A stretch of 64,000 bases of DNA, taken from Oscillospiraceae bacterium (GTDB lineage: Bacteria > Bacillota > Clostridia > Oscillospirales > Ruminococcaceae). The translations under genes and the position numbers were made by a program. Below the pieces are notes generated by a model. It was not told the origin of the DNA, did no database searches, and saw only the letters and a list, made by a program, of their open reading frames with translations. Where the stretch lies: assembly GCA_017435565.1 (NCBI GenBank), contig JAFSEU010000022.1, positions 1-64,000 on the forward strand. Direction: 5' to 3'. Shown here piece after piece: positions 1 to 64,000 of this stretch (its first letter is position 1; each line of letters begins with the position of its first letter).

Positions 1-351
1 ATTCCCGAGCTCAACGGCAAGCTCATCGGTGCTGCACAGAGAGTTCCTGTTCCCACAGGTTCCACAACAATCCTTACAGCTGTTGTTAAGGGCGAAAACG
101 TTACTAAGGACGGCATCAACGCTGCTATGAAGGCTGCTGCTTCCGAATCCTTCGGCTACAACGAGGATCAGATCGTTTCTTCTGACGTTATCGGCATGAG
201 ATACGGTTCACTCTTCGACGCTACACAGACAATGGTTTGCGAACTCGGCAACGGCCTCTACGAAGTTCAGGTTGTTTCCTGGTACGACAACGAGAACAGC
301 TACACAAGCCAGATGGTAAGAACTATCAAGTACTTTGCTGAACTCGGCTAA
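1..351 (+). CDS. gap: Glyceraldehyde-3-phosphate dehydrogenase, type I (C-terminal part; gene starts before the window)
   Basis: Only the last 116 residues are present, open from base 1. They hold the conserved C-terminal catalytic-domain signatures of class I GAPDH: the RVPVPTGS stretch near the start, the [14 protein letters not shown] segment and the near-invariant WYDNENSY motif close to the end. The enzyme oxidises glyceraldehyde-3-phosphate to 1,3-bisphosphoglycerate with NAD(P) in cytosolic glycolysis. The catalytic cysteine and the Rossmann domain lie outside the window. Codon use is strongly biased toward a small preferred set (aag, ggc, gtt, aca), as expected for a highly expressed gene. 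A strong hairpin terminator follows 25 bases after the stop. Identity is near certain; NAD versus NADP preference cannot be judged. Confidence 0.97.
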
Positions 352-376
352 TCGCAAAATTCATTATAAGAACGCT

Positions 377-416
377 AAAGCGCACGTTAGAAAATAACGT
401 GCGCTTTATTTTTTTT
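377..416 (+). terminator. Intrinsic terminator after gap
   Basis: A 13-bp perfect stem (377-389 with 395-407, loop of 5) is followed by a T-rich tract. An A-rich stretch on the other side lets it serve the convergent SLOG gene too. Almost the same hairpin recurs at 1593-1627 (see findings). Confidence 0.9.
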
Positions 417-891
417 AATAACGTAAAAAGAAAAAATTCTTTTTCTTTTTCAACGCCTTATCGGCTTGTTTAATAAGATTTTGGGGTGTGCCGCAGAGCA
501 CAATCAAATCAGCAGCGTCAATCAACATATTTTCAGATATAGCATAGCAATCCGGAGTATACTCCTTACTGACATATTTAATACTGTCGGCACTTTTTAA
601 GATAACTGAAAATTTATCCTTTGTATCCCTGCTCCAACCGTCAGTCATATTTTCGCAAGGCAGTATCAAGTGCAATTTTGCCGAATTCATAGCCGTCAAA
701 AGCGCAAGATAATGCCCTGCCCAAATCGGCGTTCCGCACGAACAGTTAATATAGAATTCATCAAAGCCATCATCAAGCAAAGAGTCTATCTGAAAACGCA
801 GAAGTGTCCTTATTACAGAATAATCATACTTATATTCATCAATATATTCGTCGTCAATTTCTTTTCCGTCGGAGATTATTGAACAAACCAT
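415..891 (-). CDS. SLOG-superfamily (DUF1273/YpsA-like) protein
   Basis: This 158-residue cytosolic protein shows the layout of the DUF1273/YpsA branch of the SLOG superfamily. There is a glycine/aromatic motif near residues 42-58 (GFDEFYINCSCGTPIWAG), then LHLILPCE, a W near 86, and a C-terminal AADLIVLCGTP segment that would form the last Rossmann strand. SLOG domains bind nucleotides or nucleotide-derived ligands; the substrate here is unknown. YpsA-type proteins are linked to cell division in Bacilli, and other SLOG proteins act in phage defence, but no role can be assigned from this sequence. The usual glycine-rich first motif is replaced by a Cys-rich NCSCGTP. A promoter (930-958) precedes it. 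It sits in an AT-rich cassette with two small DNA-binding proteins. Confidence 0.75.
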   Translation of the reverse strand: MVCSIISDGKEIDDEYIDEYKYDYSVIRTLLRFQIDSLLDDGFDEFYINCSCGTPIWAGHYLALLTAMNSAKLHLILPCENMTDGWSRDTKDKFSVILKSADSIKYVSKEYTPDCYAISENMLIDAADLIVLCGTPQNLIKQADKALKKKKNFFFLRY

Positions 892-929
892 CTCTATCGT
901 CCTCCTTATCGTGCAACAAATTTTTATAT

Positions 930-958
930 ATTATAACATATTTCGACAATATACGCAA
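930..958 (-). promoter_or_regulatory. Promoter of the SLOG gene
   Basis: On the minus strand TTGCGT (953-958) and TATAAT (930-935) are separated by 17 bp. The -10 box and adjoining spacer contain one copy of TTATAACATA (931-940), the same word repeated three times in front of the downstream RHH gene, so the promoter could be repressed by a regulator of this cassette (inference). Confidence 0.65.
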
Positions 959-1025
959 GTGCGTATACACATAAAAATAACTAAATGTATAATTATATTA
1001 TTATAATTTAGTCAGGGTGAGGATA

Positions 1026-1271
1026 TTGTCGATTGTAAAAAACGCAGTGGTACAACGCTTTATGGAGCTATGCAAACAGCGATGCATTGCGCCAAACGAG
1101 CTGGCAACCTTGTCGGGAATAACCCCGTCGACCGTATACAGTATGCTCAGCAGTGAGCGCAAAAACGTTTCGATTACGACAATCAAAACCCTTTGCGACG
1201 GACTGGGAATAACGCTGAAGGATTTTTTTGACTCAGACCTTTTTGATAATTTAGAACAGGAAATCAAGTGA
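1026..1271 (+). CDS. Small XRE-family helix-turn-helix regulator
   Basis: About 81 residues, almost entirely one Cro/C1-type HTH domain: a helix with the MELCKQR region, ELATLSGI and PSTVYSML as the recognition helix-turn-helix, then TIKTLCDGLGITLKDFF. No effector domain is visible. The TTG at 1026 is preferred because AGGGTGAGG lies just upstream; a GTG at 1017 would place this purine tract inside the gene. It is divergent from the SLOG gene, with a 134-base intergenic region containing both promoters, a common arrangement for an autoregulated repressor that also controls its neighbour (inference). The protein would be cytosolic and DNA-binding. It ends directly in a terminator, so it appears to be a monocistronic unit. 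Confidence 0.8.
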   Translation: MSIVKNAVVQRFMELCKQRCIAPNELATLSGITPSTVYSMLSSERKNVSITTIKTLCDGLGITLKDFFDSDLFDNLEQEIK

Positions 1272-1303
1272 CGCCGCCCATCTGAGCTATGGGCGGTGTT
1301 TTT
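1271..1303 (+). terminator. Intrinsic terminator after the XRE gene
   Basis: GC-rich 11-bp stem (1271-1281 with 1289-1299, one G-T wobble) followed by TTTTT. It overlaps the last base of the XRE stop codon. Confidence 0.9.
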
Positions 1304-1315
1304 GCGCCCCTAAAT

Positions 1316-1349
1316 TTATAACATATTTTATAACATAAATTATAACATA
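1316..1349. repeat. Three direct copies of TTATAACATA at 12-bp period
   Basis: TTATAACATA occurs at 1316-1325, 1328-1337 and 1340-1349, exactly 12 bp apart, 48 bases before the RHH gene start. A fourth copy is at 931-940. RHH repressors usually bind such tandem arrays near their own promoters; operator function is inference. Confidence 0.75.
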
Positions 1350-1396
1350 TAATAATATCAACTGTCAAGATATAATTTATGTTAGAGGTGATAGAT

Positions 1397-1591
1397 GTGG
1401 ATAACAAATTGGAAATTTCCAAAAAGCCCAATCTTAAAGGTGACGATGGATACAAAGTATTTTCTGTCAGAATAAAAGATTCGACTGTAAATAAGCTTGA
1501 TGAAATTTCAATTGAAACCAATCGTTCAAGAAACGAATTGATAAACATTATGCTTGAATATGGCATAAATAATTATAATATTAAAGATTAG
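1397..1591 (+). CDS. Ribbon-helix-helix (CopG/Arc-like) DNA-binding protein
   Basis: A 64-residue protein from a GTG start at 1397, chosen because GAGGTG lies 6 bases upstream; an ATG at 1379 would put that site inside the gene. The pattern is that of an RHH repressor: a short basic N-terminus, a strand VFSVRIK, then two helices separated by the typical turn (TVNKLDEISIETNRSRNELINIMLEYGI). RHH proteins bind as dimers, inserting a two-stranded sheet in the major groove, and commonly bind tandem repeats. The three 12-bp-spaced TTATAACATA repeats upstream are a natural autoregulatory target. No toxin partner follows it directly. The second hairpin of the cassette lies right after the stop. Function as a regulator is likely; the regulon is unknown. 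Confidence 0.75.
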   Translation: MDNKLEISKKPNLKGDDGYKVFSVRIKDSTVNKLDEISIETNRSRNELINIMLEYGINNYNIKD

Positions 1592-1592
1592 C

Positions 1593-1627
1593 AAAAAGCG
1601 CACGTCAGAAAATAACGTGCGCTTTTT
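1593..1627. terminator. Bidirectional terminator; near copy of the one at 377
   Basis: Stem AAAAAGCGCACGT/ACGTGCGCTTTTT with A- and T-tracts on both sides, serving the RHH gene and the convergent capD-like gene. Over a 29-base core it differs at one base from the hairpin after gap. Confidence 0.85.
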
Positions 1628-1634
1628 TGTATGT

Positions 1635-3482
1635 TTAATCCTCATCAAAAATCGGAACGATTTCTTTAAGCAAAGCAACTGTTTTGGTGGCATCGTTTGC
1701 GTTGGAAGCCGCCTTCAGCTCGGACAATTTGCCGAAAAATGCGTCGGCGTCAATATTCGGTTGTGTGCCGATGAAGATTTTTTCATTTTCGGTCGCCGTG
1801 ACATTTGCCCTGTCAAACAGCGCTCTGTCCGAAATCATCTCGCCCGGTCGCAACCCCGTAAACTTGATTTCGATATCCTCATTCGGAATTTTGCCGTACA
1901 TTTTGATAAGCTTTTCAGCAAGCTGTGCAATCTTGACGGGGCGGTTCATATACAGAACAAAAATCTCGCCGCCCTGTGCCATTGCCGCTGATTGAAGCAC
2001 AAGCGAAGCCGCTTCGGGCAAAGTGATAAAATCACGCACGATGTCGGGGTGTGTGACCGTCACGGGGCCACCGCTTTCAATCTGCTTGCGGAACAGCGGC
2101 ACTACCGAACCGTTTGAATCAAGCACGTTGCCGAAGCGTGTTGTGATAAAGTCGGTGTCGTTGTCGTTCTGCGCCATATACTGCATAATCATCTCGCAGC
2201 ACGCCTTTGTTGCACCCAGAACATTTTTCGGATAAACCGCAATGTTGGAAGAAACGAAAACAAATTTGGGAATTCTGTAAAATTCTGCCAATGTTGCAAC
2301 ATTAAGCAAGCCGAGAATATTGTTCTTTATGGCTTCCATAGGCTGCATTTCCATCAGCGGAATATGCTTGTGCGCGGCACAATGGAACACAGCGTCAATC
2401 TTATAGGTTTCAAAAACCGTTCTCATTCGTTCATAGTCGCAGACCGACGCGATTATCGTAACAAGATTGAGCTTGTCACCGTGCTCGATTCTCAGCTGTT
2501 GCTGAACATCATAGGCGTTGTTTTCGTAATAATCAAGAATAATCAGCATTTTCGGCTTGTATCTTGCAATCTGATAAGCAATTTCGCCGCCGATTGAGCC
2601 TGCGCCCGCAACAAGGCAGACCTTGTCGGCAATAAATTCTTTGAGCTTCTGATTATCAAAAGAAATTTCAGGGCGCTCAAGCAATTCTTCCGAGTGGATA
2701 TTGTGCGCCTGCGAGAGCAGATTATCGGAAATAAGCTCGTGCATATACGGAATCTGCCTTACACGGCAGTTTATGTCGGAGCATTTTTTCAGAATTCTGC
2801 GGCGCTTTTCATCCGTGCACGAGGGCATTGCAATAAATATCGTGTCAATATCATATCCTAAGCAGATATCGCCGATACTGTTGGTCGTTCCCACAATGGG
2901 CACGCCGTCGATTTTTCGTGACAATTTTGCAGGGTCATCGTCGAGAATACAAATCGGGGTATATTCACTGCTGCGCTTCATTTCAATCAAAAGCTGGCGG
3001 CAAAGCTCACCGCCGCCGACAATCAGCGTTCTTGAACCGAGCTTGTTCTTGCCCGAACGCACTTTGATATCATATACATAATAATACAGGATTCTTGAAG
3101 CGATTATCGCCGCATATGTAAGGAAATTGCAGAAAAGCCCGAACACCTCGGAAAGCGGAATTTCAAAAACATTTGCCGCATTGAGCAGCACAACGGCAAG
3201 ATAATACAGAACCGTACCGCTTAAAAGCCCTAAAAGATAACGAAAATAATCGGTTACGTTTGAATATTTGATAATGGCATTATATGCACCGCACAGGCGC
3301 ATTCCGATTACGCAGCACAGTGGCATTGCGATTACCGAAACCATCAAATCCGAACGCTGCGGATTAAGCGGCTCGGAGAATACCTTGAGCAATATATATG
3401 AAGCAACACAGCAAAATGCTATAAGCAAAATATCAAACAGCTCAAGCAATATCCTGTTCTTGTTTACTTCCTTCATAAACAT
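1635..3482 (-). CDS. FlaA1/CapD/WbpM-like membrane nucleotide-sugar enzyme with altered active site
   Basis: 615 residues. Four membrane helices fill roughly residues 10-135, followed by a first Rossmann-like CoA-binding-like domain (VGGGELCRQLL near 155) and a second SDR domain starting with GAGSIGGE (293-300). Overall length, domain order, the HCAAHKHIPLME segment and the RFGNVL/GGPVTVTHPDI motifs match the WbpM/PglF family that converts UDP-GlcNAc to a 4-keto-6-deoxy sugar for surface polysaccharides. However, the family motif S-T-D-K-A-V reads S-S-N-I-A-V (411-416), and the usual Tyr/Met before GA(T/S)K is Leu422; only Lys426 remains. Asp and Lys of that motif perform the dehydration in FlaA1, so activity is probably lost or changed. 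It follows cca by 36 bases in the same direction. Confidence 0.85.
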   Translation of the reverse strand: MFMKEVNKNRILLELFDILLIAFCCVASYILLKVFSEPLNPQRSDLMVSVIAMPLCCVIGMRLCGAYNAIIKYSNVTDYFRYLLGLLSGTVLYYLAVVLLNAANVFEIPLSEVFGLFCNFLTYAAIIASRILYYYVYDIKVRSGKNKLGSRTLIVGGGELCRQLLIEMKRSSEYTPICILDDDPAKLSRKIDGVPIVGTTNSIGDICLGYDIDTIFIAMPSCTDEKRRRILKKCSDINCRVRQIPYMHELISDNLLSQAHNIHSEELLERPEISFDNQKLKEFIADKVCLVAGAGSIGGEIAYQIARYKPKMLIILDYYENNAYDVQQQLRIEHGDKLNLVTIIASVCDYERMRTVFETYKIDAVFHCAAHKHIPLMEMQPMEAIKNNILGLLNVATLAEFYRIPKFVFVSSNIAVYPKNVLGATKACCEMIMQYMAQNDNDTDFITTRFGNVLDSNGSVVPLFRKQIESGGPVTVTHPDIVRDFITLPEAASLVLQSAAMAQGGEIFVLYMNRPVKIAQLAEKLIKMYGKIPNEDIEIKFTGLRPGEMISDRALFDRANVTATENEKIFIGTQPNIDADAFFGKLSELKAASNANDATKTVALLKEIVPIFDED

Positions 3483-3518
3483 TCCACCTTCAAAATAAAA
3501 TCAAATAAAGCCTGCGCC

Positions 3519-4850
3519 TCAAGCGCTCATATCACGAGCCGCACTAATCAGCGCGTCATAATCATTTTCAATTCTTTCATCCATTACAAGCCCGAGCAGA
3601 TTCTGAAGAACCCTTCCGATATCTGCACCGCAAAAGCCCAGCGCCTTGATATCATTTCCGTTTACCGCCAAATCACGCAGACAAATGCACGCATTTTTTT
3701 CTTCAAGGGATTTCGCATAGCTGCGCCACTTTTCAAACCCTTCAAGCCTTTGCCTGCAGAAGTCGTGTTTTGCGCTGTTGTCGGCGCATTGAAGATTGAG
3801 CAAAAGGTCGAACCCTTTCTGCCCAAGCTTTGAAACCCTTCGCTTTACGCTTTTTTCGGTATAATTCGCATCTGAATGATAGTAAATAATCGTTTTTACA
3901 AGCTCGGTTTGCTTTGCGGGGAAGCGAAGGCGCTTCATAATGCTCTGTGCTGTATCGGCACAAACCGCCGCATGACCCTTGAAATGGCCTGTGCCGTCTT
4001 CGTCAATTGTAAAGCACGCAGGCTTTGCAATATCATGAAACAGCGCACAAAGCCGAGCATCGGCATCAGGTGCAATGCTTGAAACCGCATGAGCAATATG
4101 CTCCCACACATCATATTTATGATATCTGCTATGTTGACAAAAACCTATGCAGGGTGTGATTTCGGGAATAAAAACGGCTAAAATCCTTGCATATTCAACC
4201 AGCACCTTTGCAGCATCCTTGCCACAGATAAGCTTTACCAGTTCATCGCGAAGCCTTTCGCTTGAAACATTCTTCAACATATATGAGCATTCAAATGCTG
4301 CATTTTTTGTCTTTTCTTCAAGCTCAAAGCCAAGACAGGAAGAAAACCTGATTGCACGCATAATGCGCAAAGCGTCCTCGGAAAAACGCGTTTTCGGGTC
4401 GCCGACACAGCGGATAATTCTGTTTTTCAAATCACTGCATCCGTCAAAAATATCTATAATACCGCATTTTGGGTTATATGCCATTGCGTTTACGGTAAAA
4501 TCACGCCGCTTCAGGTCGTCGGCAAGACTTTTTGAAAAGCAAACGCTTTCAGGATGCCTTGAATCAGTATATGCACTATCCGTGCGGTAGGTAGTAATTT
4601 CAAACTGTTCGTTTTCAAAGGCAACAGCAATTGTACCGTATTTTTCACCGATATCAATAGTTTTACAGTCAGCAAAGCAGCTTTTTATCTGCAAGGGTGT
4701 TGCATTGGTGGCAATATCAACATCGTTGCATTCAGAATGCATAAGATAATCACGCACACATCCGCCGACTGCATAGACCTCAAATCCGTTTCTTTCAAGC
4801 GCATTCAAAACATTGAGTGCGTTTTCCGGCAAAAAGCTTTTACAGCTCAT
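3519..4850 (-). CDS. cca: CCA-adding tRNA nucleotidyltransferase (class II, HD-domain type)
   Basis: 443 residues from the ATG at 4850; longer readings add a Cys/Arg-rich tail not seen in the family. The N-terminal nucleotidyltransferase domain has VGGCVRDYLM and the catalytic D-V-D pair in NDVDIATNATP. Then come the RNA/ATP-recognition region (RRDFTVNAMAYNP, DCS..RIIRCVGDP, RFSEDALRIMRAIRF) and a C-terminal HD domain (HSRYHKYDVWEHIAHAV, LFHDIAKP). It adds or repairs the 3'-CCA end of tRNAs using CTP and ATP; HD domains in homologues give phosphatase or phosphodiesterase activity. Its start overlaps the end of the upstream sensor-like gene by 11 bases, implying translational coupling. Confidence 0.95.
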   Translation of the reverse strand: MSCKSFLPENALNVLNALERNGFEVYAVGGCVRDYLMHSECNDVDIATNATPLQIKSCFADCKTIDIGEKYGTIAVAFENEQFEITTYRTDSAYTDSRHPESVCFSKSLADDLKRRDFTVNAMAYNPKCGIIDIFDGCSDLKNRIIRCVGDPKTRFSEDALRIMRAIRFSSCLGFELEEKTKNAAFECSYMLKNVSSERLRDELVKLICGKDAAKVLVEYARILAVFIPEITPCIGFCQHSRYHKYDVWEHIAHAVSSIAPDADARLCALFHDIAKPACFTIDEDGTGHFKGHAAVCADTAQSIMKRLRFPAKQTELVKTIIYYHSDANYTEKSVKRRVSKLGQKGFDLLLNLQCADNSAKHDFCRQRLEGFEKWRSYAKSLEEKNACICLRDLAVNGNDIKALGFCGADIGRVLQNLLGLVMDERIENDYDALISAARDMSA

Positions 4851-5808
4851 TTTTATGCTTGTCAAGGAACACCTTGCGCGAAGCAAGCGCAGCGGCAAAA
4901 CAGCAGGCAACACAAGCGAATATGAGCCATTTGAGCACCTTGTTTCTGCCAGCGTAAACCTCATCCTTTGGGACGGCACCGAGAATGATGTTCTCTCCGT
5001 CGTTTTTATATTTTACATAACAGCTTTCGCCGTTCACATCGCAGAAAAAACTGCCGCTTTCACTGACAAGCTTCTCAGAGGGGATATCGGTAACAGTTCC
5101 GACAAATTCAACATTTGTGTGGCTGAGATATTTCATATCCGCAGCGCTGATTATGGCTGTAATGCCATTTTCCATCAGAGGATATCTTGAAGTAACATCG
5201 CTTATTGAAGTATATTCATCAATCTGACGAAGCATATCCGCCGAGCAGGCAATTGTAAGTATGCCGTCGGCATCTCTTCTTGAAACACCCGAAATAACAT
5301 AATCGGTGTCACCGCGCTGAACCGAAACCGACTGTGAAAAATTTTTGTCATCTGCGTGCTCTGCAAAACCTTCTTCAAGAACAACATCCGCATCATACGA
5401 TGATGCAGTGGTGCGCACAACCTTTCCGTTTTCATCGGCAACAGTGATTTCATCAACACCGGTGACTGCAAGCAGCTCCTCAAGACCGATTTCATCAGCA
5501 ATCAGCGCAGGATTCTGCCCTATCATAACGGCAATTGCCTGAGCCTTGCATTCACAGTCGTCTACAAACCTGTTGTAGATAAGCTCTCTTTCTTCAATGC
5601 TTTCATCAACCGCATCAGCAAGATTGTCAAGACGCACCTCCATAATTTCGTTCATAAGGTGTTTTTCCACAACGCCTGTGCAATAATATGAAAGAGCCAT
5701 TATGCACAGCGAAACGATAACAAGTACCGCCAAAACAAAGCTGTGCTTCCTTGCGGCATAACGCACGCTGTATTTGTTTGATTTGATTGTTCTCTTATTT
5801 TCAGTCAT
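4840..5808 (-). CDS. Membrane protein with a Cache-like extracellular sensor domain and no output domain
   Basis: 322 residues from the ATG at 5808, which overlaps the upstream stop by 6 bases. A basic N-terminus is followed by one membrane helix (about residues 20-45), an extracellular domain of about 235 residues, a second helix near the C-terminus (WLIFACVACCFAAALA) and a tail of only some 13 residues. The outer domain has the look of a double-Cache sensor (a helical start, then ITVADENGKVVRTT, DYVISGVSRRDADGILTIACS and a membrane-proximal part), as in histidine kinases and chemoreceptors. No HAMP, kinase, GGDEF or methyl-accepting module follows. A signal could pass only through a partner protein; the small membrane protein encoded just upstream is the obvious candidate (inference). 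Confidence 0.6.
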   Translation of the reverse strand: MTENKRTIKSNKYSVRYAARKHSFVLAVLVIVSLCIMALSYYCTGVVEKHLMNEIMEVRLDNLADAVDESIEERELIYNRFVDDCECKAQAIAVMIGQNPALIADEIGLEELLAVTGVDEITVADENGKVVRTTASSYDADVVLEEGFAEHADDKNFSQSVSVQRGDTDYVISGVSRRDADGILTIACSADMLRQIDEYTSISDVTSRYPLMENGITAIISAADMKYLSHTNVEFVGTVTDIPSEKLVSESGSFFCDVNGESCYVKYKNDGENIILGAVPKDEVYAGRNKVLKWLIFACVACCFAAALASRKVFLDKHKNEL

Positions 5809-6178
5809 TTTTTCTCTCTTCTTCCCATTTGCATATATCATCGTACTGTGTGTACATTTTCTGCACGCTGTTCTCTAAAAAATAATAATGCGCTATATAC
5901 GGCACAAAAAGGCACAGTACAATCACTGCCAGCGGCAAAAGTAAAAGCGAACCTTCTATTACATATGCACAAATGCTGATAATCAGTACAAGCCCGACAA
6001 GCATTGTCACAAGAAAATGCACAAGCCTTTCGTGCTGCATAAACGAGATTTTTGTCAGATGCTCACTCTTCAATCTGCCGATATCGGTGTTTTCAGGCTT
6101 TGAGCTTAAAATATTATCTATCAGTTTCAGATATTCGGATAAATATTTTTTCAAAGTTCCTAAAGCTCCTTTTCGCAT
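5801..6178 (-). CDS. Small membrane protein of unknown function
   Basis: About 125 residues: an N-terminal cytoplasmic helix-rich part of about 50 residues, two adjacent membrane helices (FLVTMLVGLVLIISICAYVI and LLLLPLAVIVLCLFVPYIAH) and a short charged C-terminus. No known family is recognised. The start is uncertain. The ATG at 6193 falls at or before the likely transcription start; the ATG at 6178 is used here, and a TTG at 6154 has the better ribosome site (AAAAGGAG). Its stop overlaps the start of the Cache-like protein gene, so the two are probably translated together and may form one complex. Confidence 0.6.
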   Translation of the reverse strand: MRKGALGTLKKYLSEYLKLIDNILSSKPENTDIGRLKSEHLTKISFMQHERLVHFLVTMLVGLVLIISICAYVIEGSLLLLPLAVIVLCLFVPYIAHYYFLENSVQKMYTQYDDICKWEEERKND

Positions 6179-6196
6179 AATTTTCCCATACATTAT

Positions 6197-6225
6197 ATAA
6201 TATCACAAAATAAGCTTAGAAACAA
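6197..6225 (-). promoter_or_regulatory. Promoter of the membrane protein/Cache/cca/capD-like operon
   Basis: Minus strand TTGTTT (6220-6225), 17-bp spacer, TATTAT (6197-6202). Transcription would begin near 6190, which argues against the ATG at 6193 as the first gene's start. Confidence 0.6.
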
Positions 6226-6244
6226 TATTTTTTTCAAAAAAACC

Positions 6245-6273
6245 TTGACTAATATTTCAAATTGTGAGATACT
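6245..6273 (+). promoter_or_regulatory. Promoter of the small exporter-like gene
   Basis: TTGACT (6245-6250), 17-bp spacer, GATACT (6268-6273); gene start at 6318 with AAAGGAA about 13 bases before the ATG. The -10 box is weak. Confidence 0.5.
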
Positions 6274-6317
6274 ATATTTAATTTTTAAAATAACAAAAGG
6301 AAAGGAATATTTATATT

Positions 6318-6827
6318 ATGGCAGAAACCTTAACCACCTGGCTTGCCGAAAGAGGTATCCCCGATTGGCTGATTCCCTTTCTTGTTTCAATTCTTCCCCT
6401 TGTAGAGCTGCGAGGCGGAATCATTGCCGCAAGACTTCTCGGAATGGAGCTTTGGAAAGCTATCTGGGTATGCATTATCGGCAACATAATTCCGATTCCG
6501 TTCATTCTTTTATTTATCGACAAAATTTTTGCCTGGATCAAAAAACACAATGTTCCCGGCCTTTGCAAATTTGTTGTATATCTTGAAAACAAGTCAATGA
6601 ACAAGAGCGAAACTATGGAAAAGGGCGAGTTTTACTTCCTGATGTTCTTCGTCGGAATTCCCCTGCCCGGAACCGGTGCGTGGACAGGCTCTCTTATTGC
6701 GGTTCTGCGCCGCATAAAGCTTAAAAAGGCTGTTCCCGCAATTCTGCTCGGCATATGCATTGCTTCAGCAATAATGTGCACAATATGCTATGGCTTTCCA
6801 GAACTCTTTGTCAAGCTTTTTGCCTGA
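6318..6827 (+). CDS. Putative small multidrug-export family membrane protein (PF06695-like, COG2426)
   Basis: 169 residues, largely hydrophobic with about four to five membrane segments. Family hallmarks are visible: SILPLVELRGGI near residue 25-35, a GN.IPIPFI segment near 57 and PLPGTGAWTGSL near 115. The family name comes from old similarity to small drug exporters; transport has not been shown for most members, so the substrate is unknown. It is a single gene behind its own promoter and ends two bases before the convergent tadA stop. Confidence 0.8.
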   Translation: MAETLTTWLAERGIPDWLIPFLVSILPLVELRGGIIAARLLGMELWKAIWVCIIGNIIPIPFILLFIDKIFAWIKKHNVPGLCKFVVYLENKSMNKSETMEKGEFYFLMFFVGIPLPGTGAWTGSLIAVLRRIKLKKAVPAILLGICIASAIMCTICYGFPELFVKLFA

Positions 6828-6829
6828 AA

Positions 6830-7279
6830 TCAGCGTTTGCCGGCAAAGAAATCTTTCAAAAGCCCGGCGCATTGCTGCTCCATTATGCCGCCGTATGCCT
6901 CGGGCTTATGGTTAAACGGCATGACAAACATATCGGTCATTGAATGCACACACCCCGCATTTAAATCATAAGCGCCGAAATATACTCTTTCTATGCGTGA
7001 ATTTATGATGGCACCGCAGCACATTGCACACGGCTCCAAGGTCACATATAAATCACAACCCGAAAGCCGCCACGAGCCAAGCTTACGTGCGGCTTTTCTT
7101 ATGGCTATGACCTCAGCGTGGGCCAGAGGGTCAGAGTCACATTCCCTGCGGTTAAATCCCTCTCCGACGATAATACCGCTTTTTCGCTGCACAACAACAG
7201 CCCCGACAGGAACCTCGCCGATTTCAAAAGCTTTTTTCGCCAGCTCAATTGCATACTCCATATAATTCAAAGCAATCAC
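6830..7279 (-). CDS. tadA: tRNA-specific adenosine deaminase TadA
   Basis: Zinc-dependent cytidine-deaminase fold enzyme that converts A34 to inosine in the anticodon of tRNA-Arg(ACG). The motifs are all present: PVGAVVV near the start, the catalytic HAE triad, then PCAMC with two zinc cysteines, and the family-specific NSRIERVYFGA. Length of about 143-149 residues is normal. The GTG at 7279 lacks a clear ribosome site and the ATG at 7261 is an alternative. No terminator separates it from the convergent membrane-protein gene, with only 2 bases between the stops. Confidence 0.95.
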   Translation of the reverse strand: MIALNYMEYAIELAKKAFEIGEVPVGAVVVQRKSGIIVGEGFNRRECDSDPLAHAEVIAIRKAARKLGSWRLSGCDLYVTLEPCAMCCGAIINSRIERVYFGAYDLNAGCVHSMTDMFVMPFNHKPEAYGGIMEQQCAGLLKDFFAGKR

Positions 7280-7374
7280 CCGACTTTTCAGAAAATTATG
7301 CTTGTTTTAAATATTATACATCAGTTTTCACGCTTTGACAAGCACCGCACAATATGTATAAAGAGGAAATTTTT

Positions 7375-8049
7375 ATGGTTAATATCGGAAATGAATGGGA
7401 CGCGCTGTTAAAAGACCAGTTTGAAAGTGAATATTATTTAAAACTGCGCAGAATTCTTATAAACGAATATAAAACGCATACGGTTTATCCCGATATGTAT
7501 GACATCTTCAATGCGCTCAAATACACCTCATATTCCGACGTGCGTGTTGTAATCATCGGTCAGGACCCTTACCACGAGCCGAATCAGGCTCACGGGCTTT
7601 GCTTCTCCGTAAGGCAGGGAAACCCTGCGCCGCCTTCGCTTGTGAATATATATAAAGAAATCAGAAGCGATTTGGGAATTGATAATACGGGCGTTACCGA
7701 ACTGACAAAATGGGCACAAAGCGGAGTTTTGCTGCTTAACACGGTTTTAACCGTGCGAAAAGGCTGCGCTAACAGCCACAAGGGTATCGGCTGGGAGCTT
7801 CTTACCGACAGAATAATTGAGCTTCTCAATCAGCGAAAAGAACCCATTGTCTTTATGCTCTGGGGCGCAAACGCAAGAGCAAAAGCCAAGCTTGTTACAA
7901 ACAGTCATCATCTTGTTCTTTCTTGTGCTCATCCCTCGCCGCTTTCGGCATACAACGGCTTTTTCGGCTGCAGACATTTTTCTAAAGCCAACGAATTTTT
8001 GCGCAAAAACGGATTGAGCGAAGTTGAGTGGAATCTGAGAAATACATAA
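7375..8049 (+). CDS. ung: Uracil-DNA glycosylase, family 1
   Basis: 224 residues from the ATG at 7375, supported by AGAGGAAA upstream. The water-activating motif GQDPYH holds the catalytic Asp64, and HPSPLS with His186 forms the second active-site loop; LLLNTVLTVR and the FMLWGANA strand are also typical. The enzyme removes uracil from DNA to start base-excision repair in the cytosol. It lies divergent from tadA and is followed by a strong terminator, so it appears monocistronic. Confidence 0.97.
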   Translation: MVNIGNEWDALLKDQFESEYYLKLRRILINEYKTHTVYPDMYDIFNALKYTSYSDVRVVIIGQDPYHEPNQAHGLCFSVRQGNPAPPSLVNIYKEIRSDLGIDNTGVTELTKWAQSGVLLLNTVLTVRKGCANSHKGIGWELLTDRIIELLNQRKEPIVFMLWGANARAKAKLVTNSHHLVLSCAHPSPLSAYNGFFGCRHFSKANEFLRKNGLSEVEWNLRNT

Positions 8050-8065
8050 AATAATTTATTAAGTC

Positions 8066-8103
8066 TGCCGCATTCTCAAATTGCGAGAATGCGGCATTTT
8101 TAT
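8066..8103 (+). terminator. Intrinsic terminator after ung
   Basis: 12-bp perfect GC-rich stem (8066-8077 with 8085-8096) and TTTTTAT tail. Confidence 0.92.
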
Positions 8104-8112
8104 CGCAAAAAA

Positions 8113-8147
8113 TGTAAACGATTTTATACAAAATGTAAACGTTTTAT
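8113..8147. promoter_or_regulatory. Two cre-like operator boxes upstream of the GH5 gene
   Basis: TGTAAACGATTTTA (8113-8126) matches the CcpA/LacI-type consensus TGWAANCGNTNWCA at 13 of 14 positions; TGTAAACGTTTTAT (8134-8147) matches at 12. Their starts are 21 bp apart, so they lie on the same face of the helix, 35-70 bp before the -35 box. Binding by CcpA or another LacI-family protein is inference. Confidence 0.55.
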
Positions 8148-8180
8148 AATTAATTTTTTGTAAAATACACCGAAAAATCG

Positions 8181-8209
8181 TTGACGAAAAACCGCACAAA
8201 TGTTACAAT
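8181..8209 (+). promoter_or_regulatory. Promoter of the GH5-dockerin gene
   Basis: TTGACG (8181-8186), 17-bp spacer, TACAAT (8204-8209). Transcription would start near 8216, giving a leader of about 43 bases with GAGGAGG before the ATG. Confidence 0.8.
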
Positions 8210-8258
8210 CAAGTAGCTTAATATAAGTTCGTATAATATAAATTTTGAGGAGGAAATT

Positions 8259-9998
8259 ATGCTTAAACAAAAGCTGAAAAAACTCATAGCACTTTCGGGT
8301 GCGTTTGTAATCGGCGCAATGTCGCTGTTTACAAGTATGCCTGCCGCCGCAGGCGAGGTTGTGGGAACGGACATTAACAACTGCGATTATGTTTATACCG
8401 TTAACCAATCAATTCAGACATCAAGCAACGGGGATGAATATATTCTTTCAATCTCCGATATTCCTGCAAGCGCTTCAATTGAAGAAATACTCGTTCAGGT
8501 ATCGGGCGGAAGTCAGACGCAGGTTGCAATCGGTTTTTCCGTTGATGAGTCGGTCGGACTTGAAGACAACTGGTATAAAGATTCCGTAACTTCATACACA
8601 AGCAGCTTTACTGCGTCATATAACGTTTCGGATATCAGTGCAAATTATGACCACACTTCAAGCGCCCTTTATGTACAATACTGGTGGGGCACAAATTCAA
8701 CAATTACAATCGAAAAGGTAGGCGTCAATGTTGAAGGCGGCAACTCGGGCGTTTCAGACTTCACATCAGTAAAAGGTGACGCAAATGCCGACGGTGCCCT
8801 CAATTGTGCCGATATATATCAGCTCAACTCATACATTCTCAGAAAAACCGATGCCTGCAACGAAGCTGCAGAGCTTAATTCCGATGACAAGTTTTCCTGC
8901 GTTGATACGCTGATTCTCAAAAGACTGGTTCTCGGCATTTACAATCCTTCATCGGGCAACGAGGATATCAGGGATATCACGGGCTTTGAGCTTATGGCTG
9001 ATATGAAAATCGGCTGGAACCTTGGCAATACACTCGATGCTCACGCAGATTACGGCGTTACATTGGGCGTTTCTCAGGCAGAAACCTACTGGGGCAACCC
9101 TGTAACCACAAAGGCTATGATAGACGCCATCAAGAATGCAGGCTTCAACACGGTACGTATTCCCACAACATATATGAACCACACGGGCAGCGCTCCCAAT
9201 TATACAATCGACGAAGCATGGCTCAACCGTGTTCAGGAAGTTGTTGATTATGTAATTGCAAACGATATGTACTGCATTATCAATATCCACCACGAAAACG
9301 ACTGGCTCAAGCCCAAATATGCAAACCAGAGCGAATGTGAAGCAAGACTTGAAAAGCTCTGGACCCAGATTGCAAACCGCTTCAAAGAATATGATGATCA
9401 TCTGATTTTTGAGGTTATGAACGAACCCAGACTTGTCGGAGATCCGACCGAATGGAACGGCGGTACATCCGAAGCACGTCAGGTTATCAACTCCTACAAC
9501 CAGGTTTGTGTTGATACAATCCGTGCAACAGGTGGAAACAACGCTGAGCGCTGGCTTATGGTTCCCACATATGCCGCTTCAACGGTCAGCTCAGTTCTCA
9601 ACGAGTTTGTACTCCCCAGCGACCCTGCAGACAAGATTATGGTTTCTATCCATGCATATACACCTTATGACTTTGCGCTCAACACCACAGGAACATCAAG
9701 CTTTACTGATTATTACAGCATCGATTCTCTCTTCCAGACACTCAACTCAAAGTTCATTTCTCAAGGTGTTCCCGTAGTTATCGGTGAATTCGGCGCAGTT
9801 AACAAGAATAACGATTCACAACGTGAAACATGGGCTGCATATTACATAAGCAAGGCTTCAAGCTACGGCATCCCCTGCGTTTGGTGGGACAACGGACTTG
9901 TTTCGGGCGAAGGTGAATTGTTCGGGCTTCTCAACAGGTCGACCTGCCAGATGTATTATTCCGGCATTGTCAACGCAATGATGGGTGCTCTCAACTGA
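8259..9998 (+). CDS. Secreted GH5 endoglucanase with internal type I dockerin and N-terminal beta-rich module
   Basis: 579 residues. A signal peptide occupies about 1-32 (basic start, hydrophobic core, AAAG). Residues 33-165 form a Ser/Thr-rich beta-strand module, perhaps carbohydrate-binding but not assignable here. Residues 173-228 are a type I dockerin: first calcium loop GDANADGALNCAD, second loop LNSDDKFSCVD followed by the LKRLVLGIY helix. Residues 240-575 are a GH5 catalytic domain close to subfamily 4 (GWNLGNTLDA, NTVRIP, NIHHEND); the acid/base is Glu389 in VMNEP and the nucleophile Glu510 in VIGEFGA. It would cleave beta-1,4-glucan or mixed beta-glucan outside the cell while bound to a cohesin scaffold. 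The dockerin lies between the two other modules rather than at an end. Own promoter, strong GAGGAGG ribosome site, own terminator. Confidence 0.93.
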   Translation: MLKQKLKKLIALSGAFVIGAMSLFTSMPAAAGEVVGTDINNCDYVYTVNQSIQTSSNGDEYILSISDIPASASIEEILVQVSGGSQTQVAIGFSVDESVGLEDNWYKDSVTSYTSSFTASYNVSDISANYDHTSSALYVQYWWGTNSTITIEKVGVNVEGGNSGVSDFTSVKGDANADGALNCADIYQLNSYILRKTDACNEAAELNSDDKFSCVDTLILKRLVLGIYNPSSGNEDIRDITGFELMADMKIGWNLGNTLDAHADYGVTLGVSQAETYWGNPVTTKAMIDAIKNAGFNTVRIPTTYMNHTGSAPNYTIDEAWLNRVQEVVDYVIANDMYCIINIHHENDWLKPKYANQSECEARLEKLWTQIANRFKEYDDHLIFEVMNEPRLVGDPTEWNGGTSEARQVINSYNQVCVDTIRATGGNNAERWLMVPTYAASTVSSVLNEFVLPSDPADKIMVSIHAYTPYDFALNTTGTSSFTDYYSIDSLFQTLNSKFISQGVPVVIGEFGAVNKNNDSQRETWAAYYISKASSYGIPCVWWDNGLVSGEGELFGLLNRSTCQMYYSGIVNAMMGALN

Positions 9999-10038
9999 GA
10001 AATTGTATAATTTATTTATTTAATGTTACGATTTTGGA

Positions 10039-10071
10039 AGACGTGTTTTCATCGGAAAACACGTCTTTTTT
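10039..10071 (+). terminator. Intrinsic terminator after the GH5 gene
   Basis: 12-bp perfect stem (10039-10050 with 10055-10066), 4-base loop, run of five T. Confidence 0.92.
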
Positions 10072-10146
10072 GTTGTGAAAACTGCATAAAAACCAATTTC
10101 CATTTCGTCAAAAACGCTGATTTATACAAAAAAAGTATATAAAAAC

Positions 10147-10175
10147 TTGACAATTTAAATTTTTCAGAGTATGAT
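10147..10175 (+). promoter_or_regulatory. Near-consensus promoter for the leader RNA/zinc-ribbon gene
   Basis: TTGACA (10147-10152), 17-bp spacer, TATGAT (10170-10175): one of the best promoters in the window. Start of transcription is expected at about 10182. Confidence 0.85.
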
Positions 10176-10181
10176 TGCATT

Positions 10182-10312
10182 GTGGGGTAGGTTGTGCCTT
10201 TCCCAAAAGTAAATGACCAAGTAGCTTAACTTTCAAGAGCGTTGTTTTATCAAAGGTGTCGGTGCGAATCCGTCCTCAGGTCTAAAATTTTATTCATAGT
10301 GAGGGTAAATCT
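10182..10312 (+). ncRNA. Candidate structured, partly tRNA-like leader RNA (possibly raiA-motif class)
   Basis: About 130 bases between the strong promoter and the zinc-ribbon gene can fold. A first hairpin pairs GGGGTAGG with CCTTTCCC near 10183-10205. A second domain (10215-10282) resembles a tRNA: GACC (10215-10218) pairs with GGTC (10279-10282), GCTT (10224-10227) with GAGC (10237-10240) like a D-arm, and CGG (10260-10262) with CCG (10270-10272) around the loop TGCGAAT like a T-arm. The anticodon-arm equivalent is only a 3-bp stem, and no CCA end fits, so it is not a normal tRNA. Size, setting and the conserved-looking single-stranded stretches recall the raiA-motif RNAs of Firmicutes; that class name comes from memory and is uncertain. 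It may act as a cis leader or a free RNA. Confidence 0.55.
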
Positions 10313-10588
10313 ATGTACGAAGACAAGACATTAGTTTGCAAGGAGTGCGGAAACGAATTCGTATTCACAGCCGGCGAACAGGAATTCTATGCTGAAAAAG
10401 GTTTTGAAAATGAACCTCAGAGATGCAAGGCTTGCAGAGACGCAAGAAAGAATTCTTCAAGAGCTGACAGAGAAATGTTTGTTGCAACTTGTGCTGCCTG
10501 CGGCGGAGAGGCTAAGATTCCTTTCAGACCGAGAGAAGACAGACCTGTATACTGCAGCGATTGCTTTGCAAAGAAGAACGCTGAATAA
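10313..10588 (+). CDS. Zinc-ribbon protein with two CxxC pairs of domains (zf-trcl and CxxC-x17-CxxC type)
   Basis: 91 residues, no membrane segment. The first zinc ribbon uses CKEC (9-12) and CKAC (about 38-41), with the GEQEFYAEKGFENEP stretch typical of the small 'probable zinc-ribbon' family. The second uses CAAC and CSDC with a 17-residue gap that includes IPFRPREDRPVYC, matching the CxxC-x17-CxxC family. Biochemical function is unknown; RNA or DNA binding is plausible for zinc ribbons. Start is supported by GAGGGT. The gene is transcribed from a near-consensus promoter through a structured leader and ends in a terminator, so strong regulated expression is likely. Confidence 0.85.
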   Translation: MYEDKTLVCKECGNEFVFTAGEQEFYAEKGFENEPQRCKACRDARKNSSRADREMFVATCAACGGEAKIPFRPREDRPVYCSDCFAKKNAE

Positions 10589-10600
10589 GGTTCAAAAAAG

Positions 10601-10630
10601 CGCAGCCCTATAAGCGGCTGCGTTTTCTTT
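10601..10630 (+). terminator. Intrinsic terminator after the zinc-ribbon gene
   Basis: CGCAGCC (10601-10607) pairs with GGCTGCG (10616-10622), followed by TTTTCTTT. Confidence 0.85.
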
Positions 10631-10655
10631 ATAATAACAAAAGGAGTAAATTGAA

Positions 10656-10856
10656 ATGTTTGTTACAAAAGATTCTATTATAGGCGATATTCTCGATGCT
10701 GATTTCGACACAGCACCCTTCTTCCTTGAAATGGGTATGCACTGCCTCGGCTGCCCCGCTTCGAGAGGCGAAACTATTGAAGAGGCCTGCGCTGTTCACG
10801 GCGTTGACGTAAACGTGCTTATCGAAAAGCTCAACAACTATTTCAACGCGAAATAA
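10656..10856 (+). CDS. DUF1858 / hybrid-cluster-associated disulfide domain protein
   Basis: 66 residues. It matches the small DUF1858-type domain: a helical start (IGDILDAD), then FFLEMGMHCLGCPAS with the paired cysteines, then ETIEEACAVHGVDVNVLIEKLN. The two cysteines three residues apart could form a redox disulfide or bind metal; the domain is often found with hybrid-cluster proteins or other anaerobic redox enzymes, but its role is unproven. Good ribosome site (AAAGGAG). The stop overlaps the ATG of the next gene by one base (TAATG), so it is probably co-translated with the TrmK-Nif3 fusion. Confidence 0.88.
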   Translation: MFVTKDSIIGDILDADFDTAPFFLEMGMHCLGCPASRGETIEEACAVHGVDVNVLIEKLNNYFNAK

Positions 10857-12313
10857 TGCTCTCAAAAAGGCTGAAATTATGTGCGGAATTTGTAAAAGGT
10901 GATTTCGCCTGTGACATCGGCACGGACCACGCTCTTTTGCCCCTTTATCTTATAGAGTCGGGGATATGCAAAAGGGCACTTGCCTGTGATATTGCCGACG
11001 GTCCGCTTGAAGCGGCGAAGAAAAACATTGCACAGGCCAATCTCTCCGATGTTATTCAGACGCTGAAATCAAACGGCGTTGACACCGTTTCGTCCGAAGG
11101 CATAACCGATGTGATTATTGCAGGAATGGGCGGAGAAACGATTGTTGATATCCTTTCATCACCCAAAGCACATTGGCTGAAAAGCGACGTAAATATTATA
11201 TTACAGCCGCAAAGCAAAGCAGATGTGCTACGCCGTTGGCTATGTGAAAACGGATTTGAAACAATGCGTGAAAATGCTGTTTGTGAGGGCAAGTTCAATT
11301 ATGCGGTGATCTGCGTTCGCTATTGCGGCATATCGACCCCGTTGTCTGAAACTGCCGCCATTATAGGCAAGCTTGACCTTTCACTTGCAAATGAAAGGAA
11401 ATACGCCCAATTTCAAGTTGAAAGGTTTAATAATGCCGCAAAAGGGCTTTACGAATCGGGGAACGCACAAAAAGCTGACATTTTCACCAAAATTTCGCAA
11501 AAATTATTGCACAAATTGGATAGAAAAAAGATGACAATTTCAGAAATATATGATATAATAAATCTGCTTGCTCCGTTTAGTTCTCAGGAAAGCTATGACA
11601 ACTCAGGCCTTATAGTCGGCTCAATGACAAGCGAGGTTTCAAAAATTCTGCTCACGCTTGATATCACCGCCGAAATGGTCAGGGAGGCAAGCGAATGCGG
11701 AGCACAGCTTATTGTTTCGCACCATCCCGTGATTTTTTCTCCCATAAAGCAGCTTTGTGCCGAAAGCGTGCCCTATATGCTTGCAAATAACGGCATCGGC
11801 GCAATATGCGCACACACAAGCCTTGATATGGCACAAGGCGGCGTAAACGATGTGCTTTTTGATATGATAAAGCAGCCGCTGAGGGTCGCTTCCAGGGGTG
11901 AGATTTTTGAGAAAATCGCTGAAGGCACAGGCTACGGCAGCATCTGTGAGCTTGAGAACGCACTTGACGCCGACGACATTGCAAAAACGCTCAAAGACGT
12001 TTTCGGTTGCAGCGTTGTGCGCTATGTCAAGGGCACAAAGAAAATCAAAACCATTGCATATTGCTCGGGCAGCGGAGGCTCATTGCTTGAAACCGCAGTC
12101 AGAAAAGGCGTTGACGCGCTTATTACGGGCGATGTCAAGCACAGCGTATGGATTGAAGCAAAGAATTCAGGGGTTTCACTGTTTGACTGCGGACATTACC
12201 ATACAGAAAGAATTATTCTCCCCAAATTAAAACAGCTTATTACCAACAATACGACAGGTGTTGAAGTAATCATTTCAGAATATGACCAAGACCCTGTGAA
12301 GTATTGCTTCTGA
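10856..12313 (+). CDS. Fusion of tRNA (adenine22-N1)-methyltransferase TrmK and Nif3-family protein
   Basis: 485 residues with no break in frame. Residues 1-215 are TrmK (DUF633): SAM-binding DIGTDHALLP, ACDIADGPL and the diagnostic AGMGGETI. TrmK methylates N1 of A22 in tRNA. Residues 225-485 are a Nif3/YqfO-type protein: NSGLIVG, VSHHPVIF with two metal-binding histidines, CAHTSLD, ITGDVKH and the C-terminal GHYHTE. Nif3 proteins bind two metal ions; their cellular role is unsettled despite the old 'GTP cyclohydrolase I type 2' label. In Bacillus the counterparts are separate adjacent genes, so the fusion is notable. An internal ATG at the junction lacks a good ribosome site. RqcH follows 29 bases later. 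Confidence 0.92.
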   Translation: MLSKRLKLCAEFVKGDFACDIGTDHALLPLYLIESGICKRALACDIADGPLEAAKKNIAQANLSDVIQTLKSNGVDTVSSEGITDVIIAGMGGETIVDILSSPKAHWLKSDVNIILQPQSKADVLRRWLCENGFETMRENAVCEGKFNYAVICVRYCGISTPLSETAAIIGKLDLSLANERKYAQFQVERFNNAAKGLYESGNAQKADIFTKISQKLLHKLDRKKMTISEIYDIINLLAPFSSQESYDNSGLIVGSMTSEVSKILLTLDITAEMVREASECGAQLIVSHHPVIFSPIKQLCAESVPYMLANNGIGAICAHTSLDMAQGGVNDVLFDMIKQPLRVASRGEIFEKIAEGTGYGSICELENALDADDIAKTLKDVFGCSVVRYVKGTKKIKTIAYCSGSGGSLLETAVRKGVDALITGDVKHSVWIEAKNSGVSLFDCGHYHTERIILPKLKQLITNNTTGVEVIISEYDQDPVKYCF

Positions 12314-12342
12314 TATTCACAAACTCGAAAGGCAGGGTGCGA

Positions 12343-14088
12343 ATGGCACTTGACGGTGCATTTTTATATGCGGTAAAAAATGAGCTTGATATACTCATCG
12401 GCGCGAAATGCGATAAAATCTTTCAGCCGTCGAATGACGAAATCATAGTTATGCTGCGCACATTTTCGGGAACAAAACGGCTTTTGATTTCGGCAAATGC
12501 AAACAACGCAAGGGTTCACATAACACAGCAGCCGTCGGATAATCCGAAAACCCCGCCGATGTTCTGCATGCTGCTCAGAAAGCGCCTTTGCGGCGGAAAG
12601 CTTATTGATATTCGTCAAAGCGGGCTCGACAGAATTCTGTTTTTTGATTTCGAGTGCATAAATGAGCTTGGCGATATCGAAATTCTGACCCTTGCCGCTG
12701 AAATTATGGGCAGGCACTCAAACATTGTGCTTGTTGATTCCGGAAGCAAGGTCATTGACAGCATAAAACGCATCGGCACGGATAAATCCAGAGTAAGACT
12801 TGTTCTTCCGAATATTACCTACACAACACTTCCCGATGACGGTAAGATTTCCTTCGTTGAAAGCGATGCAGACACTGTTATCTGCCGCATCGCCGAGTGC
12901 AGAAGCTCTTGTCTTTCCAAATCGATTATAGCGGCATTGCAGGGCGTTTCGCCCATTCTTGCAAGGGAATGGTCGTATGCAGCAAGCTCAGGCGACAAGC
13001 CTTTTTGCGATTTGTCAGATTCTGAAATAAATCGTCTGAAAACCGCAATTTCGCAGACAAGGAACGCTCTTGTCGAAAAAAAGTGTGATTTCACCATAGT
13101 TTATGACCAAAGCGGGAATCTTAAGGATTTTTCGTTTATAAAAATATATCAGTACGGCACTCTTATGCAGACGCAGACACACTCTTGCGCCTGCCAGACT
13201 CTGGAACACTTCTATTCCGAGCGTGACGCCTCTCTTCGTTTAAGGCAAAGAGCCGATGACCTTTTCAAGCTGCTGTCATCGGCGCAGGAAAGGCTTTTGC
13301 GTAAAATAGCGCTTCAGAAGGAAGAACTGCTTGAGTGCAGCAGGAAGGATTACTTCAAGCTTTGCGGCGACCTTATATCCGCAAACCTTTATAAGCTAAG
13401 TAAAGGCGATACGGTTCTTGTGACCGAAAATTTCTATGATGAGAATATGGCGGTTGTTGAAATTCCTTTGGATTCAACTCTTACGCCTTCTCAGAATGCA
13501 CAGAAATATTACAACGAATACCGAAAAAAGAGCACAGCACAGATAAAGCTGACACAGCAAATCGAGCTTGCATCCGATGAGCTTGCATATATCGAAAGCG
13601 TGTCCGACTCGCTTACAAGGGCGCAGACTGAAGACGATGTTATGCTTTTAAGGCAGGAGCTTATCTCGTCGGGATACCTCAAAGCACGCAAAGCTAAGGG
13701 CATCAAGCCTCGCGAAACGCCTCCGTACTGCTTTCACTCTTCCGACGGTTTTGAAATTCTTGTCGGGAGAAACAACGTTCAGAACGATAAGCTGACCTTC
13801 AAAATCGCTCAGAAAAGCGATGTGTGGCTGCACACAAAGGATATTCCTGGGTCGCACGTCATTATAATAACAAATGGCTTTGAGGCATCGGAAACTGCAA
13901 TTCTTGAAGCTGCCGTAATTGCCGCAAGGCACAGCAAGGCAAACGGCTCGAACCAGGTGCCCGTTGACTGGTGCTTGGTAAAATATGTGAAAAAGCCAAA
14001 CGGCGCAAAACCCGGAAAGGTAATTTTCACGCACAATAAAACGGTTTTTGTCGACAGTCTTGAAAAGATTGGCGATGAAGATATATAA
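12343..14088 (+). CDS. rqcH: RqcH (NFACT-family) ribosome quality-control protein
   Basis: 581 residues from the ATG at 12343, preceded by AAAGGCAGGG. The N-terminal NFACT-N domain begins MALDGAFLYAVKNEL; a coiled-coil middle region follows (about 290-430, including SAQERLLRKIALQKEEL). The C-terminal NFACT-R domain has VGRNNVQND..TFKIAQKSDVWLHTKDIPGSHVII and VKYVKKPNGAKPG. In Bacillus, RqcH binds stalled 50S subunits and recruits tRNA-Ala to add C-terminal alanine tails that mark nascent chains for degradation. Older annotations call this fibronectin-binding protein. Position next to a tRNA-modifying enzyme fits a translation-quality role. Confidence 0.95.
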   Translation: MALDGAFLYAVKNELDILIGAKCDKIFQPSNDEIIVMLRTFSGTKRLLISANANNARVHITQQPSDNPKTPPMFCMLLRKRLCGGKLIDIRQSGLDRILFFDFECINELGDIEILTLAAEIMGRHSNIVLVDSGSKVIDSIKRIGTDKSRVRLVLPNITYTTLPDDGKISFVESDADTVICRIAECRSSCLSKSIIAALQGVSPILAREWSYAASSGDKPFCDLSDSEINRLKTAISQTRNALVEKKCDFTIVYDQSGNLKDFSFIKIYQYGTLMQTQTHSCACQTLEHFYSERDASLRLRQRADDLFKLLSSAQERLLRKIALQKEELLECSRKDYFKLCGDLISANLYKLSKGDTVLVTENFYDENMAVVEIPLDSTLTPSQNAQKYYNEYRKKSTAQIKLTQQIELASDELAYIESVSDSLTRAQTEDDVMLLRQELISSGYLKARKAKGIKPRETPPYCFHSSDGFEILVGRNNVQNDKLTFKIAQKSDVWLHTKDIPGSHVIIITNGFEASETAILEAAVIAARHSKANGSNQVPVDWCLVKYVKKPNGAKPGKVIFTHNKTVFVDSLEKIGDEDI

Positions 14089-14113
14089 TCACAATTTATT
14101 AAAGGAGAAAATT

Positions 14114-14746
14114 ATGATTTGTAATCAATGCGGAATCGAAATGGGCGATGCTTCATATTGCCCCAACTGCGGCAGTACCGCACCTGCACAGCCCCAAGGC
14201 GGTAACAACAAGGTCGCTATTATAGCAGTTGCAGCAGTGGCTGTTGTTGCAATAATTGCAATCGTAGCACTTGTTATTCCCAACCTCGGCGGCGGCAAGA
14301 GCAACGCAAAAAAACTTCTTGAAACCTACACCGATGCAATTGTTGAAGAGGATGCCGAGCTTTATCTCAGCATTTATCCCGAATGCTATATTGACTATCT
14401 TGAGGACGAAATAGTAGACTGGTATGGATACGACGATGCTGAAGAATACGCAGAAGAGCATATCGGTGATTATCTTGAAGAGCTTGAAGACGGATACGGC
14501 AGAGACCTGAAGTTCTCATTCAAGATTGTTGAGTGTGAAAAGGTTGACGAGGACGATCTCGAAGACTATGAAGAAGAAATGGAAGAACTTTTCGGCGACA
14601 GCGATAAAATCGACGCAGCTTATGAGGTTGAATTTGAATACACAATCGAAGGCGACGACGATGACGATGAAGATGACGGCGAAATGGTTATCGTTAAAAT
14701 TGACGGCGAGTGGTATATCCACACTCTCGACCTTGAATTTCTTTAA
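14114..14746 (+). CDS. Zinc-ribbon single-pass membrane protein with very acidic extracellular domain
   Basis: 210 residues from the ATG at 14114 with AAAGGAG upstream. A short N-terminal zinc ribbon (CNQC and CPNC), a Gln/Pro-rich linker, one membrane helix (about 33-55, VAIIAVAAVAVVAIIAIVAL), then an outer domain with repeated Asp/Glu runs, including a stretch of eight or more acidic residues near 180-192. The domain begins AKKLLETYTDAIVEEDAELY, resembling the small NTF2-like or DUF4878-type domains of such proteins, and ends VIVKIDGEWYIHTLDL. Function unknown. A paralogue follows immediately, so this is a local duplication. It lies 25 bases after rqcH and may be co-transcribed. Confidence 0.75.
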   Translation: MICNQCGIEMGDASYCPNCGSTAPAQPQGGNNKVAIIAVAAVAVVAIIAIVALVIPNLGGGKSNAKKLLETYTDAIVEEDAELYLSIYPECYIDYLEDEIVDWYGYDDAEEYAEEHIGDYLEELEDGYGRDLKFSFKIVECEKVDEDDLEDYEEEMEELFGDSDKIDAAYEVEFEYTIEGDDDDDEDDGEMVIVKIDGEWYIHTLDLEFL

Positions 14747-14839
14747 TATCTGATTGTTTCCGGCTTTAAAAATCCGGTTACATATAAAAGGGAGCACTCC
14801 TCCCAAAAACAATATTTATAATTAAAGGAGAAATTTACT

Positions 14840-15502
14840 ATGTTGTGTAACAAATGCGGAATCGATATGGGAAACTCAGCAGTATGCCCCAATTGCGGTG
14901 CACCTGCTGCACAGAATGCTGTTCCCGCTCAGAATGCAGCTCCTGTTGCTGCCGGTAGCGAAGCTGCTCCTGCAAATTTTGACATCAAGAAGTATCTTCC
15001 TGTCATCGGAATTGCAGCTGCAGTTATCGTTGTAATCATCCTTCTTGTATCGCTCCTCGGCGGCGGCGGTTCAGGCAAGGCTGAAAAGCTTCTCAAGAAG
15101 GAATTCAAGGCTATTGTCAACGAAGATGTTGAAGCATACCTTGAGCTCCAGCCCGACTATATGATCGACTACTACAAGGATCTTTACGGCAAGAGCGATT
15201 ATGAGGATTCAATTGAAGACAATCTCGCTGATTCTCTCGAATACATCGAAGATGAAGTCGGCAAGGATGTAAAGATTACATACAATGTTCTCGACAGCAG
15301 AAAAATGACTGAAGACGAGCTTGAAGACGTTGAAGACAACATCAAGGATTACTACGATGAAAAGGTTGACGTAAAAGCCGGCTACTATGGCGTTTACGAA
15401 GTAACAGCTAAGGGCGACGACGAAAAGGTTGAAAGCTACAGCACATTCAAGATCGTTAAGATCGACGGCAAATGGTGCATCTACTCAGGCGGTTTGTATT
15501 AA
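14840..15502 (+). CDS. Zinc-ribbon single-pass membrane protein, paralogue of the preceding gene
   Basis: 220 residues with the same plan as its neighbour: CNKC and CPNC zinc ribbon at the N-terminus, Ala/Gln/Pro-rich linker, membrane helix (about 51-72), GGGGSGKAEKLLKKEF and an acidic outer domain ending FKIVKIDGKWCIY. The matching start (MxCN.CGI.MG) and end (KIDG.W.I) show common descent, while the middle parts have diverged. The outer domain is acidic but less extreme than that of the first copy. AAAGGAG precedes the ATG. Function unknown; the fold may sense or bind something in the cell wall. Confidence 0.75.
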   Translation: MLCNKCGIDMGNSAVCPNCGAPAAQNAVPAQNAAPVAAGSEAAPANFDIKKYLPVIGIAAAVIVVIILLVSLLGGGGSGKAEKLLKKEFKAIVNEDVEAYLELQPDYMIDYYKDLYGKSDYEDSIEDNLADSLEYIEDEVGKDVKITYNVLDSRKMTEDELEDVEDNIKDYYDEKVDVKAGYYGVYEVTAKGDDEKVESYSTFKIVKIDGKWCIYSGGLY

Positions 15503-15521
15503 TCACCTGTTTAACACACAA

Positions 15522-15553
15522 AAAAACGCACGGAAAATTTTCCGTGCGTTTTT
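15522..15553. terminator. Bidirectional terminator
   Basis: Perfect 32-base palindrome with arms 15522-15537 and 15538-15553, A-run on one side and T-run on the other, between convergent genes. Confidence 0.9.
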
Positions 15554-15566
15554 ATTTTGCACAAAT

Positions 15567-16466
15567 TTACTGCTCGGGTGAAGGCGCCGAATAATTATCG
15601 ATATCCTCAACAACGCCCTTAAGGGCGCCAAGTGCAATATCGAAGTTCCTTTGCATTTCCTCTTCATATGGTGCGCCGCTTGTCACCTTGCGCAAACCTA
15701 TATACATATCCTCATACAAAAGCTCATCAAGTCCGCATATTTCTTTGAAAGCCGTGTCATTGACATAATATCCGTAGTTTTCGATATGCTCGCTGTCAAT
15801 ATACTGCCCAAGGTCGGCAAGCGTTTCCTGAGGATAAATCGTATCATCAAGCGTTGAATCAGCAATTACAACGATTGTATCGCCCATATGGAACTGCGCT
15901 GAAAGCGAACTTTCGTTAGTGTGATAATAGTTATTGGTCGCAGCTTCCGTTCCCGGTGCGTAATAAAGCAGTGCCACATTGACCTCGCCGTCACCGTTGG
16001 CGTCCTCGCAGTTTGCTTCAAAAAGCTCGACAAGGTTCTTCTGGCTGAAATACAACGCATTGTCATCGCTTATCAAAAGCAGGTACATATCATATTTTTC
16101 CGCCGTGACTGTGTCATAGATCAGGTAACCCACAATTACAGCGAACACACAGCCCAGTGCCAGCCACCATTTATTGTGATAAAAAAAGTTTGAAACCTTT
16201 TCTCTGAATGTATAATGCTTCGCTGTTTCCTGAGTATCCGCCCCGTCATCATCATCAGAAACGCCCTGCTTTTTCTTCAAAAGCTCGACTTTTTCAAGAT
16301 GAAGCTGCTTTTCATACTCTTCACGCTCGGTTTCCCGTTCCTGTGCAAGCAGAGTCTGGCGTTCCTCTTCATTCTGCTGAGCCTTGGCTTTTATTTCTTT
16401 GGCGTTCTGCCAAGCACTTTTTTCTTTTTTCTGTTCGTTATTTCTGTTGTCTTTTCCCTTATTCAT
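15567..16466 (-). CDS. Single-pass membrane protein with charged coiled-coil N-terminus, unknown function
   Basis: 299 residues. The first 70 are a highly charged, Lys/Glu/Gln-rich helix likely to form a coiled coil in the cytoplasm. A membrane helix lies near residues 99-117 (WWLALGCVFAVIVGYLIYD), followed by an outer domain of about 180 residues. This outer part contains DANGDGEVN, a canonical EF-hand-like calcium loop (D-x-N-x-D-G), and then a stretch resembling a periplasmic-binding or substrate-like fold (TIVVIADSTLDDTIYPQETLADLGQYI). No family is recognised with confidence. It lies 16 bases after tcdA and is probably in the fhs-tcdA operon. Confidence 0.65.
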   Translation of the reverse strand: MNKGKDNRNNEQKKEKSAWQNAKEIKAKAQQNEEERQTLLAQERETEREEYEKQLHLEKVELLKKKQGVSDDDDGADTQETAKHYTFREKVSNFFYHNKWWLALGCVFAVIVGYLIYDTVTAEKYDMYLLLISDDNALYFSQKNLVELFEANCEDANGDGEVNVALLYYAPGTEAATNNYYHTNESSLSAQFHMGDTIVVIADSTLDDTIYPQETLADLGQYIDSEHIENYGYYVNDTAFKEICGLDELLYEDMYIGLRKVTSGAPYEEEMQRNFDIALGALKGVVEDIDNYSAPSPEQ

Positions 16467-16482
16467 AATCGTCTTTCCCTGT

Positions 16483-17187
16483 TCAGGCTTTAAAGCAGAT
16501 ATCCTTTATAATCTGCCCTGCAAGCGCAAGACCCGCACTTGAGGGCACATAGGATATGCTTCCGATAACCTTTTTAATATCCGTATACTGTTCGCTTAGC
16601 TTCGGGGTGATCGCCTCTTCGGACGAAAATACAACATTGAGCTTATCTATTCCCCTTTTTCTGAGCTCGCGGCGCATTACTCTTGCAAGCGGACAGCCCG
16701 ATGTTTCAAAAATATCCTTGATTTCAAAACAAGTACAGTCAAGTCTGTTGCCCGCGCCCATGCAGGATATAATCGGAATATCAAGCGATTTTGCATTTTC
16801 AATAAGCCTGAGCTTGCTTGTTACCGTGTCAATACAGTCGGCGATATAGTCAAATCCATTGAGAGCAACCTCATCGCCCGTATAAAAGCATTCGCAGGCG
16901 TTGATTTCTATATCGGGGTTAATATCAAGGAAGCGTTCCTTCGCCGCTACGACCTTCGGCATTCCGATGGTGGAGCGAAGCGCAAAAAGCTGACGGTTAA
17001 GATTTGTTTCGTCAAATTTCTCTCCGTCTACAATTGTGATTTTGCCAATTCCGGCACGCACAAGCGCTTCGGCAGCAAAGGAGCCTACTCCCCCGACGCC
17101 GAACACGGCAACGTGTGCGCTTTTCAGACGCTGCACGCCCTCGTCGCCCACAAGCATTCTTGTGCGTGTGTAAATATCATTAGTCAT
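16483..17187 (-). CDS. tcdA: tRNA threonylcarbamoyladenosine dehydratase (ThiF/E1-like)
   Basis: 234 residues from the ATG at 17187. The N-terminal R-T-R-M-L-V-G-D region and the E1-type ATP-binding motif GVGGVGSFAAEALVRAGIG are clear, followed by DGEKFDETNLNRQ and DCIDTVTSKLRLI. TcdA activates N6-threonylcarbamoyl-A37 of tRNA with ATP and cyclises it to the hydantoin form. MoeB/ThiF-type alternatives are less likely because of the DxxxxTNLNRQ..A pattern and lack of a nearby sulfur-carrier gene. It starts 4 bases after the fhs stop, so translation is probably coupled. The t6A-pathway gene tsaD lies elsewhere in the window. Confidence 0.88.
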   Translation of the reverse strand: MTNDIYTRTRMLVGDEGVQRLKSAHVAVFGVGGVGSFAAEALVRAGIGKITIVDGEKFDETNLNRQLFALRSTIGMPKVVAAKERFLDINPDIEINACECFYTGDEVALNGFDYIADCIDTVTSKLRLIENAKSLDIPIISCMGAGNRLDCTCFEIKDIFETSGCPLARVMRRELRKRGIDKLNVVFSSEEAITPKLSEQYTDIKKVIGSISYVPSSAGLALAGQIIKDICFKA

Positions 17188-17191
17188 ATTT

Positions 17192-18862
17192 TCAGAAAAG
17201 CCCTGTGATATTGCCGTTTTCGTCACAGTCAATTTTCAGCGCCGCAGGTACTTTCGGCAATCCGGGCATTGTCATAATATCACCTGTCAATGCAACCACA
17301 AAGCCCGCACCGAGAGAAGGTCTGACGTCGCGCACGGTAATTGTAACGCCCTGCGGAAGACCAAGCTTTGCAGGGTCGTCCGACAGAGAATACTGTGTTT
17401 TTGCAACGCATACCGGCGTTTTATCAGCACCGATTGCTGTAAGCTCAGCAATTGCTTTTTCTGCTTGTGCAGTAAAGTTTACGCCGTCTGCACGATAAAT
17501 TTCCTTTGCAATAATTTCAATCTTTTCCTTAATGGAAAGGTTTGCATCGTAAATCGGAGCAAATTCCGATTTGATTGTATCAATTGTTTCGCAAACGGTC
17601 TTAGCAAGCTCAATTCCGCCGTCACCGCCCTTTGCAAACACCTCGCAAAGCTCGCATTTTGCGCCTGCACTTTCGCAAACACTTCTGACAGCGGCAATTT
17701 CAGCATCGCTGTCTGTTGCAAAGCGGTTTATTGCAACCACAACGGGAACGCCGAATTTACGAAGATTCTCAATATGAGCACGAAGGTTTGACGAGCCTTT
17801 TTCAAGTGCACCGACATTTTCTGCCGAAAGCTCGGTTTTTGCAACTCCGCCGTTATATTTCAGCGCACGGATGGTTGCGACAAGCACAACGCACGCGGGC
17901 TTTAAATTCGCAAAGCGGCATTTGATATCAAAGAATTTCTCTGCGCCAAGGTCGGAGCCGAATCCCGCTTCCGTCACGCAGTAATCGCCCAATTTAAGCG
18001 CAAGCTTTGTGGCTCTGACAGAGTTGCAGCCGTGAGCTATATTTGCAAAAGGTCCGCCGTGAATGAATGCAGGTGTATTTTCCAGAGTCTGAACAAGATT
18101 GGGCTTTAATGCATCCTTCAAAAGTGCGGTCATTGCACCCTGAGCACCAATGTCACTTGCATATACGGGCTTTGAATCGAGAGAATACGCAACAAGAATA
18201 TTTCCGATTCGTCTCTTCAAATCGGCCAAATCGCTTGCAAGGCATAGAATCGCCATAATTTCAGAAGCAACAGTAATCTGGAAGCCATCCTCTCTGGGGG
18301 TTCCGTTGACCTTGCCGCCCATACCGCAGACGATATTCCTGAGCTGGCGGTCGTTCATATCAACACAGCGCTTGAAAAGCACACGTCTTGTATCAATCTT
18401 AAGTTCGTTTCCCTGCTGAATGTGATTATCAATCATTGCACAGAGAAGATTATTTGCCGCGCTTATTGCGTGCATATCTCCGGTGAAGTGAAGGTTGATA
18501 TCCTCCATCGGAACTACCTGCGCATATCCGCCGCCTGCGGCACCGCCCTTGATTCCGAACACGGGACCGAGCGACGGTTCACGAAGGGCGAGCACACAGT
18601 TCTTTCCGATTTTGTTCATCGCCATTGCAAGACCTGCGCTGACGGTTGTTTTGCCTTCGCCTGCGGGAGTGGGGTTTATTGCAGTAACAAGAATCAGCTT
18701 ACCGTCCTCTTTGTTTTCGGTTTTCTTTATATATTCCTCACTGATTTTTGCTTTATAATGTCCGTAAGGTTCGATATAACTCTCATCAATGCCGAGATTT
18801 GCGGCGATTTCAGTGATTTTTTTCATTTTCGCGCTCTGCGCAATTTCAATGTCGCTAAGCAT
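17192..18862 (-). CDS. fhs: Formate--tetrahydrofolate ligase
   Basis: 556 residues from the ATG at 18862, with AGAGAGG at proper distance; a TTG at 18871 directly abuts that site and is unlikely. The P-loop is TPAGEGKTT, followed by [31 protein letters not shown] and the C-terminal [12 protein letters not shown] and [11 protein letters not shown]. It makes 10-formyl-THF from formate, THF and ATP, feeding purine synthesis and, in acetogens, the methyl branch of the Wood-Ljungdahl pathway. Nothing else of that pathway lies nearby, so a biosynthetic role is the safer reading. No THF riboswitch is visible in its leader. Confidence 0.98.
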
Positions 18863-18923
18863 ATGTGACAACCTCTCTTAAATTTAGAATTTACAATTAT
18901 ATTTTTTCAAAAAATATAGTATT

Positions 18924-18952
18924 ATTGTAGCATTTTATATTGTAATTTGCAA
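18924..18952 (-). promoter_or_regulatory. Promoter of fhs-tcdA operon
   Basis: Minus strand TTGCAA (18947-18952), 17-bp spacer, TACAAT (18924-18929); about 55 bases of leader before the fhs start. Confidence 0.7.
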
Positions 18953-19022
18953 GCAATTTATAAGAATGACGACGATTTTTTTCGCCAGGGCTGCAATATT
19001 TTTTATTTTTGGAAAAAAGCTA

Positions 19023-19051
19023 TTGAAAAAATTTGAAATATAAGGTATAAT
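19023..19051 (+). promoter_or_regulatory. Promoter of the YfhO-family gene
   Basis: TTGAAA (19023-19028), 17-bp spacer, TATAAT (19046-19051). The ATG at 19087 follows AAAGGAGG. Confidence 0.78.
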
Positions 19052-19086
19052 ATTTTTTATCTACGACAAATACAAAGGAGGTCAAA

Positions 19087-22056
19087 ATGGCTAAGAAAAA
19101 AACCAGAAGCAGCTCAAAGCCCGCAGCAGTAGATCCTGTTGCTGCACAAGGCACCGCTGCGATCGAAAAGAACAAGCTTGCATCCGATTTTTCGGCAAAA
19201 GGCGTTTTTGGCGCCATAAAAAACTGGGCGTACAGAAACCGCTATTATCTTGCTGCATTTTTCATTCCTGTGATTATGCTTTATGCAGGTTGGATATTCT
19301 TCGATGTCTTCCCGTTCGGCGACAGCTGTGTTCTCGTACTCGACCTTAACGGTCAGTACATCTATTACTTTGAATATCTCAAGAAAGCCCTCTGGGGAAG
19401 CGAAAGCGTAACCTACTGCTGGGGACGAAATCTTTCGGGTGAATTTATGGGTATCATAGGATACTACCTTGCAAGCCCGTTCACTCTGATAGTAATGCTT
19501 TTACCGCAAAGTATGATCTTAGGCTCGCTGCTACTTATGCAGCTTTGCAAAATCGGCGCTTCTGCCGTAACCTTCACCTACTTTATGGTCAAGGGTAAAA
19601 ACGCAAATCCGATGACTTCAATGATCTGCGGTACTGCTTATGCACTCTGTGCCTATGCGGTAATTCAGCTTATGGACCCGATGTGGCTCGACGGTCTGGT
19701 ATACATTCCGTTGATTGCGCTTGGCGTTGAAAAAATGGTAGATTCACGCAAGAAAACCGGTTATATTGTACCCCTTGCGCTTATGTTCATTGCACATTTC
19801 TATATCGGCTATATGATAGGCTTTTTCACCTTCTTCTACTTCCTCTTCTACTGGCTGACCAGCGAAAAGAAGGAAAAAACAGGTGTCTACGAGGAATTTC
19901 TTACTTGGGTACGCTTCGGCGTTTCCACAGTTGCGGCAATCTGCATCGCTGCTGTGATGATTCTTCCCGTTTACTACTCGCTCTCACTCGGTAAGTTTGA
20001 GTTCTCCGAGCCTGATATGTCATTTGCATTGCAGTTCTCCGCTTTTGATGTTCTCACAAAGCTTCTGCCCTGCAGCTATGACACAGTAAGAAACGAAGGT
20101 CTGCCGGAGATTTACACAGGCGTTATCTGCCTCGTACTGATTCCGCTGTTCTATATGAACAAGAACATTTCGCTGAAAACAAAGCTTTCAAGCACACTTC
20201 TTCTTGCAGTGCTCTTCTTCAGTATGTATATCAGACCTGTGGATCTGGCTTGGCACGGTTTCCAGATGCCTAACTGGCTGCCCTACCGTTACTCCTTCCT
20301 GTTCTCGTTCGTTATGGCGTCGATGGCAGCAATGGCATTCGACAAGCTTGACGGTATAAACCCCGGAGCTCTGGGCGGAACCTTCTTCGGCATACTGGCG
20401 CTCTGCCTGATTATGGACAGCCTCGACCCCGAAAAATACACCTGGATCGAAACTGTTGAAACACTTTGGCTCACCGTATTCTGCGCTGCACTCTTCTGCG
20501 TATTCATCTATATGATGATGAAGCAGCCCAAGCGCATCATCTTCCCGATTTTCATAATACTGACAATGGCAGTCGAAAATGTTGTCTGCATTGTTGACAC
20601 CTTTGAAGATATCGACGATGACTGCGGCTACAGCAAGCATTCTTCATATTATGCTTGGCTTGACCCCGTAAAGGATGTTTATGAAAAAATTGAAGAGCAT
20701 GAAGAAATTCTGGCTGAGGACGGTCATCTTTCACCCATGTTCAGAACGGAAAAAACATGGAACAGAACTGTTAACGACGCTCTCTACGTCGGCTACAGAG
20801 GAATTACTCACTCAAGCTCGACAATGAACACACCGGTTATGAACTTCCTTGCTCAGCTCGGTCTGTGCAGTGAGGGTCACTACACCATGGCTAACGGCTC
20901 GACACCGATTACCGACACAATTTTCGGCATCAAGTATTATATCGATAAGGACGGCAAGTACAGAACCGTTCAGGGACAGTCACAACTCGTTGGTACAAAC
21001 GCTATGATTTATCCCGAATACACACTTGTACACAACGAAGTCGGCAAATACGGCAACGCTGAAACAACCTATACGGTTTTTGAAAACCCGAACTATCTCG
21101 GACTCGGATATCTCTGTGATACAAAGCTTTATACTGACCAGTTCTTCAGCACAATGACGGCAAGCAAGCCCTTTGAAAATCAGAACAAGATTTTCTCTGC
21201 AATGGCAGGCAAGGAATATACAGAGTATTTCACTCCGATGAATACCGACCTCGACAATAATATGACGCTTAACAACGTCACCGAAACAAACGCCGTAAAC
21301 CAGTGGCAATATACAAGAAACGGCGCAGGCGACGCTTATATTGAATTCTATATCACAGCAGAGAATTCAAACGAAATCTTCTTCTATATCCCCACGGTTT
21401 ATGAAAAGAGCATAAACATCTGGGTAAACTCCGAAAGAGATGAAAACGGCGGCTGGAAGCGTGAAAACTTCTCGCACGCACACGATTTTGTTTCGTCATA
21501 TTTTGAAGGCGACAACCACACTGTAAGAAGACTTGACGTTTCCGAAATTCTCACAAGGCTCGGCCAGAGTGAGATCGAAACAGGGCAGGTATTCGCTGTA
21601 AGACTTTCAATTCCTGCCGAATCGGATTATACTTTCTTCATCAAGGAAAACATCCAGTTCTGCTACTTCAACTACGACCAGTTCGTTGCTGACTGTCAGA
21701 ATGTTACAACATGGAATGTTGAAAAGGCTAAGGATACCTATCTCAAAGGTACAATTACAGCTGGCGAAAATCAGATGCTTATGACATCTATTTCTTACGA
21801 GCCCGGCTGGACAGTCAAGGTTGACGGAAAGAAGACCGAATATGTAAATGTCTGCTCCGCACTTGTCGGTGTGTTCCTTTCTCCCGGTGAGCACACAATC
21901 ACAATGCGATTCTTCCCCCGCGGCCTTGCACTCGGTCTGTTCCTTATGGTCTGCGGCATTATTGTAACAGTTATCTTCTACTGCTCCGACAATAACAAGA
22001 AGCTGGCAATGCCCAACATCTCAAGAAGAATCAAGAAAAACGGTAAGAAAAAATAA
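19087..22056 (+). CDS. YfhO-family polytopic membrane protein
   Basis: 989 residues. A basic N-terminal tail is followed by about a dozen membrane segments to residue ~510 (for example YYLAAFFIPVIMLYAGWIFF), a large outer domain (about 520-945) and a final membrane helix near 950-970. The early FPFGDSCVLVLDLNGQYIYYFEYL segment and the C-terminal SYEPGWTVKVDGK and LSPGEHTITMRF motifs are typical of YfhO. YfhO resembles GT-C glycosyltransferases and, with CsbB-type enzymes, is linked to sugar decoration of teichoic acids. The exact substrate here is unknown. Monocistronic, with own promoter and terminator. Confidence 0.9.
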   Translation: MAKKKTRSSSKPAAVDPVAAQGTAAIEKNKLASDFSAKGVFGAIKNWAYRNRYYLAAFFIPVIMLYAGWIFFDVFPFGDSCVLVLDLNGQYIYYFEYLKKALWGSESVTYCWGRNLSGEFMGIIGYYLASPFTLIVMLLPQSMILGSLLLMQLCKIGASAVTFTYFMVKGKNANPMTSMICGTAYALCAYAVIQLMDPMWLDGLVYIPLIALGVEKMVDSRKKTGYIVPLALMFIAHFYIGYMIGFFTFFYFLFYWLTSEKKEKTGVYEEFLTWVRFGVSTVAAICIAAVMILPVYYSLSLGKFEFSEPDMSFALQFSAFDVLTKLLPCSYDTVRNEGLPEIYTGVICLVLIPLFYMNKNISLKTKLSSTLLLAVLFFSMYIRPVDLAWHGFQMPNWLPYRYSFLFSFVMASMAAMAFDKLDGINPGALGGTFFGILALCLIMDSLDPEKYTWIETVETLWLTVFCAALFCVFIYMMMKQPKRIIFPIFIILTMAVENVVCIVDTFEDIDDDCGYSKHSSYYAWLDPVKDVYEKIEEHEEILAEDGHLSPMFRTEKTWNRTVNDALYVGYRGITHSSSTMNTPVMNFLAQLGLCSEGHYTMANGSTPITDTIFGIKYYIDKDGKYRTVQGQSQLVGTNAMIYPEYTLVHNEVGKYGNAETTYTVFENPNYLGLGYLCDTKLYTDQFFSTMTASKPFENQNKIFSAMAGKEYTEYFTPMNTDLDNNMTLNNVTETNAVNQWQYTRNGAGDAYIEFYITAENSNEIFFYIPTVYEKSINIWVNSERDENGGWKRENFSHAHDFVSSYFEGDNHTVRRLDVSEILTRLGQSEIETGQVFAVRLSIPAESDYTFFIKENIQFCYFNYDQFVADCQNVTTWNVEKAKDTYLKGTITAGENQMLMTSISYEPGWTVKVDGKKTEYVNVCSALVGVFLSPGEHTITMRFFPRGLALGLFLMVCGIIVTVIFYCSDNNKKLAMPNISRRIKKNGKKK

Positions 22057-22072
22057 TTGAACCAAAATAATT

Positions 22073-22106
22073 AAAGCTCTCTTGAAAATTTTCAAGAGAG
22101 CTTTTT
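22073..22106. terminator. Bidirectional terminator
   Basis: Perfect 32-base palindrome (arms 22073-22088 and 22089-22104) with T-run; serves the YfhO gene and the convergent XRE gene. Confidence 0.9.
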
Positions 22107-22119
22107 GTTATGCTTTGAC

Positions 22120-22332
22120 TCAATCCTTATCGCTATATTCCAATATATCGCCCGGCTGGCACTCTAAAGCCTCGCAGATTGCAATCAACGTTGAAAAACG
22201 GATTGCACTGATCTTTCCCGTTTTGATTTTTGAAAGATTTACGTTGGCAATGCCTACTTTTTCGGAAAGCTCATTGAGTGACATTTTTCTGTCAGCCATT
22301 ACTCTGTCAAGCCTTAATATGATTTTTCCCAT
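22120..22332 (-). CDS. Small XRE-type regulator, YozG-like
   Basis: 70 residues consisting of a single HTH: IILRLDRVMADRKMSLNELSEKVG, then NVNLSKIKTGKISAIRFSTLIAICEALECQPGDILEY. This short form, without extra domains, is regularly paired with DUF2975 membrane proteins, and such a gene lies 12 bases upstream in the same operon. Its likely target is its own promoter, where two direct TCACAGT copies flank the -10 box (see below). Cytosolic, DNA-binding. Confidence 0.88.
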   Translation of the reverse strand: MGKIILRLDRVMADRKMSLNELSEKVGIANVNLSKIKTGKISAIRFSTLIAICEALECQPGDILEYSDKD

Positions 22333-22344
22333 ATTATTCTTCCC

Positions 22345-23040
22345 TTAAAGTGTTTCGTCAGCCTGACGCTGCAATTGTGCACCGAAATCAAATATATAAA
22401 CCAAAAGGAATATCATTGCAACAACAAGTACGGAAATCACATCGATGTTTATACCGATATTCACGCCGTTTGATATATTTCCGCCAAAGCACGAAAGCAC
22501 TGCCCAGGGAATCATAGAAAATGCAAAATGCTTCATACGCTTTACAACGTTTTCTTCAAAAGGTGATTGGCAGGTCGAAAGTGCCTTTGCCAGCTTGTGT
22601 ACAAAAATCATAATTACATACATTGCCACAAAAATCAGAGAGGAAAAAATCAGCCCGACACCGATTACAAACGATAAATCTCTTCCGTCAAGTTCAAATA
22701 AATGCATATCCATTGTAAAATCAAGCTCGTCATCGCTTTTTGAATTGTCTTTAATATCAAGCGTGAAATCCGCAAAATCCACATCGACATCCTGCAATTC
22801 CTTGGATACCTCTTCTATTGAACCCGAAAAAACAAAAGGCAATTTATCTCCGTCAATGAAAATATGTGCGTCTGCATTGACATCGGCGCTGATAAAATCA
22901 TCGGGAACAAAAAGCATTGCAATGCCTGTCACAAGTGTTGCAATAAAACCTATTACAAGCACAATTTTTGCCACTATTGCAACAGCACTTGCACCCTTGC
23001 CGATTGTATTTATCTTTTTGATTGTTTCAATGTTTTCCAT
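22345..23040 (-). CDS. DUF2975-like membrane protein
   Basis: 231 residues with four membrane helices: about 18-46, 124-146, 166-188 and 198-220. Between helices one and two is an outer domain of about 75 residues rich in Asp (DVDVDFADFTLDIKDNSKSDDELDF). The pattern and the adjacent YozG-like regulator identify it as a DUF2975-type protein, although the loop is longer than in the usual ~160-residue members. Its function is unknown; a membrane partner that controls the regulator is a common guess. Confidence 0.7.
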   Translation of the reverse strand: MENIETIKKINTIGKGASAVAIVAKIVLVIGFIATLVTGIAMLFVPDDFISADVNADAHIFIDGDKLPFVFSGSIEEVSKELQDVDVDFADFTLDIKDNSKSDDELDFTMDMHLFELDGRDLSFVIGVGLIFSSLIFVAMYVIMIFVHKLAKALSTCQSPFEENVVKRMKHFAFSMIPWAVLSCFGGNISNGVNIGINIDVISVLVVAMIFLLVYIFDFGAQLQRQADETL

Positions 23041-23105
23041 TATACTATCTCCTCAAAACTATGTAATATTGTAATTTTTTCAGCAGAGCTCTTTTTATGC
23101 TGTGG

Positions 23106-23138
23106 TCACAGTATATCACAGTATTTTATGTTTGTCAA
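23106..23138 (-). promoter_or_regulatory. Promoter with direct repeats, DUF2975/XRE operon
   Basis: Minus strand TTGACA (23133-23138), 17-bp spacer, TATACT (23110-23115). TCACAGT occurs at 23106-23112 and 23116-23122, 10 bp apart, spanning the -10 box, which suits a small HTH repressor binding one helical face. Confidence 0.75.
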
Positions 23139-23211
23139 GTGTTTTTTAACGATAAACGTTAAAATTTTTATTTTTATCAAATCGAAGTGCTGTTTCAACA
23201 AAAATTTTGAC

Positions 23212-23243
23212 AAAAGAAAAAGACATATCATTGCTGATATGTC
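23212..23243 (-). terminator. Terminator of rpmB
   Basis: On the minus strand GACATATCA/TGATATGTC (23222-23230 with 23235-23243) is followed by TTTTTCTTTT. Confidence 0.85.
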
Positions 23244-23306
23244 CTATAAATTCCTTTTTGCCGCATAAAGTGCGGCATAATCTGCCAATAATGAAAAAGC
23301 AGAAGA

Positions 23307-23495
23307 TTATACAGCTCTTGTCACCTTGTTGGAGCGCAGGCATCTTGAGCATACATAGATATGGCAGGGAGTGCCCTTAACTATAGCCTTTACTCTCTTG
23401 ACATTGGGCTTCCATGTTCTGTTGGTACGTCTGTGTGAGTGGGACACTCTGATACCGTAGGAAACGCCCTTGCCGCAAATTTCACATTTTGCCAT
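23307..23495 (-). CDS. rpmB: 50S ribosomal protein L28, zinc-binding form
   Basis: 62 residues from the ATG at 23495 with a perfect AAGGAGGTG ribosome site. It starts MAKCEICGKG and has the RVSHSHRRTNRTWKPNV core; C-terminal VCSRCLRS supplies the second cysteine pair. Two CxxC pairs make this the zinc-containing (C+) paralogue rather than the zinc-free one used under zinc limitation. It is part of the large ribosomal subunit. Own promoter and terminator. Confidence 0.98.
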   Translation of the reverse strand: MAKCEICGKGVSYGIRVSHSHRRTNRTWKPNVKRVKAIVKGTPCHIYVCSRCLRSNKVTRAV

Positions 23496-23537
23496 TTGTC
23501 GCACCTCCTTTGTGCAGTTTGAAACGTCAATGCTTAT

Positions 23538-23566
23538 ATTTTATCAGAAACGAACGGAAAATGCAA
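23538..23566 (-). promoter_or_regulatory. Promoter of rpmB
   Basis: Minus strand TTGCAT (23561-23566), 17-bp spacer, TAAAAT (23538-23543). Confidence 0.65.
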
Positions 23567-23624
23567 GTGTTTTTTCGCAATTTCTTAAAAAAAATATATT
23601 TTGTGCAAATGTCCACAAATCTGC

Positions 23625-23653
23625 TTGAAATTTTCGCACGAATATAGTATAAT
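23625..23653 (+). promoter_or_regulatory. Promoter of the site-2 protease/scpAB operon
   Basis: TTGAAA (23625-23630), 17-bp spacer, TATAAT (23648-23653); first gene starts at 23719. Confidence 0.75.
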
Positions 23654-23718
23654 ATATTTTGATTATACTTTTATATAAACAAAAATAACATATCATTTTA
23701 ACGGAGACGAACAAAGAA

Positions 23719-24507
23719 ATGAATGCACATATTTTACAAATGATAAGCGGGCTTATCGTAGTAATGCTGATTACGCCGTTCCACGAATTTGCCCACGCCT
23801 TTGCGGCAAACAAGCTTGGCGACAGAACTGCCGAGGAGCAGGGTCGCCTCACCATAAATCCGTTGGCGCACATTGACCCCGTCGGTGCCATATGCATTAT
23901 TCTGTGCGGATTCGGCTGGGCAAAGCCCGTGCCTGTAAACCCTTTTCGCTTCAAGCCGATGCGAACCGAATATGTAACCACAAAAAGCGGAAAACAGAAA
24001 CTGAAAAAAACAGGCATCAGTATGCGTGCCGGCATGGCAGTTACGGCTGCGGCAGGCCCTGTGGCAAATATCATTGCGGCATTTATAACAATTGTTATTC
24101 TGCGCATAGCTCATATATTTCTGATGACCGATTCGGGCTTATCGTTCTTCTGGCTTGTTGACAATGGTATGATGCCGTCCGAAGCGCAGCTGCAAACATA
24201 TTTTTATATTATGTATGTTCTGTATTTTATTGCAATTATCAACATCAATCTTGCGATTTTTAATCTCATACCTATCCCCCCGCTTGACGGCTCAAAAATT
24301 CTTGGTTTTATTCTTGGCAGAAAATTTGAAGGCTGGCTTTACAAAAACGAACAGAAGCTTTCTCTTGGATTGATGATTGTTCTTGTGGCAAGCAACTTTT
24401 TGCCGCAAATCGGAGATATTGTTTTTGCACCTCTTTCGTGGATCTCAGGCAGCATCTTCAACCTTTTGATGCTTGCGACAAACTGGATTCCCTCTTTAAT
24501 CGGTTAA
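23719..24507 (+). CDS. Site-2 protease family (M50) membrane metallopeptidase
   Basis: 262 residues with about five to six membrane segments. The zinc-binding HEFAH motif is at about residue 23-27 inside the first membrane helix, and NLIPIPPLDGSKI near residue 190 supplies the third ligand Asp. GFGWAKPVPVNPF is also typical. Such short M50 proteins (YwhC/YdgF-like) cut substrates within the membrane; targets are unknown in most cases. In Clostridia this gene very often stands just before scpA-scpB, as here, with 4 bases between stop and start. Confidence 0.9.
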   Translation: MNAHILQMISGLIVVMLITPFHEFAHAFAANKLGDRTAEEQGRLTINPLAHIDPVGAICIILCGFGWAKPVPVNPFRFKPMRTEYVTTKSGKQKLKKTGISMRAGMAVTAAAGPVANIIAAFITIVILRIAHIFLMTDSGLSFFWLVDNGMMPSEAQLQTYFYIMYVLYFIAIININLAIFNLIPIPPLDGSKILGFILGRKFEGWLYKNEQKLSLGLMIVLVASNFLPQIGDIVFAPLSWISGSIFNLLMLATNWIPSLIG

Positions 24508-24511
24508 AAAT

Positions 24512-25234
24512 ATGAACGATATTACATTTAAAATAAACGACTTTGAAGGTCCGCTTGATGTTCTTTTGCAGCTGATTTCAAAGCACAAACAGAATATCTG
24601 CGATATAGAAATCGTTTCTCTGGTTGACCAGTATCTTGAGTTTATGGACTCACTGGCAACAAGCGATTTTGAATTGCAGAGCGAATTCTTAGAAATGGCG
24701 GCAAGGCTTGTGTACATCAAGGTTCTGTCGCTTTTGCCCGAAAACAACGAGGCAGAGGAACTAAAGAAAGAGCTTGAAGGCAGGCTTGTCGATTATGACA
24801 GGGCAAAGACTGCAGCCCTTCACCTTTCAAGAAAATTCTGCGGATATGACATTTTTGTCAGAGAGCCTGTAAAAGTTCCGGTGGACAACACATACTGCCT
24901 GAAGCACGATGCGGAGATTCTTTATGATGCAATGGTGCTTCTTTCAAGCAGGCCTGCCCCCAAAAAAAGTGTTTCTGCGGACAATTTTTCAAAAATCGTC
25001 AAGCACAGAACCTATTCGGTGCAGATAAAAATTGTATCGCTGCTTCGCAGACTTTATACCGACAAAAGAGCTATGCTTGATGAATTTTTTGAAGGTCAGA
25101 CCCGTTCGGAAAGAGTTGCGGCGTTTCTTGCCGTTTTAGAGCTTACAAGGGCGGGAAGAATCTTAATCAGCGAGGACAACACAGAAGTTTATTTCAACAC
25201 ACAGGGCAAAATCCCGCGCCACGCCGCTGTATAA
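24512..25234 (+). CDS. scpA: Segregation and condensation protein A
   Basis: 240 residues: N-terminal FEGPLDVLLQLISKHKQNICDIEI is the strongly conserved ScpA start, followed by FLEMAARLVYIKVLSLLP and a C-terminal winged helix ending AVLELTRAGRI. ScpA is the kleisin that bridges the Smc heads and binds ScpB, forming the bacterial condensin. Its ATG follows the protease stop by four bases without a strong ribosome site, implying translational coupling. Confidence 0.97.
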   Translation: MNDITFKINDFEGPLDVLLQLISKHKQNICDIEIVSLVDQYLEFMDSLATSDFELQSEFLEMAARLVYIKVLSLLPENNEAEELKKELEGRLVDYDRAKTAALHLSRKFCGYDIFVREPVKVPVDNTYCLKHDAEILYDAMVLLSSRPAPKKSVSADNFSKIVKHRTYSVQIKIVSLLRRLYTDKRAMLDEFFEGQTRSERVAAFLAVLELTRAGRILISEDNTEVYFNTQGKIPRHAAV

Positions 25235-25246
25235 AGGAGATACATA

Positions 25247-25831
25247 ATGGAAATCAAAGAAAAAACAGCCGTTATTGAAGCCATTCTCTTTGCCTGCGGC
25301 GAGCCCATGGAGCTTTCGCGCATATCAAGCGCAAGCGGCATTGACTGCGAAACTGTTGAAAAACTGATTACTCTGCTCAACGACCGATATGACGAGGAGT
25401 GCAGCGCACTGCGCATTGTCAGGCTCGATGATGCTTTTCAAATGTGCACGCGCGAAAAATTCGCACCACAGATAAGATGCGCACTCGAAACCAAGAGAAA
25501 TACACCACTTTCAAACGCCGCACTTGAGGTTCTGGCGATTGTTGCATATAACCAACCCGTAACAAAGGGTTTTGTCGAAAACGTCAGAGGCATTGACAGC
25601 TCAAGCGTAGTAAATTCACTCGTTGAAAAGGATTTGCTCTGCGAAGCCGGAAGACTTAATGTTCCCGGCAAGCCCGTAGCGTACAAAACAACGCTGAACT
25701 TTCTGCGTTGCTTCAACCTTAAATCACTTGACGAGCTTCCCGATTTGCCCTCAAAAGACGGTCAGGTGAGCTTTTACGACCTGCAAAACAGCGAAGCCGA
25801 AAAACAGACCGATTCGCAAAGCATTGAGTAA
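25247..25831 (+). CDS. scpB: Segregation and condensation protein B
   Basis: 194 residues with two winged-helix units: the first begins AVIEAILFACGEPMELSRI, the second includes LSNAALEVLAIVAYNQPVTKGFVENVRGIDSSSVV and LLCEAGRLNVPGKPVAYKTT. ScpB dimers bind the ScpA middle region in the Smc-ScpAB condensin. AAAGGAG precedes the start. The last ~25 residues are variable and polar, as usual. Confidence 0.97.
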   Translation: MEIKEKTAVIEAILFACGEPMELSRISSASGIDCETVEKLITLLNDRYDEECSALRIVRLDDAFQMCTREKFAPQIRCALETKRNTPLSNAALEVLAIVAYNQPVTKGFVENVRGIDSSSVVNSLVEKDLLCEAGRLNVPGKPVAYKTTLNFLRCFNLKSLDELPDLPSKDGQVSFYDLQNSEAEKQTDSQSIE

Positions 25832-25866
25832 ATAATTGCTATTATCCGAGAAAGGAGAGTGTCCGT

Positions 25867-26667
25867 ATGACAGCGCTGTATATCATCGCGGCAATCATTT
25901 TTTTGATATGGCTGCTTCTGTTTCAATTTGTCACGGTTGACTTTTCTTTCCTTGGGGGAAATCTTAAAGTAAAAGTCAAATACCTTTTTTTCACGGTTTT
26001 TGACCTTAATAAATATCTTGATGAAAAAGAAAACGATTCGCAGGCAATGCCTGAGGAATCAGCTGAAGACAGCGCTAAATCAAACAGCGTTTCAAAAAAC
26101 ACGCAAGATAAAAAGGCTGCGCACAAATACAGCGAAGATAAAAGCAAAGACAAAAAAAGCAAAGAAAAAAAATCAAAGGACAAGCCCGAAAAGCCAAAGA
26201 ATACCAGAAAGAAAACTATTGAAGACCGACTTTTCGAGCTCGGCGACAAGATTGACTTTATAAAAGGTCTGTATGATATCGGCATACGTCCCGTTTTCAA
26301 AATATTGAAAGGTATTCATTTAACAAAGCTTTTCATTGATTTTGACATCGCCGACGAGGACGCATACGACTGCGCAATAAAATTCGGAAATATGAATGCT
26401 CTTGTTTTCAATGCACTGGGGTCACTCGCCTGTCTCTTTACAGTAAAAAAGAAAAGCATTGATATTCATTGCGTGTATGACACAAAGCCTGCAAAATATG
26501 ACGCATCGTTTTACTTAAGGCTTCGTCCGACAACGGTTTTGTCAGCCGGAATAAGCTTTGGCATAAAATATCTGATATATTTTATCATCAAGCCTAATTT
26601 GCAAAGGCTTAAAAACAACAAGAAAAAGAAAAACAAAAACAACCGCGCCGCCGCAAAAACGGCTTAA
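25867..26667 (+). CDS. DUF2953-like membrane-anchored protein
   Basis: 266 residues. An N-terminal membrane helix (about 3-21) is followed by a strand FSFLGGNLKVKVKYLFFTVF, a very Lys/Ser/Glu-rich linker (about 55-115) and a C-terminal domain with GIHLTKLFIDFDIADEDAYDCAIKFG and LRLRPTTVLSAGISFG. These match the general pattern of DUF2953 proteins, which in Clostridia lie between scpB and the gerW/ytfJ gene, as here. Function is unknown; a link to sporulation is suggested only by context. The C-terminus is a run of Lys and Asn. Confidence 0.75.
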   Translation: MTALYIIAAIIFLIWLLLFQFVTVDFSFLGGNLKVKVKYLFFTVFDLNKYLDEKENDSQAMPEESAEDSAKSNSVSKNTQDKKAAHKYSEDKSKDKKSKEKKSKDKPEKPKNTRKKTIEDRLFELGDKIDFIKGLYDIGIRPVFKILKGIHLTKLFIDFDIADEDAYDCAIKFGNMNALVFNALGSLACLFTVKKKSIDIHCVYDTKPAKYDASFYLRLRPTTVLSAGISFGIKYLIYFIIKPNLQRLKNNKKKKNKNNRAAAKTA

Positions 26668-26692
26668 AATCGGCGCAGAAACGGAGCAGAAA

Positions 26693-27091
26693 ATGAGTAA
26701 TCCACATCCTATTCAGAGTGTCCTTGAAACAGCATTGGCAAAAATCCGTGACGTAATTGATTCTGAGACCATCATCGGCGACCCTATAACTCTCGCTGAA
26801 GGCGCAGTTGTAATTCCCGTTTCAAAGGTTTCCTTCGGGTTTGCTTCGGGCGGCAGCGACCTGCCTACAAAGACCACGAAAGAGCTTTTCGGCGGCGGTG
26901 CAGGTGCAGGCGTTTCTATTAAGCCTGTCGCATTCATCACCTTCTGCAACGGTGAAATTAAGCTTATGCGAATTGACGAAAACGAACCTGCTGCATCGGC
27001 TCTGCTCGGAAAACTGCCCGAAACAATCGAAAAACTGCAGGCCACTTTGGGCAAAAAGAAAAAAGGCGCGGAAGAGACCTCTGCCGAATAA
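26693..27091 (+). CDS. ytfJ: GerW/YtfJ family spore protein
   Basis: 132 residues. The family pattern is clear: an N-terminal helix ending IIGDPI, then GAVVIPVSKVSFGFASGG, a Gly-rich GGGAGAGVSIKP segment, VAFITFCNGEIKLMRI and a C-terminal helical tail. GerW (YtfJ) is needed for spore germination in Bacillus, and the gene is common in spore-forming Clostridia and also kept in some that no longer sporulate. It follows the DUF2953 gene by 25 bases in the same operon. Confidence 0.93.
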   Translation: MSNPHPIQSVLETALAKIRDVIDSETIIGDPITLAEGAVVIPVSKVSFGFASGGSDLPTKTTKELFGGGAGAGVSIKPVAFITFCNGEIKLMRIDENEPAASALLGKLPETIEKLQATLGKKKKGAEETSAE

Positions 27092-27163
27092 CATCAATAG
27101 CATTTTTTCAATGCTCTCCCCATAAGATTTAATGCAGTGATTTTATTTTAAGGGGTTTGCATT

Positions 27164-28243
27164 ATGAAAAATTTTTCAGTCTTGTTATGTATTCTGCTAT
27201 TTGCGCTGTTTGTCTTTTCGGATTTGCCGACATCGGCAACAAACACGCCTTCAATTGATGTTTCGGCAAAAAGCGCAATATTGATAGAAGCGCAGACCGG
27301 CCGTGTTATCTGGGAAAAGTTGTCCGACACAAAGCTGCCGATGGCGAGCACAACAAAAATTATGACAACTCTTCTGACGCTTGAAAGCGGTAACCTTGAG
27401 GAAGAGTTTGTTGTTGATTCTGACGCTATTACGGTTGAAGGCTCGTCAATGGGTCTTTGCTACGGCGATGTTGTGACCAAGTATGCACTCTGCTGCGGTA
27501 TGCTTCTGCCCAGCGGAAACGATGCGGCAAATGCAGCTGCGGTAAAAATCGCAGGAGATATGGAGAGCTTTGCCGATATGATGAACGCAAGAGCAGCCCG
27601 AATCGGCATGGAGAACACTTCATTTGTAACGCCTTCGGGTCTTCACAACGAAAACCACTATTCCACGGCATATGATATGGCGCTTCTTGCAAGAGAGGCG
27701 ATGCGCAACTCCGATTTCAGAGAAATCTGCTCGAAAAAGAGTATGTCGCTTAATTACGGAAATCCGCCGTATGCACGCACACTTTACAACACAAACAAGC
27801 TGCTTGAAAAATATGAATACTGCATTGGTATGAAAACAGGCTTTACGGACGAAGCGGGCAGATGCCTTGTATCAGCGGCGGAAAAGGACGGAGTCGAACT
27901 TATCTGCGTAACCCTTAATGCTCCGGATGACTGGAACGACCACATCAGGCTGTATGAATACGGCTTTTCTCAACTGTCGTCAGTCGAAATACCCGAAAGC
28001 GCTGTATTTATCGATGTTGTCGGTGGCACGCAGGATGTGTGCCCTGTGCACCTTTCGCAAAAGCTAAGCGTCGGCGCTCTCAGAGGCGATGTCAGCGACA
28101 TTGTATGTACCGTCAGAACGGCGCCGTTTGTCTATGCGCCGGTAAATGTCAACGATATACTGGGATATGCCGAATACAGCTATGACGGAAAAGTAATCGC
28201 AACTATTCCGCTTGTAGCATCTCAAGGCATATCATTAAAATAA
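27164..28243 (+). CDS. D-alanyl-D-alanine carboxypeptidase (penicillin-binding, DacF/DacB type)
   Basis: 359 residues with an N-terminal signal peptide (about 1-26). The three serine penicillin-recognising motifs are complete: S62-T-T-K65, S117-G-N119 and K224-T-G226. A C-terminal beta-rich domain (about 270-350) follows. It trims the terminal D-alanine from peptidoglycan stem peptides at the outer membrane face of the cell. The setting between gerW and rluB resembles the sporulation-linked dacF/dacB neighbourhoods, so a role in spore cortex is possible. No C-terminal membrane anchor is obvious. Confidence 0.93.
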   Translation: MKNFSVLLCILLFALFVFSDLPTSATNTPSIDVSAKSAILIEAQTGRVIWEKLSDTKLPMASTTKIMTTLLTLESGNLEEEFVVDSDAITVEGSSMGLCYGDVVTKYALCCGMLLPSGNDAANAAAVKIAGDMESFADMMNARAARIGMENTSFVTPSGLHNENHYSTAYDMALLAREAMRNSDFREICSKKSMSLNYGNPPYARTLYNTNKLLEKYEYCIGMKTGFTDEAGRCLVSAAEKDGVELICVTLNAPDDWNDHIRLYEYGFSQLSSVEIPESAVFIDVVGGTQDVCPVHLSQKLSVGALRGDVSDIVCTVRTAPFVYAPVNVNDILGYAEYSYDGKVIATIPLVASQGISLK

Positions 28244-28265
28244 AGCAATTTAAGGAAAATACAAA

Positions 28266-28997
28266 ATGGAAAAAATCAGAGTTCAAAAAATTATGTCCGA
28301 TGCGGGATTTTGCGGAAGACGAAAAGCCGAAGCACTTATCTCACAAGGCAGAGTCACTGTCAACGGAAGAAAAATCAAGCTCGGTGACAAAGCCTTTTAC
28401 GGCAAGGATTTGATTGCCGTTGACGGTGAAAAACTGGATATTCCCAGAAAAAAAGATTATGTATATATCATGCTCAACAAACCCAGAGGCTATGTCACGA
28501 CTTTGAGCGACGAGCTTGACAGAAAATGCGTGACAGACCTTCTCGAAGGGCTGAATACAAGAGTATATCCCATCGGAAGGCTTGACAAGAATTCCGAAGG
28601 TCTTTTGCTTTTTACAAACGACGGAAATTTTGCAAACGCTGTTATGCATCCTTCTCGTGAGATATCAAAAACATACCGCGTTACGGTCAGACCCGACATT
28701 ACCGAGGAGCAGGTGCTTGAACTTTCAACGGGTGTTGTCATTGACGGCAGAAAAACACTTCCTGCAAATGTTACGGTAGTGACCAAGGAGGAAAACCGCG
28801 TCGTATTGCTTATGACCATTAAAGAGGGCAGAAACCGCCAGATAAGAAAAATGTGCGAAGCTTTAGGACTTGAAGTTGCAAGGCTCCGCAGAGTCAGTGA
28901 AGGACCCTTGAAGCTTGGTATGCTCAAGCCGGGTCAATGGCGCGAGCTTACGCCCGACGAACTGAGAGCAATGCGAACCGCTATCGGAAAGGTTTAA
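28266..28997 (+). CDS. rluB: 23S rRNA pseudouridine synthase, RluB family
   Basis: 243 residues. An S4 domain occupies 1-60 (RVQKIMSDAGFCGRRKAEALISQGRVTVNG). The catalytic core has GRLDKNSEGLLL with the nucleophilic Asp107, and the C-terminal EGRNRQIRKMCEALG motif. It isomerises a uridine of 23S rRNA to pseudouridine. RluB lies after the dac gene as in many Clostridia. Confidence 0.93.
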   Translation: MEKIRVQKIMSDAGFCGRRKAEALISQGRVTVNGRKIKLGDKAFYGKDLIAVDGEKLDIPRKKDYVYIMLNKPRGYVTTLSDELDRKCVTDLLEGLNTRVYPIGRLDKNSEGLLLFTNDGNFANAVMHPSREISKTYRVTVRPDITEEQVLELSTGVVIDGRKTLPANVTVVTKEENRVVLLMTIKEGRNRQIRKMCEALGLEVARLRRVSEGPLKLGMLKPGQWRELTPDELRAMRTAIGKV

Positions 28998-29001
28998 AAA
29001 T

Positions 29002-29370
29002 ATGCTTGAGATGAAAAACTGCAGCGATATCTTGAAATACCAGTCCGCTATCCCTTGTGAATGCGTAGCGCCGCTTATCCTTGAATCGGTTGATAATGAC
29101 ACGGTTTCCGGATATATTATCTTTGAATGCTTCGGAAACGAGTCTGTAATATACGCAGTTGATTTCAATGGCGACATTGCCCTTTGCGACGGACTTGTCC
29201 GTGCGGCAATGTTCAAGGCGTATTTAAGCGGAATCAAAAACGCCAAGTTTTCGCTATGCGACAGCAAAGCTGCTGATGCCTGCCGAAAACTCGGATTTAT
29301 CAAGAATGACCAAAGCACAATAGATATAGACGCAGTTTTAAACGGCTGCAAGGGCTGCAAAGGAAGTTAA
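29002..29370 (+). CDS. Small protein of unknown function, possibly GNAT-like
   Basis: 122 residues, no signal or membrane helix. The order of elements loosely recalls an acetyltransferase core: [21 protein letters not shown] as two strands, then [36 protein letters not shown] as helix, strand and helix, with the KLGF ending common in GNATs. The acetyl-CoA pyrophosphate loop (Q/R-x-x-G-x-G/A) is not visible, so it may be a degenerate member. It starts 4 bases after rluB and precedes metA by 20 bases, so it is operon-linked. C-terminus has CKGCKG. Confidence 0.55.
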
Positions 29371-29390
29371 TTTACGGAGAGAAACAGAAA

Positions 29391-30308
29391 ATGCCTATCA
29401 GAATTCCTCATAGTCTTCCTGCTTACCACACTTTGAAGCAGGAAAAAATATTTGTTATTTCATCGGCCGTTGCCGAACATCAGGACATAAGACCGCTGGA
29501 GATTGTTATTCTCAACCTTATGCCAAAAAAAATTGAAACCGAAACCCAGCTTTTAAGGCTTTTGAGCAACACGCCGCTTCAGGTAAACGTCGAACTGCTT
29601 CACATGGCGTCGCACACTTCAAAAAACACCCCTATTACGCACTTAAGCGCATTTTACACAAGCTTCGACAAAATCAAGAATAAGAAGTACGACGGTATGA
29701 TTATCACAGGTGCTCCGATAGAGAAAATCGATTTTGAAACGGTCGATTACTGGGACGAGCTGTGCCAAATTATGGAGTGGTCAAAAACCCACGTTTACTC
29801 AACGGTTCACATCTGCTGGGGAGCACAGGCCGCGCTTTATTATCACTATGGTGTACCGAAATATCCGCTGGAAAAGAAAATGTTCGGCATTTTTGAGCAT
29901 TATGTTGAATGCGACGGCGACCCGCTGCTTCGCGGATTCGACGAAGTATTCATGGTTCCTCACTCACGTCACACAGAAATCAGGGCGCAGGACATAAGAA
30001 AAGTAAAGGATTTAAGAATTCTGACCATATCAAAGGATTCGGGCGTGCACATTGTAAGCAACAAGAATTCAAGACAGTATTTCATCACAGGGCATTCCGA
30101 ATATGACAGGTTTACCCTTGCAAACGAATATTTCAGGGATAAAGATAAAGGACTTCCGATAGAAGTCCCCAAAAATTATTTTCCCGATGATGACATCACA
30201 AAGCTACCTGTTTTCTCATGGCGCTGCCACGCAAATCTGATGTTCTCAAACTGGCTCAATTACTGCGTATATCAGAAAACCCCGTATGATTTGAACGAGA
30301 TTCACTGA
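29391..30308 (+). CDS. metAA: Homoserine O-acetyltransferase (MetA family, acetyl type)
   Basis: 305 residues, full length for the MetA family. The catalytic cysteine is Cys142 in HICWGAQA, and His235 and Glu237 in HSEYD complete the triad. Residue 111 in TGAPIE is Glu; work on this family showed that Glu111 favours acetyl-CoA while Gly111 favours succinyl-CoA, so this enzyme should make O-acetylhomoserine for methionine synthesis by direct sulfhydrylation. No SAM or T-box leader fits in the 20-base gap before it. Its 3' end overlaps the convergent deacetylase gene by 7 bases and no terminator lies between. Confidence 0.95.
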
Positions 30309-31171
30309 AAAACCTTTTGCATAAATCGCTCGGTAGAAATCATTCCCGAACGGTTGTATCTCCCGAGAGAATACAGATCATCACTGTTTCCGATTCTTAT
30401 TGTGTTGCATTTTTCTTCGCAGCCAAGAGTCACAAGAAAGCCCAGCTCTTTCATCACAGGTATGCTCTCGGCACTGACTGCGCCGTAAGGATAAGCAAAG
30501 CAAATTGGCAACAGCCCCGTGTTTTCATATATTCGGTTCTGAAGCTTTGACACATCGGCATAAAGCATCTGCGAATACTGCGACTCGGTTTCATAATACA
30601 TCTTTTTTGCACCGAGCCTTTCACCGTTTTTATGCAAAGAATATGTATGGTTTCCTATTTCAATCTTTTGCGAATCAATCAGATTGTTAATATCACCCCA
30701 CGTAAGGTATGAATATGCCGAAACGTGGGGGTCTTTTTTTGCGTTTATATCCGTATACTCCCCCACCACCGAAACAACCGCGCTGTAATCATATTTCTCC
30801 AGCAAGGGCAATGCGTCGGAGAGATTATTGTAGCATCCGTCATCAAAAGTGAGCATAACCAATTTCGGCGCAAGCTCCTTCTGCCCTCTGACATAACTGA
30901 CCAGCTCGGAAGGCAGAACCGACTCGTAACCGTTTTCTCTGAGCCATTGCAAATCCTGTTCAAACGCTTGTGTCGAAACAATATACTCGCCTACTGACGC
31001 TTCATTACTGACACTATGATACATAATTATATTAAGCGATATATTGCCGCTGTCAGCGCCGCTTGTATCAAAACAGCCGCTTGTATTGACAAACAGCGCC
31101 AGAATTGCCACAACAACTGCATCTATTATGAGAAGATGAAAAAAGTGCTTTACATTACAACAGCGGTACAT
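30302..31171 (-). CDS. Membrane-anchored polysaccharide deacetylase (NodB/CE4 family)
   Basis: 289 residues. One N-terminal membrane helix or signal anchor (about 10-29) precedes a CE4 domain: IIMYHSVS, the catalytic [10 protein letters not shown] with two Asp of motif 1, IGNHTYSLH as motif 2 with the metal His, and [13 protein letters not shown] as motif 3. It probably removes acetyl groups from peptidoglycan or another cell-wall glycan on the outer face. AAGGGAT ribosome site. It is the last gene of the minus-strand run that begins with mtaB and purL. Confidence 0.88.
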
Positions 31172-31227
31172 ATAATCAATCCCTTCGTGACTAATTATAT
31201 GACCGCTGTGCTTGGCCGTATTCTGTT

Positions 31228-31914
31228 TTATTTATAATAATATTCCTGTACCAACTCAACCTTTTTTTCTATAAGCTGCGATATAAAATCACTTTCGGTT
31301 TCAATCGGATTTTCAAAGCTGCAGCCACAGAGAATTTCATCGGTTTTGTGTGCATCGGAGCCCGCCGTCATCGGAAGGTTATGCGCCATTGCAAATTCAA
31401 GAGCCTTTTCGTTGGTTCTCTCCGGAGTGTTTTTTCCGTTGAAAACTTCAACAGCGTCAACACACTTTGGGAATACCCTCATTTCCTTCACATACCATGC
31501 CTCACGGAATGGGTGAGCGTGAATTACAAATGCGCCGGCGCTTCTGAACAAATTAAGTGCTTCTTCAATATCAAGCCACATAATTTCGTTGTGTTCCTTA
31601 AGCCATTGCTTTGATATATTGTAGATTAAAAATTCATTTCCCTGATTGTTGAACTCAAGCCCGAAAAACACCTTCACGCCGATTTCGTCGCCCCGTGCTT
31701 TGGCGTTTTCATATCCCTTGCAGAACATATCAATCTGCTCGCACCATTCAAGGCTGCGGTCAATTGCCGTATTTCCGTTGAAAAAATGGTCTGTAACAAA
31801 AACCGCATCATAGCCTCTTTCTTTCAGAGCGTCAATCATATCACTTGCACAAACCTCGGAGCAAAGGCTTGCTTCGCTTGTATGCAGATGCGTTTCAACC
31901 TTATATCGTTTCAT
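31228..31914 (-). CDS. PHP-domain phosphoesterase
   Basis: 228 residues. The PHP metal motifs are visible: VETHLHTS near the start (motif 1), FVTDHF (motif 2), a Glu in FGLEFN, HAHPFRE and GSDAH near the end. PHP proteins use two or three metals to hydrolyse phosphoesters; members include histidinol phosphatase, tyrosine-phosphatase CpsB-type and nucleoside 3',5'-bisphosphate phosphatases. The sugar-gene context could suggest a CpsB-like role, but this is inference. 24 bases separate it from the GT4 gene. Confidence 0.85.
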   Translation of the reverse strand: MKRYKVETHLHTSEASLCSEVCASDMIDALKERGYDAVFVTDHFFNGNTAIDRSLEWCEQIDMFCKGYENAKARGDEIGVKVFFGLEFNNQGNEFLIYNISKQWLKEHNEIMWLDIEEALNLFRSAGAFVIHAHPFREAWYVKEMRVFPKCVDAVEVFNGKNTPERTNEKALEFAMAHNLPMTAGSDAHKTDEILCGCSFENPIETESDFISQLIEKKVELVQEYYYK

Positions 31915-31938
31915 AATAAATGCTTTCCTCCGAAGGGC

Positions 31939-33075
31939 TCAAAGACCAAGCTCTTCAAATATTTCTTCAAATCTTTCGTTATATATCTTTTCCGAAAACA
32001 TCTCTTCAAACGCACGCCTTGTTGAATAGCGCATTGTAAGAAGCTTTTTTTCGTCGCACGCCATAATCTTCCTTGCCGCTTTTTCATAATCGGAATTTAT
32101 GTTGAAGCCCGCACCGTATTTATCGATAATCCACGCAGTATCGGACGAGAGGTTGTTGATTATCGGCAATCCCGCTTCAAAATAATCGACCGATTTCATC
32201 GTCAGACCTATGCATACACTGTCTTTAAGAATATTCAGCGCAAAAGCGCATTTATCCATAATTTCGTGCTTTTTCGCCTCATCATAGACAATTCCGTAAT
32301 ACTCAATACGAATACTTTCACTTTCTGCAAGGTCAGTAAGCCTCTGAGTGTTCTCACCGCCGCCTATAATATGCAGAATAAGCGGACGGTATTTAGCCAT
32401 TTCGGTCAGAAGAGCTATAATCGCGTCAATATCGATGATATTGTTTATCGACCCCAGATAGCATATATTCAGAGGTGATGTATCAATATGAGTTACTGCA
32501 CGTCTGCCGTAATCAGTCTTGCAAAGGTGCAGAATTTTTGACTTTTTGTCCGAAAGCTGTGCTTCTAAAACCCTTCTGTAAAGACCGCATTCCGTGATGA
32601 TATAATCCGCATATTCAAGCGATGCGTCACGGACATTGCGCCACAGATAAAAGCCTGCACGCAGTGCAATGTTGTTTTTCAGCGAAGGAAAGGTCTCGGG
32701 CCACAAATCGAACAGATCCATTAAAACGATTGTGTCCCTATGCTTTTTTTTATACTTTGCAACAACCTTTGACTGAGAATTCGGTGGGACAAGTGTATAA
32801 ATCAAATCAGGCTTGATTTCTTCAAGCACACGATAGCATTCCTTTGCCGAATCATGATGTGAATAAAGCCTTTTAACGGAAATGTTTTTATAATAGGGCT
32901 TGCCCCTTACCTGAACGACGTTGTCACGCTCAATTTTATACTTTGCTTTCTCGTAATGGTCAAAGTCAGATGCGATGTAAGTGACCTCGTATCCCTTGCC
33001 GGCAAGAAATTTCTCGGCAAATAACACCCTATTATCATAATGATTAAATATGCTGATGCATACTGCCTTTTTCAT
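31939..33075 (-). CDS. GT4-family glycosyltransferase
   Basis: 378 residues with two Rossmann-like halves (GT-B fold). The N-terminal half has HYDNRVLFAEKFLAGKGYEVTYIA and LIYTLVPPNSQ; the C-terminal half has ICYLGSINNIIDIDAIIAL, LHIIGGGENTQRL, RIEYYGIVYDEAKKHEIMDKCAFALNIL and LTMKSVDYFEAGLPIINN. The sequence resembles WbuB-like GTs. It would transfer a sugar from a nucleotide donor to a lipid-linked or surface glycan at the inner membrane face. The neighbouring epimerase fits surface-polysaccharide synthesis; donor and acceptor are unknown. Confidence 0.85.
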   Translation of the reverse strand: MKKAVCISIFNHYDNRVLFAEKFLAGKGYEVTYIASDFDHYEKAKYKIERDNVVQVRGKPYYKNISVKRLYSHHDSAKECYRVLEEIKPDLIYTLVPPNSQSKVVAKYKKKHRDTIVLMDLFDLWPETFPSLKNNIALRAGFYLWRNVRDASLEYADYIITECGLYRRVLEAQLSDKKSKILHLCKTDYGRRAVTHIDTSPLNICYLGSINNIIDIDAIIALLTEMAKYRPLILHIIGGGENTQRLTDLAESESIRIEYYGIVYDEAKKHEIMDKCAFALNILKDSVCIGLTMKSVDYFEAGLPIINNLSSDTAWIIDKYGAGFNINSDYEKAARKIMACDEKKLLTMRYSTRRAFEEMFSEKIYNERFEEIFEELGL

Positions 33076-33110
33076 AAAAATCTCCTGCCGAAACTCTTTT
33101 TTAAGATATT

Positions 33111-33962
33111 TCAGCCGCGCTCACATATCCTTATACTTTCTTCAAACCCGACTATATTATAATCCCCAAAGTCGGTTTGCGACATTGATTTTTCATAGCA
33201 AAGCGTGCCGAAAAGCTTTTCAAATGTCGCAGCGTATTTTGCCAGCAAACAGATTAAAGGATTGAAAATTTTGGTATCTCTGAATTTTTTATCGCTCTCT
33301 AAGCAAATCCGCTGCGCCATTTTGCTTGTGCAGACAAATTCTGCATTCTGAGGAAAATACGTTCCGCCTTTTTGACTTTCGCACAAAAGACGCAGAAATT
33401 CAGACAAATTTTCCTCATAAATCATACTGCGCTTATTTTCAATCTGCGGAAAAAAAGGCAATTTTTTCACAAGTGCGGAAAGCCTTGCGTAATTGCCGCT
33501 GCATCCATTGCCGTATACCATCGGCGGACGGACGATTGCAACAGAAAAACCGTCACATCCCTGTGCGCTTACACGTTTTTCGCCTGATAATTTTGACTTG
33601 CCGTAAAGCGAATCGGGATTTTCGGGAGTGTCACTTGTTATTATGCCGCTTGAAGTACCGTAAACACTCATCGTGCTCATAAATACAAGCTGCTTTGCGC
33701 CGCCAATTTTGGCTTTTTCACAAATTGCCGAGGCAAGCTCAGAGTTTACGGAATAATAAAGCTCGCTGTCCGCCTTTTTTTCCTTACGATGCACGATTCC
33801 GCTGAATATTACAACGGAATCGTACACGGAATAATCGGTTTTCTGCCAGCCTTCATCCCTTGCAGAGATCATATCGAAATGATAACTGCCGCACTGCGTC
33901 AGACGCCTTGCAAAGCACTTTGCAAGATAGCTGTTTTTGCCGATGATAAGTATATTTTTCAT
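33111..33962 (-). CDS. NAD-dependent epimerase/dehydratase (extended SDR)
   Basis: 283 residues. The nucleotide site is ILIIGKNSYLAKCFARRL, with the typical glycine pattern reduced to one Gly (G-x-x-S-x-L-A), as in some divergent members. The catalytic region MSTMSVYGTSSG..DSLYGKSK has the Ser and the Y-x-x-x-K pair, and IVRPPMVYG follows. It may epimerise or reduce a nucleotide sugar for the adjacent GT4. Its ATG lies 3 bases after the purL stop. Confidence 0.82.
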   Translation of the reverse strand: MKNILIIGKNSYLAKCFARRLTQCGSYHFDMISARDEGWQKTDYSVYDSVVIFSGIVHRKEKKADSELYYSVNSELASAICEKAKIGGAKQLVFMSTMSVYGTSSGIITSDTPENPDSLYGKSKLSGEKRVSAQGCDGFSVAIVRPPMVYGNGCSGNYARLSALVKKLPFFPQIENKRSMIYEENLSEFLRLLCESQKGGTYFPQNAEFVCTSKMAQRICLESDKKFRDTKIFNPLICLLAKYAATFEKLFGTLCYEKSMSQTDFGDYNIVGFEESIRICERG

Positions 33963-33965
33963 AAA

Positions 33966-36900
33966 TTAAAGTGAAAAGTATTTTACGCCGTTTTCAAAGA
34001 TAAACTGGTTCTTTCTGCCACCGATGTTCTTTGCAACATAGGAACCGATACGTTCTGAGTGACCCATTTTGCCGAACACTCTTCCATCGGGCGAGGTAAT
34101 GCCCTCGATAGCGTCGATTGATGCATTCGGGTTGAATCTGATATCCATTGTGGGATTTTCGGCAATGTCAACGTACTGGGTTGCAATCTGTCCGTTGGCA
34201 GCCATTTTTTCAAGCAGATCATCGCTTGCGACGAACCTTCCCTCACCGTGCGAAATTGCAATTGAGTGGATATCGCCTTGCTGACAGCCATAGAGCCAGG
34301 GTGACTTGTTGGAAGAAATTCTGGTAGAAACCATTTTGCTCTGATGTCTGCCGATGCTGTTAAAGGTCAGAGTGGGCGCGCTGTCTTCCATATCACGGAT
34401 TTCACCGAAGGGTACAAGACCAAGCTTGATAAGCGCCTGGAAGCCGTTGCAGATACCGAGCATAAGACCGTCGCGGTTATTGAGAAGGTCTGTCACAGCG
34501 TCCTTTATAGCTGCATTTCTGAAAAATGCTGTGATGAACTTTCCGCTTCCGTCGGGCTCGTCACCGCCTGAGAATCCGCCGGGGAGCATAATAATCTGCG
34601 AGCTTCTGATGGATTTTTCCATAGCTTGAATTGATTCTTCAATTGCGCTTGCAGAAAGGTTTCTGATTACAAAAACTTCAGTTTCGGCTCCTGCTCTTTC
34701 AAAAGCACGCTGAGTATCGTATTCGCAGTTTGTTCCGGGGAATACGGGAATAAGAACCTTGGGTTTTGCAACCTTGATTTTGGGCGCAATGCGCTGTTTA
34801 TTTACATAGTTATATGTGATAACCTCTGTGTTTTCTGTTTCGATATTGCAGGGGAATACAGGCTCAAGCTTGTCCTCCCATGCTTTCTGAAGCTTTTCAA
34901 GCGAGAATTTATAATCAAGGCCCTTGATTTCATATTCAAAGGTCGTTTCGCCGATTACATCTTCACCGGGCTTTGCCATATCATCAAGCTCAACGATAAA
35001 TCCGCCGTAGCAGGGGTTGAACAATGTTCTTGCAGAAACCTTCTTTGTGAATCTGAATCCGATGTGATTACCGAAGGACATTTTTGCAATACCTTCAGCA
35101 ACACCGCCTGCTGCAATTGACCATGCAGCACGAACTCTGCCATCGTCAATCATTTTTTCAAGCTTTTCAAAATTCTTTCTTACGCTTTCAAAGTTCGGCA
35201 AGCCGTTTTCATCATAGGTAGGAAGCATAAGAATTACAATGCTGCCCTCTCTCTTGAATTCGGGCGAAACAACCTTTGAAGCGTCGGTTGTGGCAACCGC
35301 AAACGAAACAAGTGTAGGCGGAACGTCAATGGATTCGAATGTTCCCGACATTGAGTCCTTACCGCCGATTGAAGCGCATTTGAGTTCAAGCTGTGCTTTG
35401 AATGCGCCAAGAAGTGCAGCAAAAGGTTTGCCCCAACGCGAAGGATTGTTCTGTGTTCTTTCAAAATATTCCTGGAAGGTAAGGTAGCAGTCTTCATAGC
35501 GTCCGCCTGCTGCAACAACCTTAGCAATTGATTCGATAACAGCGGTCATTGCACCGTGATAAGGGCTCTTGTCGCTTACATAGGGGTTAAAGCCCCAGCC
35601 CATAAGCGAGCAGGTTGTGGTTTCGCCGGAAAGTACGGGGATTTTGCACGCCATAGCCTGATTGGGTGTAAGCTGATAGATACCGCCGTAGGGCATCAAT
35701 ACTGTAGAAGCGCCGATTGTTGAGTCAAATCTTTCAACAAGGCCCTTCTGAGAGCATACATTAAGGCTTGAAAGCATTGCTGTCCAACCCTCTTCATTAT
35801 CAGCATAGCTTCCGTTTACATAAAGTGCAGGCTCGGAAACGGAAATATCTGTAAATTTGGGCGCACCGTTTGAATTAAGAAACTCTCTTGAAAGGTTTAC
35901 GATTGTATTGCCGTTCCACTTCATCTTAAGGCGGGGTTCTTTCGTTACAATAGCAACAGGTGTTGCCTCAAGGTTTTCTTCATCGGCATATTCAATAAAT
36001 TTTATAACATCGTCTGCGGCAACAACAACAGCCATTCTTTCCTGTGATTCGCTGATTGCCAGTTCTGTGCCGTCAAGACCGTCATATTTCTTTGTTACGG
36101 AATCAAGGTCAATTACAAGACCGTCTGCAAGCTCGCCTATAGCAACGGAAACACCACCTGCGCCAAAGTCGTTGCAGCGCTTGATAAGTGCGGTAACCGC
36201 AGGATTTCTGAACAATCTCTGCAGCTTTCTTTCTTCGGGGGGATTACCCTTCTGAACCTCGGCACCGCAGCTTTCGAGCGATTCGAGTGTGTGTGATTTT
36301 GAAGAACCTGTTGCACCGCCGCAGCCATCACGACCGGTTTTGCCGCCGAGAAGAATTACAACATCGCCGGCAGCAGGTACTTCTCTGCGGATATTTTCTG
36401 CGGGAGCAGCACCTAAAACAGCGCCGATTTCCATACGCTTTGCAACATATCCGGGATGATAGATTTCGCTTACATGACCTGTTGCAAGACCAATCTGGTT
36501 GCCGTATGAGCTATATCCGTTAGCAGCACCAACAGTAATTTTTCTCTGAGCAAGCTTGCCCTTGATTGTATCGCCAACGGGCACAAGCGGATTTGCCGCA
36601 CCTGTTACACGCATTGCCTGATATACATAGGAACGTCCCGAAAGCGGATCGCGGATTGCACCGCCAAGGCAGGTAGCCGCACCGCCGAAGGGCTCGATTT
36701 CTGTGGGGTGGTTGTGAGTTTCGTTTTTAAACATCAGAATCCAGTCGCAAAGCTCGCCGTCGATATTTGCCTTGATTTTGATTGAGCAGGCGTTGATTTC
36801 CTCGCTCTCGTCAAGCTCGGGCAAAAGTCCGTCGGCTTTAAGCTTCTTTGCGGCAATTGTTGCAAGGTCCATCAATGTCATGGGCTTGTTTTCTCTGCCT

Positions 36901-37676
36901 AAAGCTTCTCTCACATCAAGATATTCATTATATGTATCCTGAATATAGGGCGCACTGATATTGACCTCGTTGATATTTGTCAAAAAGGTCGTGTGGCGGC
37001 AATGGTCGGACCAGTATGTGTCGATCATTCTGATTTCGGTGATTGTCGGATCACGCTGTTCAACGTTCTTGAAATACTTGCTGCAGAACTTGATATCGTC
37101 AAGATCCATTGCAAGTCCGTAATGGCGGATGAAATCTTCAAGCTCGCCCTCGGTCAGCGAAATAAAGCCATCGAGAGTTTCAACAGTTGTCGGAATTTCG
37201 TATTCAACCTCAAGAGATTCCAATTCCTCAAGGCAAGCTTCGCGGCTTTCAACAGGGTTTATGAGATAGCTCTTAAGTCTTGCAAATTCATCATCAGTCA
37301 AATCGCCCTCGATGATATAAACTCTTGCGTTGCGCACTCTGCATCTTTCTGCCTGTGTCAGAAGCGATATACACTGCTCACAGCTGTCGGCACGCTGGTC
37401 AAACTGGCCGGGAAGATATTCAATGGCAAAAATTCTGCCGTTTTCAAACATCATCGGTAATTTGTGATAAACATAGTCAACCATCGGCTCGGAAAAGACA
37501 TTGTTCACAGCCCTCTCAAAATTTTCTTTTGAGATTTTATCGACATCATAACGGTTGAGCAATCTGATGCTCTTTAACCCTTCAAGCTGCAATGCCGATT
37601 TTACATCAGCGCAGACAGCCTTCGCTTCAACCGCAAACTGCGGCTTCTTTTCTACATAAATACGAAATACAGACAT
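33966..37676 (-). CDS. purL: Phosphoribosylformylglycinamidine synthase, single-chain (PurL+PurQ fused)
   Basis: 1236 residues from the ATG at 37676 (AGGATAGG upstream), matching the long clade found in Clostridia. The N-terminal PurS-like part is followed by the FGAM synthase halves (SDHCRHTTF, NHPTEIEPFGGAATCLGGAIRD, and GGKTGRDGCGGATGSS). The C-terminal glutaminase domain has PVFPGTNCEYD, LPGGFSGGDEPDGSG and the nucleophile in LGICNGFQALI, then ISHGEGRF. It converts FGAR, glutamine and ATP to FGAM, the fourth step of purine synthesis. No other pur genes are adjacent; instead it is bracketed by mtaB and sugar-modifying genes. Confidence 0.97.
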   Translation of the reverse strand: MSVFRIYVEKKPQFAVEAKAVCADVKSALQLEGLKSIRLLNRYDVDKISKENFERAVNNVFSEPMVDYVYHKLPMMFENGRIFAIEYLPGQFDQRADSCEQCISLLTQAERCRVRNARVYIIEGDLTDDEFARLKSYLINPVESREACLEELESLEVEYEIPTTVETLDGFISLTEGELEDFIRHYGLAMDLDDIKFCSKYFKNVEQRDPTITEIRMIDTYWSDHCRHTTFLTNINEVNISAPYIQDTYNEYLDVREALGRENKPMTLMDLATIAAKKLKADGLLPELDESEEINACSIKIKANIDGELCDWILMFKNETHNHPTEIEPFGGAATCLGGAIRDPLSGRSYVYQAMRVTGAANPLVPVGDTIKGKLAQRKITVGAANGYSSYGNQIGLATGHVSEIYHPGYVAKRMEIGAVLGAAPAENIRREVPAAGDVVILLGGKTGRDGCGGATGSSKSHTLESLESCGAEVQKGNPPEERKLQRLFRNPAVTALIKRCNDFGAGGVSVAIGELADGLVIDLDSVTKKYDGLDGTELAISESQERMAVVVAADDVIKFIEYADEENLEATPVAIVTKEPRLKMKWNGNTIVNLSREFLNSNGAPKFTDISVSEPALYVNGSYADNEEGWTAMLSSLNVCSQKGLVERFDSTIGASTVLMPYGGIYQLTPNQAMACKIPVLSGETTTCSLMGWGFNPYVSDKSPYHGAMTAVIESIAKVVAAGGRYEDCYLTFQEYFERTQNNPSRWGKPFAALLGAFKAQLELKCASIGGKDSMSGTFESIDVPPTLVSFAVATTDASKVVSPEFKREGSIVILMLPTYDENGLPNFESVRKNFEKLEKMIDDGRVRAAWSIAAGGVAEGIAKMSFGNHIGFRFTKKVSARTLFNPCYGGFIVELDDMAKPGEDVIGETTFEYEIKGLDYKFSLEKLQKAWEDKLEPVFPCNIETENTEVITYNYVNKQRIAPKIKVAKPKVLIPVFPGTNCEYDTQRAFERAGAETEVFVIRNLSASAIEESIQAMEKSIRSSQIIMLPGGFSGGDEPDGSGKFITAFFRNAAIKDAVTDLLNNRDGLMLGICNGFQALIKLGLVPFGEIRDMEDSAPTLTFNSIGRHQSKMVSTRISSNKSPWLYGCQQGDIHSIAISHGEGRFVASDDLLEKMAANGQIATQYVDIAENPTMDIRFNPNASIDAIEGITSPDGRVFGKMGHSERIGSYVAKNIGGRKNQFIFENGVKYFSL

Positions 37677-37703
37677 AATCCTATCCTGCCCTTTCAGCAT
37701 TTT

Positions 37704-39020
37704 TTAATTGATTTTTTCGGCACTTATCTCTCCGATAAGGCACGAATTATCATACTCTTTTATTTTAACATAAAAACATTCATTTTGCAAACTTTTTTCG
37801 CCATTTTTTGCTTTGATTTTCACTTTGCAGTAATTCTCGGCGTGACCTTGATGAAATTCTGTGCAGTTTTCACGCTCAAACAGCACTTCAAACGTTTTAC
37901 CCACCTGCTGAGCAAGATATTTTCTGCGCATTTTTTCGGCGTATTCTTCTGCAATTTTTGCTCTGTTTGTTTTGATATAATCAGGAATCTGAGACATTTT
38001 TGCAGCTTTTGTACCTTCTCTCGGTGAATACGGAAAAACGTGAACATCGGCAAAGCCGATTCTTTCAATCATATCAAGCGTTTTCTGAAAGTCCTCGGCG
38101 GTTTCACCGGGAAAGCCAACTATCACATCGGTTGTGATTGCGCAGCTTTCAAAAAGCTCATACATTTTATCGCAAAGTGCAACATATTGTGAGGATGTAT
38201 ATTTTCGGTTCATCGCTTTTAAGATATTATCGCTTCCGCTTTGAAGCGAAAGGTGAAAATGCGGGCAAAGCTTTTTTATTGCACCAAGCGACTCTATGGT
38301 ATCAAGCCCTAACTTTTCCGTTTCGAGCGAGCTCAAACGTACTCTTGCAATTCCGTCGGTCTCGGCACAAATCGCAACGGCATCGCAGAGATTCTTGTCG
38401 ATATCACTTCCGTATGCCGAAAGATTGATGCCTGTCAGAACTATTTCCTTATAGCCTGCCGCAGAAAGCTTCATTGCTTCTTTTTTTATATCCTCAAGCG
38501 ACTTTGATCGCACCCTACCCCGTGCATAGGGAATTATGCAATAAGAACAGAAATTATCGCATCCATCTTCAATTTTTATATTGGCACGGGTTTTTTCGCC
38601 AAAGCTGCGGCAGCACATAGGCTCGAAATTTCGCTGTGTATCATACAGATTTATTGAAACAAGCTTTTTGTGCGTATGCATATATTCGCAGAAAAGCTCA
38701 AAAACCCTGCAGCGATCCTTTGTACCCGTTATAATATCGGCATCAAGGTCATCAAGAGAAATTCCGGTTTCAGCCCTTGCCTGCGGTATACAGCCTGTAA
38801 GAATTATCACGCTCTTAGGACTTATGCGGCGCAGTTTTGATATATGCTGACGTACCTTCTTGTCTCCATAACCCGTCACGGTGCACGAATTTATTATGTG
38901 AACATCGGCATCTTCGCTTTTTTGTGTTCTTTCCATGCCGTTTGCTTCAAACTGCTCAGCCATATATTCGCTTTCATAGCTGTTTACTTTGCAACCGAAG
39001 GTATGTATTGCAAATCTCAT
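37704..39020 (-). CDS. mtaB: tRNA t6A37 methylthiotransferase
   Basis: 438 residues from the ATG at 39020. The N-terminal MTTase domain starts HTFGCKVNSYESE and includes NSCTVT and LTGCIPQ cysteines; the radical-SAM core has IKIEDGCDNFCSYCIIPYARGR with the C-x3-C-x2-C cluster motif; a C-terminal TRAM-like region follows. Two [4Fe-4S] clusters are expected. The KVNSYESE start separates MtaB from MiaB and RimO. It converts t6A37 to ms2t6A in tRNA reading ANN codons, linking it to tsaD and tcdA elsewhere in the window. Confidence 0.95.
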   Translation of the reverse strand: MRFAIHTFGCKVNSYESEYMAEQFEANGMERTQKSEDADVHIINSCTVTGYGDKKVRQHISKLRRISPKSVIILTGCIPQARAETGISLDDLDADIITGTKDRCRVFELFCEYMHTHKKLVSINLYDTQRNFEPMCCRSFGEKTRANIKIEDGCDNFCSYCIIPYARGRVRSKSLEDIKKEAMKLSAAGYKEIVLTGINLSAYGSDIDKNLCDAVAICAETDGIARVRLSSLETEKLGLDTIESLGAIKKLCPHFHLSLQSGSDNILKAMNRKYTSSQYVALCDKMYELFESCAITTDVIVGFPGETAEDFQKTLDMIERIGFADVHVFPYSPREGTKAAKMSQIPDYIKTNRAKIAEEYAEKMRRKYLAQQVGKTFEVLFERENCTEFHQGHAENYCKVKIKAKNGEKSLQNECFYVKIKEYDNSCLIGEISAEKIN

Positions 39021-39057
39021 AAAAGAAAATTTCACCCTTCCGACAATTTACGAAAAA

Positions 39058-39105
39058 AATTACATTTATCAATGTAATTATACCACCATTTTAGCAATAA
39101 TACAA
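39058..39105 (-). promoter_or_regulatory. Promoter of the mtaB-purL operon with palindrome over the -10/start region
   Basis: Minus strand TTGTAT (39100-39105), 17-bp spacer, TATAAT (39077-39082). AATTACATT and AATGTAATT arms with a 4-base gap overlap the -10 box and expected start, which would suit an operator. Confidence 0.6.
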
Positions 39106-39216
39106 TTAAAAGCTTAAAATGCTCTTAAATGCAAAATTCCGTTCGTCGATTTGAACAACCAAAATATCAAAGCAACGTTTGGGTTTCGGTTTTTTTAACA
39201 AAAATATTTCTTTTGC

Positions 39217-39245
39217 TTGACAGCACCTTATAATAATGATATATT
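39217..39245 (+). promoter_or_regulatory. Heat-shock operon promoter
   Basis: TTGACA (39217-39222), 17-bp spacer, TATATT (39240-39245); start expected near 39252, inside CIRCE. Confidence 0.82.
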
Positions 39246-39249
39246 ATAT

Positions 39250-39276
39250 TTAGCACTCAAATACAAGGAGTGCTAA
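39250..39276. promoter_or_regulatory. CIRCE element (HrcA operator)
   Basis: TTAGCACTC, 9-base spacer, GAGTGCTAA: a perfect match to the 9-9-9 CIRCE consensus, located at the transcription start of the hrcA operon. HrcA bound here blocks transcription until heat shock. Confidence 0.97.
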
Positions 39277-39331
39277 CAGTCTTAAAAGTATATTGCTAAC
39301 GCAGAAAAGCACGGCATAAGGCGGTGAGATT

Positions 39332-40396
39332 TTGGACATTGACAACAGAAAACTGAAAATTCTTGCGGCGGTGGTTGATGAATATATCCGCACGGGAGAG
39401 CCTGTGGGTTCAAAGGCGATTGCTTCAATGCCCGGAATCAAGGTTTCATCCGCAACTATCAGAAATGATATGGCAATGCTTGACCAATTGGGACTTCTTG
39501 AACAGCCGCACACCTCGGCAGGAAGAATCCCCACATTTAATGGTTATAAGCTTTATATCGACAAGCTGATGACGCCTGAGCATTTAAGCGATGACGACAG
39601 AATTATGCTTGACAATATGCTTGGTGATGATACATTATCTGAAGATGAGCTTATGCAGAATGCCGCTACTGCGCTGGCTGAACTTACGCAATGCGCTGCG
39701 GTTGCCGCAAACACGGCGGCCTCGTTCTCGGTTATATCAAAGGTTGAAGTAATTCCCACGGGAAAAAGGCTTTATGTCGTTCTGCTGATAACTTCAAACG
39801 GAAACATAAAGAACAAGGCGTGCCGATTGCAGTTTGATCTGACCAATGAGCAGCTTGAATTCTTCACAAGCTATATGCAGGAGAATCTGCAGGGCGTTGC
39901 AATTGAAAGTCTTTCAGAAGAAAAATACTCCGAACTTGTAACAGCGCTCGGTGCATATATGATTTCACTTTCACCGCTTCTTCAAAGTGTTTTTGAGCTT
40001 TCTGCCGATTTGAAAAAGCAGGATGTGGTTATCAGCGGTGAGAGAAATCTTGTTTCAAGATCTGACCTTGACAAAAACGATATCGTCAGGTTCTTTGAGA
40101 AAAAGAATGACTTAAGTCATCTGCTTGATTCAAGCTTCAGCGGAATCAAGGTTATGTTCGGCAAGGAAAACGGTGAATTCATCATCGGAAATTCCAGCAT
40201 GGTTATGGCCAACATAAAAAAAGGAAACCGTGAAGCAGGCTCGCTCGGCGTTATCGGCCCGATGCGAATTGACTATGCGAAAATAATACCGTATGTTGAA
40301 TATCTGACACAGCGAATCAGCAATATGATATCCGACGGCGAAGATGATACAGAAAGAATATGTGAACAGAACGGAAAGGACATTGAGAATGGCTAA
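39332..40396 (+). CDS. hrcA: Heat-inducible transcription repressor HrcA
   Basis: 354 residues beginning at a TTG codon with GGCGGTGAGAT upstream. The N-terminal winged helix has RKLKILAAVVDEYIRTGEPVGSKAI, SSATIRNDMAMLDQLGLLEQPHTSAGRIPT, the classic HrcA signature. The C-terminal part includes GELGVIGP-like SLGVIGPMRIDYAKIIPYVEYL. HrcA represses chaperone operons through CIRCE and needs GroEL to stay folded. First gene of hrcA-grpE-dnaK-dnaJ; its end overlaps grpE by 8 bases. Confidence 0.97.
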   Translation: MDIDNRKLKILAAVVDEYIRTGEPVGSKAIASMPGIKVSSATIRNDMAMLDQLGLLEQPHTSAGRIPTFNGYKLYIDKLMTPEHLSDDDRIMLDNMLGDDTLSEDELMQNAATALAELTQCAAVAANTAASFSVISKVEVIPTGKRLYVVLLITSNGNIKNKACRLQFDLTNEQLEFFTSYMQENLQGVAIESLSEEKYSELVTALGAYMISLSPLLQSVFELSADLKKQDVVISGERNLVSRSDLDKNDIVRFFEKKNDLSHLLDSSFSGIKVMFGKENGEFIIGNSSMVMANIKKGNREAGSLGVIGPMRIDYAKIIPYVEYLTQRISNMISDGEDDTERICEQNGKDIENG

Positions 40397-40934
40397 AGAC
40401 AACAAAGAAATCGACGAGATTCTGGAGAATGCCGAAGAAACAGCCGAAGCTGTTGATGAAATTTCTTCGCAAGACGAGGCTTTGACAGCTCTTGAAAAGG
40501 AAAACGAAGAGCTTAAAGCCAAGGCGAGCGAGGCAAACGACAAGTATTTAAGAATTCTTGCAGAATTTGACAACGCAAGAAAGCGTGCCGAAAAGGAAAG
40601 ACTTGATGCCTTTTCAAATGCACAGATTAAATGCGTCGGCGAATTTTTGCCCGTCATCGACGCTCTTGACAGAGCGATGGAAGCTGACTGCACCGATGAA
40701 AGCTATAAAAACGGCGTTGAGAAGATTTACAGCCAGCTTAAAGGCATTCTTGAAAAGATGAATGTAAAGGAAATTGACGCTTTAGGCAAGGAATTTGACC
40801 CGAATCTTCACAACGCTATAAAGCAGCAGGAAACCGATGAATACGAAGAAGGCGTTATCTGCGAGGTTTATCAGAAGGGCTATATGCTCGGCGATAAGGT
40901 TCTTCGCTATTCAATGGTAGTAGTAGCCTGCTAA
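40389..40934 (+). CDS. grpE: Nucleotide exchange factor GrpE
   Basis: 181 residues from the ATG at 40389. A long acidic helix (EELKAKASEANDKYLRILAEFDNARKRAEKER) leads to the beta-domain with FDPNLHNAIKQQET, GVICEVYQKGYMLGDKVLRYSMVVV, the GrpE signature. GrpE speeds ADP release from DnaK and acts as a thermal sensor. Its start overlaps hrcA. Confidence 0.96.
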   Translation: MAKDNKEIDEILENAEETAEAVDEISSQDEALTALEKENEELKAKASEANDKYLRILAEFDNARKRAEKERLDAFSNAQIKCVGEFLPVIDALDRAMEADCTDESYKNGVEKIYSQLKGILEKMNVKEIDALGKEFDPNLHNAIKQQETDEYEEGVICEVYQKGYMLGDKVLRYSMVVVAC

Positions 40935-41004
40935 AAACAAATGCGCGCACAACTCAAATTCAAAATAAATTAAACTAACAAACAAAAAGAAAGGTGATTT
41001 AATT

Positions 41005-42846
41005 ATGTCAAAAATCATTGGTATCGACTTGGGAACAACAAACTCATGCGTAGCTGTTATGGAAGGCGGCAGCGCAACTGTTATCGCAAACTCTGAAGGT
41101 GCAAGAACAACCCCTTCGGTTGTGGCATTTTCAAAAACAGGCGAAAGACTTGTAGGTCAGGTGGCAAAGCGTCAGGCTATTACAAACCCCGACAAGACTG
41201 TATCTTCTATCAAGCGCCACATGGGCAGCGACTATAAGGTAAATATCGACGGCAAGAATTACACTCCTCAGGAGATTTCCGCTATGGTTCTTCAGAAGCT
41301 CAAGGCTGATGCAGAAGCATACCTGGGCGAAACAGTTTCCGAAGCCGTAATCACAGTTCCTGCATATTTTACAGACGCTCAGCGTCAGGCAACTAAGGAT
41401 GCGGGCCAGATTGCAGGTCTTAACGTAAAGAGAATTATCAACGAGCCTACAGCAGCTGCTCTTTCTTATGGTATTGATAAGGAAGACGAGCAGACGGTTA
41501 TGGTTTATGACCTTGGCGGCGGTACATTCGACGTTTCTATCATTCAGATAGGCGGCGGCATTACAGAGGTTCTTGCAACAGCAGGTAACAACCACCTCGG
41601 CGGTGATGACTTTGACCAGAGAATTATCGACTGGATGGTTAATGAATTCAAGAATTCCGACGGTGTTGACCTCAAAGCCGACAAAATGGCTATGCAGAGA
41701 CTCAAGGAAGCTGCAGAAAAGGCTAAAATCGAGCTTTCTTCCACAACAACAACAAACATCAACATTCCCTTTATTACAGCAACAGCAGAAGGACCCAAGC
41801 ACCTTGATCTTACACTTACACAGGCTAAGTTCAACGAGCTTACAGCAGACCTCGTTGCAGCTACAATGGGTCCTGTAAATCAGGCTCTTAAAGACAGCGA
41901 GCTTACAGCTTCACAGCTGAGCAAGGTTCTTATGGTTGGTGGTTCTTCCAGAATTCCCGCTGTTGTAGAGGCTGTTAAAAAGGCTATCGGAAAAGAACCC
42001 TTCAAGGGCATCAACCCCGATGAATGCGTAGCTCTCGGCGCTGCTTATCAGGCAGGCGTTCTCGGCGGCGATGTTAAGGACGGTCTTTTGCTTCTTGATG
42101 TAACTCCCCTTTCTCTCGGCGTTGAAACATTGGGTGGCGTTTGCACTAAGATTATTGAAAGAAACACAACAATCCCCACAAAGAAATCAATGGTGTTCTC
42201 AACTGCTGCTGACAATCAGCCCGCTGTTGACATTGTAGTTCTTCAGGGCGAGCGTGAATTTGCAAAGGACAACAAGAAGCTCGGCGACTTCAGACTCGAC
42301 GGCATTGCTCCTGCTCCCAGAGGAATCCCCCAGATTGAAGTAACATTTGATATTGACGCAAACGGTATTGTTCACGTTTCCGCAAAGGATCTCGGCACCG
42401 GCAAGGAACAGAACATCACAATCACTTCTTCCACAAATATGTCTAAGGACGACATTGACAAGGCTGTAAGAGAAGCCGAGCAGTTTGCCGCTGAAGATAA
42501 GAAGAAGAAGGATCAGATTGACATTAAGAACAACGCTGAAAACCTTGCATTCCAGTGTGAAAAGGCTTTGAGCGAATTGGGAGATAAGCTGCCCGAAAGC
42601 GAAACTGCACCTATCAAGGCAAAGGCCAACGAGCTTAAAGAGCTTGCAAAAACCGAAGATTATGATGCTATAAAGGCAAAGACCGAAGAGCTTGAAAAGA
42701 GCTTCCACGAGCTTTCTCAGAAGCTTTATTCACAGGCGCAAGGCTCTGCAGGTGTAAACCCTGCTGATATGGGCGGTTTCAACCCTAATGATATGGGCGG
42801 CGTTGCGGATGACGGCGTTGTTGACGCAACCTTTACCGAAGAATAA
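41005..42846 (+). CDS. dnaK: Chaperone DnaK (Hsp70)
   Basis: 613 residues. The ATPase domain has [49 protein letters not shown] and [12 protein letters not shown]; the substrate-binding domain has [14 protein letters not shown], and the lid ends with a Gly/Asn/Asp-rich tail ([12 protein letters not shown]). It has the shorter ATPase domain of Gram-positive Hsp70 rather than the proteobacterial insertion. Very biased codon use indicates high expression. AAAGGTGAT ribosome site. Confidence 0.99.
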
Positions 42847-42866
42847 AAACTGATATTTATACTCAA

Positions 42867-42893
42867 GGGGACAACGCTGCGAGCGTTGTCCCC
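42867..42893 (+). other. Strong intercistronic hairpin between dnaK and dnaJ
   Basis: Perfect 12-bp stem GGGGACAACGCT (42867-42878) with AGCGTTGTCCCC (42882-42893) and a 3-base loop. No T-tract follows, so it is more likely an mRNA-stabilising or processing element than a terminator. Confidence 0.75.
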
Positions 42894-42920
42894 ATATGAT
42901 GTATTTTCGGAGGAATTATT

Positions 42921-44063
42921 TTGGCTGACAAAAGAGATTATTATGAAGTTCTTGGGCTGAGCAAATCAGCCTCTGACGCTGACATAAAAAAAGCATATAG
43001 AAATCTTGCAAAAAAATATCACCCCGACTTGCATCCCGACGACGCAACCGCAACAGAAAAAATGCAGGAAGTAAACGAGGCCTACGAGGTGCTTTCAGAT
43101 CCCGACAAAAAAGCCCGCTATGACCAATTCGGTCACGCAGGCGTTGACCCGTCATACGGCGGCGGCGCAGGTGGTTCCGGCTTTGGCGGCTTCGGTGATG
43201 TCAGCGACATTTTCGACAGTATTTTCGGCGGTTTCGGCGGATTCGGCGGTTCAAGAGCATCATCGGCTAATGCGCCGAGAAAGGGTCAGGATATCCGCAC
43301 GTCAGTGACCATCAGCTTTATGGAAGCGTGCATGGGCAAGAAATGCGATTTGAGAATAAACAGACTTGAACGCTGCAGTGACTGCTCGGGAACAGGCGCA
43401 GCTCCCGGAACAACTCAGGAAACCTGCCCCGAATGTCAGGGAAGCGGTATGGTAAAGACTGCCACACGCACACCCTTCGGCGTTATTTCACAGACAAAGC
43501 CGTGTACAAGGTGCCAGGGAAAGGGTAAGGTCGTAAAGAATCCCTGTCCGAAATGCTCGGGACAGGGCAGAGTCAGAGTTTCAAAAAATATTTCTGTTGA
43601 TGTTCCCGCAGGTATCGACAACGGTCAGGTTATTGCTGTCAGAAACGGCGGTGACTGTGGCACAAACGGCGGCCCCAACGGTGATATCAATATCACAGTA
43701 AACGTTAAAAACGACCGCTATTTCACCCGCGACGGCTACAATGTGCATTGTGAAGTGCCGATTACTTACGCGCAGGCTGTTCTTGGCGACGAGATTTCCG
43801 TACCCACAATTACAGGAAGCGTCAAATGCGTTATAAACGAAGGTACGCAGAACGGCACTGTAATGAGATTGAAGGGCAAGGGCATAAAACGCCTTAACCG
43901 TGCCGATTACGGAGACCAGCTCATCACAATCATCGTTGAAGTTCCAAAAAATCTCAGCAAAAAGCAGCGTGACCTGCTCAAGGAATTCGACGATTCGCTT
44001 AATGACAAGAATTATGTCAAGAGGCAGAGCTTCTTTGACAAGCTCAAGAGCATGCTCGGTTGA
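42921..44063 (+). CDS. dnaJ: Co-chaperone DnaJ (Hsp40, class A)
   Basis: 380 residues from a TTG start with CGGAGGAATT upstream. The J domain contains the HPD triad (KKYHPDLHPDDA), followed by a Gly/Phe region, then four CxxCxGxG zinc motifs (CSDCSGTG, CPECQGSG, CTRCQGKG, CPKCSGQG) and the C-terminal substrate domains. It delivers clients to DnaK and stimulates its ATPase. Last gene of the CIRCE operon. Confidence 0.98.
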   Translation: MADKRDYYEVLGLSKSASDADIKKAYRNLAKKYHPDLHPDDATATEKMQEVNEAYEVLSDPDKKARYDQFGHAGVDPSYGGGAGGSGFGGFGDVSDIFDSIFGGFGGFGGSRASSANAPRKGQDIRTSVTISFMEACMGKKCDLRINRLERCSDCSGTGAAPGTTQETCPECQGSGMVKTATRTPFGVISQTKPCTRCQGKGKVVKNPCPKCSGQGRVRVSKNISVDVPAGIDNGQVIAVRNGGDCGTNGGPNGDINITVNVKNDRYFTRDGYNVHCEVPITYAQAVLGDEISVPTITGSVKCVINEGTQNGTVMRLKGKGIKRLNRADYGDQLITIIVEVPKNLSKKQRDLLKEFDDSLNDKNYVKRQSFFDKLKSMLG

Positions 44064-44098
44064 CTCAAACCTTTATTTTCGGGCAGATGATAAAAAAT

Positions 44099-44130
44099 AA
44101 CGCAGGGGCATTTTGCTGACCCTGCGTTTT
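44099..44130 (+). terminator. Terminator of the hrcA operon
   Basis: CGCAGGG (44101-44107) with CCCTGCG (44120-44126) plus flanking AA/TT pairs, then TTTT. It sits between convergent dnaJ and acpP and could serve both. Confidence 0.82.
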
Positions 44131-44146
44131 GTGTTGTAATAGCTTT

Positions 44147-44374
44147 TTACTGTGCATCCTCAATGTATTTTACGATATCGGAAATCGTCTTGATGCCTTC
44201 AACTGCTTCATCGGGAATTTCAATGTCGAATTCCTCCTGAACGGAAAGGATAAGGTCGATAGCGTCAATCGAATCAGCGCCCAAATCCTCAACAATGTCA
44301 GAATCCATAGCGATAGAATCCTCGTCAACCCCAAGCTGATCGGCAATAATTTCTTTTACCTTGTCAAAAATCAT
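44147..44374 (-). CDS. acpP: Acyl carrier protein
   Basis: 75 residues from the ATG at 44374, which has GGAGG at correct distance. The acidic four-helix protein has the phosphopantetheine serine in LGADSIDAIDLI; the usual third residue of DSL is Ile here. FDIEIPDEAVEGIKTISDIVKYI is typical of the fatty-acid ACP. It carries growing acyl chains. No fatty-acid synthesis genes are adjacent; it is a single transcript from its own promoter. A specialised ACP for another pathway is possible but less likely. Confidence 0.93.
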   Translation of the reverse strand: MIFDKVKEIIADQLGVDEDSIAMDSDIVEDLGADSIDAIDLILSVQEEFDIEIPDEAVEGIKTISDIVKYIEDAQ

Positions 44375-44420
44375 TGATAATACCTCCGTCATCATATTGT
44401 TTCTTCTTTATTTTATATAT

Positions 44421-44449
44421 AGTATAATCCTACAAAGCCGAAAGGTCAA
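44421..44449 (-). promoter_or_regulatory. Promoter of acpP
   Basis: Minus strand TTGACC (44444-44449), 17-bp spacer, TATACT (44421-44426). Confidence 0.72.
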
Positions 44450-44651
44450 TATTTTTTTTCAAAAAAATCATAGTGATTTTTGCCGAATTTTGCATCGATA
44501 TTCATCATGGTTTTGTATGCGTTAATCTTTACAGAAAAATAATGCACCCGATTCTTCGTTTTTTTATAAATTTTCATTGTTTTTTTGAAATGTGTATGGT
44601 ATTATATATTTTATATATTGCAAAAAAAATACTTTTGGAAAGGAAGATTTT

Positions 44652-46286
44652 ATGAATATAAAAAAAATAACGGCTGTTATCTGCGCAATTTGCGTTGCGG
44701 CTAACCTTTGCGCCTGCAACAACAAAAGCGAAGAATCGAGCTCTTCGGCAGCGGAAAACCCCGACTTGTCCTATCTTGACGGTCTGAAAGAGAATATGCG
44801 GACCGAATTCAACACATCACTGGATTTGTCGGAAGTTGAATTCACTACTTCAAACCTTGATTTGCCCGAACAGTTTTTTGAAGCTGAGGTTGATGCGGAA
44901 TACACCGGAAATGTAAAGCTCTCGACCCCACTTATTCCGGGCTTTACGGGCGATGCTTATCTCGAAGGTCTTAACACACAGGGCGATGAAATCATCTTCA
45001 CAGTAAATATTGAAGAAAGCGGAACATATGATTTGTGCTTCAACACGGGAAGATATTCGACGGGAAACAGCGAAAACTATGTAAATGTTGACGGAATATC
45101 GGCAGGAACAATTATTACCGTTGCGGGCGAGCAATTCTACGAATCAACGCTGACTCAGGTATATCTCGAAGCAGGCGAACGCAAAATTTCGCTCACTCCT
45201 ATGAACGGATATATCTGGGTGGACAATCTCACGGTAAAGCCTGCACAGACCTTCCTCAACGCCGAGCACTATAACGTTACTGCGTCACTTACAAACGAAA
45301 ACGCTTCGCAGGAAGCAAAAAATCTTTATCAGTTCCTTTGCGACGTTTACGGAAAATATACGATTTCGGGTCAGTATTGCGACGACGGCTATAACGGCGC
45401 AACAATGGGTGAAATTTATGAAAAAACAGGTGAGTATCCTGCAATGCTCGGTCTTGACCTGATTGAATATTCACCCTCAAGAGTTGAGGCCGCAGGCTCA
45501 ATTTCCAGCAATGCCATCGAAATGGCTATGGAATGGTCAATAAAATACGGCGGAATCGTTACAATGTGCTGGCACTGGAACGCACCGACAAAATATCTCC
45601 ACAACAATCAGGAGCACCCGTGGTACAAAGGCTTTTATGCCGACGCAACATCAATTGACCTTGACAAGATTATGAACGGCGAGGACGATGAAGGCTACCA
45701 GCTTCTTCTTGATGATATCAAAGCGATTGCGCAGCAGCTTCAGAGACTTGAGGACGCAGGCGTCCCCGTTTTGTGGAGACCGCTTCACGAAGCAGGCGGA
45801 AACTCAACCTCATCACCCTGGTTCTGGTGGGGCAATTGTGAAGCACAGAGCTATATTGATTTGTGGAATCTGCTTTACGACCAGCTCACAAACGTTTATG
45901 GGCTTGACAACCTCATCTGGGTATGGAACGGTCAGCGTGCCGACTATTACCCCGGTGACGACACGGTTGATATAATCGGCTGGGACATTTACGCGCCTGA
46001 GCATTCATACTCATCACAGTCAGGCACTTTTATTGAATCGGTCGGATATACTGACGAAACAAAAATCATTGCTTTGACGGAAAACGGCGTTCTTGTTGAC
46101 CCCGAGCTTGCTTTCCGCGACAACGCAAGATGGTCGTGGTTCTGCACATGGGAGTCATATATGACACAATTCGGCATCGGAGTCGAAAAAAATACCGAGT
46201 TCTATATGTGGGAAAAGGTGTTCCAGAGCGAAAGGGTTATTTCTCTTGACGAATTGCCCGACATTGCAAATTACAACGCGCAGTAA
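44652..46286 (+). CDS. Lipoprotein GH26 beta-mannanase with CBM35-like module
   Basis: 544 residues from the ATG at 44652 (AAAGGAAG upstream). The signal peptide ends in a lipobox with Cys22 (LCAC), followed by a Ser/Glu linker. Residues about 75-200 form a beta-sandwich resembling CBM35 (FEAEVDAEYTGN, YIWVDNLTVKPA). Residues about 215-535 are a GH26 domain: ISGQYCD, CWHWNAPT, the acid/base Glu380 in LWRPLHEAGG, WVWNGQ, and the nucleophile Glu477 in ALTENG. It should cleave beta-1,4-mannan or glucomannan at the cell surface. Unlike the GH5 enzyme it has no dockerin and is anchored by lipid. It ends 3 bases before a convergent gene. Confidence 0.92.
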   Translation: MNIKKITAVICAICVAANLCACNNKSEESSSSAAENPDLSYLDGLKENMRTEFNTSLDLSEVEFTTSNLDLPEQFFEAEVDAEYTGNVKLSTPLIPGFTGDAYLEGLNTQGDEIIFTVNIEESGTYDLCFNTGRYSTGNSENYVNVDGISAGTIITVAGEQFYESTLTQVYLEAGERKISLTPMNGYIWVDNLTVKPAQTFLNAEHYNVTASLTNENASQEAKNLYQFLCDVYGKYTISGQYCDDGYNGATMGEIYEKTGEYPAMLGLDLIEYSPSRVEAAGSISSNAIEMAMEWSIKYGGIVTMCWHWNAPTKYLHNNQEHPWYKGFYADATSIDLDKIMNGEDDEGYQLLLDDIKAIAQQLQRLEDAGVPVLWRPLHEAGGNSTSSPWFWWGNCEAQSYIDLWNLLYDQLTNVYGLDNLIWVWNGQRADYYPGDDTVDIIGWDIYAPEHSYSSQSGTFIESVGYTDETKIIALTENGVLVDPELAFRDNARWSWFCTWESYMTQFGIGVEKNTEFYMWEKVFQSERVISLDELPDIANYNAQ

Positions 46287-46289
46287 GGC

Positions 46290-47009
46290 TTATATATCGT
46301 CGCTGTAAATATGCGCAAAGTCACTTGCCAGAACTACAAGGCGCATTACGATTTGCGGCAAATTGAATATCATCAACGCTTCGGGCAGGCTTCTCAGTAA
46401 AATTCTGAAAAGCTTTGCCCGATTCTTTTTCATCAATCTCAGCGAGCGCACAGCGGCAGAAAACGCGCCGTCGCCCTGCGCTATCAAAAGAGGAGCTGCA
46501 AACAACCCTGTGAGCAGATAAAAATACAGAAGCAGAAAGCACACGGCACAAAGCAGCATAAGCACGGCAATTGTCAATTCGGTACTTTGAGCATTGTATT
46601 CAAAAAAAATCAGCCGTGCAAAAACCAGACATAAATATACGCAAACAAGATATGGCAGCTTGAATAAAAGCATTATAAGGCGCAACCCAATCAGATTCAA
46701 CGAGCATTTGAAAATTCCAAAGCGAGGTAAACGGCAATATACAGAAAGCAGTGCTGCGCCAAAGACAGATATTACTGTAAGCTCGGAAAAAAACAGCGCT
46801 GACCGTGACAATATCAATTCCGCTGCGGATGAAACCACAAGCCTTGAGCCGCCGACGATTCTGTTTGAAAGCAGAAAATCCGCCGTTATCAGTCCTGCAA
46901 ACAGAAAAAACAGCTTTGCCGTAATAAGTGCCGCAAGCGAGCCTATCGCCCGAAAACGGATGCCGGAAAGCTGTTCTTTTGATTTTTCTCTTATCTCTCG
47001 GTATGTCAT
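46290..47009 (-). CDS. Polytopic membrane protein of unknown function
   Basis: 239 residues with about five or six hydrophobic segments: near 23-46, 67-92, 105-130 and 143-178 with paired helices. Basic loops, including LRLMKKNRAKLFRIL near 190-204, suggest cytoplasmic faces. The layout faintly resembles DUF975-type integral membrane proteins. No conserved motif supports a function. It lies 31 bases downstream of the histidine phosphatase gene and is probably co-transcribed. Confidence 0.6.
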   Translation of the reverse strand: MTYREIREKSKEQLSGIRFRAIGSLAALITAKLFFLFAGLITADFLLSNRIVGGSRLVVSSAAELILSRSALFFSELTVISVFGAALLSVYCRLPRFGIFKCSLNLIGLRLIMLLFKLPYLVCVYLCLVFARLIFFEYNAQSTELTIAVLMLLCAVCFLLLYFYLLTGLFAAPLLIAQGDGAFSAAVRSLRLMKKNRAKLFRILLRSLPEALMIFNLPQIVMRLVVLASDFAHIYSDDI

Positions 47010-47040
47010 TTATCACAATGCCGAAAAAAGGCTTTTGGTG

Positions 47041-47661
47041 TTAATCCTTTAAGTATGGCGCTTTGCCTAAGATTTCAAATGCCTGAGCCTGATGCCAGAG
47101 CTGAGTTGTCAGCATAATATCAAAGCCTTCGCCGCTTTCGCAGGTATACTCCGAAGGCGGATTTTTCGGTAGCCCGAAGCACGCCATTAGATTTGCAATT
47201 ACACCGCTGTGGCTGATAAGCGCACAATGGTATATGCCTTTTTCCGTCATTTCTATAAACAAATCCCTTATGCCTGCGTATGTACGTTCAATAAGCTGAG
47301 AAACGCTTTCGCCCTTCGGCGGGGCATTGTGCATTCCGCCCTTGAGCCAATGCTTGAATTCATCAAGCTCGACAAGCTCATCAACGCTCTTGCCGTCAAA
47401 TTCACCGAAATCAAGCTCTCTGAAAGCGTCCAGCGTCTTTATTTCGTTATCGGGAAACAAAATACAAGCTGTTTCGGTGCAGCGCTTCAAGGGGCTGGAA
47501 TATACCATATCCACATTCGGATATTCAAATTCGGCACGCTTGGCATAAAGCTCGGCTTTGCCCTGCGAACTTAGCGGATAATCCGTAATGCCGATATACA
47601 CTCCCCTCTGTGTTGCCTCCGTTGCGCCGTGGCGCAAAACCGTAACTCTGTATCCACGCAT
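47041..47661 (-). CDS. Histidine phosphatase (phosphoglycerate-mutase superfamily)
   Basis: 206 residues from the ATG at 47661, with GGAGGAAG upstream. The catalytic motif is VLRHGATE (RHG), then the SSPLKRC segment, ELDFGEFDGKS with the acid Glu, and the second histidine in LISHSGVIANL. Members include alpha-ribazole phosphatase CobC and general phosphatases; no cobalamin genes are nearby, so the substrate is open. Cytosolic. Confidence 0.88.
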   Translation of the reverse strand: MRGYRVTVLRHGATEATQRGVYIGITDYPLSSQGKAELYAKRAEFEYPNVDMVYSSPLKRCTETACILFPDNEIKTLDAFRELDFGEFDGKSVDELVELDEFKHWLKGGMHNAPPKGESVSQLIERTYAGIRDLFIEMTEKGIYHCALISHSGVIANLMACFGLPKNPPSEYTCESGEGFDIMLTTQLWHQAQAFEILGKAPYLKD

Positions 47662-47831
47662 AAATTCTTCCTCCGATATATAATAATTTGATTTGTGTTT
47701 TTTATAGTTTTTTAAACGCATAGTATCCGCATAATGATTATGCGCCGAATGCTGTGAAAAAATACCTTTGTTTGTGTAGACTGCACAAATTTTTTACAAA
47801 AATTTCTTCATCCAATCTTGTGGCTTTGGAC

Positions 47832-47860
47832 TTTACAAATTATACTATTTGTTATATAAT
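47832..47860 (+). promoter_or_regulatory. Promoter of the XRE gene before the rnf cluster
   Basis: TTTACA (47832-47837), 17-bp spacer, TATAAT (47855-47860). The 302-base gap 47662-47963 otherwise shows no gene; leader of about 97 bases before the XRE start. Confidence 0.72.
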
Positions 47861-47963
47861 TGTGAATGTGACACGTTTTGAATGTCTGTCGCAAATAATT
47901 ATATTGAAATTTTAGTACAAGCTGTATTACATACACTAAACAGATATGAAAGGGAAAACTGAA

Positions 47964-48659
47964 ATGAACGCTGATTTTCCGCGAATAATCACATTGCTCA
48001 GAAAAGAGCGTAAAATAAGCCAGAAAAAAGCCTCTGCCGACTTGGGCGTATCACAGGCGCTTTTGTCGCATTATGAAAAAGGCATAAGAGAATGCGGCCT
48101 GGATTTCCTTGTAAAAATCGCCGATTACTATGATGTTTCGGTGGACTACCTTCTCGGGCGCTCTCCCGAACCTAAAGGAAAAACCTTTACCGTGGACGAC
48201 ATTCCCGATACATCGGCTGCAAGGGACAAGGTGACTCCCGATGCCGCAGTTGCAATATTCAGCAAGAAAATAGTCATAAATTCAGTCAATATGCTATATG
48301 CTATGATAATTGAATCAAAAAGCAAAAAGCTTCTGAGCAGCGTTACAGCCTCTCTCAATATGGCGATTTATAAAGCCTTCAGGACAATGTGCTCGGCAAA
48401 TCACGCAAACGATGCAAATATGTTTTCGGTAAGTGAAATCACATATCGGCAAAGTGCCGACGCAGTTGAAAAGCTCAACGAAAGCATTTACGTACATGAG
48501 TCTGAAACCCTGAGCCGCAATTCTGAGGCAGGTGCATTTACCTTCAGCCACGAATCGCTTTCCGCGCAAGGCTATTCGGCATATGCCTCGTCAATGCTCA
48601 ACCTCATAAAAAACAGCGAAGCTTCAATAAAAGAGCTTGAATCGAAAATATCGGAATAA
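47964..48659 (+). CDS. XRE-family regulator with C-terminal unknown domain
   Basis: 231 residues from the ATG at 47964 with AAAGGG upstream. The N-terminal HTH is clear: FPRIITLLRKERKISQKKASADLGVSQALLSHYEKGIRECGLDFLVKIADYYDVSVDYLLGRS. The remaining ~160 residues are mostly helical (KIVINSVNMLYAMIIES, SYASSMLNLIKNSEASIKEL) with no recognised domain. It lies 64 bases before the NusG-II gene that opens the rnf cluster, so it may regulate or simply precede it; this is inference. Confidence 0.82.
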   Translation: MNADFPRIITLLRKERKISQKKASADLGVSQALLSHYEKGIRECGLDFLVKIADYYDVSVDYLLGRSPEPKGKTFTVDDIPDTSAARDKVTPDAAVAIFSKKIVINSVNMLYAMIIESKSKKLLSSVTASLNMAIYKAFRTMCSANHANDANMFSVSEITYRQSADAVEKLNESIYVHESETLSRNSEAGAFTFSHESLSAQGYSAYASSMLNLIKNSEASIKELESKISE

Positions 48660-48723
48660 GCTCACCAAAGATTATTTTACCATACTTTTTACAAAAAGAA
48701 AAGTCCTAATTCCGGAAAATGTT

Positions 48724-49116
48724 ATGAAAAAATCAAGCCTCCCGATACTTGTCCGAAAAACTGATTTTATTATTTTCGGTGTACTTGCCGCCGTTGCTGT
48801 AATATGCCTTGTTTTTTTAAAAATGCAAAACACAAAAGGAGATTTTGCCGAAATCAGCATTGACGGAAAAGCCTTGACAATCGTTGATTTGAAAAATGAT
48901 GATGTATTACGAATTGACGGAATTGAAAATGTTGAGTTTGAAATCAAAAACGGCAAAATTAGCATTAAATCAAGCGACTGCGCCGACAAGGTGTGTGAAA
49001 AAACAGGGTTTATTTCCGATGTAAACGAAAGTATTGTGTGTCTGCCGAAGAAATTGACGGTCGTTATAAAATCAGAAAATGATGATATCGGAAATTTCGA
49101 CGGAATCGTCGGGTGA
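48724..49116 (+). CDS. NusG domain II-containing membrane-anchored protein
   Basis: 131 residues from the ATG at 48724. An N-terminal membrane helix (about 15-34) precedes a NusG-II-type domain: DFAEISIDGKALTIVDL, DDVLRIDG, FEIKNGKISIKSSDCADKVCEKTGFI and IVCLPKKLTVVI. The two cysteines C-x4-C in SSDCADKVC are typical of the group. Such proteins sit next to Gx-type transporters and Rnf or extracellular electron-transfer genes in Firmicutes, as here; the molecular role is unproven. A likely outward-facing small domain. Confidence 0.85.
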   Translation: MKKSSLPILVRKTDFIIFGVLAAVAVICLVFLKMQNTKGDFAEISIDGKALTIVDLKNDDVLRIDGIENVEFEIKNGKISIKSSDCADKVCEKTGFISDVNESIVCLPKKLTVVIKSENDDIGNFDGIVG

Positions 49117-49122
49117 TTTGAA

Positions 49123-49728
49123 ATGAAAAAGGCTGAATATATTGCAAAAATGGGCGCAATGCTGTCGCTTGTGTGCGCTTTATCGTTTATTGAAAGCAGA
49201 GTATGCTCGGTTTTTCCGTACGGAATCAGAATCGGGCTTGCCAACATCGTAATAATGCTGGCGGTGTTTTCTCATAGCATAAAATCCGCATTCATCTTAA
49301 GCTTTTTAAAATCGGCTTTTGTTCTCTGCACAAGAGGACCGATTGCTTTTTTTATGTCATTTTGCGGCGGAATTATTTCTGTTGCGATTGTAACTCTCAC
49401 GTCACACTCAAAGCGCACAAGTGTTATGCTTTGCAGCGTTTTCGGTGCAATTTCACACAATCTTGCGCAGCTGTGTGTATGTGCATTTATCACAAAGAGC
49501 GCATATATATTCTTTTACTCGCCCGTGCTTATTCTTTCTGGAATCGGAGCAGGAATTGTCACAGGACTTTGTCTTGGTGCGCTTGCCCCAAGACTCTTTC
49601 AAAGCAAACAGGCAAAGCAGGAAATAACAGGAAGGAGCTTTGTTGATGATAAGAAAACTCGGTGGAATCAGGCTTCCTCATCTGAAGGGAACCCAGATTT
49701 CCGAAACAATTATACAGAACACACCTAA
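49123..49728 (+). CDS. Gx/heptaprenyl-diphosphate-synthase-component-I-like membrane protein
   Basis: 201 residues, five to six membrane helices to about residue 165 (IAKMGAMLSLVCALSFIESRV, FPYGIRIGLANIVIMLAVF, GAISHNLAQLCVC). The pattern matches the Hpre_diP_synt_I family, which resembles ECF substrate-binding components and is found beside NusG-II proteins. The last ~28 residues are hydrophilic (KKTRWNQASSSEG) and overlap the start of rnfC by 83 bases in another frame, probably from loss of an earlier stop. Substrate unknown. Confidence 0.8.
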   Translation: MKKAEYIAKMGAMLSLVCALSFIESRVCSVFPYGIRIGLANIVIMLAVFSHSIKSAFILSFLKSAFVLCTRGPIAFFMSFCGGIISVAIVTLTSHSKRTSVMLCSVFGAISHNLAQLCVCAFITKSAYIFFYSPVLILSGIGAGIVTGLCLGALAPRLFQSKQAKQEITGRSFVDDKKTRWNQASSSEGNPDFRNNYTEHT

Positions 49729-50926
49729 AAAAGTCATGATTCCTATGTCTATGAGCATGGGCTCAGAGGCTGAAATCGCCATAAATATCGGCGACACGGT
49801 TTTCGTAGGCCAAAAGATTGCGCAAAGCAGCGGTGCACTGTCGCTGCCGATTCACTCAAGCGTTTCGGGCAAAGTCAGTGCAATCGGTGAAATGCGGCTC
49901 ATAAACGGTGCAAAATGCAAAACCGTTGAAATTGAATCGGACGGTGAGCAGACGCTTTCCGCTGATATCAAGCCGCCGCAGATTACGGACAAAGACAGCT
50001 TTATTGACGCTGTAAAGGAATCGGGAATATGTGGTCTGGGCGGTGCGGGCTTTCCCACATACATAAAGCTTTCAACCAAATCAGATATCGATACATTGAT
50101 TATCAACGCCGCCGAATGCGAACCGTATATCACATCGGACTGCAGAGAAATCATTGAGCACACCGATGACGTTACGGACGGCATCAGGCTAATTATGAAA
50201 TGGCTGGATATAAAAAAGGCAATTATCGCTATTGAGGCAAACAAGCCCGAAGCCATTGAAGCCTTGAACCAAAATTTAGAAAACAGCAGTGATATCTCGG
50301 TTTTCGTTCTTCCCGAAAGCTATCCTCAGGGTGCGGAAAAGGTAATTATCCACACCGTGACAAAAAGAGTTGTCAAGGTCGGAATGCTACCCTCAGACGT
50401 AGGCGTAATCGTTATAAATGTTTCTACTGCTTCACAAATAAAGCGATATTGCGACACGGGGATTCCGCTTATAAAACGCAGAGTTACCGTTGAAGGCGAC
50501 TGTGTTTCGAAGCCGTGCAACATTATGGCGTATATCGGAACGAGTGCAAGAGAGCTTTTTGAGCTTGCGGACACTAATTTTTCAAAGGTCAACAGGGTTA
50601 TCTTCGGCGGCCCTATGATGGGAATATCAAAAATGTCAGCCGACGCTCCTATCACAAAAACAACAAACGCAATTCTTGCGCTTGCAAAAAAGGAGTATAA
50701 GCCTCAGACCGCCTGCATAAGGTGCGCTCGCTGTATTAACGCCTGCCCACTGAAGCTTATGCCGACAGAAATAGAAAAAGCATATAACGCAAGGGATATT
50801 GACAGGCTGAAAAAGCTTGATGTTATGCTTTGCATGAACTGCGCAAGCTGCTCGTATGTCTGCCCCGCGAACAGAAACCTTGCCGAGACAAACCAGCTTG
50901 CCAAGAGCATTATACCTAAAGGGTAA
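49646..50926 (+). CDS. rnfC: Rnf complex subunit C
   Basis: 426 residues from the ATG at 49646, 8 bases after GAAGGAG. N-terminal sandwich domain (VFVGQKIAQ), a NADH/FMN-binding region (GLGGAGFPTYIKL, NAAECEPY), and two C-terminal ferredoxin motifs: CIRCARCINACP and CMNCASCSYVCP. RnfC accepts electrons from the membrane core and reduces NAD. First gene of the C-D-G-E-A-B cluster. Shorter than proteobacterial RnfC, which has a long C-terminal tail. Confidence 0.97.
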   Translation: MIRKLGGIRLPHLKGTQISETIIQNTPKKVMIPMSMSMGSEAEIAINIGDTVFVGQKIAQSSGALSLPIHSSVSGKVSAIGEMRLINGAKCKTVEIESDGEQTLSADIKPPQITDKDSFIDAVKESGICGLGGAGFPTYIKLSTKSDIDTLIINAAECEPYITSDCREIIEHTDDVTDGIRLIMKWLDIKKAIIAIEANKPEAIEALNQNLENSSDISVFVLPESYPQGAEKVIIHTVTKRVVKVGMLPSDVGVIVINVSTASQIKRYCDTGIPLIKRRVTVEGDCVSKPCNIMAYIGTSARELFELADTNFSKVNRVIFGGPMMGISKMSADAPITKTTNAILALAKKEYKPQTACIRCARCINACPLKLMPTEIEKAYNARDIDRLKKLDVMLCMNCASCSYVCPANRNLAETNQLAKSIIPKG

Positions 50927-50954
50927 ATTATATACCGAAAGGTCTTTTGATAGA

Positions 50955-51884
50955 ATGAATAAACTGACAGTTTTGCCATCGCCGCAGATAAGGTCATATG
51001 TGTCGACGCAGAAAATTATGCTGTGCGTATGTCTTGCACTTTTGCCCACGGTCATTGCCGCTGCAATTCTGCACGGTGCAAGGGCACTTCTGGTTGTGCT
51101 CTGCTGCGTAATTTCTGCGGTGATGTTTGAATATATTTTCTCACTCGTAACAAAAAAAGAAAATACAATATCCGATTTATCTGCCGCTGTAACCGGACTT
51201 TTGCTTGCGCTCAATCTGCCTGTAACTATCCCTTTGTGGATATGCAGCCTCGGCTCGTTTATTGCAGTTGTGATTGTAAAGCAGTTTTTCGGCGGATTGG
51301 GAAAGAATTTTGCGAACCCCGCAATGACTGCGAGAATTGTGCTGATGCTTTCGTTTGCACAGTATATGTCGCAGGACGCTTTTATATTCGACGGAGTTTC
51401 ACAGGCGACCCCCCTTTCTGCTCCTCAGGGCAGCTTTGAAACTGCCGAACTTTTCCTCGGTCAGACTGCAGGCTGCATCGGCGAAACCTGCACTCTTACG
51501 CTGCTTATCGGCGCCGCAACACTTATTGCACTTAGAATTATATCACCCGTGCTCCCTGTGGCATTTATCGGTACCTTTGCAATATGCATTGCAATATCGG
51601 GAAATGATGTGGTTTATCACCTGCTTTCAGGCGGACTGGTGCTCGGAGCATTCTTTATGGCGACCGATTATGTCACCTCGCCCGTGACTGCAAAAGGCAA
51701 GCTGATTGCAGGTGTTTTCTGCGGCTTTATCACTTTTATCATCAGGATTTATGCAAATTCACCCGAGGGTGTGAGCTATGCAATTCTGCTTATGAATATC
51801 CTGACCCCGTATATTGATGATTTTACACACACAAAGCCCTTCGGCGCAATACGCAAAGAGAGGAAGGGTGAAGCTGATGCTTAA
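50955..51884 (+). CDS. rnfD: Rnf complex subunit D
   Basis: 309 residues from the ATG at 50955. Multiple membrane helices (about nine). The flavinylation site is the Thr in GVSQATPLSAP, matching the motif at which FMN is covalently linked in RnfD. FFGGLGKNFANPAMTARI is a conserved family segment. It passes electrons within the membrane part of the ion-pumping ferredoxin:NAD oxidoreductase. Overlaps rnfG by 8 bases. Confidence 0.95.
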   Translation: MNKLTVLPSPQIRSYVSTQKIMLCVCLALLPTVIAAAILHGARALLVVLCCVISAVMFEYIFSLVTKKENTISDLSAAVTGLLLALNLPVTIPLWICSLGSFIAVVIVKQFFGGLGKNFANPAMTARIVLMLSFAQYMSQDAFIFDGVSQATPLSAPQGSFETAELFLGQTAGCIGETCTLTLLIGAATLIALRIISPVLPVAFIGTFAICIAISGNDVVYHLLSGGLVLGAFFMATDYVTSPVTAKGKLIAGVFCGFITFIIRIYANSPEGVSYAILLMNILTPYIDDFTHTKPFGAIRKERKGEADA

Positions 51885-52392
51885 AGAAAACATTCTCCCC
51901 TCACTCGTTCTTACCGCCGTGTGCACAATAACCGCCGCTTTGCTCGTTTTTGCAAACGCCGTTACCGAAAAGCCGATTGCGAAAGCACGCAGGGAAAACA
52001 CGCTGAAGACCTTGAGCTCTACCTTCGGAGAGGGCGATTACACTGAAATTGAATGGAAAAATGAAAATGTTTCGCAGACCTATCTCAAAGACGACGGAAC
52101 AGTCATTTTCAAGATAATCGTCTCGGGCTACAATAAGGACAGCATTGATTTGCTTATCGGCGTTGATGCAAACGGAATAAAAGGCATTGGTGCAATCGAA
52201 ATTTCCGAAACAAAGGGCGTAGGAACCAAAGTCGGCGAAAAAGACTTTCTGACGCAGTTTGACAGCGCCACGGCAGCAGATGATATCGAACAGATTGATG
52301 CAATTTCGGGCGCAACATATTCTTCTGACGGAGTAAAAAATGCTGCCATTTGTGCACTTGAAGCCTTTGGCGAATATTCGGAGGAAACATGA
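51877..52392 (+). CDS. rnfG: Rnf complex subunit G
   Basis: 171 residues from the ATG at 51877 (AGGAAGGGTG upstream). One N-terminal membrane helix (about 8-27) and an FMN-binding domain on the outer face; the covalent FMN attachment site is Thr147 in ISGATYSS. GIGAIEISETKGVGTKV is typical. Overlaps both rnfD and rnfE, so the subunits are translationally coupled. Confidence 0.95.
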   Translation: MLKENILPSLVLTAVCTITAALLVFANAVTEKPIAKARRENTLKTLSSTFGEGDYTEIEWKNENVSQTYLKDDGTVIFKIIVSGYNKDSIDLLIGVDANGIKGIGAIEISETKGVGTKVGEKDFLTQFDSATAADDIEQIDAISGATYSSDGVKNAAICALEAFGEYSEET

Positions 52393-53069
52393 TGAGTAAT
52401 TTCAAAGAATTCACCAAGGGAATCATCAAGGAAAACCCCGTGCTTGTGCTGCTGCTCGGCACCTGCCCGACTCTTGCGCTGACAACGCAGGTATCAAACG
52501 CTATCGGTATGGGTCTCGCAACGACATTCGTTCTCGTTTGTTCTAACCTTGTGATTTCGCTTTTAAGAAAATTTATACCTGACGCGGTAAGACTCCCCTG
52601 TTTTATCGTTATAATTGCCGGATTTGTCACTCTTGTCGATTTTCTGCTTGCAGGCTTTGCACCTTGGCTTTATGACGCTTTGGGAGTGTTCCTGTCTTTG
52701 ATTACGGTAAACTGCATTGTTCTCGGCAGAGCAGAGATGTTTGCCTGCAAAAACAAGCCGCTGCCCGCTGTTATGGACGGACTTGGAATGGGCACCGGCT
52801 TTACGCTTGCGCTTGTTATAATGGCAACTATAAGAGAAATTCTGGGCAGCGGAAGCTGGCTCGGGCTGCAAATTCCGTTTATTGAACCGATTGGAATATT
52901 TACAATGAGTGCCGGAGGATTTTTCACCTTCGGAATCGTTATCGCACTTGCAAGCAAGCTTTCAAAAAAATCACCGCCAAAAAATATGGGCTGTGCAGGC
53001 TGCCCGAATGCGGCAAACTGCGCAGGAAGGCTCGATGCCGAAACAGACCTGAAAGGATGTGTTGAGTAA
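52389..53069 (+). CDS. rnfE: Rnf complex subunit E
   Basis: 226 residues, six membrane helices. Conserved NPVLVLLLGTCPTLALT start and ITVNCIVLGRAE with the cysteine that ligands the intramembrane iron-sulfur cluster in Rnf/Nqr. GLGMGTGFTLAL follows. The C-terminus carries extra cysteines (GCAGCPNAANCAG..GC) not part of the usual core. Two possible ATGs, 52389 and 52392, share GGAGG. Confidence 0.95.
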   Translation: MMSNFKEFTKGIIKENPVLVLLLGTCPTLALTTQVSNAIGMGLATTFVLVCSNLVISLLRKFIPDAVRLPCFIVIIAGFVTLVDFLLAGFAPWLYDALGVFLSLITVNCIVLGRAEMFACKNKPLPAVMDGLGMGTGFTLALVIMATIREILGSGSWLGLQIPFIEPIGIFTMSAGGFFTFGIVIALASKLSKKSPPKNMGCAGCPNAANCAGRLDAETDLKGCVE

Positions 53070-53641
53070 TGGAGGGTTTATTCGGAATTCTTATATCCGG
53101 CATATTGACTGAAAATTTTGTCCTTTCAAAAACTTTCGGAATCTGTCCGTTCCTCGGCGTTTCAAAAAAACTGTCAAGCAGCCTCGGAATGGGCGCGGCG
53201 GTCATTTTTGTAATGCTATTCGCAACACTTCTGACGCATCCGATATATACTTATCTGCTTGTCCCAAATGATGCTCAGTATCTTAAAACCATTGCATTTA
53301 TTCTGATTATTGCGCTTTTTGTTCAGCTGGTGGAGATGTTTTTAAAAAGGTTTGTGCCGCCGCTTTACAAAGCTCTGGGAATATATCTGCCGCTTATTAC
53401 AACAAACTGTGCCGTGCTCGGCGTGACCGTGCTTAATGTTGACAACGAATACAGCTTTGCCGAATCAATATGCAATGCACTTGCAGGCGGAATCGGCTTT
53501 ACATTAGCGCTTCTTATGTTTGCCGGCGTACGCTCACGAATTGACAACGACAGCGTTCCCGAAAGCCTCAGGGGCGTCCCGATAACCCTCATTGCCGCAT
53601 CAATTGTGTCGCTTTGCTTTATCGGATTTTCGGGAATATGA
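53069..53641 (+). CDS. rnfA: Rnf complex subunit A
   Basis: 190 residues with six membrane helices, homologous to RnfE and inserted in opposite topology. ILTENFVLSKTFGICPFLGVSKK at the start and LITTNCAVLGVTV near the middle hold the cluster-binding cysteines. Its ATG overlaps the rnfE stop (TAATG). Confidence 0.96.
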   Translation: MEGLFGILISGILTENFVLSKTFGICPFLGVSKKLSSSLGMGAAVIFVMLFATLLTHPIYTYLLVPNDAQYLKTIAFILIIALFVQLVEMFLKRFVPPLYKALGIYLPLITTNCAVLGVTVLNVDNEYSFAESICNALAGGIGFTLALLMFAGVRSRIDNDSVPESLRGVPITLIAASIVSLCFIGFSGI

Positions 53642-53665
53642 TTATTTTCGGAAAGGAAGGCTTAT

Positions 53666-54463
53666 ATGAATTATCTTCTTCCTATATTGATATTTCTTGC
53701 GCTGGGTCTGACAGCAGGAATTCTGCTGAGCGTCGCTTCAAAAGCGCTTGCTGTTGAAAGAGACCCGAAAATCGACGAGATCTCGCAGACATTGCCGAAC
53801 GCCAACTGTGGAGCCTGCGGCTATGCGGGGTGTGCTGACTATGCAGACGCCATTGTCACAAAGGGCGAAAAAACCAATCTCTGCAAGCCCGGCGGTGCAA
53901 TGATAAGCGAAAAAATAAGCACAATTATGGGCGTTGAAGCAGCATTCGTTCCCGAAACCGCTTTTATTAAATGTGGTGGAAGCTGTGAAAACACAAAATC
54001 GGATTATATCTTCGGCGGCATATCGTCGTGCGTTGCTGCTAAAAGGTACTACGGCGGAATGATGGGGTGCAAATACGGCTGTATCGGTTTAGGCGACTGC
54101 ATATCTGTATGTGAATATAATGCAATTTCAATCAGCGATGGCGTTGCAGTCGTTGACAAAGCGCTGTGTCACGCTTGCGGAAAATGCATAAAGGTATGCC
54201 CTAATTCTTTGATTTCACTTGTACCGATAACCAAGCATTATTCCGTCAAATGCTCGTCATGCGACGATGGCAAGCACACAAAAGGTGCCTGTCGAAAGGG
54301 ATGCATCGGGTGCAGAATTTGTGAACGCAAATGTATGAGTGGCGCTGTCAGAATTGAAAACTTCCACGCAATAATCGATTATTCAAAGTGCATCGGCTGT
54401 GGCCAATGCTACGAAGCGTGCCCTACAGGTGCAATCTTCTGCTGCGAAAGGCAAAAAGCATAA
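53666..54463 (+). CDS. rnfB: Rnf complex subunit B (ferredoxin-oxidising)
   Basis: 265 residues. An N-terminal membrane helix, a [4Fe-4S] domain NANCGACGYAGCADYA, then several ferredoxin-type motifs: CKYGCIGLGDCISVCEY, CHACGKCIKVCP, CSSC..CRKGCIGCRICERKC and CIGCGQCYEACP. It takes electrons from reduced ferredoxin. This is the Firmicute-style RnfB with additional cluster domains. Last gene of the operon. Confidence 0.97.
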   Translation: MNYLLPILIFLALGLTAGILLSVASKALAVERDPKIDEISQTLPNANCGACGYAGCADYADAIVTKGEKTNLCKPGGAMISEKISTIMGVEAAFVPETAFIKCGGSCENTKSDYIFGGISSCVAAKRYYGGMMGCKYGCIGLGDCISVCEYNAISISDGVAVVDKALCHACGKCIKVCPNSLISLVPITKHYSVKCSSCDDGKHTKGACRKGCIGCRICERKCMSGAVRIENFHAIIDYSKCIGCGQCYEACPTGAIFCCERQKA

Positions 54464-54470
54464 ACAAAAT

Positions 54471-54514
54471 AAAACCGAAAAGGCGTAATTGATATTCACC
54501 TTTTCGGTTTTTCT
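54471..54514. terminator. Terminator of the rnf operon
   Basis: 13-bp perfect stem (54471-54483 with 54499-54511), 15-base loop and T-run; A-run on the left makes it usable by convergent tsaD. Confidence 0.9.
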
Positions 54515-54518
54515 TTGT

Positions 54519-55529
54519 TCAGTTGTCTTCAAGCGGCATTGTTGCATATGCATTAAGACTCAAATCTGCACGTTTTCCGCTTATATATTCGTAATATCCC
54601 TGGCAGGCTATCATTGCCGCATTATCACCGCAATATTTCAGCTCGGGGAGAAAAAGCTGCTTGTTTTCAAGTCTGCAGACTTTTTCAAACGAGGCTCTGA
54701 TTCCTGAATTTGCCGAAACTCCGCCTGCAACAGCAATCCTTTCATAATTTAGATTTCTTGCGGCAAGCATTGTTCTCTGCGTCAGAATCGATGCGATTGT
54801 TGACTGAAGTGAAGCGCAAAGGTCATTTTTGTTGATTTCAGTACCCTTTTGTGCGGCATTGTGAACAATGTTCACAACAGCGGTTTTCAATCCCGAAAAG
54901 CTGAAATCATACTCGCTGGTGCTGACCTTGGGGTTGGGCAGCGGATAGCGATCAGCGTCGCCCTGCTGTGCGGCTTTATCTACCCACACGCCTCCCGGAT
55001 ACGGAAAGCCCATAACCCTTGCCGCCTTATCAAAGCATTCACCTGCGGCGTCATCACGGGTTCTTCCGATTACGTTGAATTTTGTATAATCACATACTTC
55101 AACAATATGGCTGTGACCGCCGCTTGCAACAAGACAGAGATACGGCGGCTTTAAATCGCTGTGACTGATATAATTCGAGGCAATGTGTCCTGCAAGGTGA
55201 TGCACAGGTACAAGCGGCTTCTTCCACGCCATTGCCAACGCTTTTGCAAAGCTTACGCCGACAAGCAGCGCGCCGATAAGCCCGGGAGCATATGTCACTG
55301 CAATTGCGTCAATATCATCACTGGTGCAGTTTGCGTCATAAAGCGCCTTTTGCACAACTCCGAGTATATTCTCACAATGGCGCCTTGATGCGATTTCAGG
55401 CACAACTCCGCCGAATTTACGATGTTCTTCAATCTGCGTCGATATTACCGATGAGAGTATAATTTTTCCGTCCTCACACACGCTTGCGGCTGTTTCATCG
55501 CAAGAGCTTTCAATTCCCAATATTTTCAT
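54519..55529 (-). CDS. tsaD: tRNA N6-adenosine threonylcarbamoyltransferase TsaD
   Basis: 336 residues. ILGIESSCDETA start, HHLAGHIASN with the two iron-binding histidines, GGHSHIVEV and CGDNAAMIA near the end. TsaD transfers the threonylcarbamoyl group to A37 of ANN-decoding tRNAs with TsaB and TsaE; neither partner gene is in this window. Its ATG overlaps the rimI stop by one base. Confidence 0.98.
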   Translation of the reverse strand: MKILGIESSCDETAASVCEDGKIILSSVISTQIEEHRKFGGVVPEIASRRHCENILGVVQKALYDANCTSDDIDAIAVTYAPGLIGALLVGVSFAKALAMAWKKPLVPVHHLAGHIASNYISHSDLKPPYLCLVASGGHSHIVEVCDYTKFNVIGRTRDDAAGECFDKAARVMGFPYPGGVWVDKAAQQGDADRYPLPNPKVSTSEYDFSFSGLKTAVVNIVHNAAQKGTEINKNDLCASLQSTIASILTQRTMLAARNLNYERIAVAGGVSANSGIRASFEKVCRLENKQLFLPELKYCGDNAAMIACQGYYEYISGKRADLSLNAYATMPLEDN

Positions 55530-55972
55530 TAGTGCTCCATCTTTTTCAAAAATTTTGTCATGAGCACCGCATCCTCGAAAGGCTCAGAATAAAAACCTTT
55601 TCTCAGGCCTACGGTTTCATATCCGTTTTTTTCATAAAGCTTGCGTGCGGCAGTATTGCTCTGCCTGACTTCAAGCATAATACACTCGGCAAAACCGCCG
55701 ACATATTTTTCAAGCTCTTCAAGTAATCTGCACGCAATCCCGCAATTGCGGCAATCAGGTGCTACCGCAATACGATTGATATTGACCTCATCGAGAACAA
55801 AGTCTGCAAATATATATCCGCAGATTTCTCCCTGCTGACATATGCAAAGCAGAATATTCCGCTGATTCTCAATGGCGTCCTCAATATTCTTTGCAGTCCA
55901 GAGCTGCGTAAAGCATTGCTTTTCGATACTAAGCAGCGCTTCAATATCAAAAGCTGTAATTTTTCTTATCAT
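55529..55972 (-). CDS. rimI: Ribosomal-protein-alanine N-acetyltransferase RimI
   Basis: 147 residues, GNAT fold. ALLSIEKQCFTQLWT start, FVLDEVNINRIAVAPDCRNCGIACRLLEEL with the acetyl-CoA loop, and EVRQSNTAARKLYEKNGYETVGLRKGFY. RimI acetylates the N-terminus of S18 in E. coli. The coupling with tsaD is common in Firmicutes. Confidence 0.93.
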   Translation of the reverse strand: MIRKITAFDIEALLSIEKQCFTQLWTAKNIEDAIENQRNILLCICQQGEICGYIFADFVLDEVNINRIAVAPDCRNCGIACRLLEELEKYVGGFAECIMLEVRQSNTAARKLYEKNGYETVGLRKGFYSEPFEDAVLMTKFLKKMEH

Positions 55973-55989
55973 AACACACTAAGCTCTTT

Positions 55990-56535
55990 TCAGCGTTTTC
56001 CCAAAAATCTCGGTTTGAAATAGTCCTTGTAAATAAACATATATGCCGAAAGGATTTTGTCGTACGCCAGAAAAACAAACGTTGTAACTATAAGCAAAAC
56101 GGGAACAACGTATTTCCCGAGAAATTCAAACCCGACGAACATATCATCAATTCCCAGTATAAACATACTGAGCTTGAATATTGCAACAATACAGACGTTA
56201 TACACAGCAATTTTCAGCAGAACACGAATCGCTGCTGTTTTTATTCTGTCTATGCGTTGTTTAAGAATTGGGTAATGCCCGAACAGCAGAATAAACATCA
56301 GAGCCGCTTCCTTATCAGGCGTTATAAACAGCGAAAGCAAGCCAATTCCGACATATGTCACAAACGCCCAGCCCTCGCCGATATCTGAAACTATTACCAA
56401 AAGCAGTCCGCCGGCAAGCATCGGAAAGGCAATATAAAATGCAGGCAGAATGCTGGTCAGAAACATCACAAACAAACTCATCGAGGATATCACGCCGCCG
56501 AGTGCAACCTTGTAGCTGGCGTTTTTACTTTCCAA
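55990..56535 (-). CDS. ECF-component-like or DUF2232-like polytopic membrane protein
   Basis: 181 residues from a TTG at 56535, chosen because AGAGGTG lies 6 bases upstream; longer readings start at an ATG at 56586 without such a site. Six hydrophobic segments (VALGGVISSMSLFVMFLTSIL, FPMLAGGLLLVIVSDIG, FVTYVGIGLLSLFI and others) give an ECF-S-like layout. No conserved ligand motif is recognised. It lies 17 bases upstream of rimI. Confidence 0.6.
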   Translation of the reverse strand: MESKNASYKVALGGVISSMSLFVMFLTSILPAFYIAFPMLAGGLLLVIVSDIGEGWAFVTYVGIGLLSLFITPDKEAALMFILLFGHYPILKQRIDRIKTAAIRVLLKIAVYNVCIVAIFKLSMFILGIDDMFVGFEFLGKYVVPVLLIVTTFVFLAYDKILSAYMFIYKDYFKPRFLGKR

Positions 56536-56595
56536 ATTTTTCACCTCTGCCAAAAACTTGATACTATTATATTTTATCAAAAACAACGCTGAAAG

Positions 56596-57054
56596 TCAAC
56601 ACTTTGCTTCAAGCGCAGTAAAGAATCCGTTTTGCTCATAAAGATATATATCAGCGGCGATAATTTCCTTTCCGCAAACCACAAGCGTTGCCCTGACGTT
56701 TTCTGAGTCTTCATAATTCGTCACTTCATATGTATATATGACAGCATCCTTTCCTTTATAATTATCAAGCTTAAAACCTGCCTGGTTTTGCATCTCGCAA
56801 TACTCGTTGTAGGTCTTTGAAAACTCAGTCGGAATGCGGATTTTCCTCGATGAAATCTCGTTGACATCAAGCTTATTCATATTCAGAAAGAATTCTCTTG
56901 CCTGCGGCGTGGAATAATCACAGTTTATATTTTTTTTCTTTTCGCCGAGCTTCGGTGCGACGGCAATCGCAAGCGCAATCAGCAAAATAAAAAACGAAGT
57001 GACCAGAATGCGTTTTGAACGCTGGCCTTTTAAATTAAATGACAACAAAAACAT
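56596..57054 (-). CDS. DUF4830-like membrane-anchored protein
   Basis: 152 residues from the ATG at 57054. One membrane helix near 18-36, then an outer domain: YNEYCEMQNQAGFKLDNYKGKDAVIYTYEVTNYEDSENVRATLVVCGKEIIAADIYL and GFFTALE near the end, the pattern of DUF4830 proteins found in Clostridia. Function unknown. Probably first gene of the run that ends with tsaD. Confidence 0.7.
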   Translation of the reverse strand: MFLLSFNLKGQRSKRILVTSFFILLIALAIAVAPKLGEKKKNINCDYSTPQAREFFLNMNKLDVNEISSRKIRIPTEFSKTYNEYCEMQNQAGFKLDNYKGKDAVIYTYEVTNYEDSENVRATLVVCGKEIIAADIYLYEQNGFFTALEAKC

Positions 57055-57134
57055 ATCGACCATTCTCCCTTCAGATAAAAAATACGCTGTATTTTGCTCT
57101 TTTATTACAAAAATTAATGAAAAACAAAATGTAC

Positions 57135-57163
57135 TTGAAATATATGCTGAATTGTGTTATAAT
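57135..57163 (+). promoter_or_regulatory. Promoter of the DUF1846 gene
   Basis: TTGAAA (57135-57140), 17-bp spacer, TATAAT (57158-57163); ATG at 57202. Confidence 0.75.
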
Positions 57164-57201
57164 AAATAGGAACATTGATAATTTACTGAGGTTTGCGGAA
57201 A

Positions 57202-58686
57202 ATGAGTAAAATTGGTTTTGATAATGATAAGTACTTGAAACTACAGTCCGAATGCATCAGAGAACGCATTTCGCAATTTGGCGGAAAGCTTTATCTTGAA
57301 TTCGGCGGAAAGCTTTTTGACGATTATCACGCCTCAAGGGTTTTGCCAGGTTTCAAGCCTGACAGCAAATTGCAAATGATGATGCAGCTCAAGGACGAAA
57401 TTGAAATTGTAATTGCGATAAATGCCGCTGATATTGAAAAGAACAAAATCAGGGGCGATTTAGGCATCACATATGACACGGACACTCTGCGTCTTATAAG
57501 CATTTTCAGGGACAAGGGTCTCCTTGTCGGAAGCGTTGTGCTGACGCGCTTTGCCGGTCAGGAGGCCGCCATTAAGTTTAAAGAGCGTCTTGAATCACTG
57601 GGCATCAGAGTTTATAAGCATTATCACATCGAAGGATATCCGTCAAATCTTGCAAAAATCATCAGCGACGAGGGCTACGGCATAAACGAATATATCGAAA
57701 CGTCCCGCAGGCTTGTTTTGGTGACGGCGCCCGGACCCGGAAGCGGCAAAATGGCCACCTGCCTTTCTCAGCTTTATCAGGATCACAAAAAGGGTATCAA
57801 CGCAGGCTATGCCAAGTTTGAGACCTTCCCGATATGGAATCTGCCGCTGCGCCACCCTGTAAATATCGCTTATGAATCTGCTACTGCCGATTTGAACGAT
57901 ATAAATATGATTGACCCTTTTCATCTCGAAGCATACGGAGAAACTGCTGTCAATTACAACCGTGATGTTGAGATTTTCCCCGTACTCAATAATATTTTTG
58001 AAAAGATAATGGGCAAATCACCATATAAATCTCCAACTGATATGGGCGTGAATATGGCCGGATGCTGTATTATTGATGATGAGGCCGTACAGAATGCTGC
58101 AAAACAGGAAATCATCAGGCGATATTACTCTGCACTGTGCCAGAAAAAGCAGGGTAACGCCACTGCTGACGAGGTTTATGAGCACGAGCTTTTAATGAAG
58201 CAGGCAACCATAACTCCTGCGGACCGACCCGTAATTGAAAAAGCTCTTGAAAAAGCACAGCAGACCGACCAGCCTGCAGCCGCAATTGAGCTTCCTGACG
58301 GAACTATTGTCACTGGAAAAACAACTGACCTTCTCGGTGCTTCATCTGCGATGCTTCTGAACGCTCTCAAGGTTCTTGCGGGAATTGATGATGATGCACT
58401 TCTTATTTCAAGAAGCGTACTTGAACCGATTCAGCACCTCAAGGTAGACCATCTTGGAAATTCTAATCCCAGACTCCATACTGACGAAACACTTATTGCA
58501 CTGTCAATGAGCGCCGCAACCGACCCGACTGCTGAACGCGCAATGGAGCAGCTCGGAAACCTCAGAGGATGCGAAGCACATTCAAGCGTTATTCTTTCAA
58601 ATGTTGACGAGCGTGTTATGAAACGACTCGGAATAAATCTTACCTGCGAACCGCAGTACCAGAGCAACAAATTATATCAGATATAA
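57202..58686 (+). CDS. DUF1846 family protein
   Basis: 494 residues, the usual length. GFDNDKYLKLQSECIRERI at the start, ITYDTDTLRLI, a phosphate-binding-like TAPGPGSGKMATCLSQLYQD near 175 (like a P-loop but with Met in place of the usual Ser/Thr), GVNMAGCCI and VDHLGNSNPRLHTDE. DUF1846 proteins are conserved in Firmicutes and have known crystal structures but no established reaction; a nucleotide-related role is plausible. Own promoter and terminator. Confidence 0.93.
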   Translation: MSKIGFDNDKYLKLQSECIRERISQFGGKLYLEFGGKLFDDYHASRVLPGFKPDSKLQMMMQLKDEIEIVIAINAADIEKNKIRGDLGITYDTDTLRLISIFRDKGLLVGSVVLTRFAGQEAAIKFKERLESLGIRVYKHYHIEGYPSNLAKIISDEGYGINEYIETSRRLVLVTAPGPGSGKMATCLSQLYQDHKKGINAGYAKFETFPIWNLPLRHPVNIAYESATADLNDINMIDPFHLEAYGETAVNYNRDVEIFPVLNNIFEKIMGKSPYKSPTDMGVNMAGCCIIDDEAVQNAAKQEIIRRYYSALCQKKQGNATADEVYEHELLMKQATITPADRPVIEKALEKAQQTDQPAAAIELPDGTIVTGKTTDLLGASSAMLLNALKVLAGIDDDALLISRSVLEPIQHLKVDHLGNSNPRLHTDETLIALSMSAATDPTAERAMEQLGNLRGCEAHSSVILSNVDERVMKRLGINLTCEPQYQSNKLYQI

Positions 58687-58691
58687 GAATC

Positions 58692-58730
58692 ACATGAGCA
58701 TTATACAAATATAATGCTCATGTTTATTTT
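58692..58730 (+). terminator. Terminator after the DUF1846 gene
   Basis: 12-bp perfect stem (58692-58703 with 58710-58721) followed by TTTATTTTTT. Confidence 0.85.
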
Positions 58731-58738
58731 TTGCACAA

Positions 58739-58773
58739 AAAAATCACGGACAAAATCTTGTCCGTGATTTTTG
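58739..58773. terminator. Terminator of the sugar ABC operon
   Basis: AAATCACGGACAA (58741-58753) pairs with TTGTCCGTGATTT (58758-58770); runs of A and T on both sides. On the minus strand it ends the permease operon. Confidence 0.88.
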
Positions 58774-58791
58774 ATGCATTCAAATAAGCAA

Positions 58792-59730
58792 TTATTCCTT
58801 TACACCGCCGGCTGTAACACCGCCAATAATAAACTTGGAAAGGATTATGTAAACGATGATCATAGGAACAACCGAGATCGAAATTGCAAGCCAAGCAGCA
58901 CTTGCATAGTGAGCCTGCTGTCTGTTGTTGCTGACTGATGAAATCATCATCGGAAGAGTCTTCGCTTTGGTGTTGTTGGAAAGAAGAATGGAGGGTGTAT
59001 AGAGGTCGTTCCACTTTGAAACAAACGCGAAAATAGACTGTACAGCAATAGCGGGCTTCATAATGGGAAGTGCAATTGTAAAGAAGGTTCTGAATTCGCT
59101 GGAACCATCGATACGGCCAGCCTCAACGAGGTCAAGCGGGAAGGTTGACTTCATATACTGACGCATAAAGAATACAATCGCAGGGGCTGCAACAGCAGGA
59201 AGAATTACCCACAGTATATTACCGTGAATCATAAGGTCTTCCTTACCGGTGATATCGATAAGAATTCTGTTGATCTTGTAGATAACCTGCGAATAACCTG
59301 TTGTAGTAACAGTTGCGGGAACCATCATTACAGCGAGGATAAATGTATAAGCAGGTGTCTTGAGCTTGTAATCATAAACAACAAGACCGTATGCAGTTAA
59401 GCAGGAGAAAAAGATTGTAAAAATCGTGCTGGGAATTGTAATGATAAGGCTGTTCTTAAAGCCGAGAAAAATGTCAGCTGTGTACTTGAATTCCTCATCA
59501 AAGAGCAGATTCCAGTTTGCTTTGAACTTTTCGATACTGCCGGGAATAAGGGTAACACCCATACCAGAAATATCAACATGGTCTCTTGTTGAGTTTATGA
59601 TAAGAAAATAAATCGGAAGAATACATATAATTGATATGATTACCAAGAATATGAAAATCAAAGTTGATTTAATACGTTTTGAGGTGCTGTAACTCTTAGA
59701 GTTGTCACCGTACATACTTTTCATACTCAT
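58792..59730 (-). CDS. Carbohydrate ABC transporter permease (MalG/CUT1 type)
   Basis: 312 residues with six membrane helices. The EAA-loop signature is DLVEAGRIDGSSEFRTFFTIALPIMKPAIA; other marks are INSTRD near residue 48 and MPTV-like segments. It forms the membrane pore with the preceding MalF-type subunit. Overlaps it by 4 bases. Which sugar is carried cannot be judged; the GH5/GH26 enzymes make cello- or manno-oligosaccharides plausible. Confidence 0.92.
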   Translation of the reverse strand: MSMKSMYGDNSKSYSTSKRIKSTLIFIFLVIISIICILPIYFLIINSTRDHVDISGMGVTLIPGSIEKFKANWNLLFDEEFKYTADIFLGFKNSLIITIPSTIFTIFFSCLTAYGLVVYDYKLKTPAYTFILAVMMVPATVTTTGYSQVIYKINRILIDITGKEDLMIHGNILWVILPAVAAPAIVFFMRQYMKSTFPLDLVEAGRIDGSSEFRTFFTIALPIMKPAIAVQSIFAFVSKWNDLYTPSILLSNNTKAKTLPMMISSVSNNRQQAHYASAAWLAISISVVPMIIVYIILSKFIIGGVTAGGVKE

Positions 59731-60779
59731 ATGCCGAAATCCCCCAATCCCTTTGCTCTTGCCTTAGCCTGAGCCTTAAGTTTTTTGAGCTGCTTCTTCT
59801 TTCTGATTTCGTCCTTATCACGATACATAAAGAAGACAACAGAACCGAGAATTGCAGTAATGATGAACAATGTAACGGAGATTGCACCTGAATATCCGTA
59901 ATTGAATTTGTTGTAATGATAAGAAATAAGGAAAGTAACGGTACGGAGTACGGTGACAGGCTCGCCGCCGACCGCACCGAGAATTGTCGGAACGTCATAC
60001 ATCTGCAAGCCGCCGATGAGCGAAGTGATGAGAGTATAAAGCATCATGGGCTTGAGAAGAGGAAGAGTAACTTTGAAGAATACCTGACGGCTGTTTGCAC
60101 CATCGATATCCGCAGCTTCGAAAAGGGATTCACTAATGCCCATAATACCGGACATAAGCATAAGTGTGGTATTACCGAACCACATCCAGCACTGCATAAA
60201 CCATACGAGTTTTACAGCGTTTCCGATGCCGAAGAAGCTACTTTCAACTGAAAGGAAGTCGATAGGTCCGATGCCGATTTTGCCGAGGACCTGGTTTGCA
60301 GCACAAGTATCAGCCGAGCTGAACATTGCACCGAAAAGTGCAGCAACTGAAGCTGCTGTAATAATGTTAGGCATATATACAATTACTTTGAATACGCCCT
60401 TGCCTCTGATTTTGATTTTGGAATCAGTAAACCATACAGCGAGAAGCAAAGAAAGAAGAATCTGAGGAATGAAGTTACCAATCCAAAGGACAACAGTATT
60501 CTTGAATGCTTCTACAAATTTGTTATGTATAGCCATGTGACCGAAATTTCCGTCACCGCCGAACAAAACGATGTCAAAGTTTTTAAGTCCGTTAAAGACC
60601 TGTTCTGTTACGAGAATGCTCTTACCGGTTTCAGCCGTTTTGGTAAACGCCATTACGAAAACCTGAATAAGGGGCATTAGAGAAAAAATAAAATAAAAAA
60701 TAAAAAATGGCGCAATAAACATGTAGCCATACTTAGCATAGCTTATGGATTTAACGCCGCCTTTAGAAGTTGACGCCAT
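59727..60779 (-). CDS. Carbohydrate ABC transporter permease (MalF/CUT1 type)
   Basis: 350 residues from the ATG at 60779, with GAGAGGGTG upstream. Six or more membrane helices; EAA loop ESLFEAADIDGANSRQVFFKVTLPLLKPMM. The protein ends with a Lys-rich tail (RKKKQLKKLKAQAKARAKG). Pairs with the downstream permease. A hairpin (60820-60847) separates it from the binding-protein gene. Confidence 0.92.
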   Translation of the reverse strand: MASTSKGGVKSISYAKYGYMFIAPFFIFYFIFSLMPLIQVFVMAFTKTAETGKSILVTEQVFNGLKNFDIVLFGGDGNFGHMAIHNKFVEAFKNTVVLWIGNFIPQILLSLLLAVWFTDSKIKIRGKGVFKVIVYMPNIITAASVAALFGAMFSSADTCAANQVLGKIGIGPIDFLSVESSFFGIGNAVKLVWFMQCWMWFGNTTLMLMSGIMGISESLFEAADIDGANSRQVFFKVTLPLLKPMMLYTLITSLIGGLQMYDVPTILGAVGGEPVTVLRTVTFLISYHYNKFNYGYSGAISVTLFIITAILGSVVFFMYRDKDEIRKKKQLKKLKAQAKARAKGLGDFGI

Positions 60780-60819
60780 TTTAACACACCCTCTCAAAAA
60801 AATGCAAATGTCAATATAT

Positions 60820-60847
60820 GCCTATGGAGCGCAAAGGCTCCATAGGC
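60820..60847 (-). other. Intercistronic hairpin in the ABC operon
   Basis: Perfect 11-bp stem (60820-60830 with 60837-60847), 6-base loop, no T-run. Its place after the binding-protein gene suits 3'-end protection that raises binding-protein mRNA over permease mRNA. Confidence 0.75.
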
Positions 60848-60892
60848 TATATTGTTTTGTTATTCAGTTAGACAAAGCAATAATCTAATTGA

Positions 60893-62347
60893 TTATTCCC
60901 AAACGAGATCATCAGGATATGCTTCAGCAACTGCTTCCTGGAAAGGAACGGACCAATCGTCAGCGTCGCCCTTGCAGTAGTTTGTAACTGCTGTAAGGAA
61001 TGCAGCCTTGATTGTGGAATCCTTCTCTGTTACGAGGCCTTCCATTGAGATGGAGGGAGCAACTTCAGCAAATACTGCGAACTGATCCTGACCACCGAGG
61101 AGAGCGTTAGAGTTAGAAGCTTCTTCAACAATCTTGCCCATTACGTTCTTGTTGTTTACGAAATCGCCAACAGCAAGAGCATATTCGTACATAGACTGTT
61201 CGTTGATGCAGAAGGACTTGATGTAGTCACCAGCCATAGCCTTGTTGTCAGAATCCTTACCTACGCAAAGGAATGTGCCGCCCCAAGAGTAAGCCTGAGG
61301 ACCAGCGATAAGTGTCCAAGGACCTGTTTCGCCCTGCCAGCCTTCGAGCTGACCGCCAACTTCCTTAACGCACCATGTGCATCCGAAGAAGCCGAGAGCT
61401 GTACCGTTCTGACCCATAGGAGCCCAGTCAGGAGACCACTGACCGATAGCAGGATCAACGTAACCGCCGTCAACGAGTTCCTTAGCAAGTGTTACGAAGC
61501 CTTCAGCTTCACCAACGTTGAGCTTGTTGTCAGCTGTAACCCAAGCTTCAGATCTGTTTGTAGCGTAAACCTGCCACAAACCACCGAGTGTAGGACAAAT
61601 CTTAACTGCGCCGGATGTAGCTTCGGAAAGTTCAGCAGCTGTAGCCTTGAATGCATCCCAATCCTTCATCTTCTCCTGCATTGCAGCGCCGTCTGTAACA
61701 CCGAGGTGCTCTTCAGCGAGTGCATTGTTGTAAACATAACCGCCGGGTGTAGCCTGGAAAGATGTAGCATAAAGCTCGCCAGGTGCTGTACCGATGGATA
61801 CTGTGTAGCTGAACTGGTTAGCAAGGTCAGCTTCTGTGATGCCTACCTCAGAGAGAGGAAGTGCATATGTGTCCTTAGCGTACTTGAGAACCCAGTCAAC
61901 GTCGCACATGAAAATGTCAACGTCGTTACCGCCGAGGATGTAAGCGTCATACTTTGTAGCAGCGTCACCACCGGACTCAGCAACTACTTCAACCTTAACG
62001 TTGGAGTTGCCGGACTTTTCCATGTAGTGGTCAGCCATAGGCTGAGCGTCGTCTGCTGTCCAAGTGATAACTGTGAGTGTACCCTCTTCGGACTGGTAGT
62101 CAATTGTGTCTGTTGAAAGTGTAACGCCTGAGTTAACGCCTTCGCCTTCGCCTTCGCCTTCAGATGTGCTGCCTTCAGAAGTTTCGCCTTCAGATGTGCT
62201 GCCTTCAGAAGCTGAAGAAGAAGAATCAGATGTGCTGCTGCCTGAGCTGCTGCTGCTGGAATCTGCATCGTCACCGCAAGCTGCGAAAGATACAGAAGTG
62301 ATAGCAAGAGCTGCAAGGAGAGCAAGTGTTCTCTTAAGTGTGCTCAT
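60893..62347 (-). CDS. Carbohydrate ABC transporter substrate-binding lipoprotein
   Basis: 484 residues. The lipobox SFAAC places the lipid Cys at residue 24. A low-complexity linker (about 27-72) of Ser, then Glu/Gly/Ser repeats, lifts the domain from the membrane. The mature part is an extracellular solute-binding fold, family 1: LTVITWTADDAQPMADHYMEKSG, DVDIFMCDVDWVLKYAKD, ANQFSYTVSIG and WQGETGPWTLIAGP. Very biased codons imply high expression. It is the first gene from promoter 62470-62498. Confidence 0.92.
   Translation of the reverse strand: MSTLKRTLALLAALAITSVSFAACGDDADSSSSSSGSSTSDSSSSASEGSTSEGETSEGSTSEGEGEGEGVNSGVTLSTDTIDYQSEEGTLTVITWTADDAQPMADHYMEKSGNSNVKVEVVAESGGDAATKYDAYILGGNDVDIFMCDVDWVLKYAKDTYALPLSEVGITEADLANQFSYTVSIGTAPGELYATSFQATPGGYVYNNALAEEHLGVTDGAAMQEKMKDWDAFKATAAELSEATSGAVKICPTLGGLWQVYATNRSEAWVTADNKLNVGEAEGFVTLAKELVDGGYVDPAIGQWSPDWAPMGQNGTALGFFGCTWCVKEVGGQLEGWQGETGPWTLIAGPQAYSWGGTFLCVGKDSDNKAMAGDYIKSFCINEQSMYEYALAVGDFVNNKNVMGKIVEEASNSNALLGGQDQFAVFAEVAPSISMEGLVTEKDSTIKAAFLTAVTNYCKGDADDWSVPFQEAVAEAYPDDLVWE
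62142..62215. repeat. Short tandem coding repeats in the binding-protein linker
   Basis: Alternating copies of CCTTCAGATGTGCTG and CCTTCAGAAGTTTCG-like units encode (S/T)SEGE-type repeats, after a run of GCCTTC triplet pairs. Prone to slippage. Confidence 0.75.
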
Positions 62348-62463
62348 TGTAATGTTCCTCCTTAAAATTAGGTGCCGTATCGTTTGATACAGCGGTTTTA
62401 ATAGTGAATTTTGCGTTTGAGCACCATATAAATTATGTATATGGGCGCAAAAATCACTTTAGT
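62348..62463 (-). promoter_or_regulatory. Structured 5' leader of the ABC operon
   Basis: About 115 bases between the start point and the ATG. On the minus strand a long interrupted stem pairs AGTGATTTTTGCG with CGCAAAATTCACT around an inner CCATATA/TATATGG hairpin, and a second hairpin pairs GTATC with GATAC. AGGAGG then precedes the ATG. No riboswitch class is recognised. Confidence 0.55.
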
Positions 62464-62469
62464 ACGTTT

Positions 62470-62498
62470 ATAATAGCGTACCGTGCAAAAAAAGTCAA
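62470..62498 (-). promoter_or_regulatory. Promoter of the sugar ABC operon
   Basis: Minus strand TTGACT (62493-62498), 17-bp spacer, TATTAT (62470-62475). GTACG/CGTAC arms (62462-62466 and 62477-62481) bracket the -10 box and could form an operator. Confidence 0.8.
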
Positions 62499-62745
62499 TG
62501 CTTTTATGTGAATTTAATATTTTTAGGGCGTTTTGCACATAATTTTCATTACAGAATTGTGCATATTGCCATCAAATATTACAATTCGATAACAAAAACA
62601 GCCAAAAAACCAACATAAAAGTATCAAAACAAACATAAACGCCTGCTTTCTTTGCTATGTTCATAATATACCACCAACCTCAAAAAAAGGCAATAGTTTT
62701 TGACATTCTGTGATAATTTTGAAATCTTTCTTGTTCAAAACGAAC
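62499..62745. other. AT-rich intergenic region without a visible gene
   Basis: No open frame with a ribosome site, no tRNA-like fold and no clear riboswitch were seen. One imperfect inverted repeat TTGCACA/TTGTGCA lies around 62542-62567. Confidence 0.5.
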
Positions 62746-62789
62746 AAATGCAAGCCGACTTTTTTGTTGAGTTTTGCCGACTTGCATTT
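62746..62789 (-). terminator. Hairpin after asnB (probable terminator)
   Basis: A 14-bp stem with two wobbles, AAATGCAAGTCGGC with GTCGGCTTGCATTT on the minus strand, and a 16-base A-rich loop. The following GTTCGTTTTG is only moderately T-rich. Confidence 0.65.
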
Positions 62790-62815
62790 ATAATTGTAAC
62801 CGTTATGTTTTTGAT

Positions 62816-64000
62816 TCAGTTCAGAACAAAGAACTGCTCATACCACAGAATAAAGGTGTAAATCGTCCAGATTTTTTTCATATTATGAGCCCTGCCCGCC
62901 TTATGGTCCTCAAGCAGCTTCATAGCTTCGCTTTGATTAAAGAACATCGGGCAATATTTGCTCTCAAACTTTTCTTTAACCATATTATAGTATTTATCCT
63001 GCCTGAGCCAATCATTAAGCGGAACGGGAAAACCGAGCTTTTTCTTGAAAGCCGTTCTTTCGGGTATTTGCTTTACTGCAGCATTTCGCAGCGCAACCTT
63101 TGTAACATCGCCCTTGACGCGGCAGTCTGTCGGCAGCTTCAGAGCAAGCTCAAGCATTTCCTTGTCAAGGAAGGGCACGCGAAGCTCAAGCGAATTTGCC
63201 ATACTCATTCTATCAGCCTTTTGCAGAATATCAAACGCCATCCAGGTGTGAATATCAACATACTGATACTGCGTAGGTTCATCAAGGTGGCTGACCTTAT
63301 CAAAATAGGGCTTTGTATATTCGCTCGGGTCCTTTGCGGCAATATCCTTTGCAAGATATTTTGCCCGCTCCTTCGAGTTGAAAACATAATTATTTCGCAT
63401 AAAGCGCTGATGAATCAACTGTCCGCCTGCGGTTGCAAAATGCTTGCCCTTGAAATTAGGCATAACCCCTGCCACGCCGCTTATGGCTTTTCTCACAAAT
63501 TTTGGCACACGTCTGCAATATTTATCAAAATGCATACCTGCCAGGTACATCGGATATCCGCCGAAAAGTTCATCAGCACCCTCGCCCGAGAGCACAACCT
63601 TTACATATTTGGCGGCGTTTTTTGCCAAAAAGAAAAGCGGAACCTCGGAAGGATTGGGCAGTGGCTCATCCATATAATACTGAATAATCGGAGAATACTG
63701 AAAATATTCATCAGCCGAAACCTTGTTCGATATATTAGGAACGCCGACTGTCTGCGAAAAATCCTGTGCATATGAAAGCTCGCTGTATTTCTCCTCTGCA
63801 TAGCCTACTGAAAACGTTTTTACATCCTTTGTAACCTTTGAAACTTCTTTCACAACATAGCTCGAATCAATTCCGCTGGAAAGGAAGCAGCCAACCTCAA
63901 CATCACTGATTTTGTGCGCTTCTACGGACTTTGTGAATTCCTGCGCAATAAGTTCTTCCCACTCATCAAGTGTTTTTGAATTATCGATATTGTACTTTAT
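62816..64000 (-). CDS. asnB: Asparagine synthase, glutamine-hydrolysing (C-terminal part; 5' end beyond the window)
   Basis: The frame stays open to the right edge, so about 394 residues of the C-terminal synthetase domain are visible. The ATP pyrophosphatase loop reads CFLSSGIDSSYV (usual SGGLDSS with Gly to Ser and Leu to Ile), followed by KTFSVGYAEEKYSE, VVLSGEGADELFGGYPMY, and RADRMSMANSLELRVPFLDKEM, all typical of AsnB. It makes asparagine from aspartate, glutamine and ATP. The N-terminal glutaminase domain, with Cys1, is outside the window. Internal GTG codons near 63853 are not starts. Confidence 0.95.
   Translation of the reverse strand: MKYNIDNSKTLDEWEELIAQEFTKSVEAHKISDVEVGCFLSSGIDSSYVVKEVSKVTKDVKTFSVGYAEEKYSELSYAQDFSQTVGVPNISNKVSADEYFQYSPIIQYYMDEPLPNPSEVPLFFLAKNAAKYVKVVLSGEGADELFGGYPMYLAGMHFDKYCRRVPKFVRKAISGVAGVMPNFKGKHFATAGGQLIHQRFMRNNYVFNSKERAKYLAKDIAAKDPSEYTKPYFDKVSHLDEPTQYQYVDIHTWMAFDILQKADRMSMANSLELRVPFLDKEMLELALKLPTDCRVKGDVTKVALRNAAVKQIPERTAFKKKLGFPVPLNDWLRQDKYYNMVKEKFESKYCPMFFNQSEAMKLLEDHKAGRAHNMKKIWTIYTFILWYEQFFVLN

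Follow-up and report, generated by a model that had tools for sequence, protein, structure and literature searches.

The question raised by this locus is what kind of RNA forms the leader of a gene for a small zinc protein, and what that RNA does for the gene. In the window (the whole stretch of 64,000 nucleotides analysed here), a strong promoter had been predicted to drive a leader that folds into a 5' hairpin and a cloverleaf-like domain and that might belong to the raiA-motif class or be a new RNA regulating the zinc protein. The promoter was found just as described (Table 1), and transcription of the leader would be expected to start near position 10182. An intrinsic terminator sets the upstream glycoside hydrolase gene apart from the leader unit, and a second one follows the zinc-protein gene; because the two flank the leader and the zinc gene, the unit is single-gene (monocistronic) here. 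No terminator lies between the cloverleaf and the zinc gene in the window leader, and transcription attenuation was rejected on this ground. By eye, the upstream gene (8259-9998) has the look of a secreted, cellulase-like glycoside hydrolase with a dockerin-like repeat (its NCBIfam match is weak), typical of a fibre-degrading gut relative of Ruminococcus. On the other side of the unit, a single reading frame (10856-12313) carries a TrmK-type tRNA (adenine-22) methyltransferase domain and a NIF3/DUF34 domain.

Table 1. Features of the leader and the zinc-protein gene in the window
Feature	Position	Strand	Basis or detail
Intrinsic terminator of upstream glycoside hydrolase gene	10036-10069	+	15-pair stem, then T-run
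Sigma-A type promoter, TTGACA-17-TATGAT	10147-10175	+	11/12 consensus matches, 17-nt spacer
Possible 5' hairpin, GGGG/UCCC and AGG/CCU	10184-10204	+	Can form by sequence; not conserved
Cloverleaf, most likely tRNA-derived, 68 nt, in 5' UTR of zinc-protein gene	10215-10282	+	Covariance model match, covariation, Rfam tRNA
Acceptor-like stem, 5' strand GACC (pairs with GGTC)	10215-10218	+	Covariation at 2-71 and 3-70
D-arm: GCTT, 9-nt loop without GG, GAGC	10224-10240	+	Covariation, alignment
Truncated anticodon-like hairpin, TTG-TTTTAT-CAA	10242-10253	+	Covariation at 27-43 and 28-42
4-nt variable loop AGGT, last base the partner of R15	10254-10257	+	A15-U48 type in 39/46, G15-C48 in one relative
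T-arm, GTCGG-TGCGAAT-CCGTC, U54 and A58 retained	10258-10274	+	Covariation, tertiary-core counts
Acceptor-like stem, 3' strand GGTC, no CCA after	10279-10282	+	Sequence; CCA comparison with genuine tRNAs
Shine-Dalgarno-like GAGGG	10301-10305	+	By sequence; 7 nt before ATG
Gene for 91-aa double treble-clef zinc protein (zf_Tbcl + zf_Tbcl_2 / CxxC-x17-CxxC)	10313-10588	+	PF13451, PF23477, TIGR04272
Intrinsic terminator 3' of zinc-protein gene	10597-10626	+	11-pair stem, T tail

A covariance model built from 17 leaders, with the window left out of the training set, recovered positions 10209-10287 at 61.9 bits (E=4.6e-17, the E-values of this model being rough) as its sole match in the 64 kb, and the element is present as a single copy in the window's genome. 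This match, together with the covariation described below, bears out the prediction that the zinc gene is preceded by a structured leader that resembles a tRNA, with likenesses of its D and T arms, yet is not a standard tRNA. Thermodynamic stability was no guide: the leader folds no better than its shuffles (z +0.70), so that a drawing of the cloverleaf alone proves nothing, and with the element alone reaching a mean fold z of -0.5, folding energy was dropped as support. The predicted fold held in part, in that the cloverleaf is conserved, whereas the 5' hairpin can form but is not. The hairpin region has a weak mean fold z of -0.8, and identity among relatives in the 60 nt 5' of the element (0.48) is at the shuffled baseline (0.47), against 0.68 in the element itself; the hairpin therefore falls outside the conserved unit.

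Membership in the raiA-motif class had to be given up. The raiA motif resembles the element in being a structured, intergenic RNA of Bacillota, but it is larger and has two pseudoknots (PMC11751092). The Rfam raiA model had no match to E=10 in 10000-10400 or 10170-10312, nor any at its gathering score across the window, and what is conserved here is not the seven-helix fold with its P3/pk-loop pseudoknots but a cloverleaf of 68 nt, with 17 pairs that either covary or stay constant. All Rfam families other than tRNA were likewise rejected in searches of the window and its relatives, and neither the element nor PF13451 was found described in the literature searched.

The window's copy of the element reads GACC-AAGTA-GCTT-AACTTTCAA-GAGC-G-TTG-TTTTAT-CAA-AGGT-GTCGG-TGCGAAT-CCGTC-CTCA-GGTC. 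Covariation among homologous leaders, by which the original prediction could be judged, was found in all five helical segments, where per-pair counts over 103 distinct elements exceeded the shuffled expectation. It is documented for the acceptor (2-71 CG/AU/GU/GC; 3-70 CG/GC/UA), the 7-66 pair (GC/AU), the anticodon stub (27-43 UA/CG; 28-42 UA/AU/CG) and the T stem (49-65 GC/AU; also 50-64). In a model-fitted alignment of the 103 elements, a type that leans towards the structure in its covariation counts, two-sided changes filled 79 cells against 17.4 in shuffles (0/500), and slid registers were only 30-50% paired. When the sequences were aligned without fitting to the structure and the acceptor was excluded, there were still 15 two-sided changes against 3.9 in shuffles (0/500), the shuffle tests ignoring kinship among elements. 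Immediately before the cloverleaf, most elements have T-A-T (84, 86 and 90 of 103 at positions -3, -2 and -1), beyond what base composition would give; in the window these bases (10212-10214) are AAT.

The element also retains the set of contacts at the core of a tRNA: U8-A14, R15-Y48, U54-A58 and the 7-66 pair. U8A9 is present in 43 of 46 elements, U54 with A58 in 44 of 46, and A14A15 with U48 in 39 of 46, one relative having G15-C48 instead. The D-loop GG goes together with the T-loop TTC: in 40 of 43 elements either both occur or neither does (Fisher p=8.5e-6, kinship ignored), and the window's element has lost both. In the Rfam searches the one meaningful match of the window leader was to tRNA, at 23 bits against a cut-off of 29 (E=0.006-0.017, in small searches), and at least 13 relatives of the element reach that cut-off, the best at 48.8 bits; the element of one relative is called an undefined tRNA by ARAGORN. 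Because relatives score above the tRNA cut-off, a tRNA is the most likely ancestor of the element, and the window's copy is, on these sequence comparisons, homologous to tRNA (RF00005) but diverged. The resemblance of the D and T arms noted in the original prediction is thus real, but "analogues" proved too weak a word for arms whose relatives pass as tRNA. RNA-family searches may miss the element because many of its members are called tRNA or fall just under the tRNA cut-off.

The likeness to tRNA, which extends to the cloverleaf and the geometry of the D and T arms, is offset by clear differences. The element lies in an mRNA leader and has mostly lost GG and TTC; its acceptor has only 4 bp plus the 7-66 pair; in place of a proper anticodon arm, with a 5-bp stem and 7-nt loop, there is a stub of ~3 bp whose loop varies freely in sequence and length among relatives. 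An encoded CCA, present in 60/60 genuine tRNAs checked, is absent from the element, and A-rich sequence follows instead. Although the Rfam tRNA scores of its relatives would suit a working odd tRNA or a free tRNA-like small RNA, the lack of a 7-nt anticodon loop, the freedom of that loop to vary and the missing CCA make such a role scarcely credible, and ARAGORN calls no tRNA at the element in the window.

By sequence the closest genuine tRNA is tRNA-Thr(GGU). One family of loci (L130, L131, L135, L136) has a true tRNA-Gly(CCC) directly 5' of the element, and in other genomes tRNA-Gly(CCC) adjoins tRNA-Thr(GGU). An origin from tRNA-Thr(GGU) can be suggested only tentatively, because the set of tRNAs compared was partly picked by the model. 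In the window's own genome, two 55-nt tRNA-like matches of 34.4 bits each (G000:C27:138667-138721 and 138783-138837) adjoin a normal tRNA and are perhaps truncated tRNA copies. Across the relatives, the elements grade from near-tRNA (48.8 bits) to unrecognisable spacers, as would be expected if the element were a functionless tRNA pseudogene in decay. Such decay is nevertheless very improbable, since the element shows the compensatory changes counted above, is far more conserved than its 5' flank, keeps its distance from the start codon and stays with the zinc gene after rearrangement.

This attachment to one gene is apparent throughout the survey. By BLAST, 23 of the 100 related genomes have the element, and the matches precede the same zinc gene or end at a contig edge, with the exception of one 23-nt match in G023. 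The covariance model gave 54 matches at E<0.001 in 95 related loci, and 50-odd further elements came from named genomes and other families. In total this makes 103 distinct elements among related Clostridia, nearly every one immediately 5' of the same zinc gene; Ruminococcus flavefaciens and many assemblies of Oscillospiraceae are among the named carriers. When the search was extended to 291 genomes of the class, the inspected matches above 46 bits all preceded the zinc gene, and the next ranks were genuine tRNAs. No element was found at 29 zinc-gene loci sampled across the phylum, of which nearly all lie outside the class, and nearly half of the 95 related zinc-gene loci are without a recognisable one. 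Some relatives have the zinc gene but no recognisable element, so certain lineages can do without it.

Directly 5' of the element, 92 of 101 loci encode a relative of SigH, the sporulation sigma factor. At the other nine, the window among them, no sigH lies upstream and the element still precedes the zinc gene; five of these (the window and four relatives) have a promoter with 11-12/12 consensus matches 12-67 nt 5' of the element. No clear sigH is present in the window's genome, where the best match has 26% identity (assembly 96% complete). Because the element is kept before the zinc gene where sigH is absent upstream, it is, as judged from gene order, to be assigned to the zinc gene and not to sigH. 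The same loci bear on the main rival to an action on translation, namely that RNase P and RNase Z would cut the ends of the cloverleaf, freeing the zinc message from sigH and fixing its 5' end. Plant mitochondrial t-elements and other cases of tRNA punctuation likewise place tRNA-like structures at mRNA borders. Processing of this kind would suit the position of the element between sigH and the zinc gene in most relatives, the retention of the acceptor and T-arm helix, and the frequency of U at -1 (90/103 elements, compared with 41/60 genuine tRNAs). We nonetheless consider it unlikely: unlike a punctuation signal, the element is kept where sigH is missing and a promoter stands immediately 5', leaving nothing to separate, its acceptor is reduced to 4 bp plus the 7-66 pair, and the cut mRNA piece would lose its leader.

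The gene that the element accompanies encodes a protein with matches to PF13451 (E=3.7e-26), PF23477 (E=1.5e-19) and TIGR04272. An AlphaFold model of the protein (mean pLDDT 87) returned no informative fold match, the best being VIA at a middling Z of 3.5 (a negative that does not prove there is none), and its sequence matches in the PDB were to generic zinc fingers. A relative is encoded in 91 of 100 related genomes, and the element offers a first handle on the function of this widely carried protein. Treble-clef zinc domains are common in RNA-binding proteins, and this, with the strict linkage of the element to one gene, would fit an autogenous operator, in which the tRNA mimic would be the site where the zinc protein, or some other protein that recognises tRNA, represses or activates its own message. 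The E. coli thrS operator, in which an mRNA leader mimics tRNA anticodon arms for its synthetase, is comparable as a leader that resembles parts of tRNA, but here the anticodon arm has been lost and the gene encodes no synthetase. Autogenous control is also doubtful because neither an RNA-binding function nor an informative fold match is known for the zinc protein and because some relatives of its gene lack the element.

The leader cloverleaf likely regulates the zinc-protein gene. From the end of the model to the ATG there are 22-31 nt in the central 80% of elements, a tightly kept spacing; a tRNA-like cloverleaf thus stands at a set distance before a single gene, within its 5' UTR, as in tRNA-like cis-acting leaders generally. 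As a precedent, the tRNA-like yjdF riboswitch comes closest; Trachman et al. describe its leader as homologous to, or a mimic of, tRNA (tRNA-Lys), and its tRNA-like fold binds ribosomes (Trachman et al. 2022, PMC9142559). In the same work, translation in vitro rose 2-6.3 fold when an authentic tRNA or a tRNA-like leader was put ahead of a Shine-Dalgarno sequence (PMC9142559). In both systems a tRNA-like cloverleaf stands 5' of the Shine-Dalgarno sequence of a gene for a small conserved protein in Bacillota. They differ in the gene, in the nearest tRNA (Thr-like for the element, Lys for yjdF), and in that the element has neither the purine-rich ligand loop nor a conserved pairing of T-arm with Shine-Dalgarno sequence.

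It is the shared plan and place that make control of translation through a tRNA-like shape the leading explanation, and we hold it probable that the element is a former tRNA turned cis-acting 5'-UTR leader, acting most likely on translation of the zinc protein. In outline, a tRNA gene between sigH and the zinc-protein gene would have lost its decoding function and become a cis-acting element in the 5' UTR of the zinc-protein mRNA. The folded element, ~30 nt before the start codon, may tune initiation of translation, most likely by way of its tRNA-like shape, which the ribosome or a protein that binds tRNA would contact, in the manner of the yjdF leaders. Given the shortened acceptor and anticodon arms, it is uncertain whether it would dock on the ribosome like a real tRNA.

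A closer correspondence would be a yjdF-type riboswitch, whose tRNA-like fold is stabilised by a small molecule so that the Shine-Dalgarno sequence is released. It would account for the plan that the two leaders share (PMC9142559), a tRNA-like structure ahead of a gene for a small conserved protein, and the window offers a single 5-bp case of possible pairing, between CCTCA in the element and TGAGG in the Shine-Dalgarno region. We regard such a riboswitch as quite improbable, however, since the purine-rich J1/2 binding loop is absent and the Rfam yjdF model had no match to E=10 at the window leader nor to E=0.05 in ten relatives. Across 103 leaders, moreover, cognate pairing of T-arm and Shine-Dalgarno sequence (mean -6.81 kcal/mol) was no better than non-cognate pairing (-7.24 kcal/mol; p=0.997), and a conserved switch of this type was rejected. 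As the yjdF-type off state is unconserved and there is no attenuator, any signal would more likely come from the ribosome or a protein than from a simple switch. An upstream open reading frame from the ATG common at the 5' end of the acceptor was also dismissed by eye; it lacks a Shine-Dalgarno sequence and a constant frame, and about one-fifth of members have no such ATG.

The graded series from near-tRNA to leader RNA, across many genera, makes the exaptation of a tRNA into mRNA control traceable step by step. We raise, as a possibility rather than a probability, that the element represents a widely conserved class of tRNA-exapted bacterial leaders, with a trimmed anticodon arm and a remodelled elbow (the contact of D-loop and T-loop being lost in most lineages), that would control a nearly universal uncharacterised zinc protein via the shape of a tRNA and possibly sense the state of the translation machinery. 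Two further groups of zinc-gene leaders were observed among the relatives. Eleven leaders without a strong match to the model (L028, L058, L021, L022, L027, L029, L031, L019, L184, L188 and L196) keep TGCC(C/T)...GGGCAAA or GGGTAAA ends, akin to GCCC...GGGC, around a different interior; they are perhaps a second version of the element that has diverged. Eight other genomes (L175, L198, L202, L210, L219, L224, L226 and L230) have in common a spacer 5' of the zinc gene with CCTGCGTTA/CTCCGCGTTA and CACGGGGCAA before GAGAGGTA; this spacer is conserved among the eight, is unlike the cloverleaf, and could be another structured leader.
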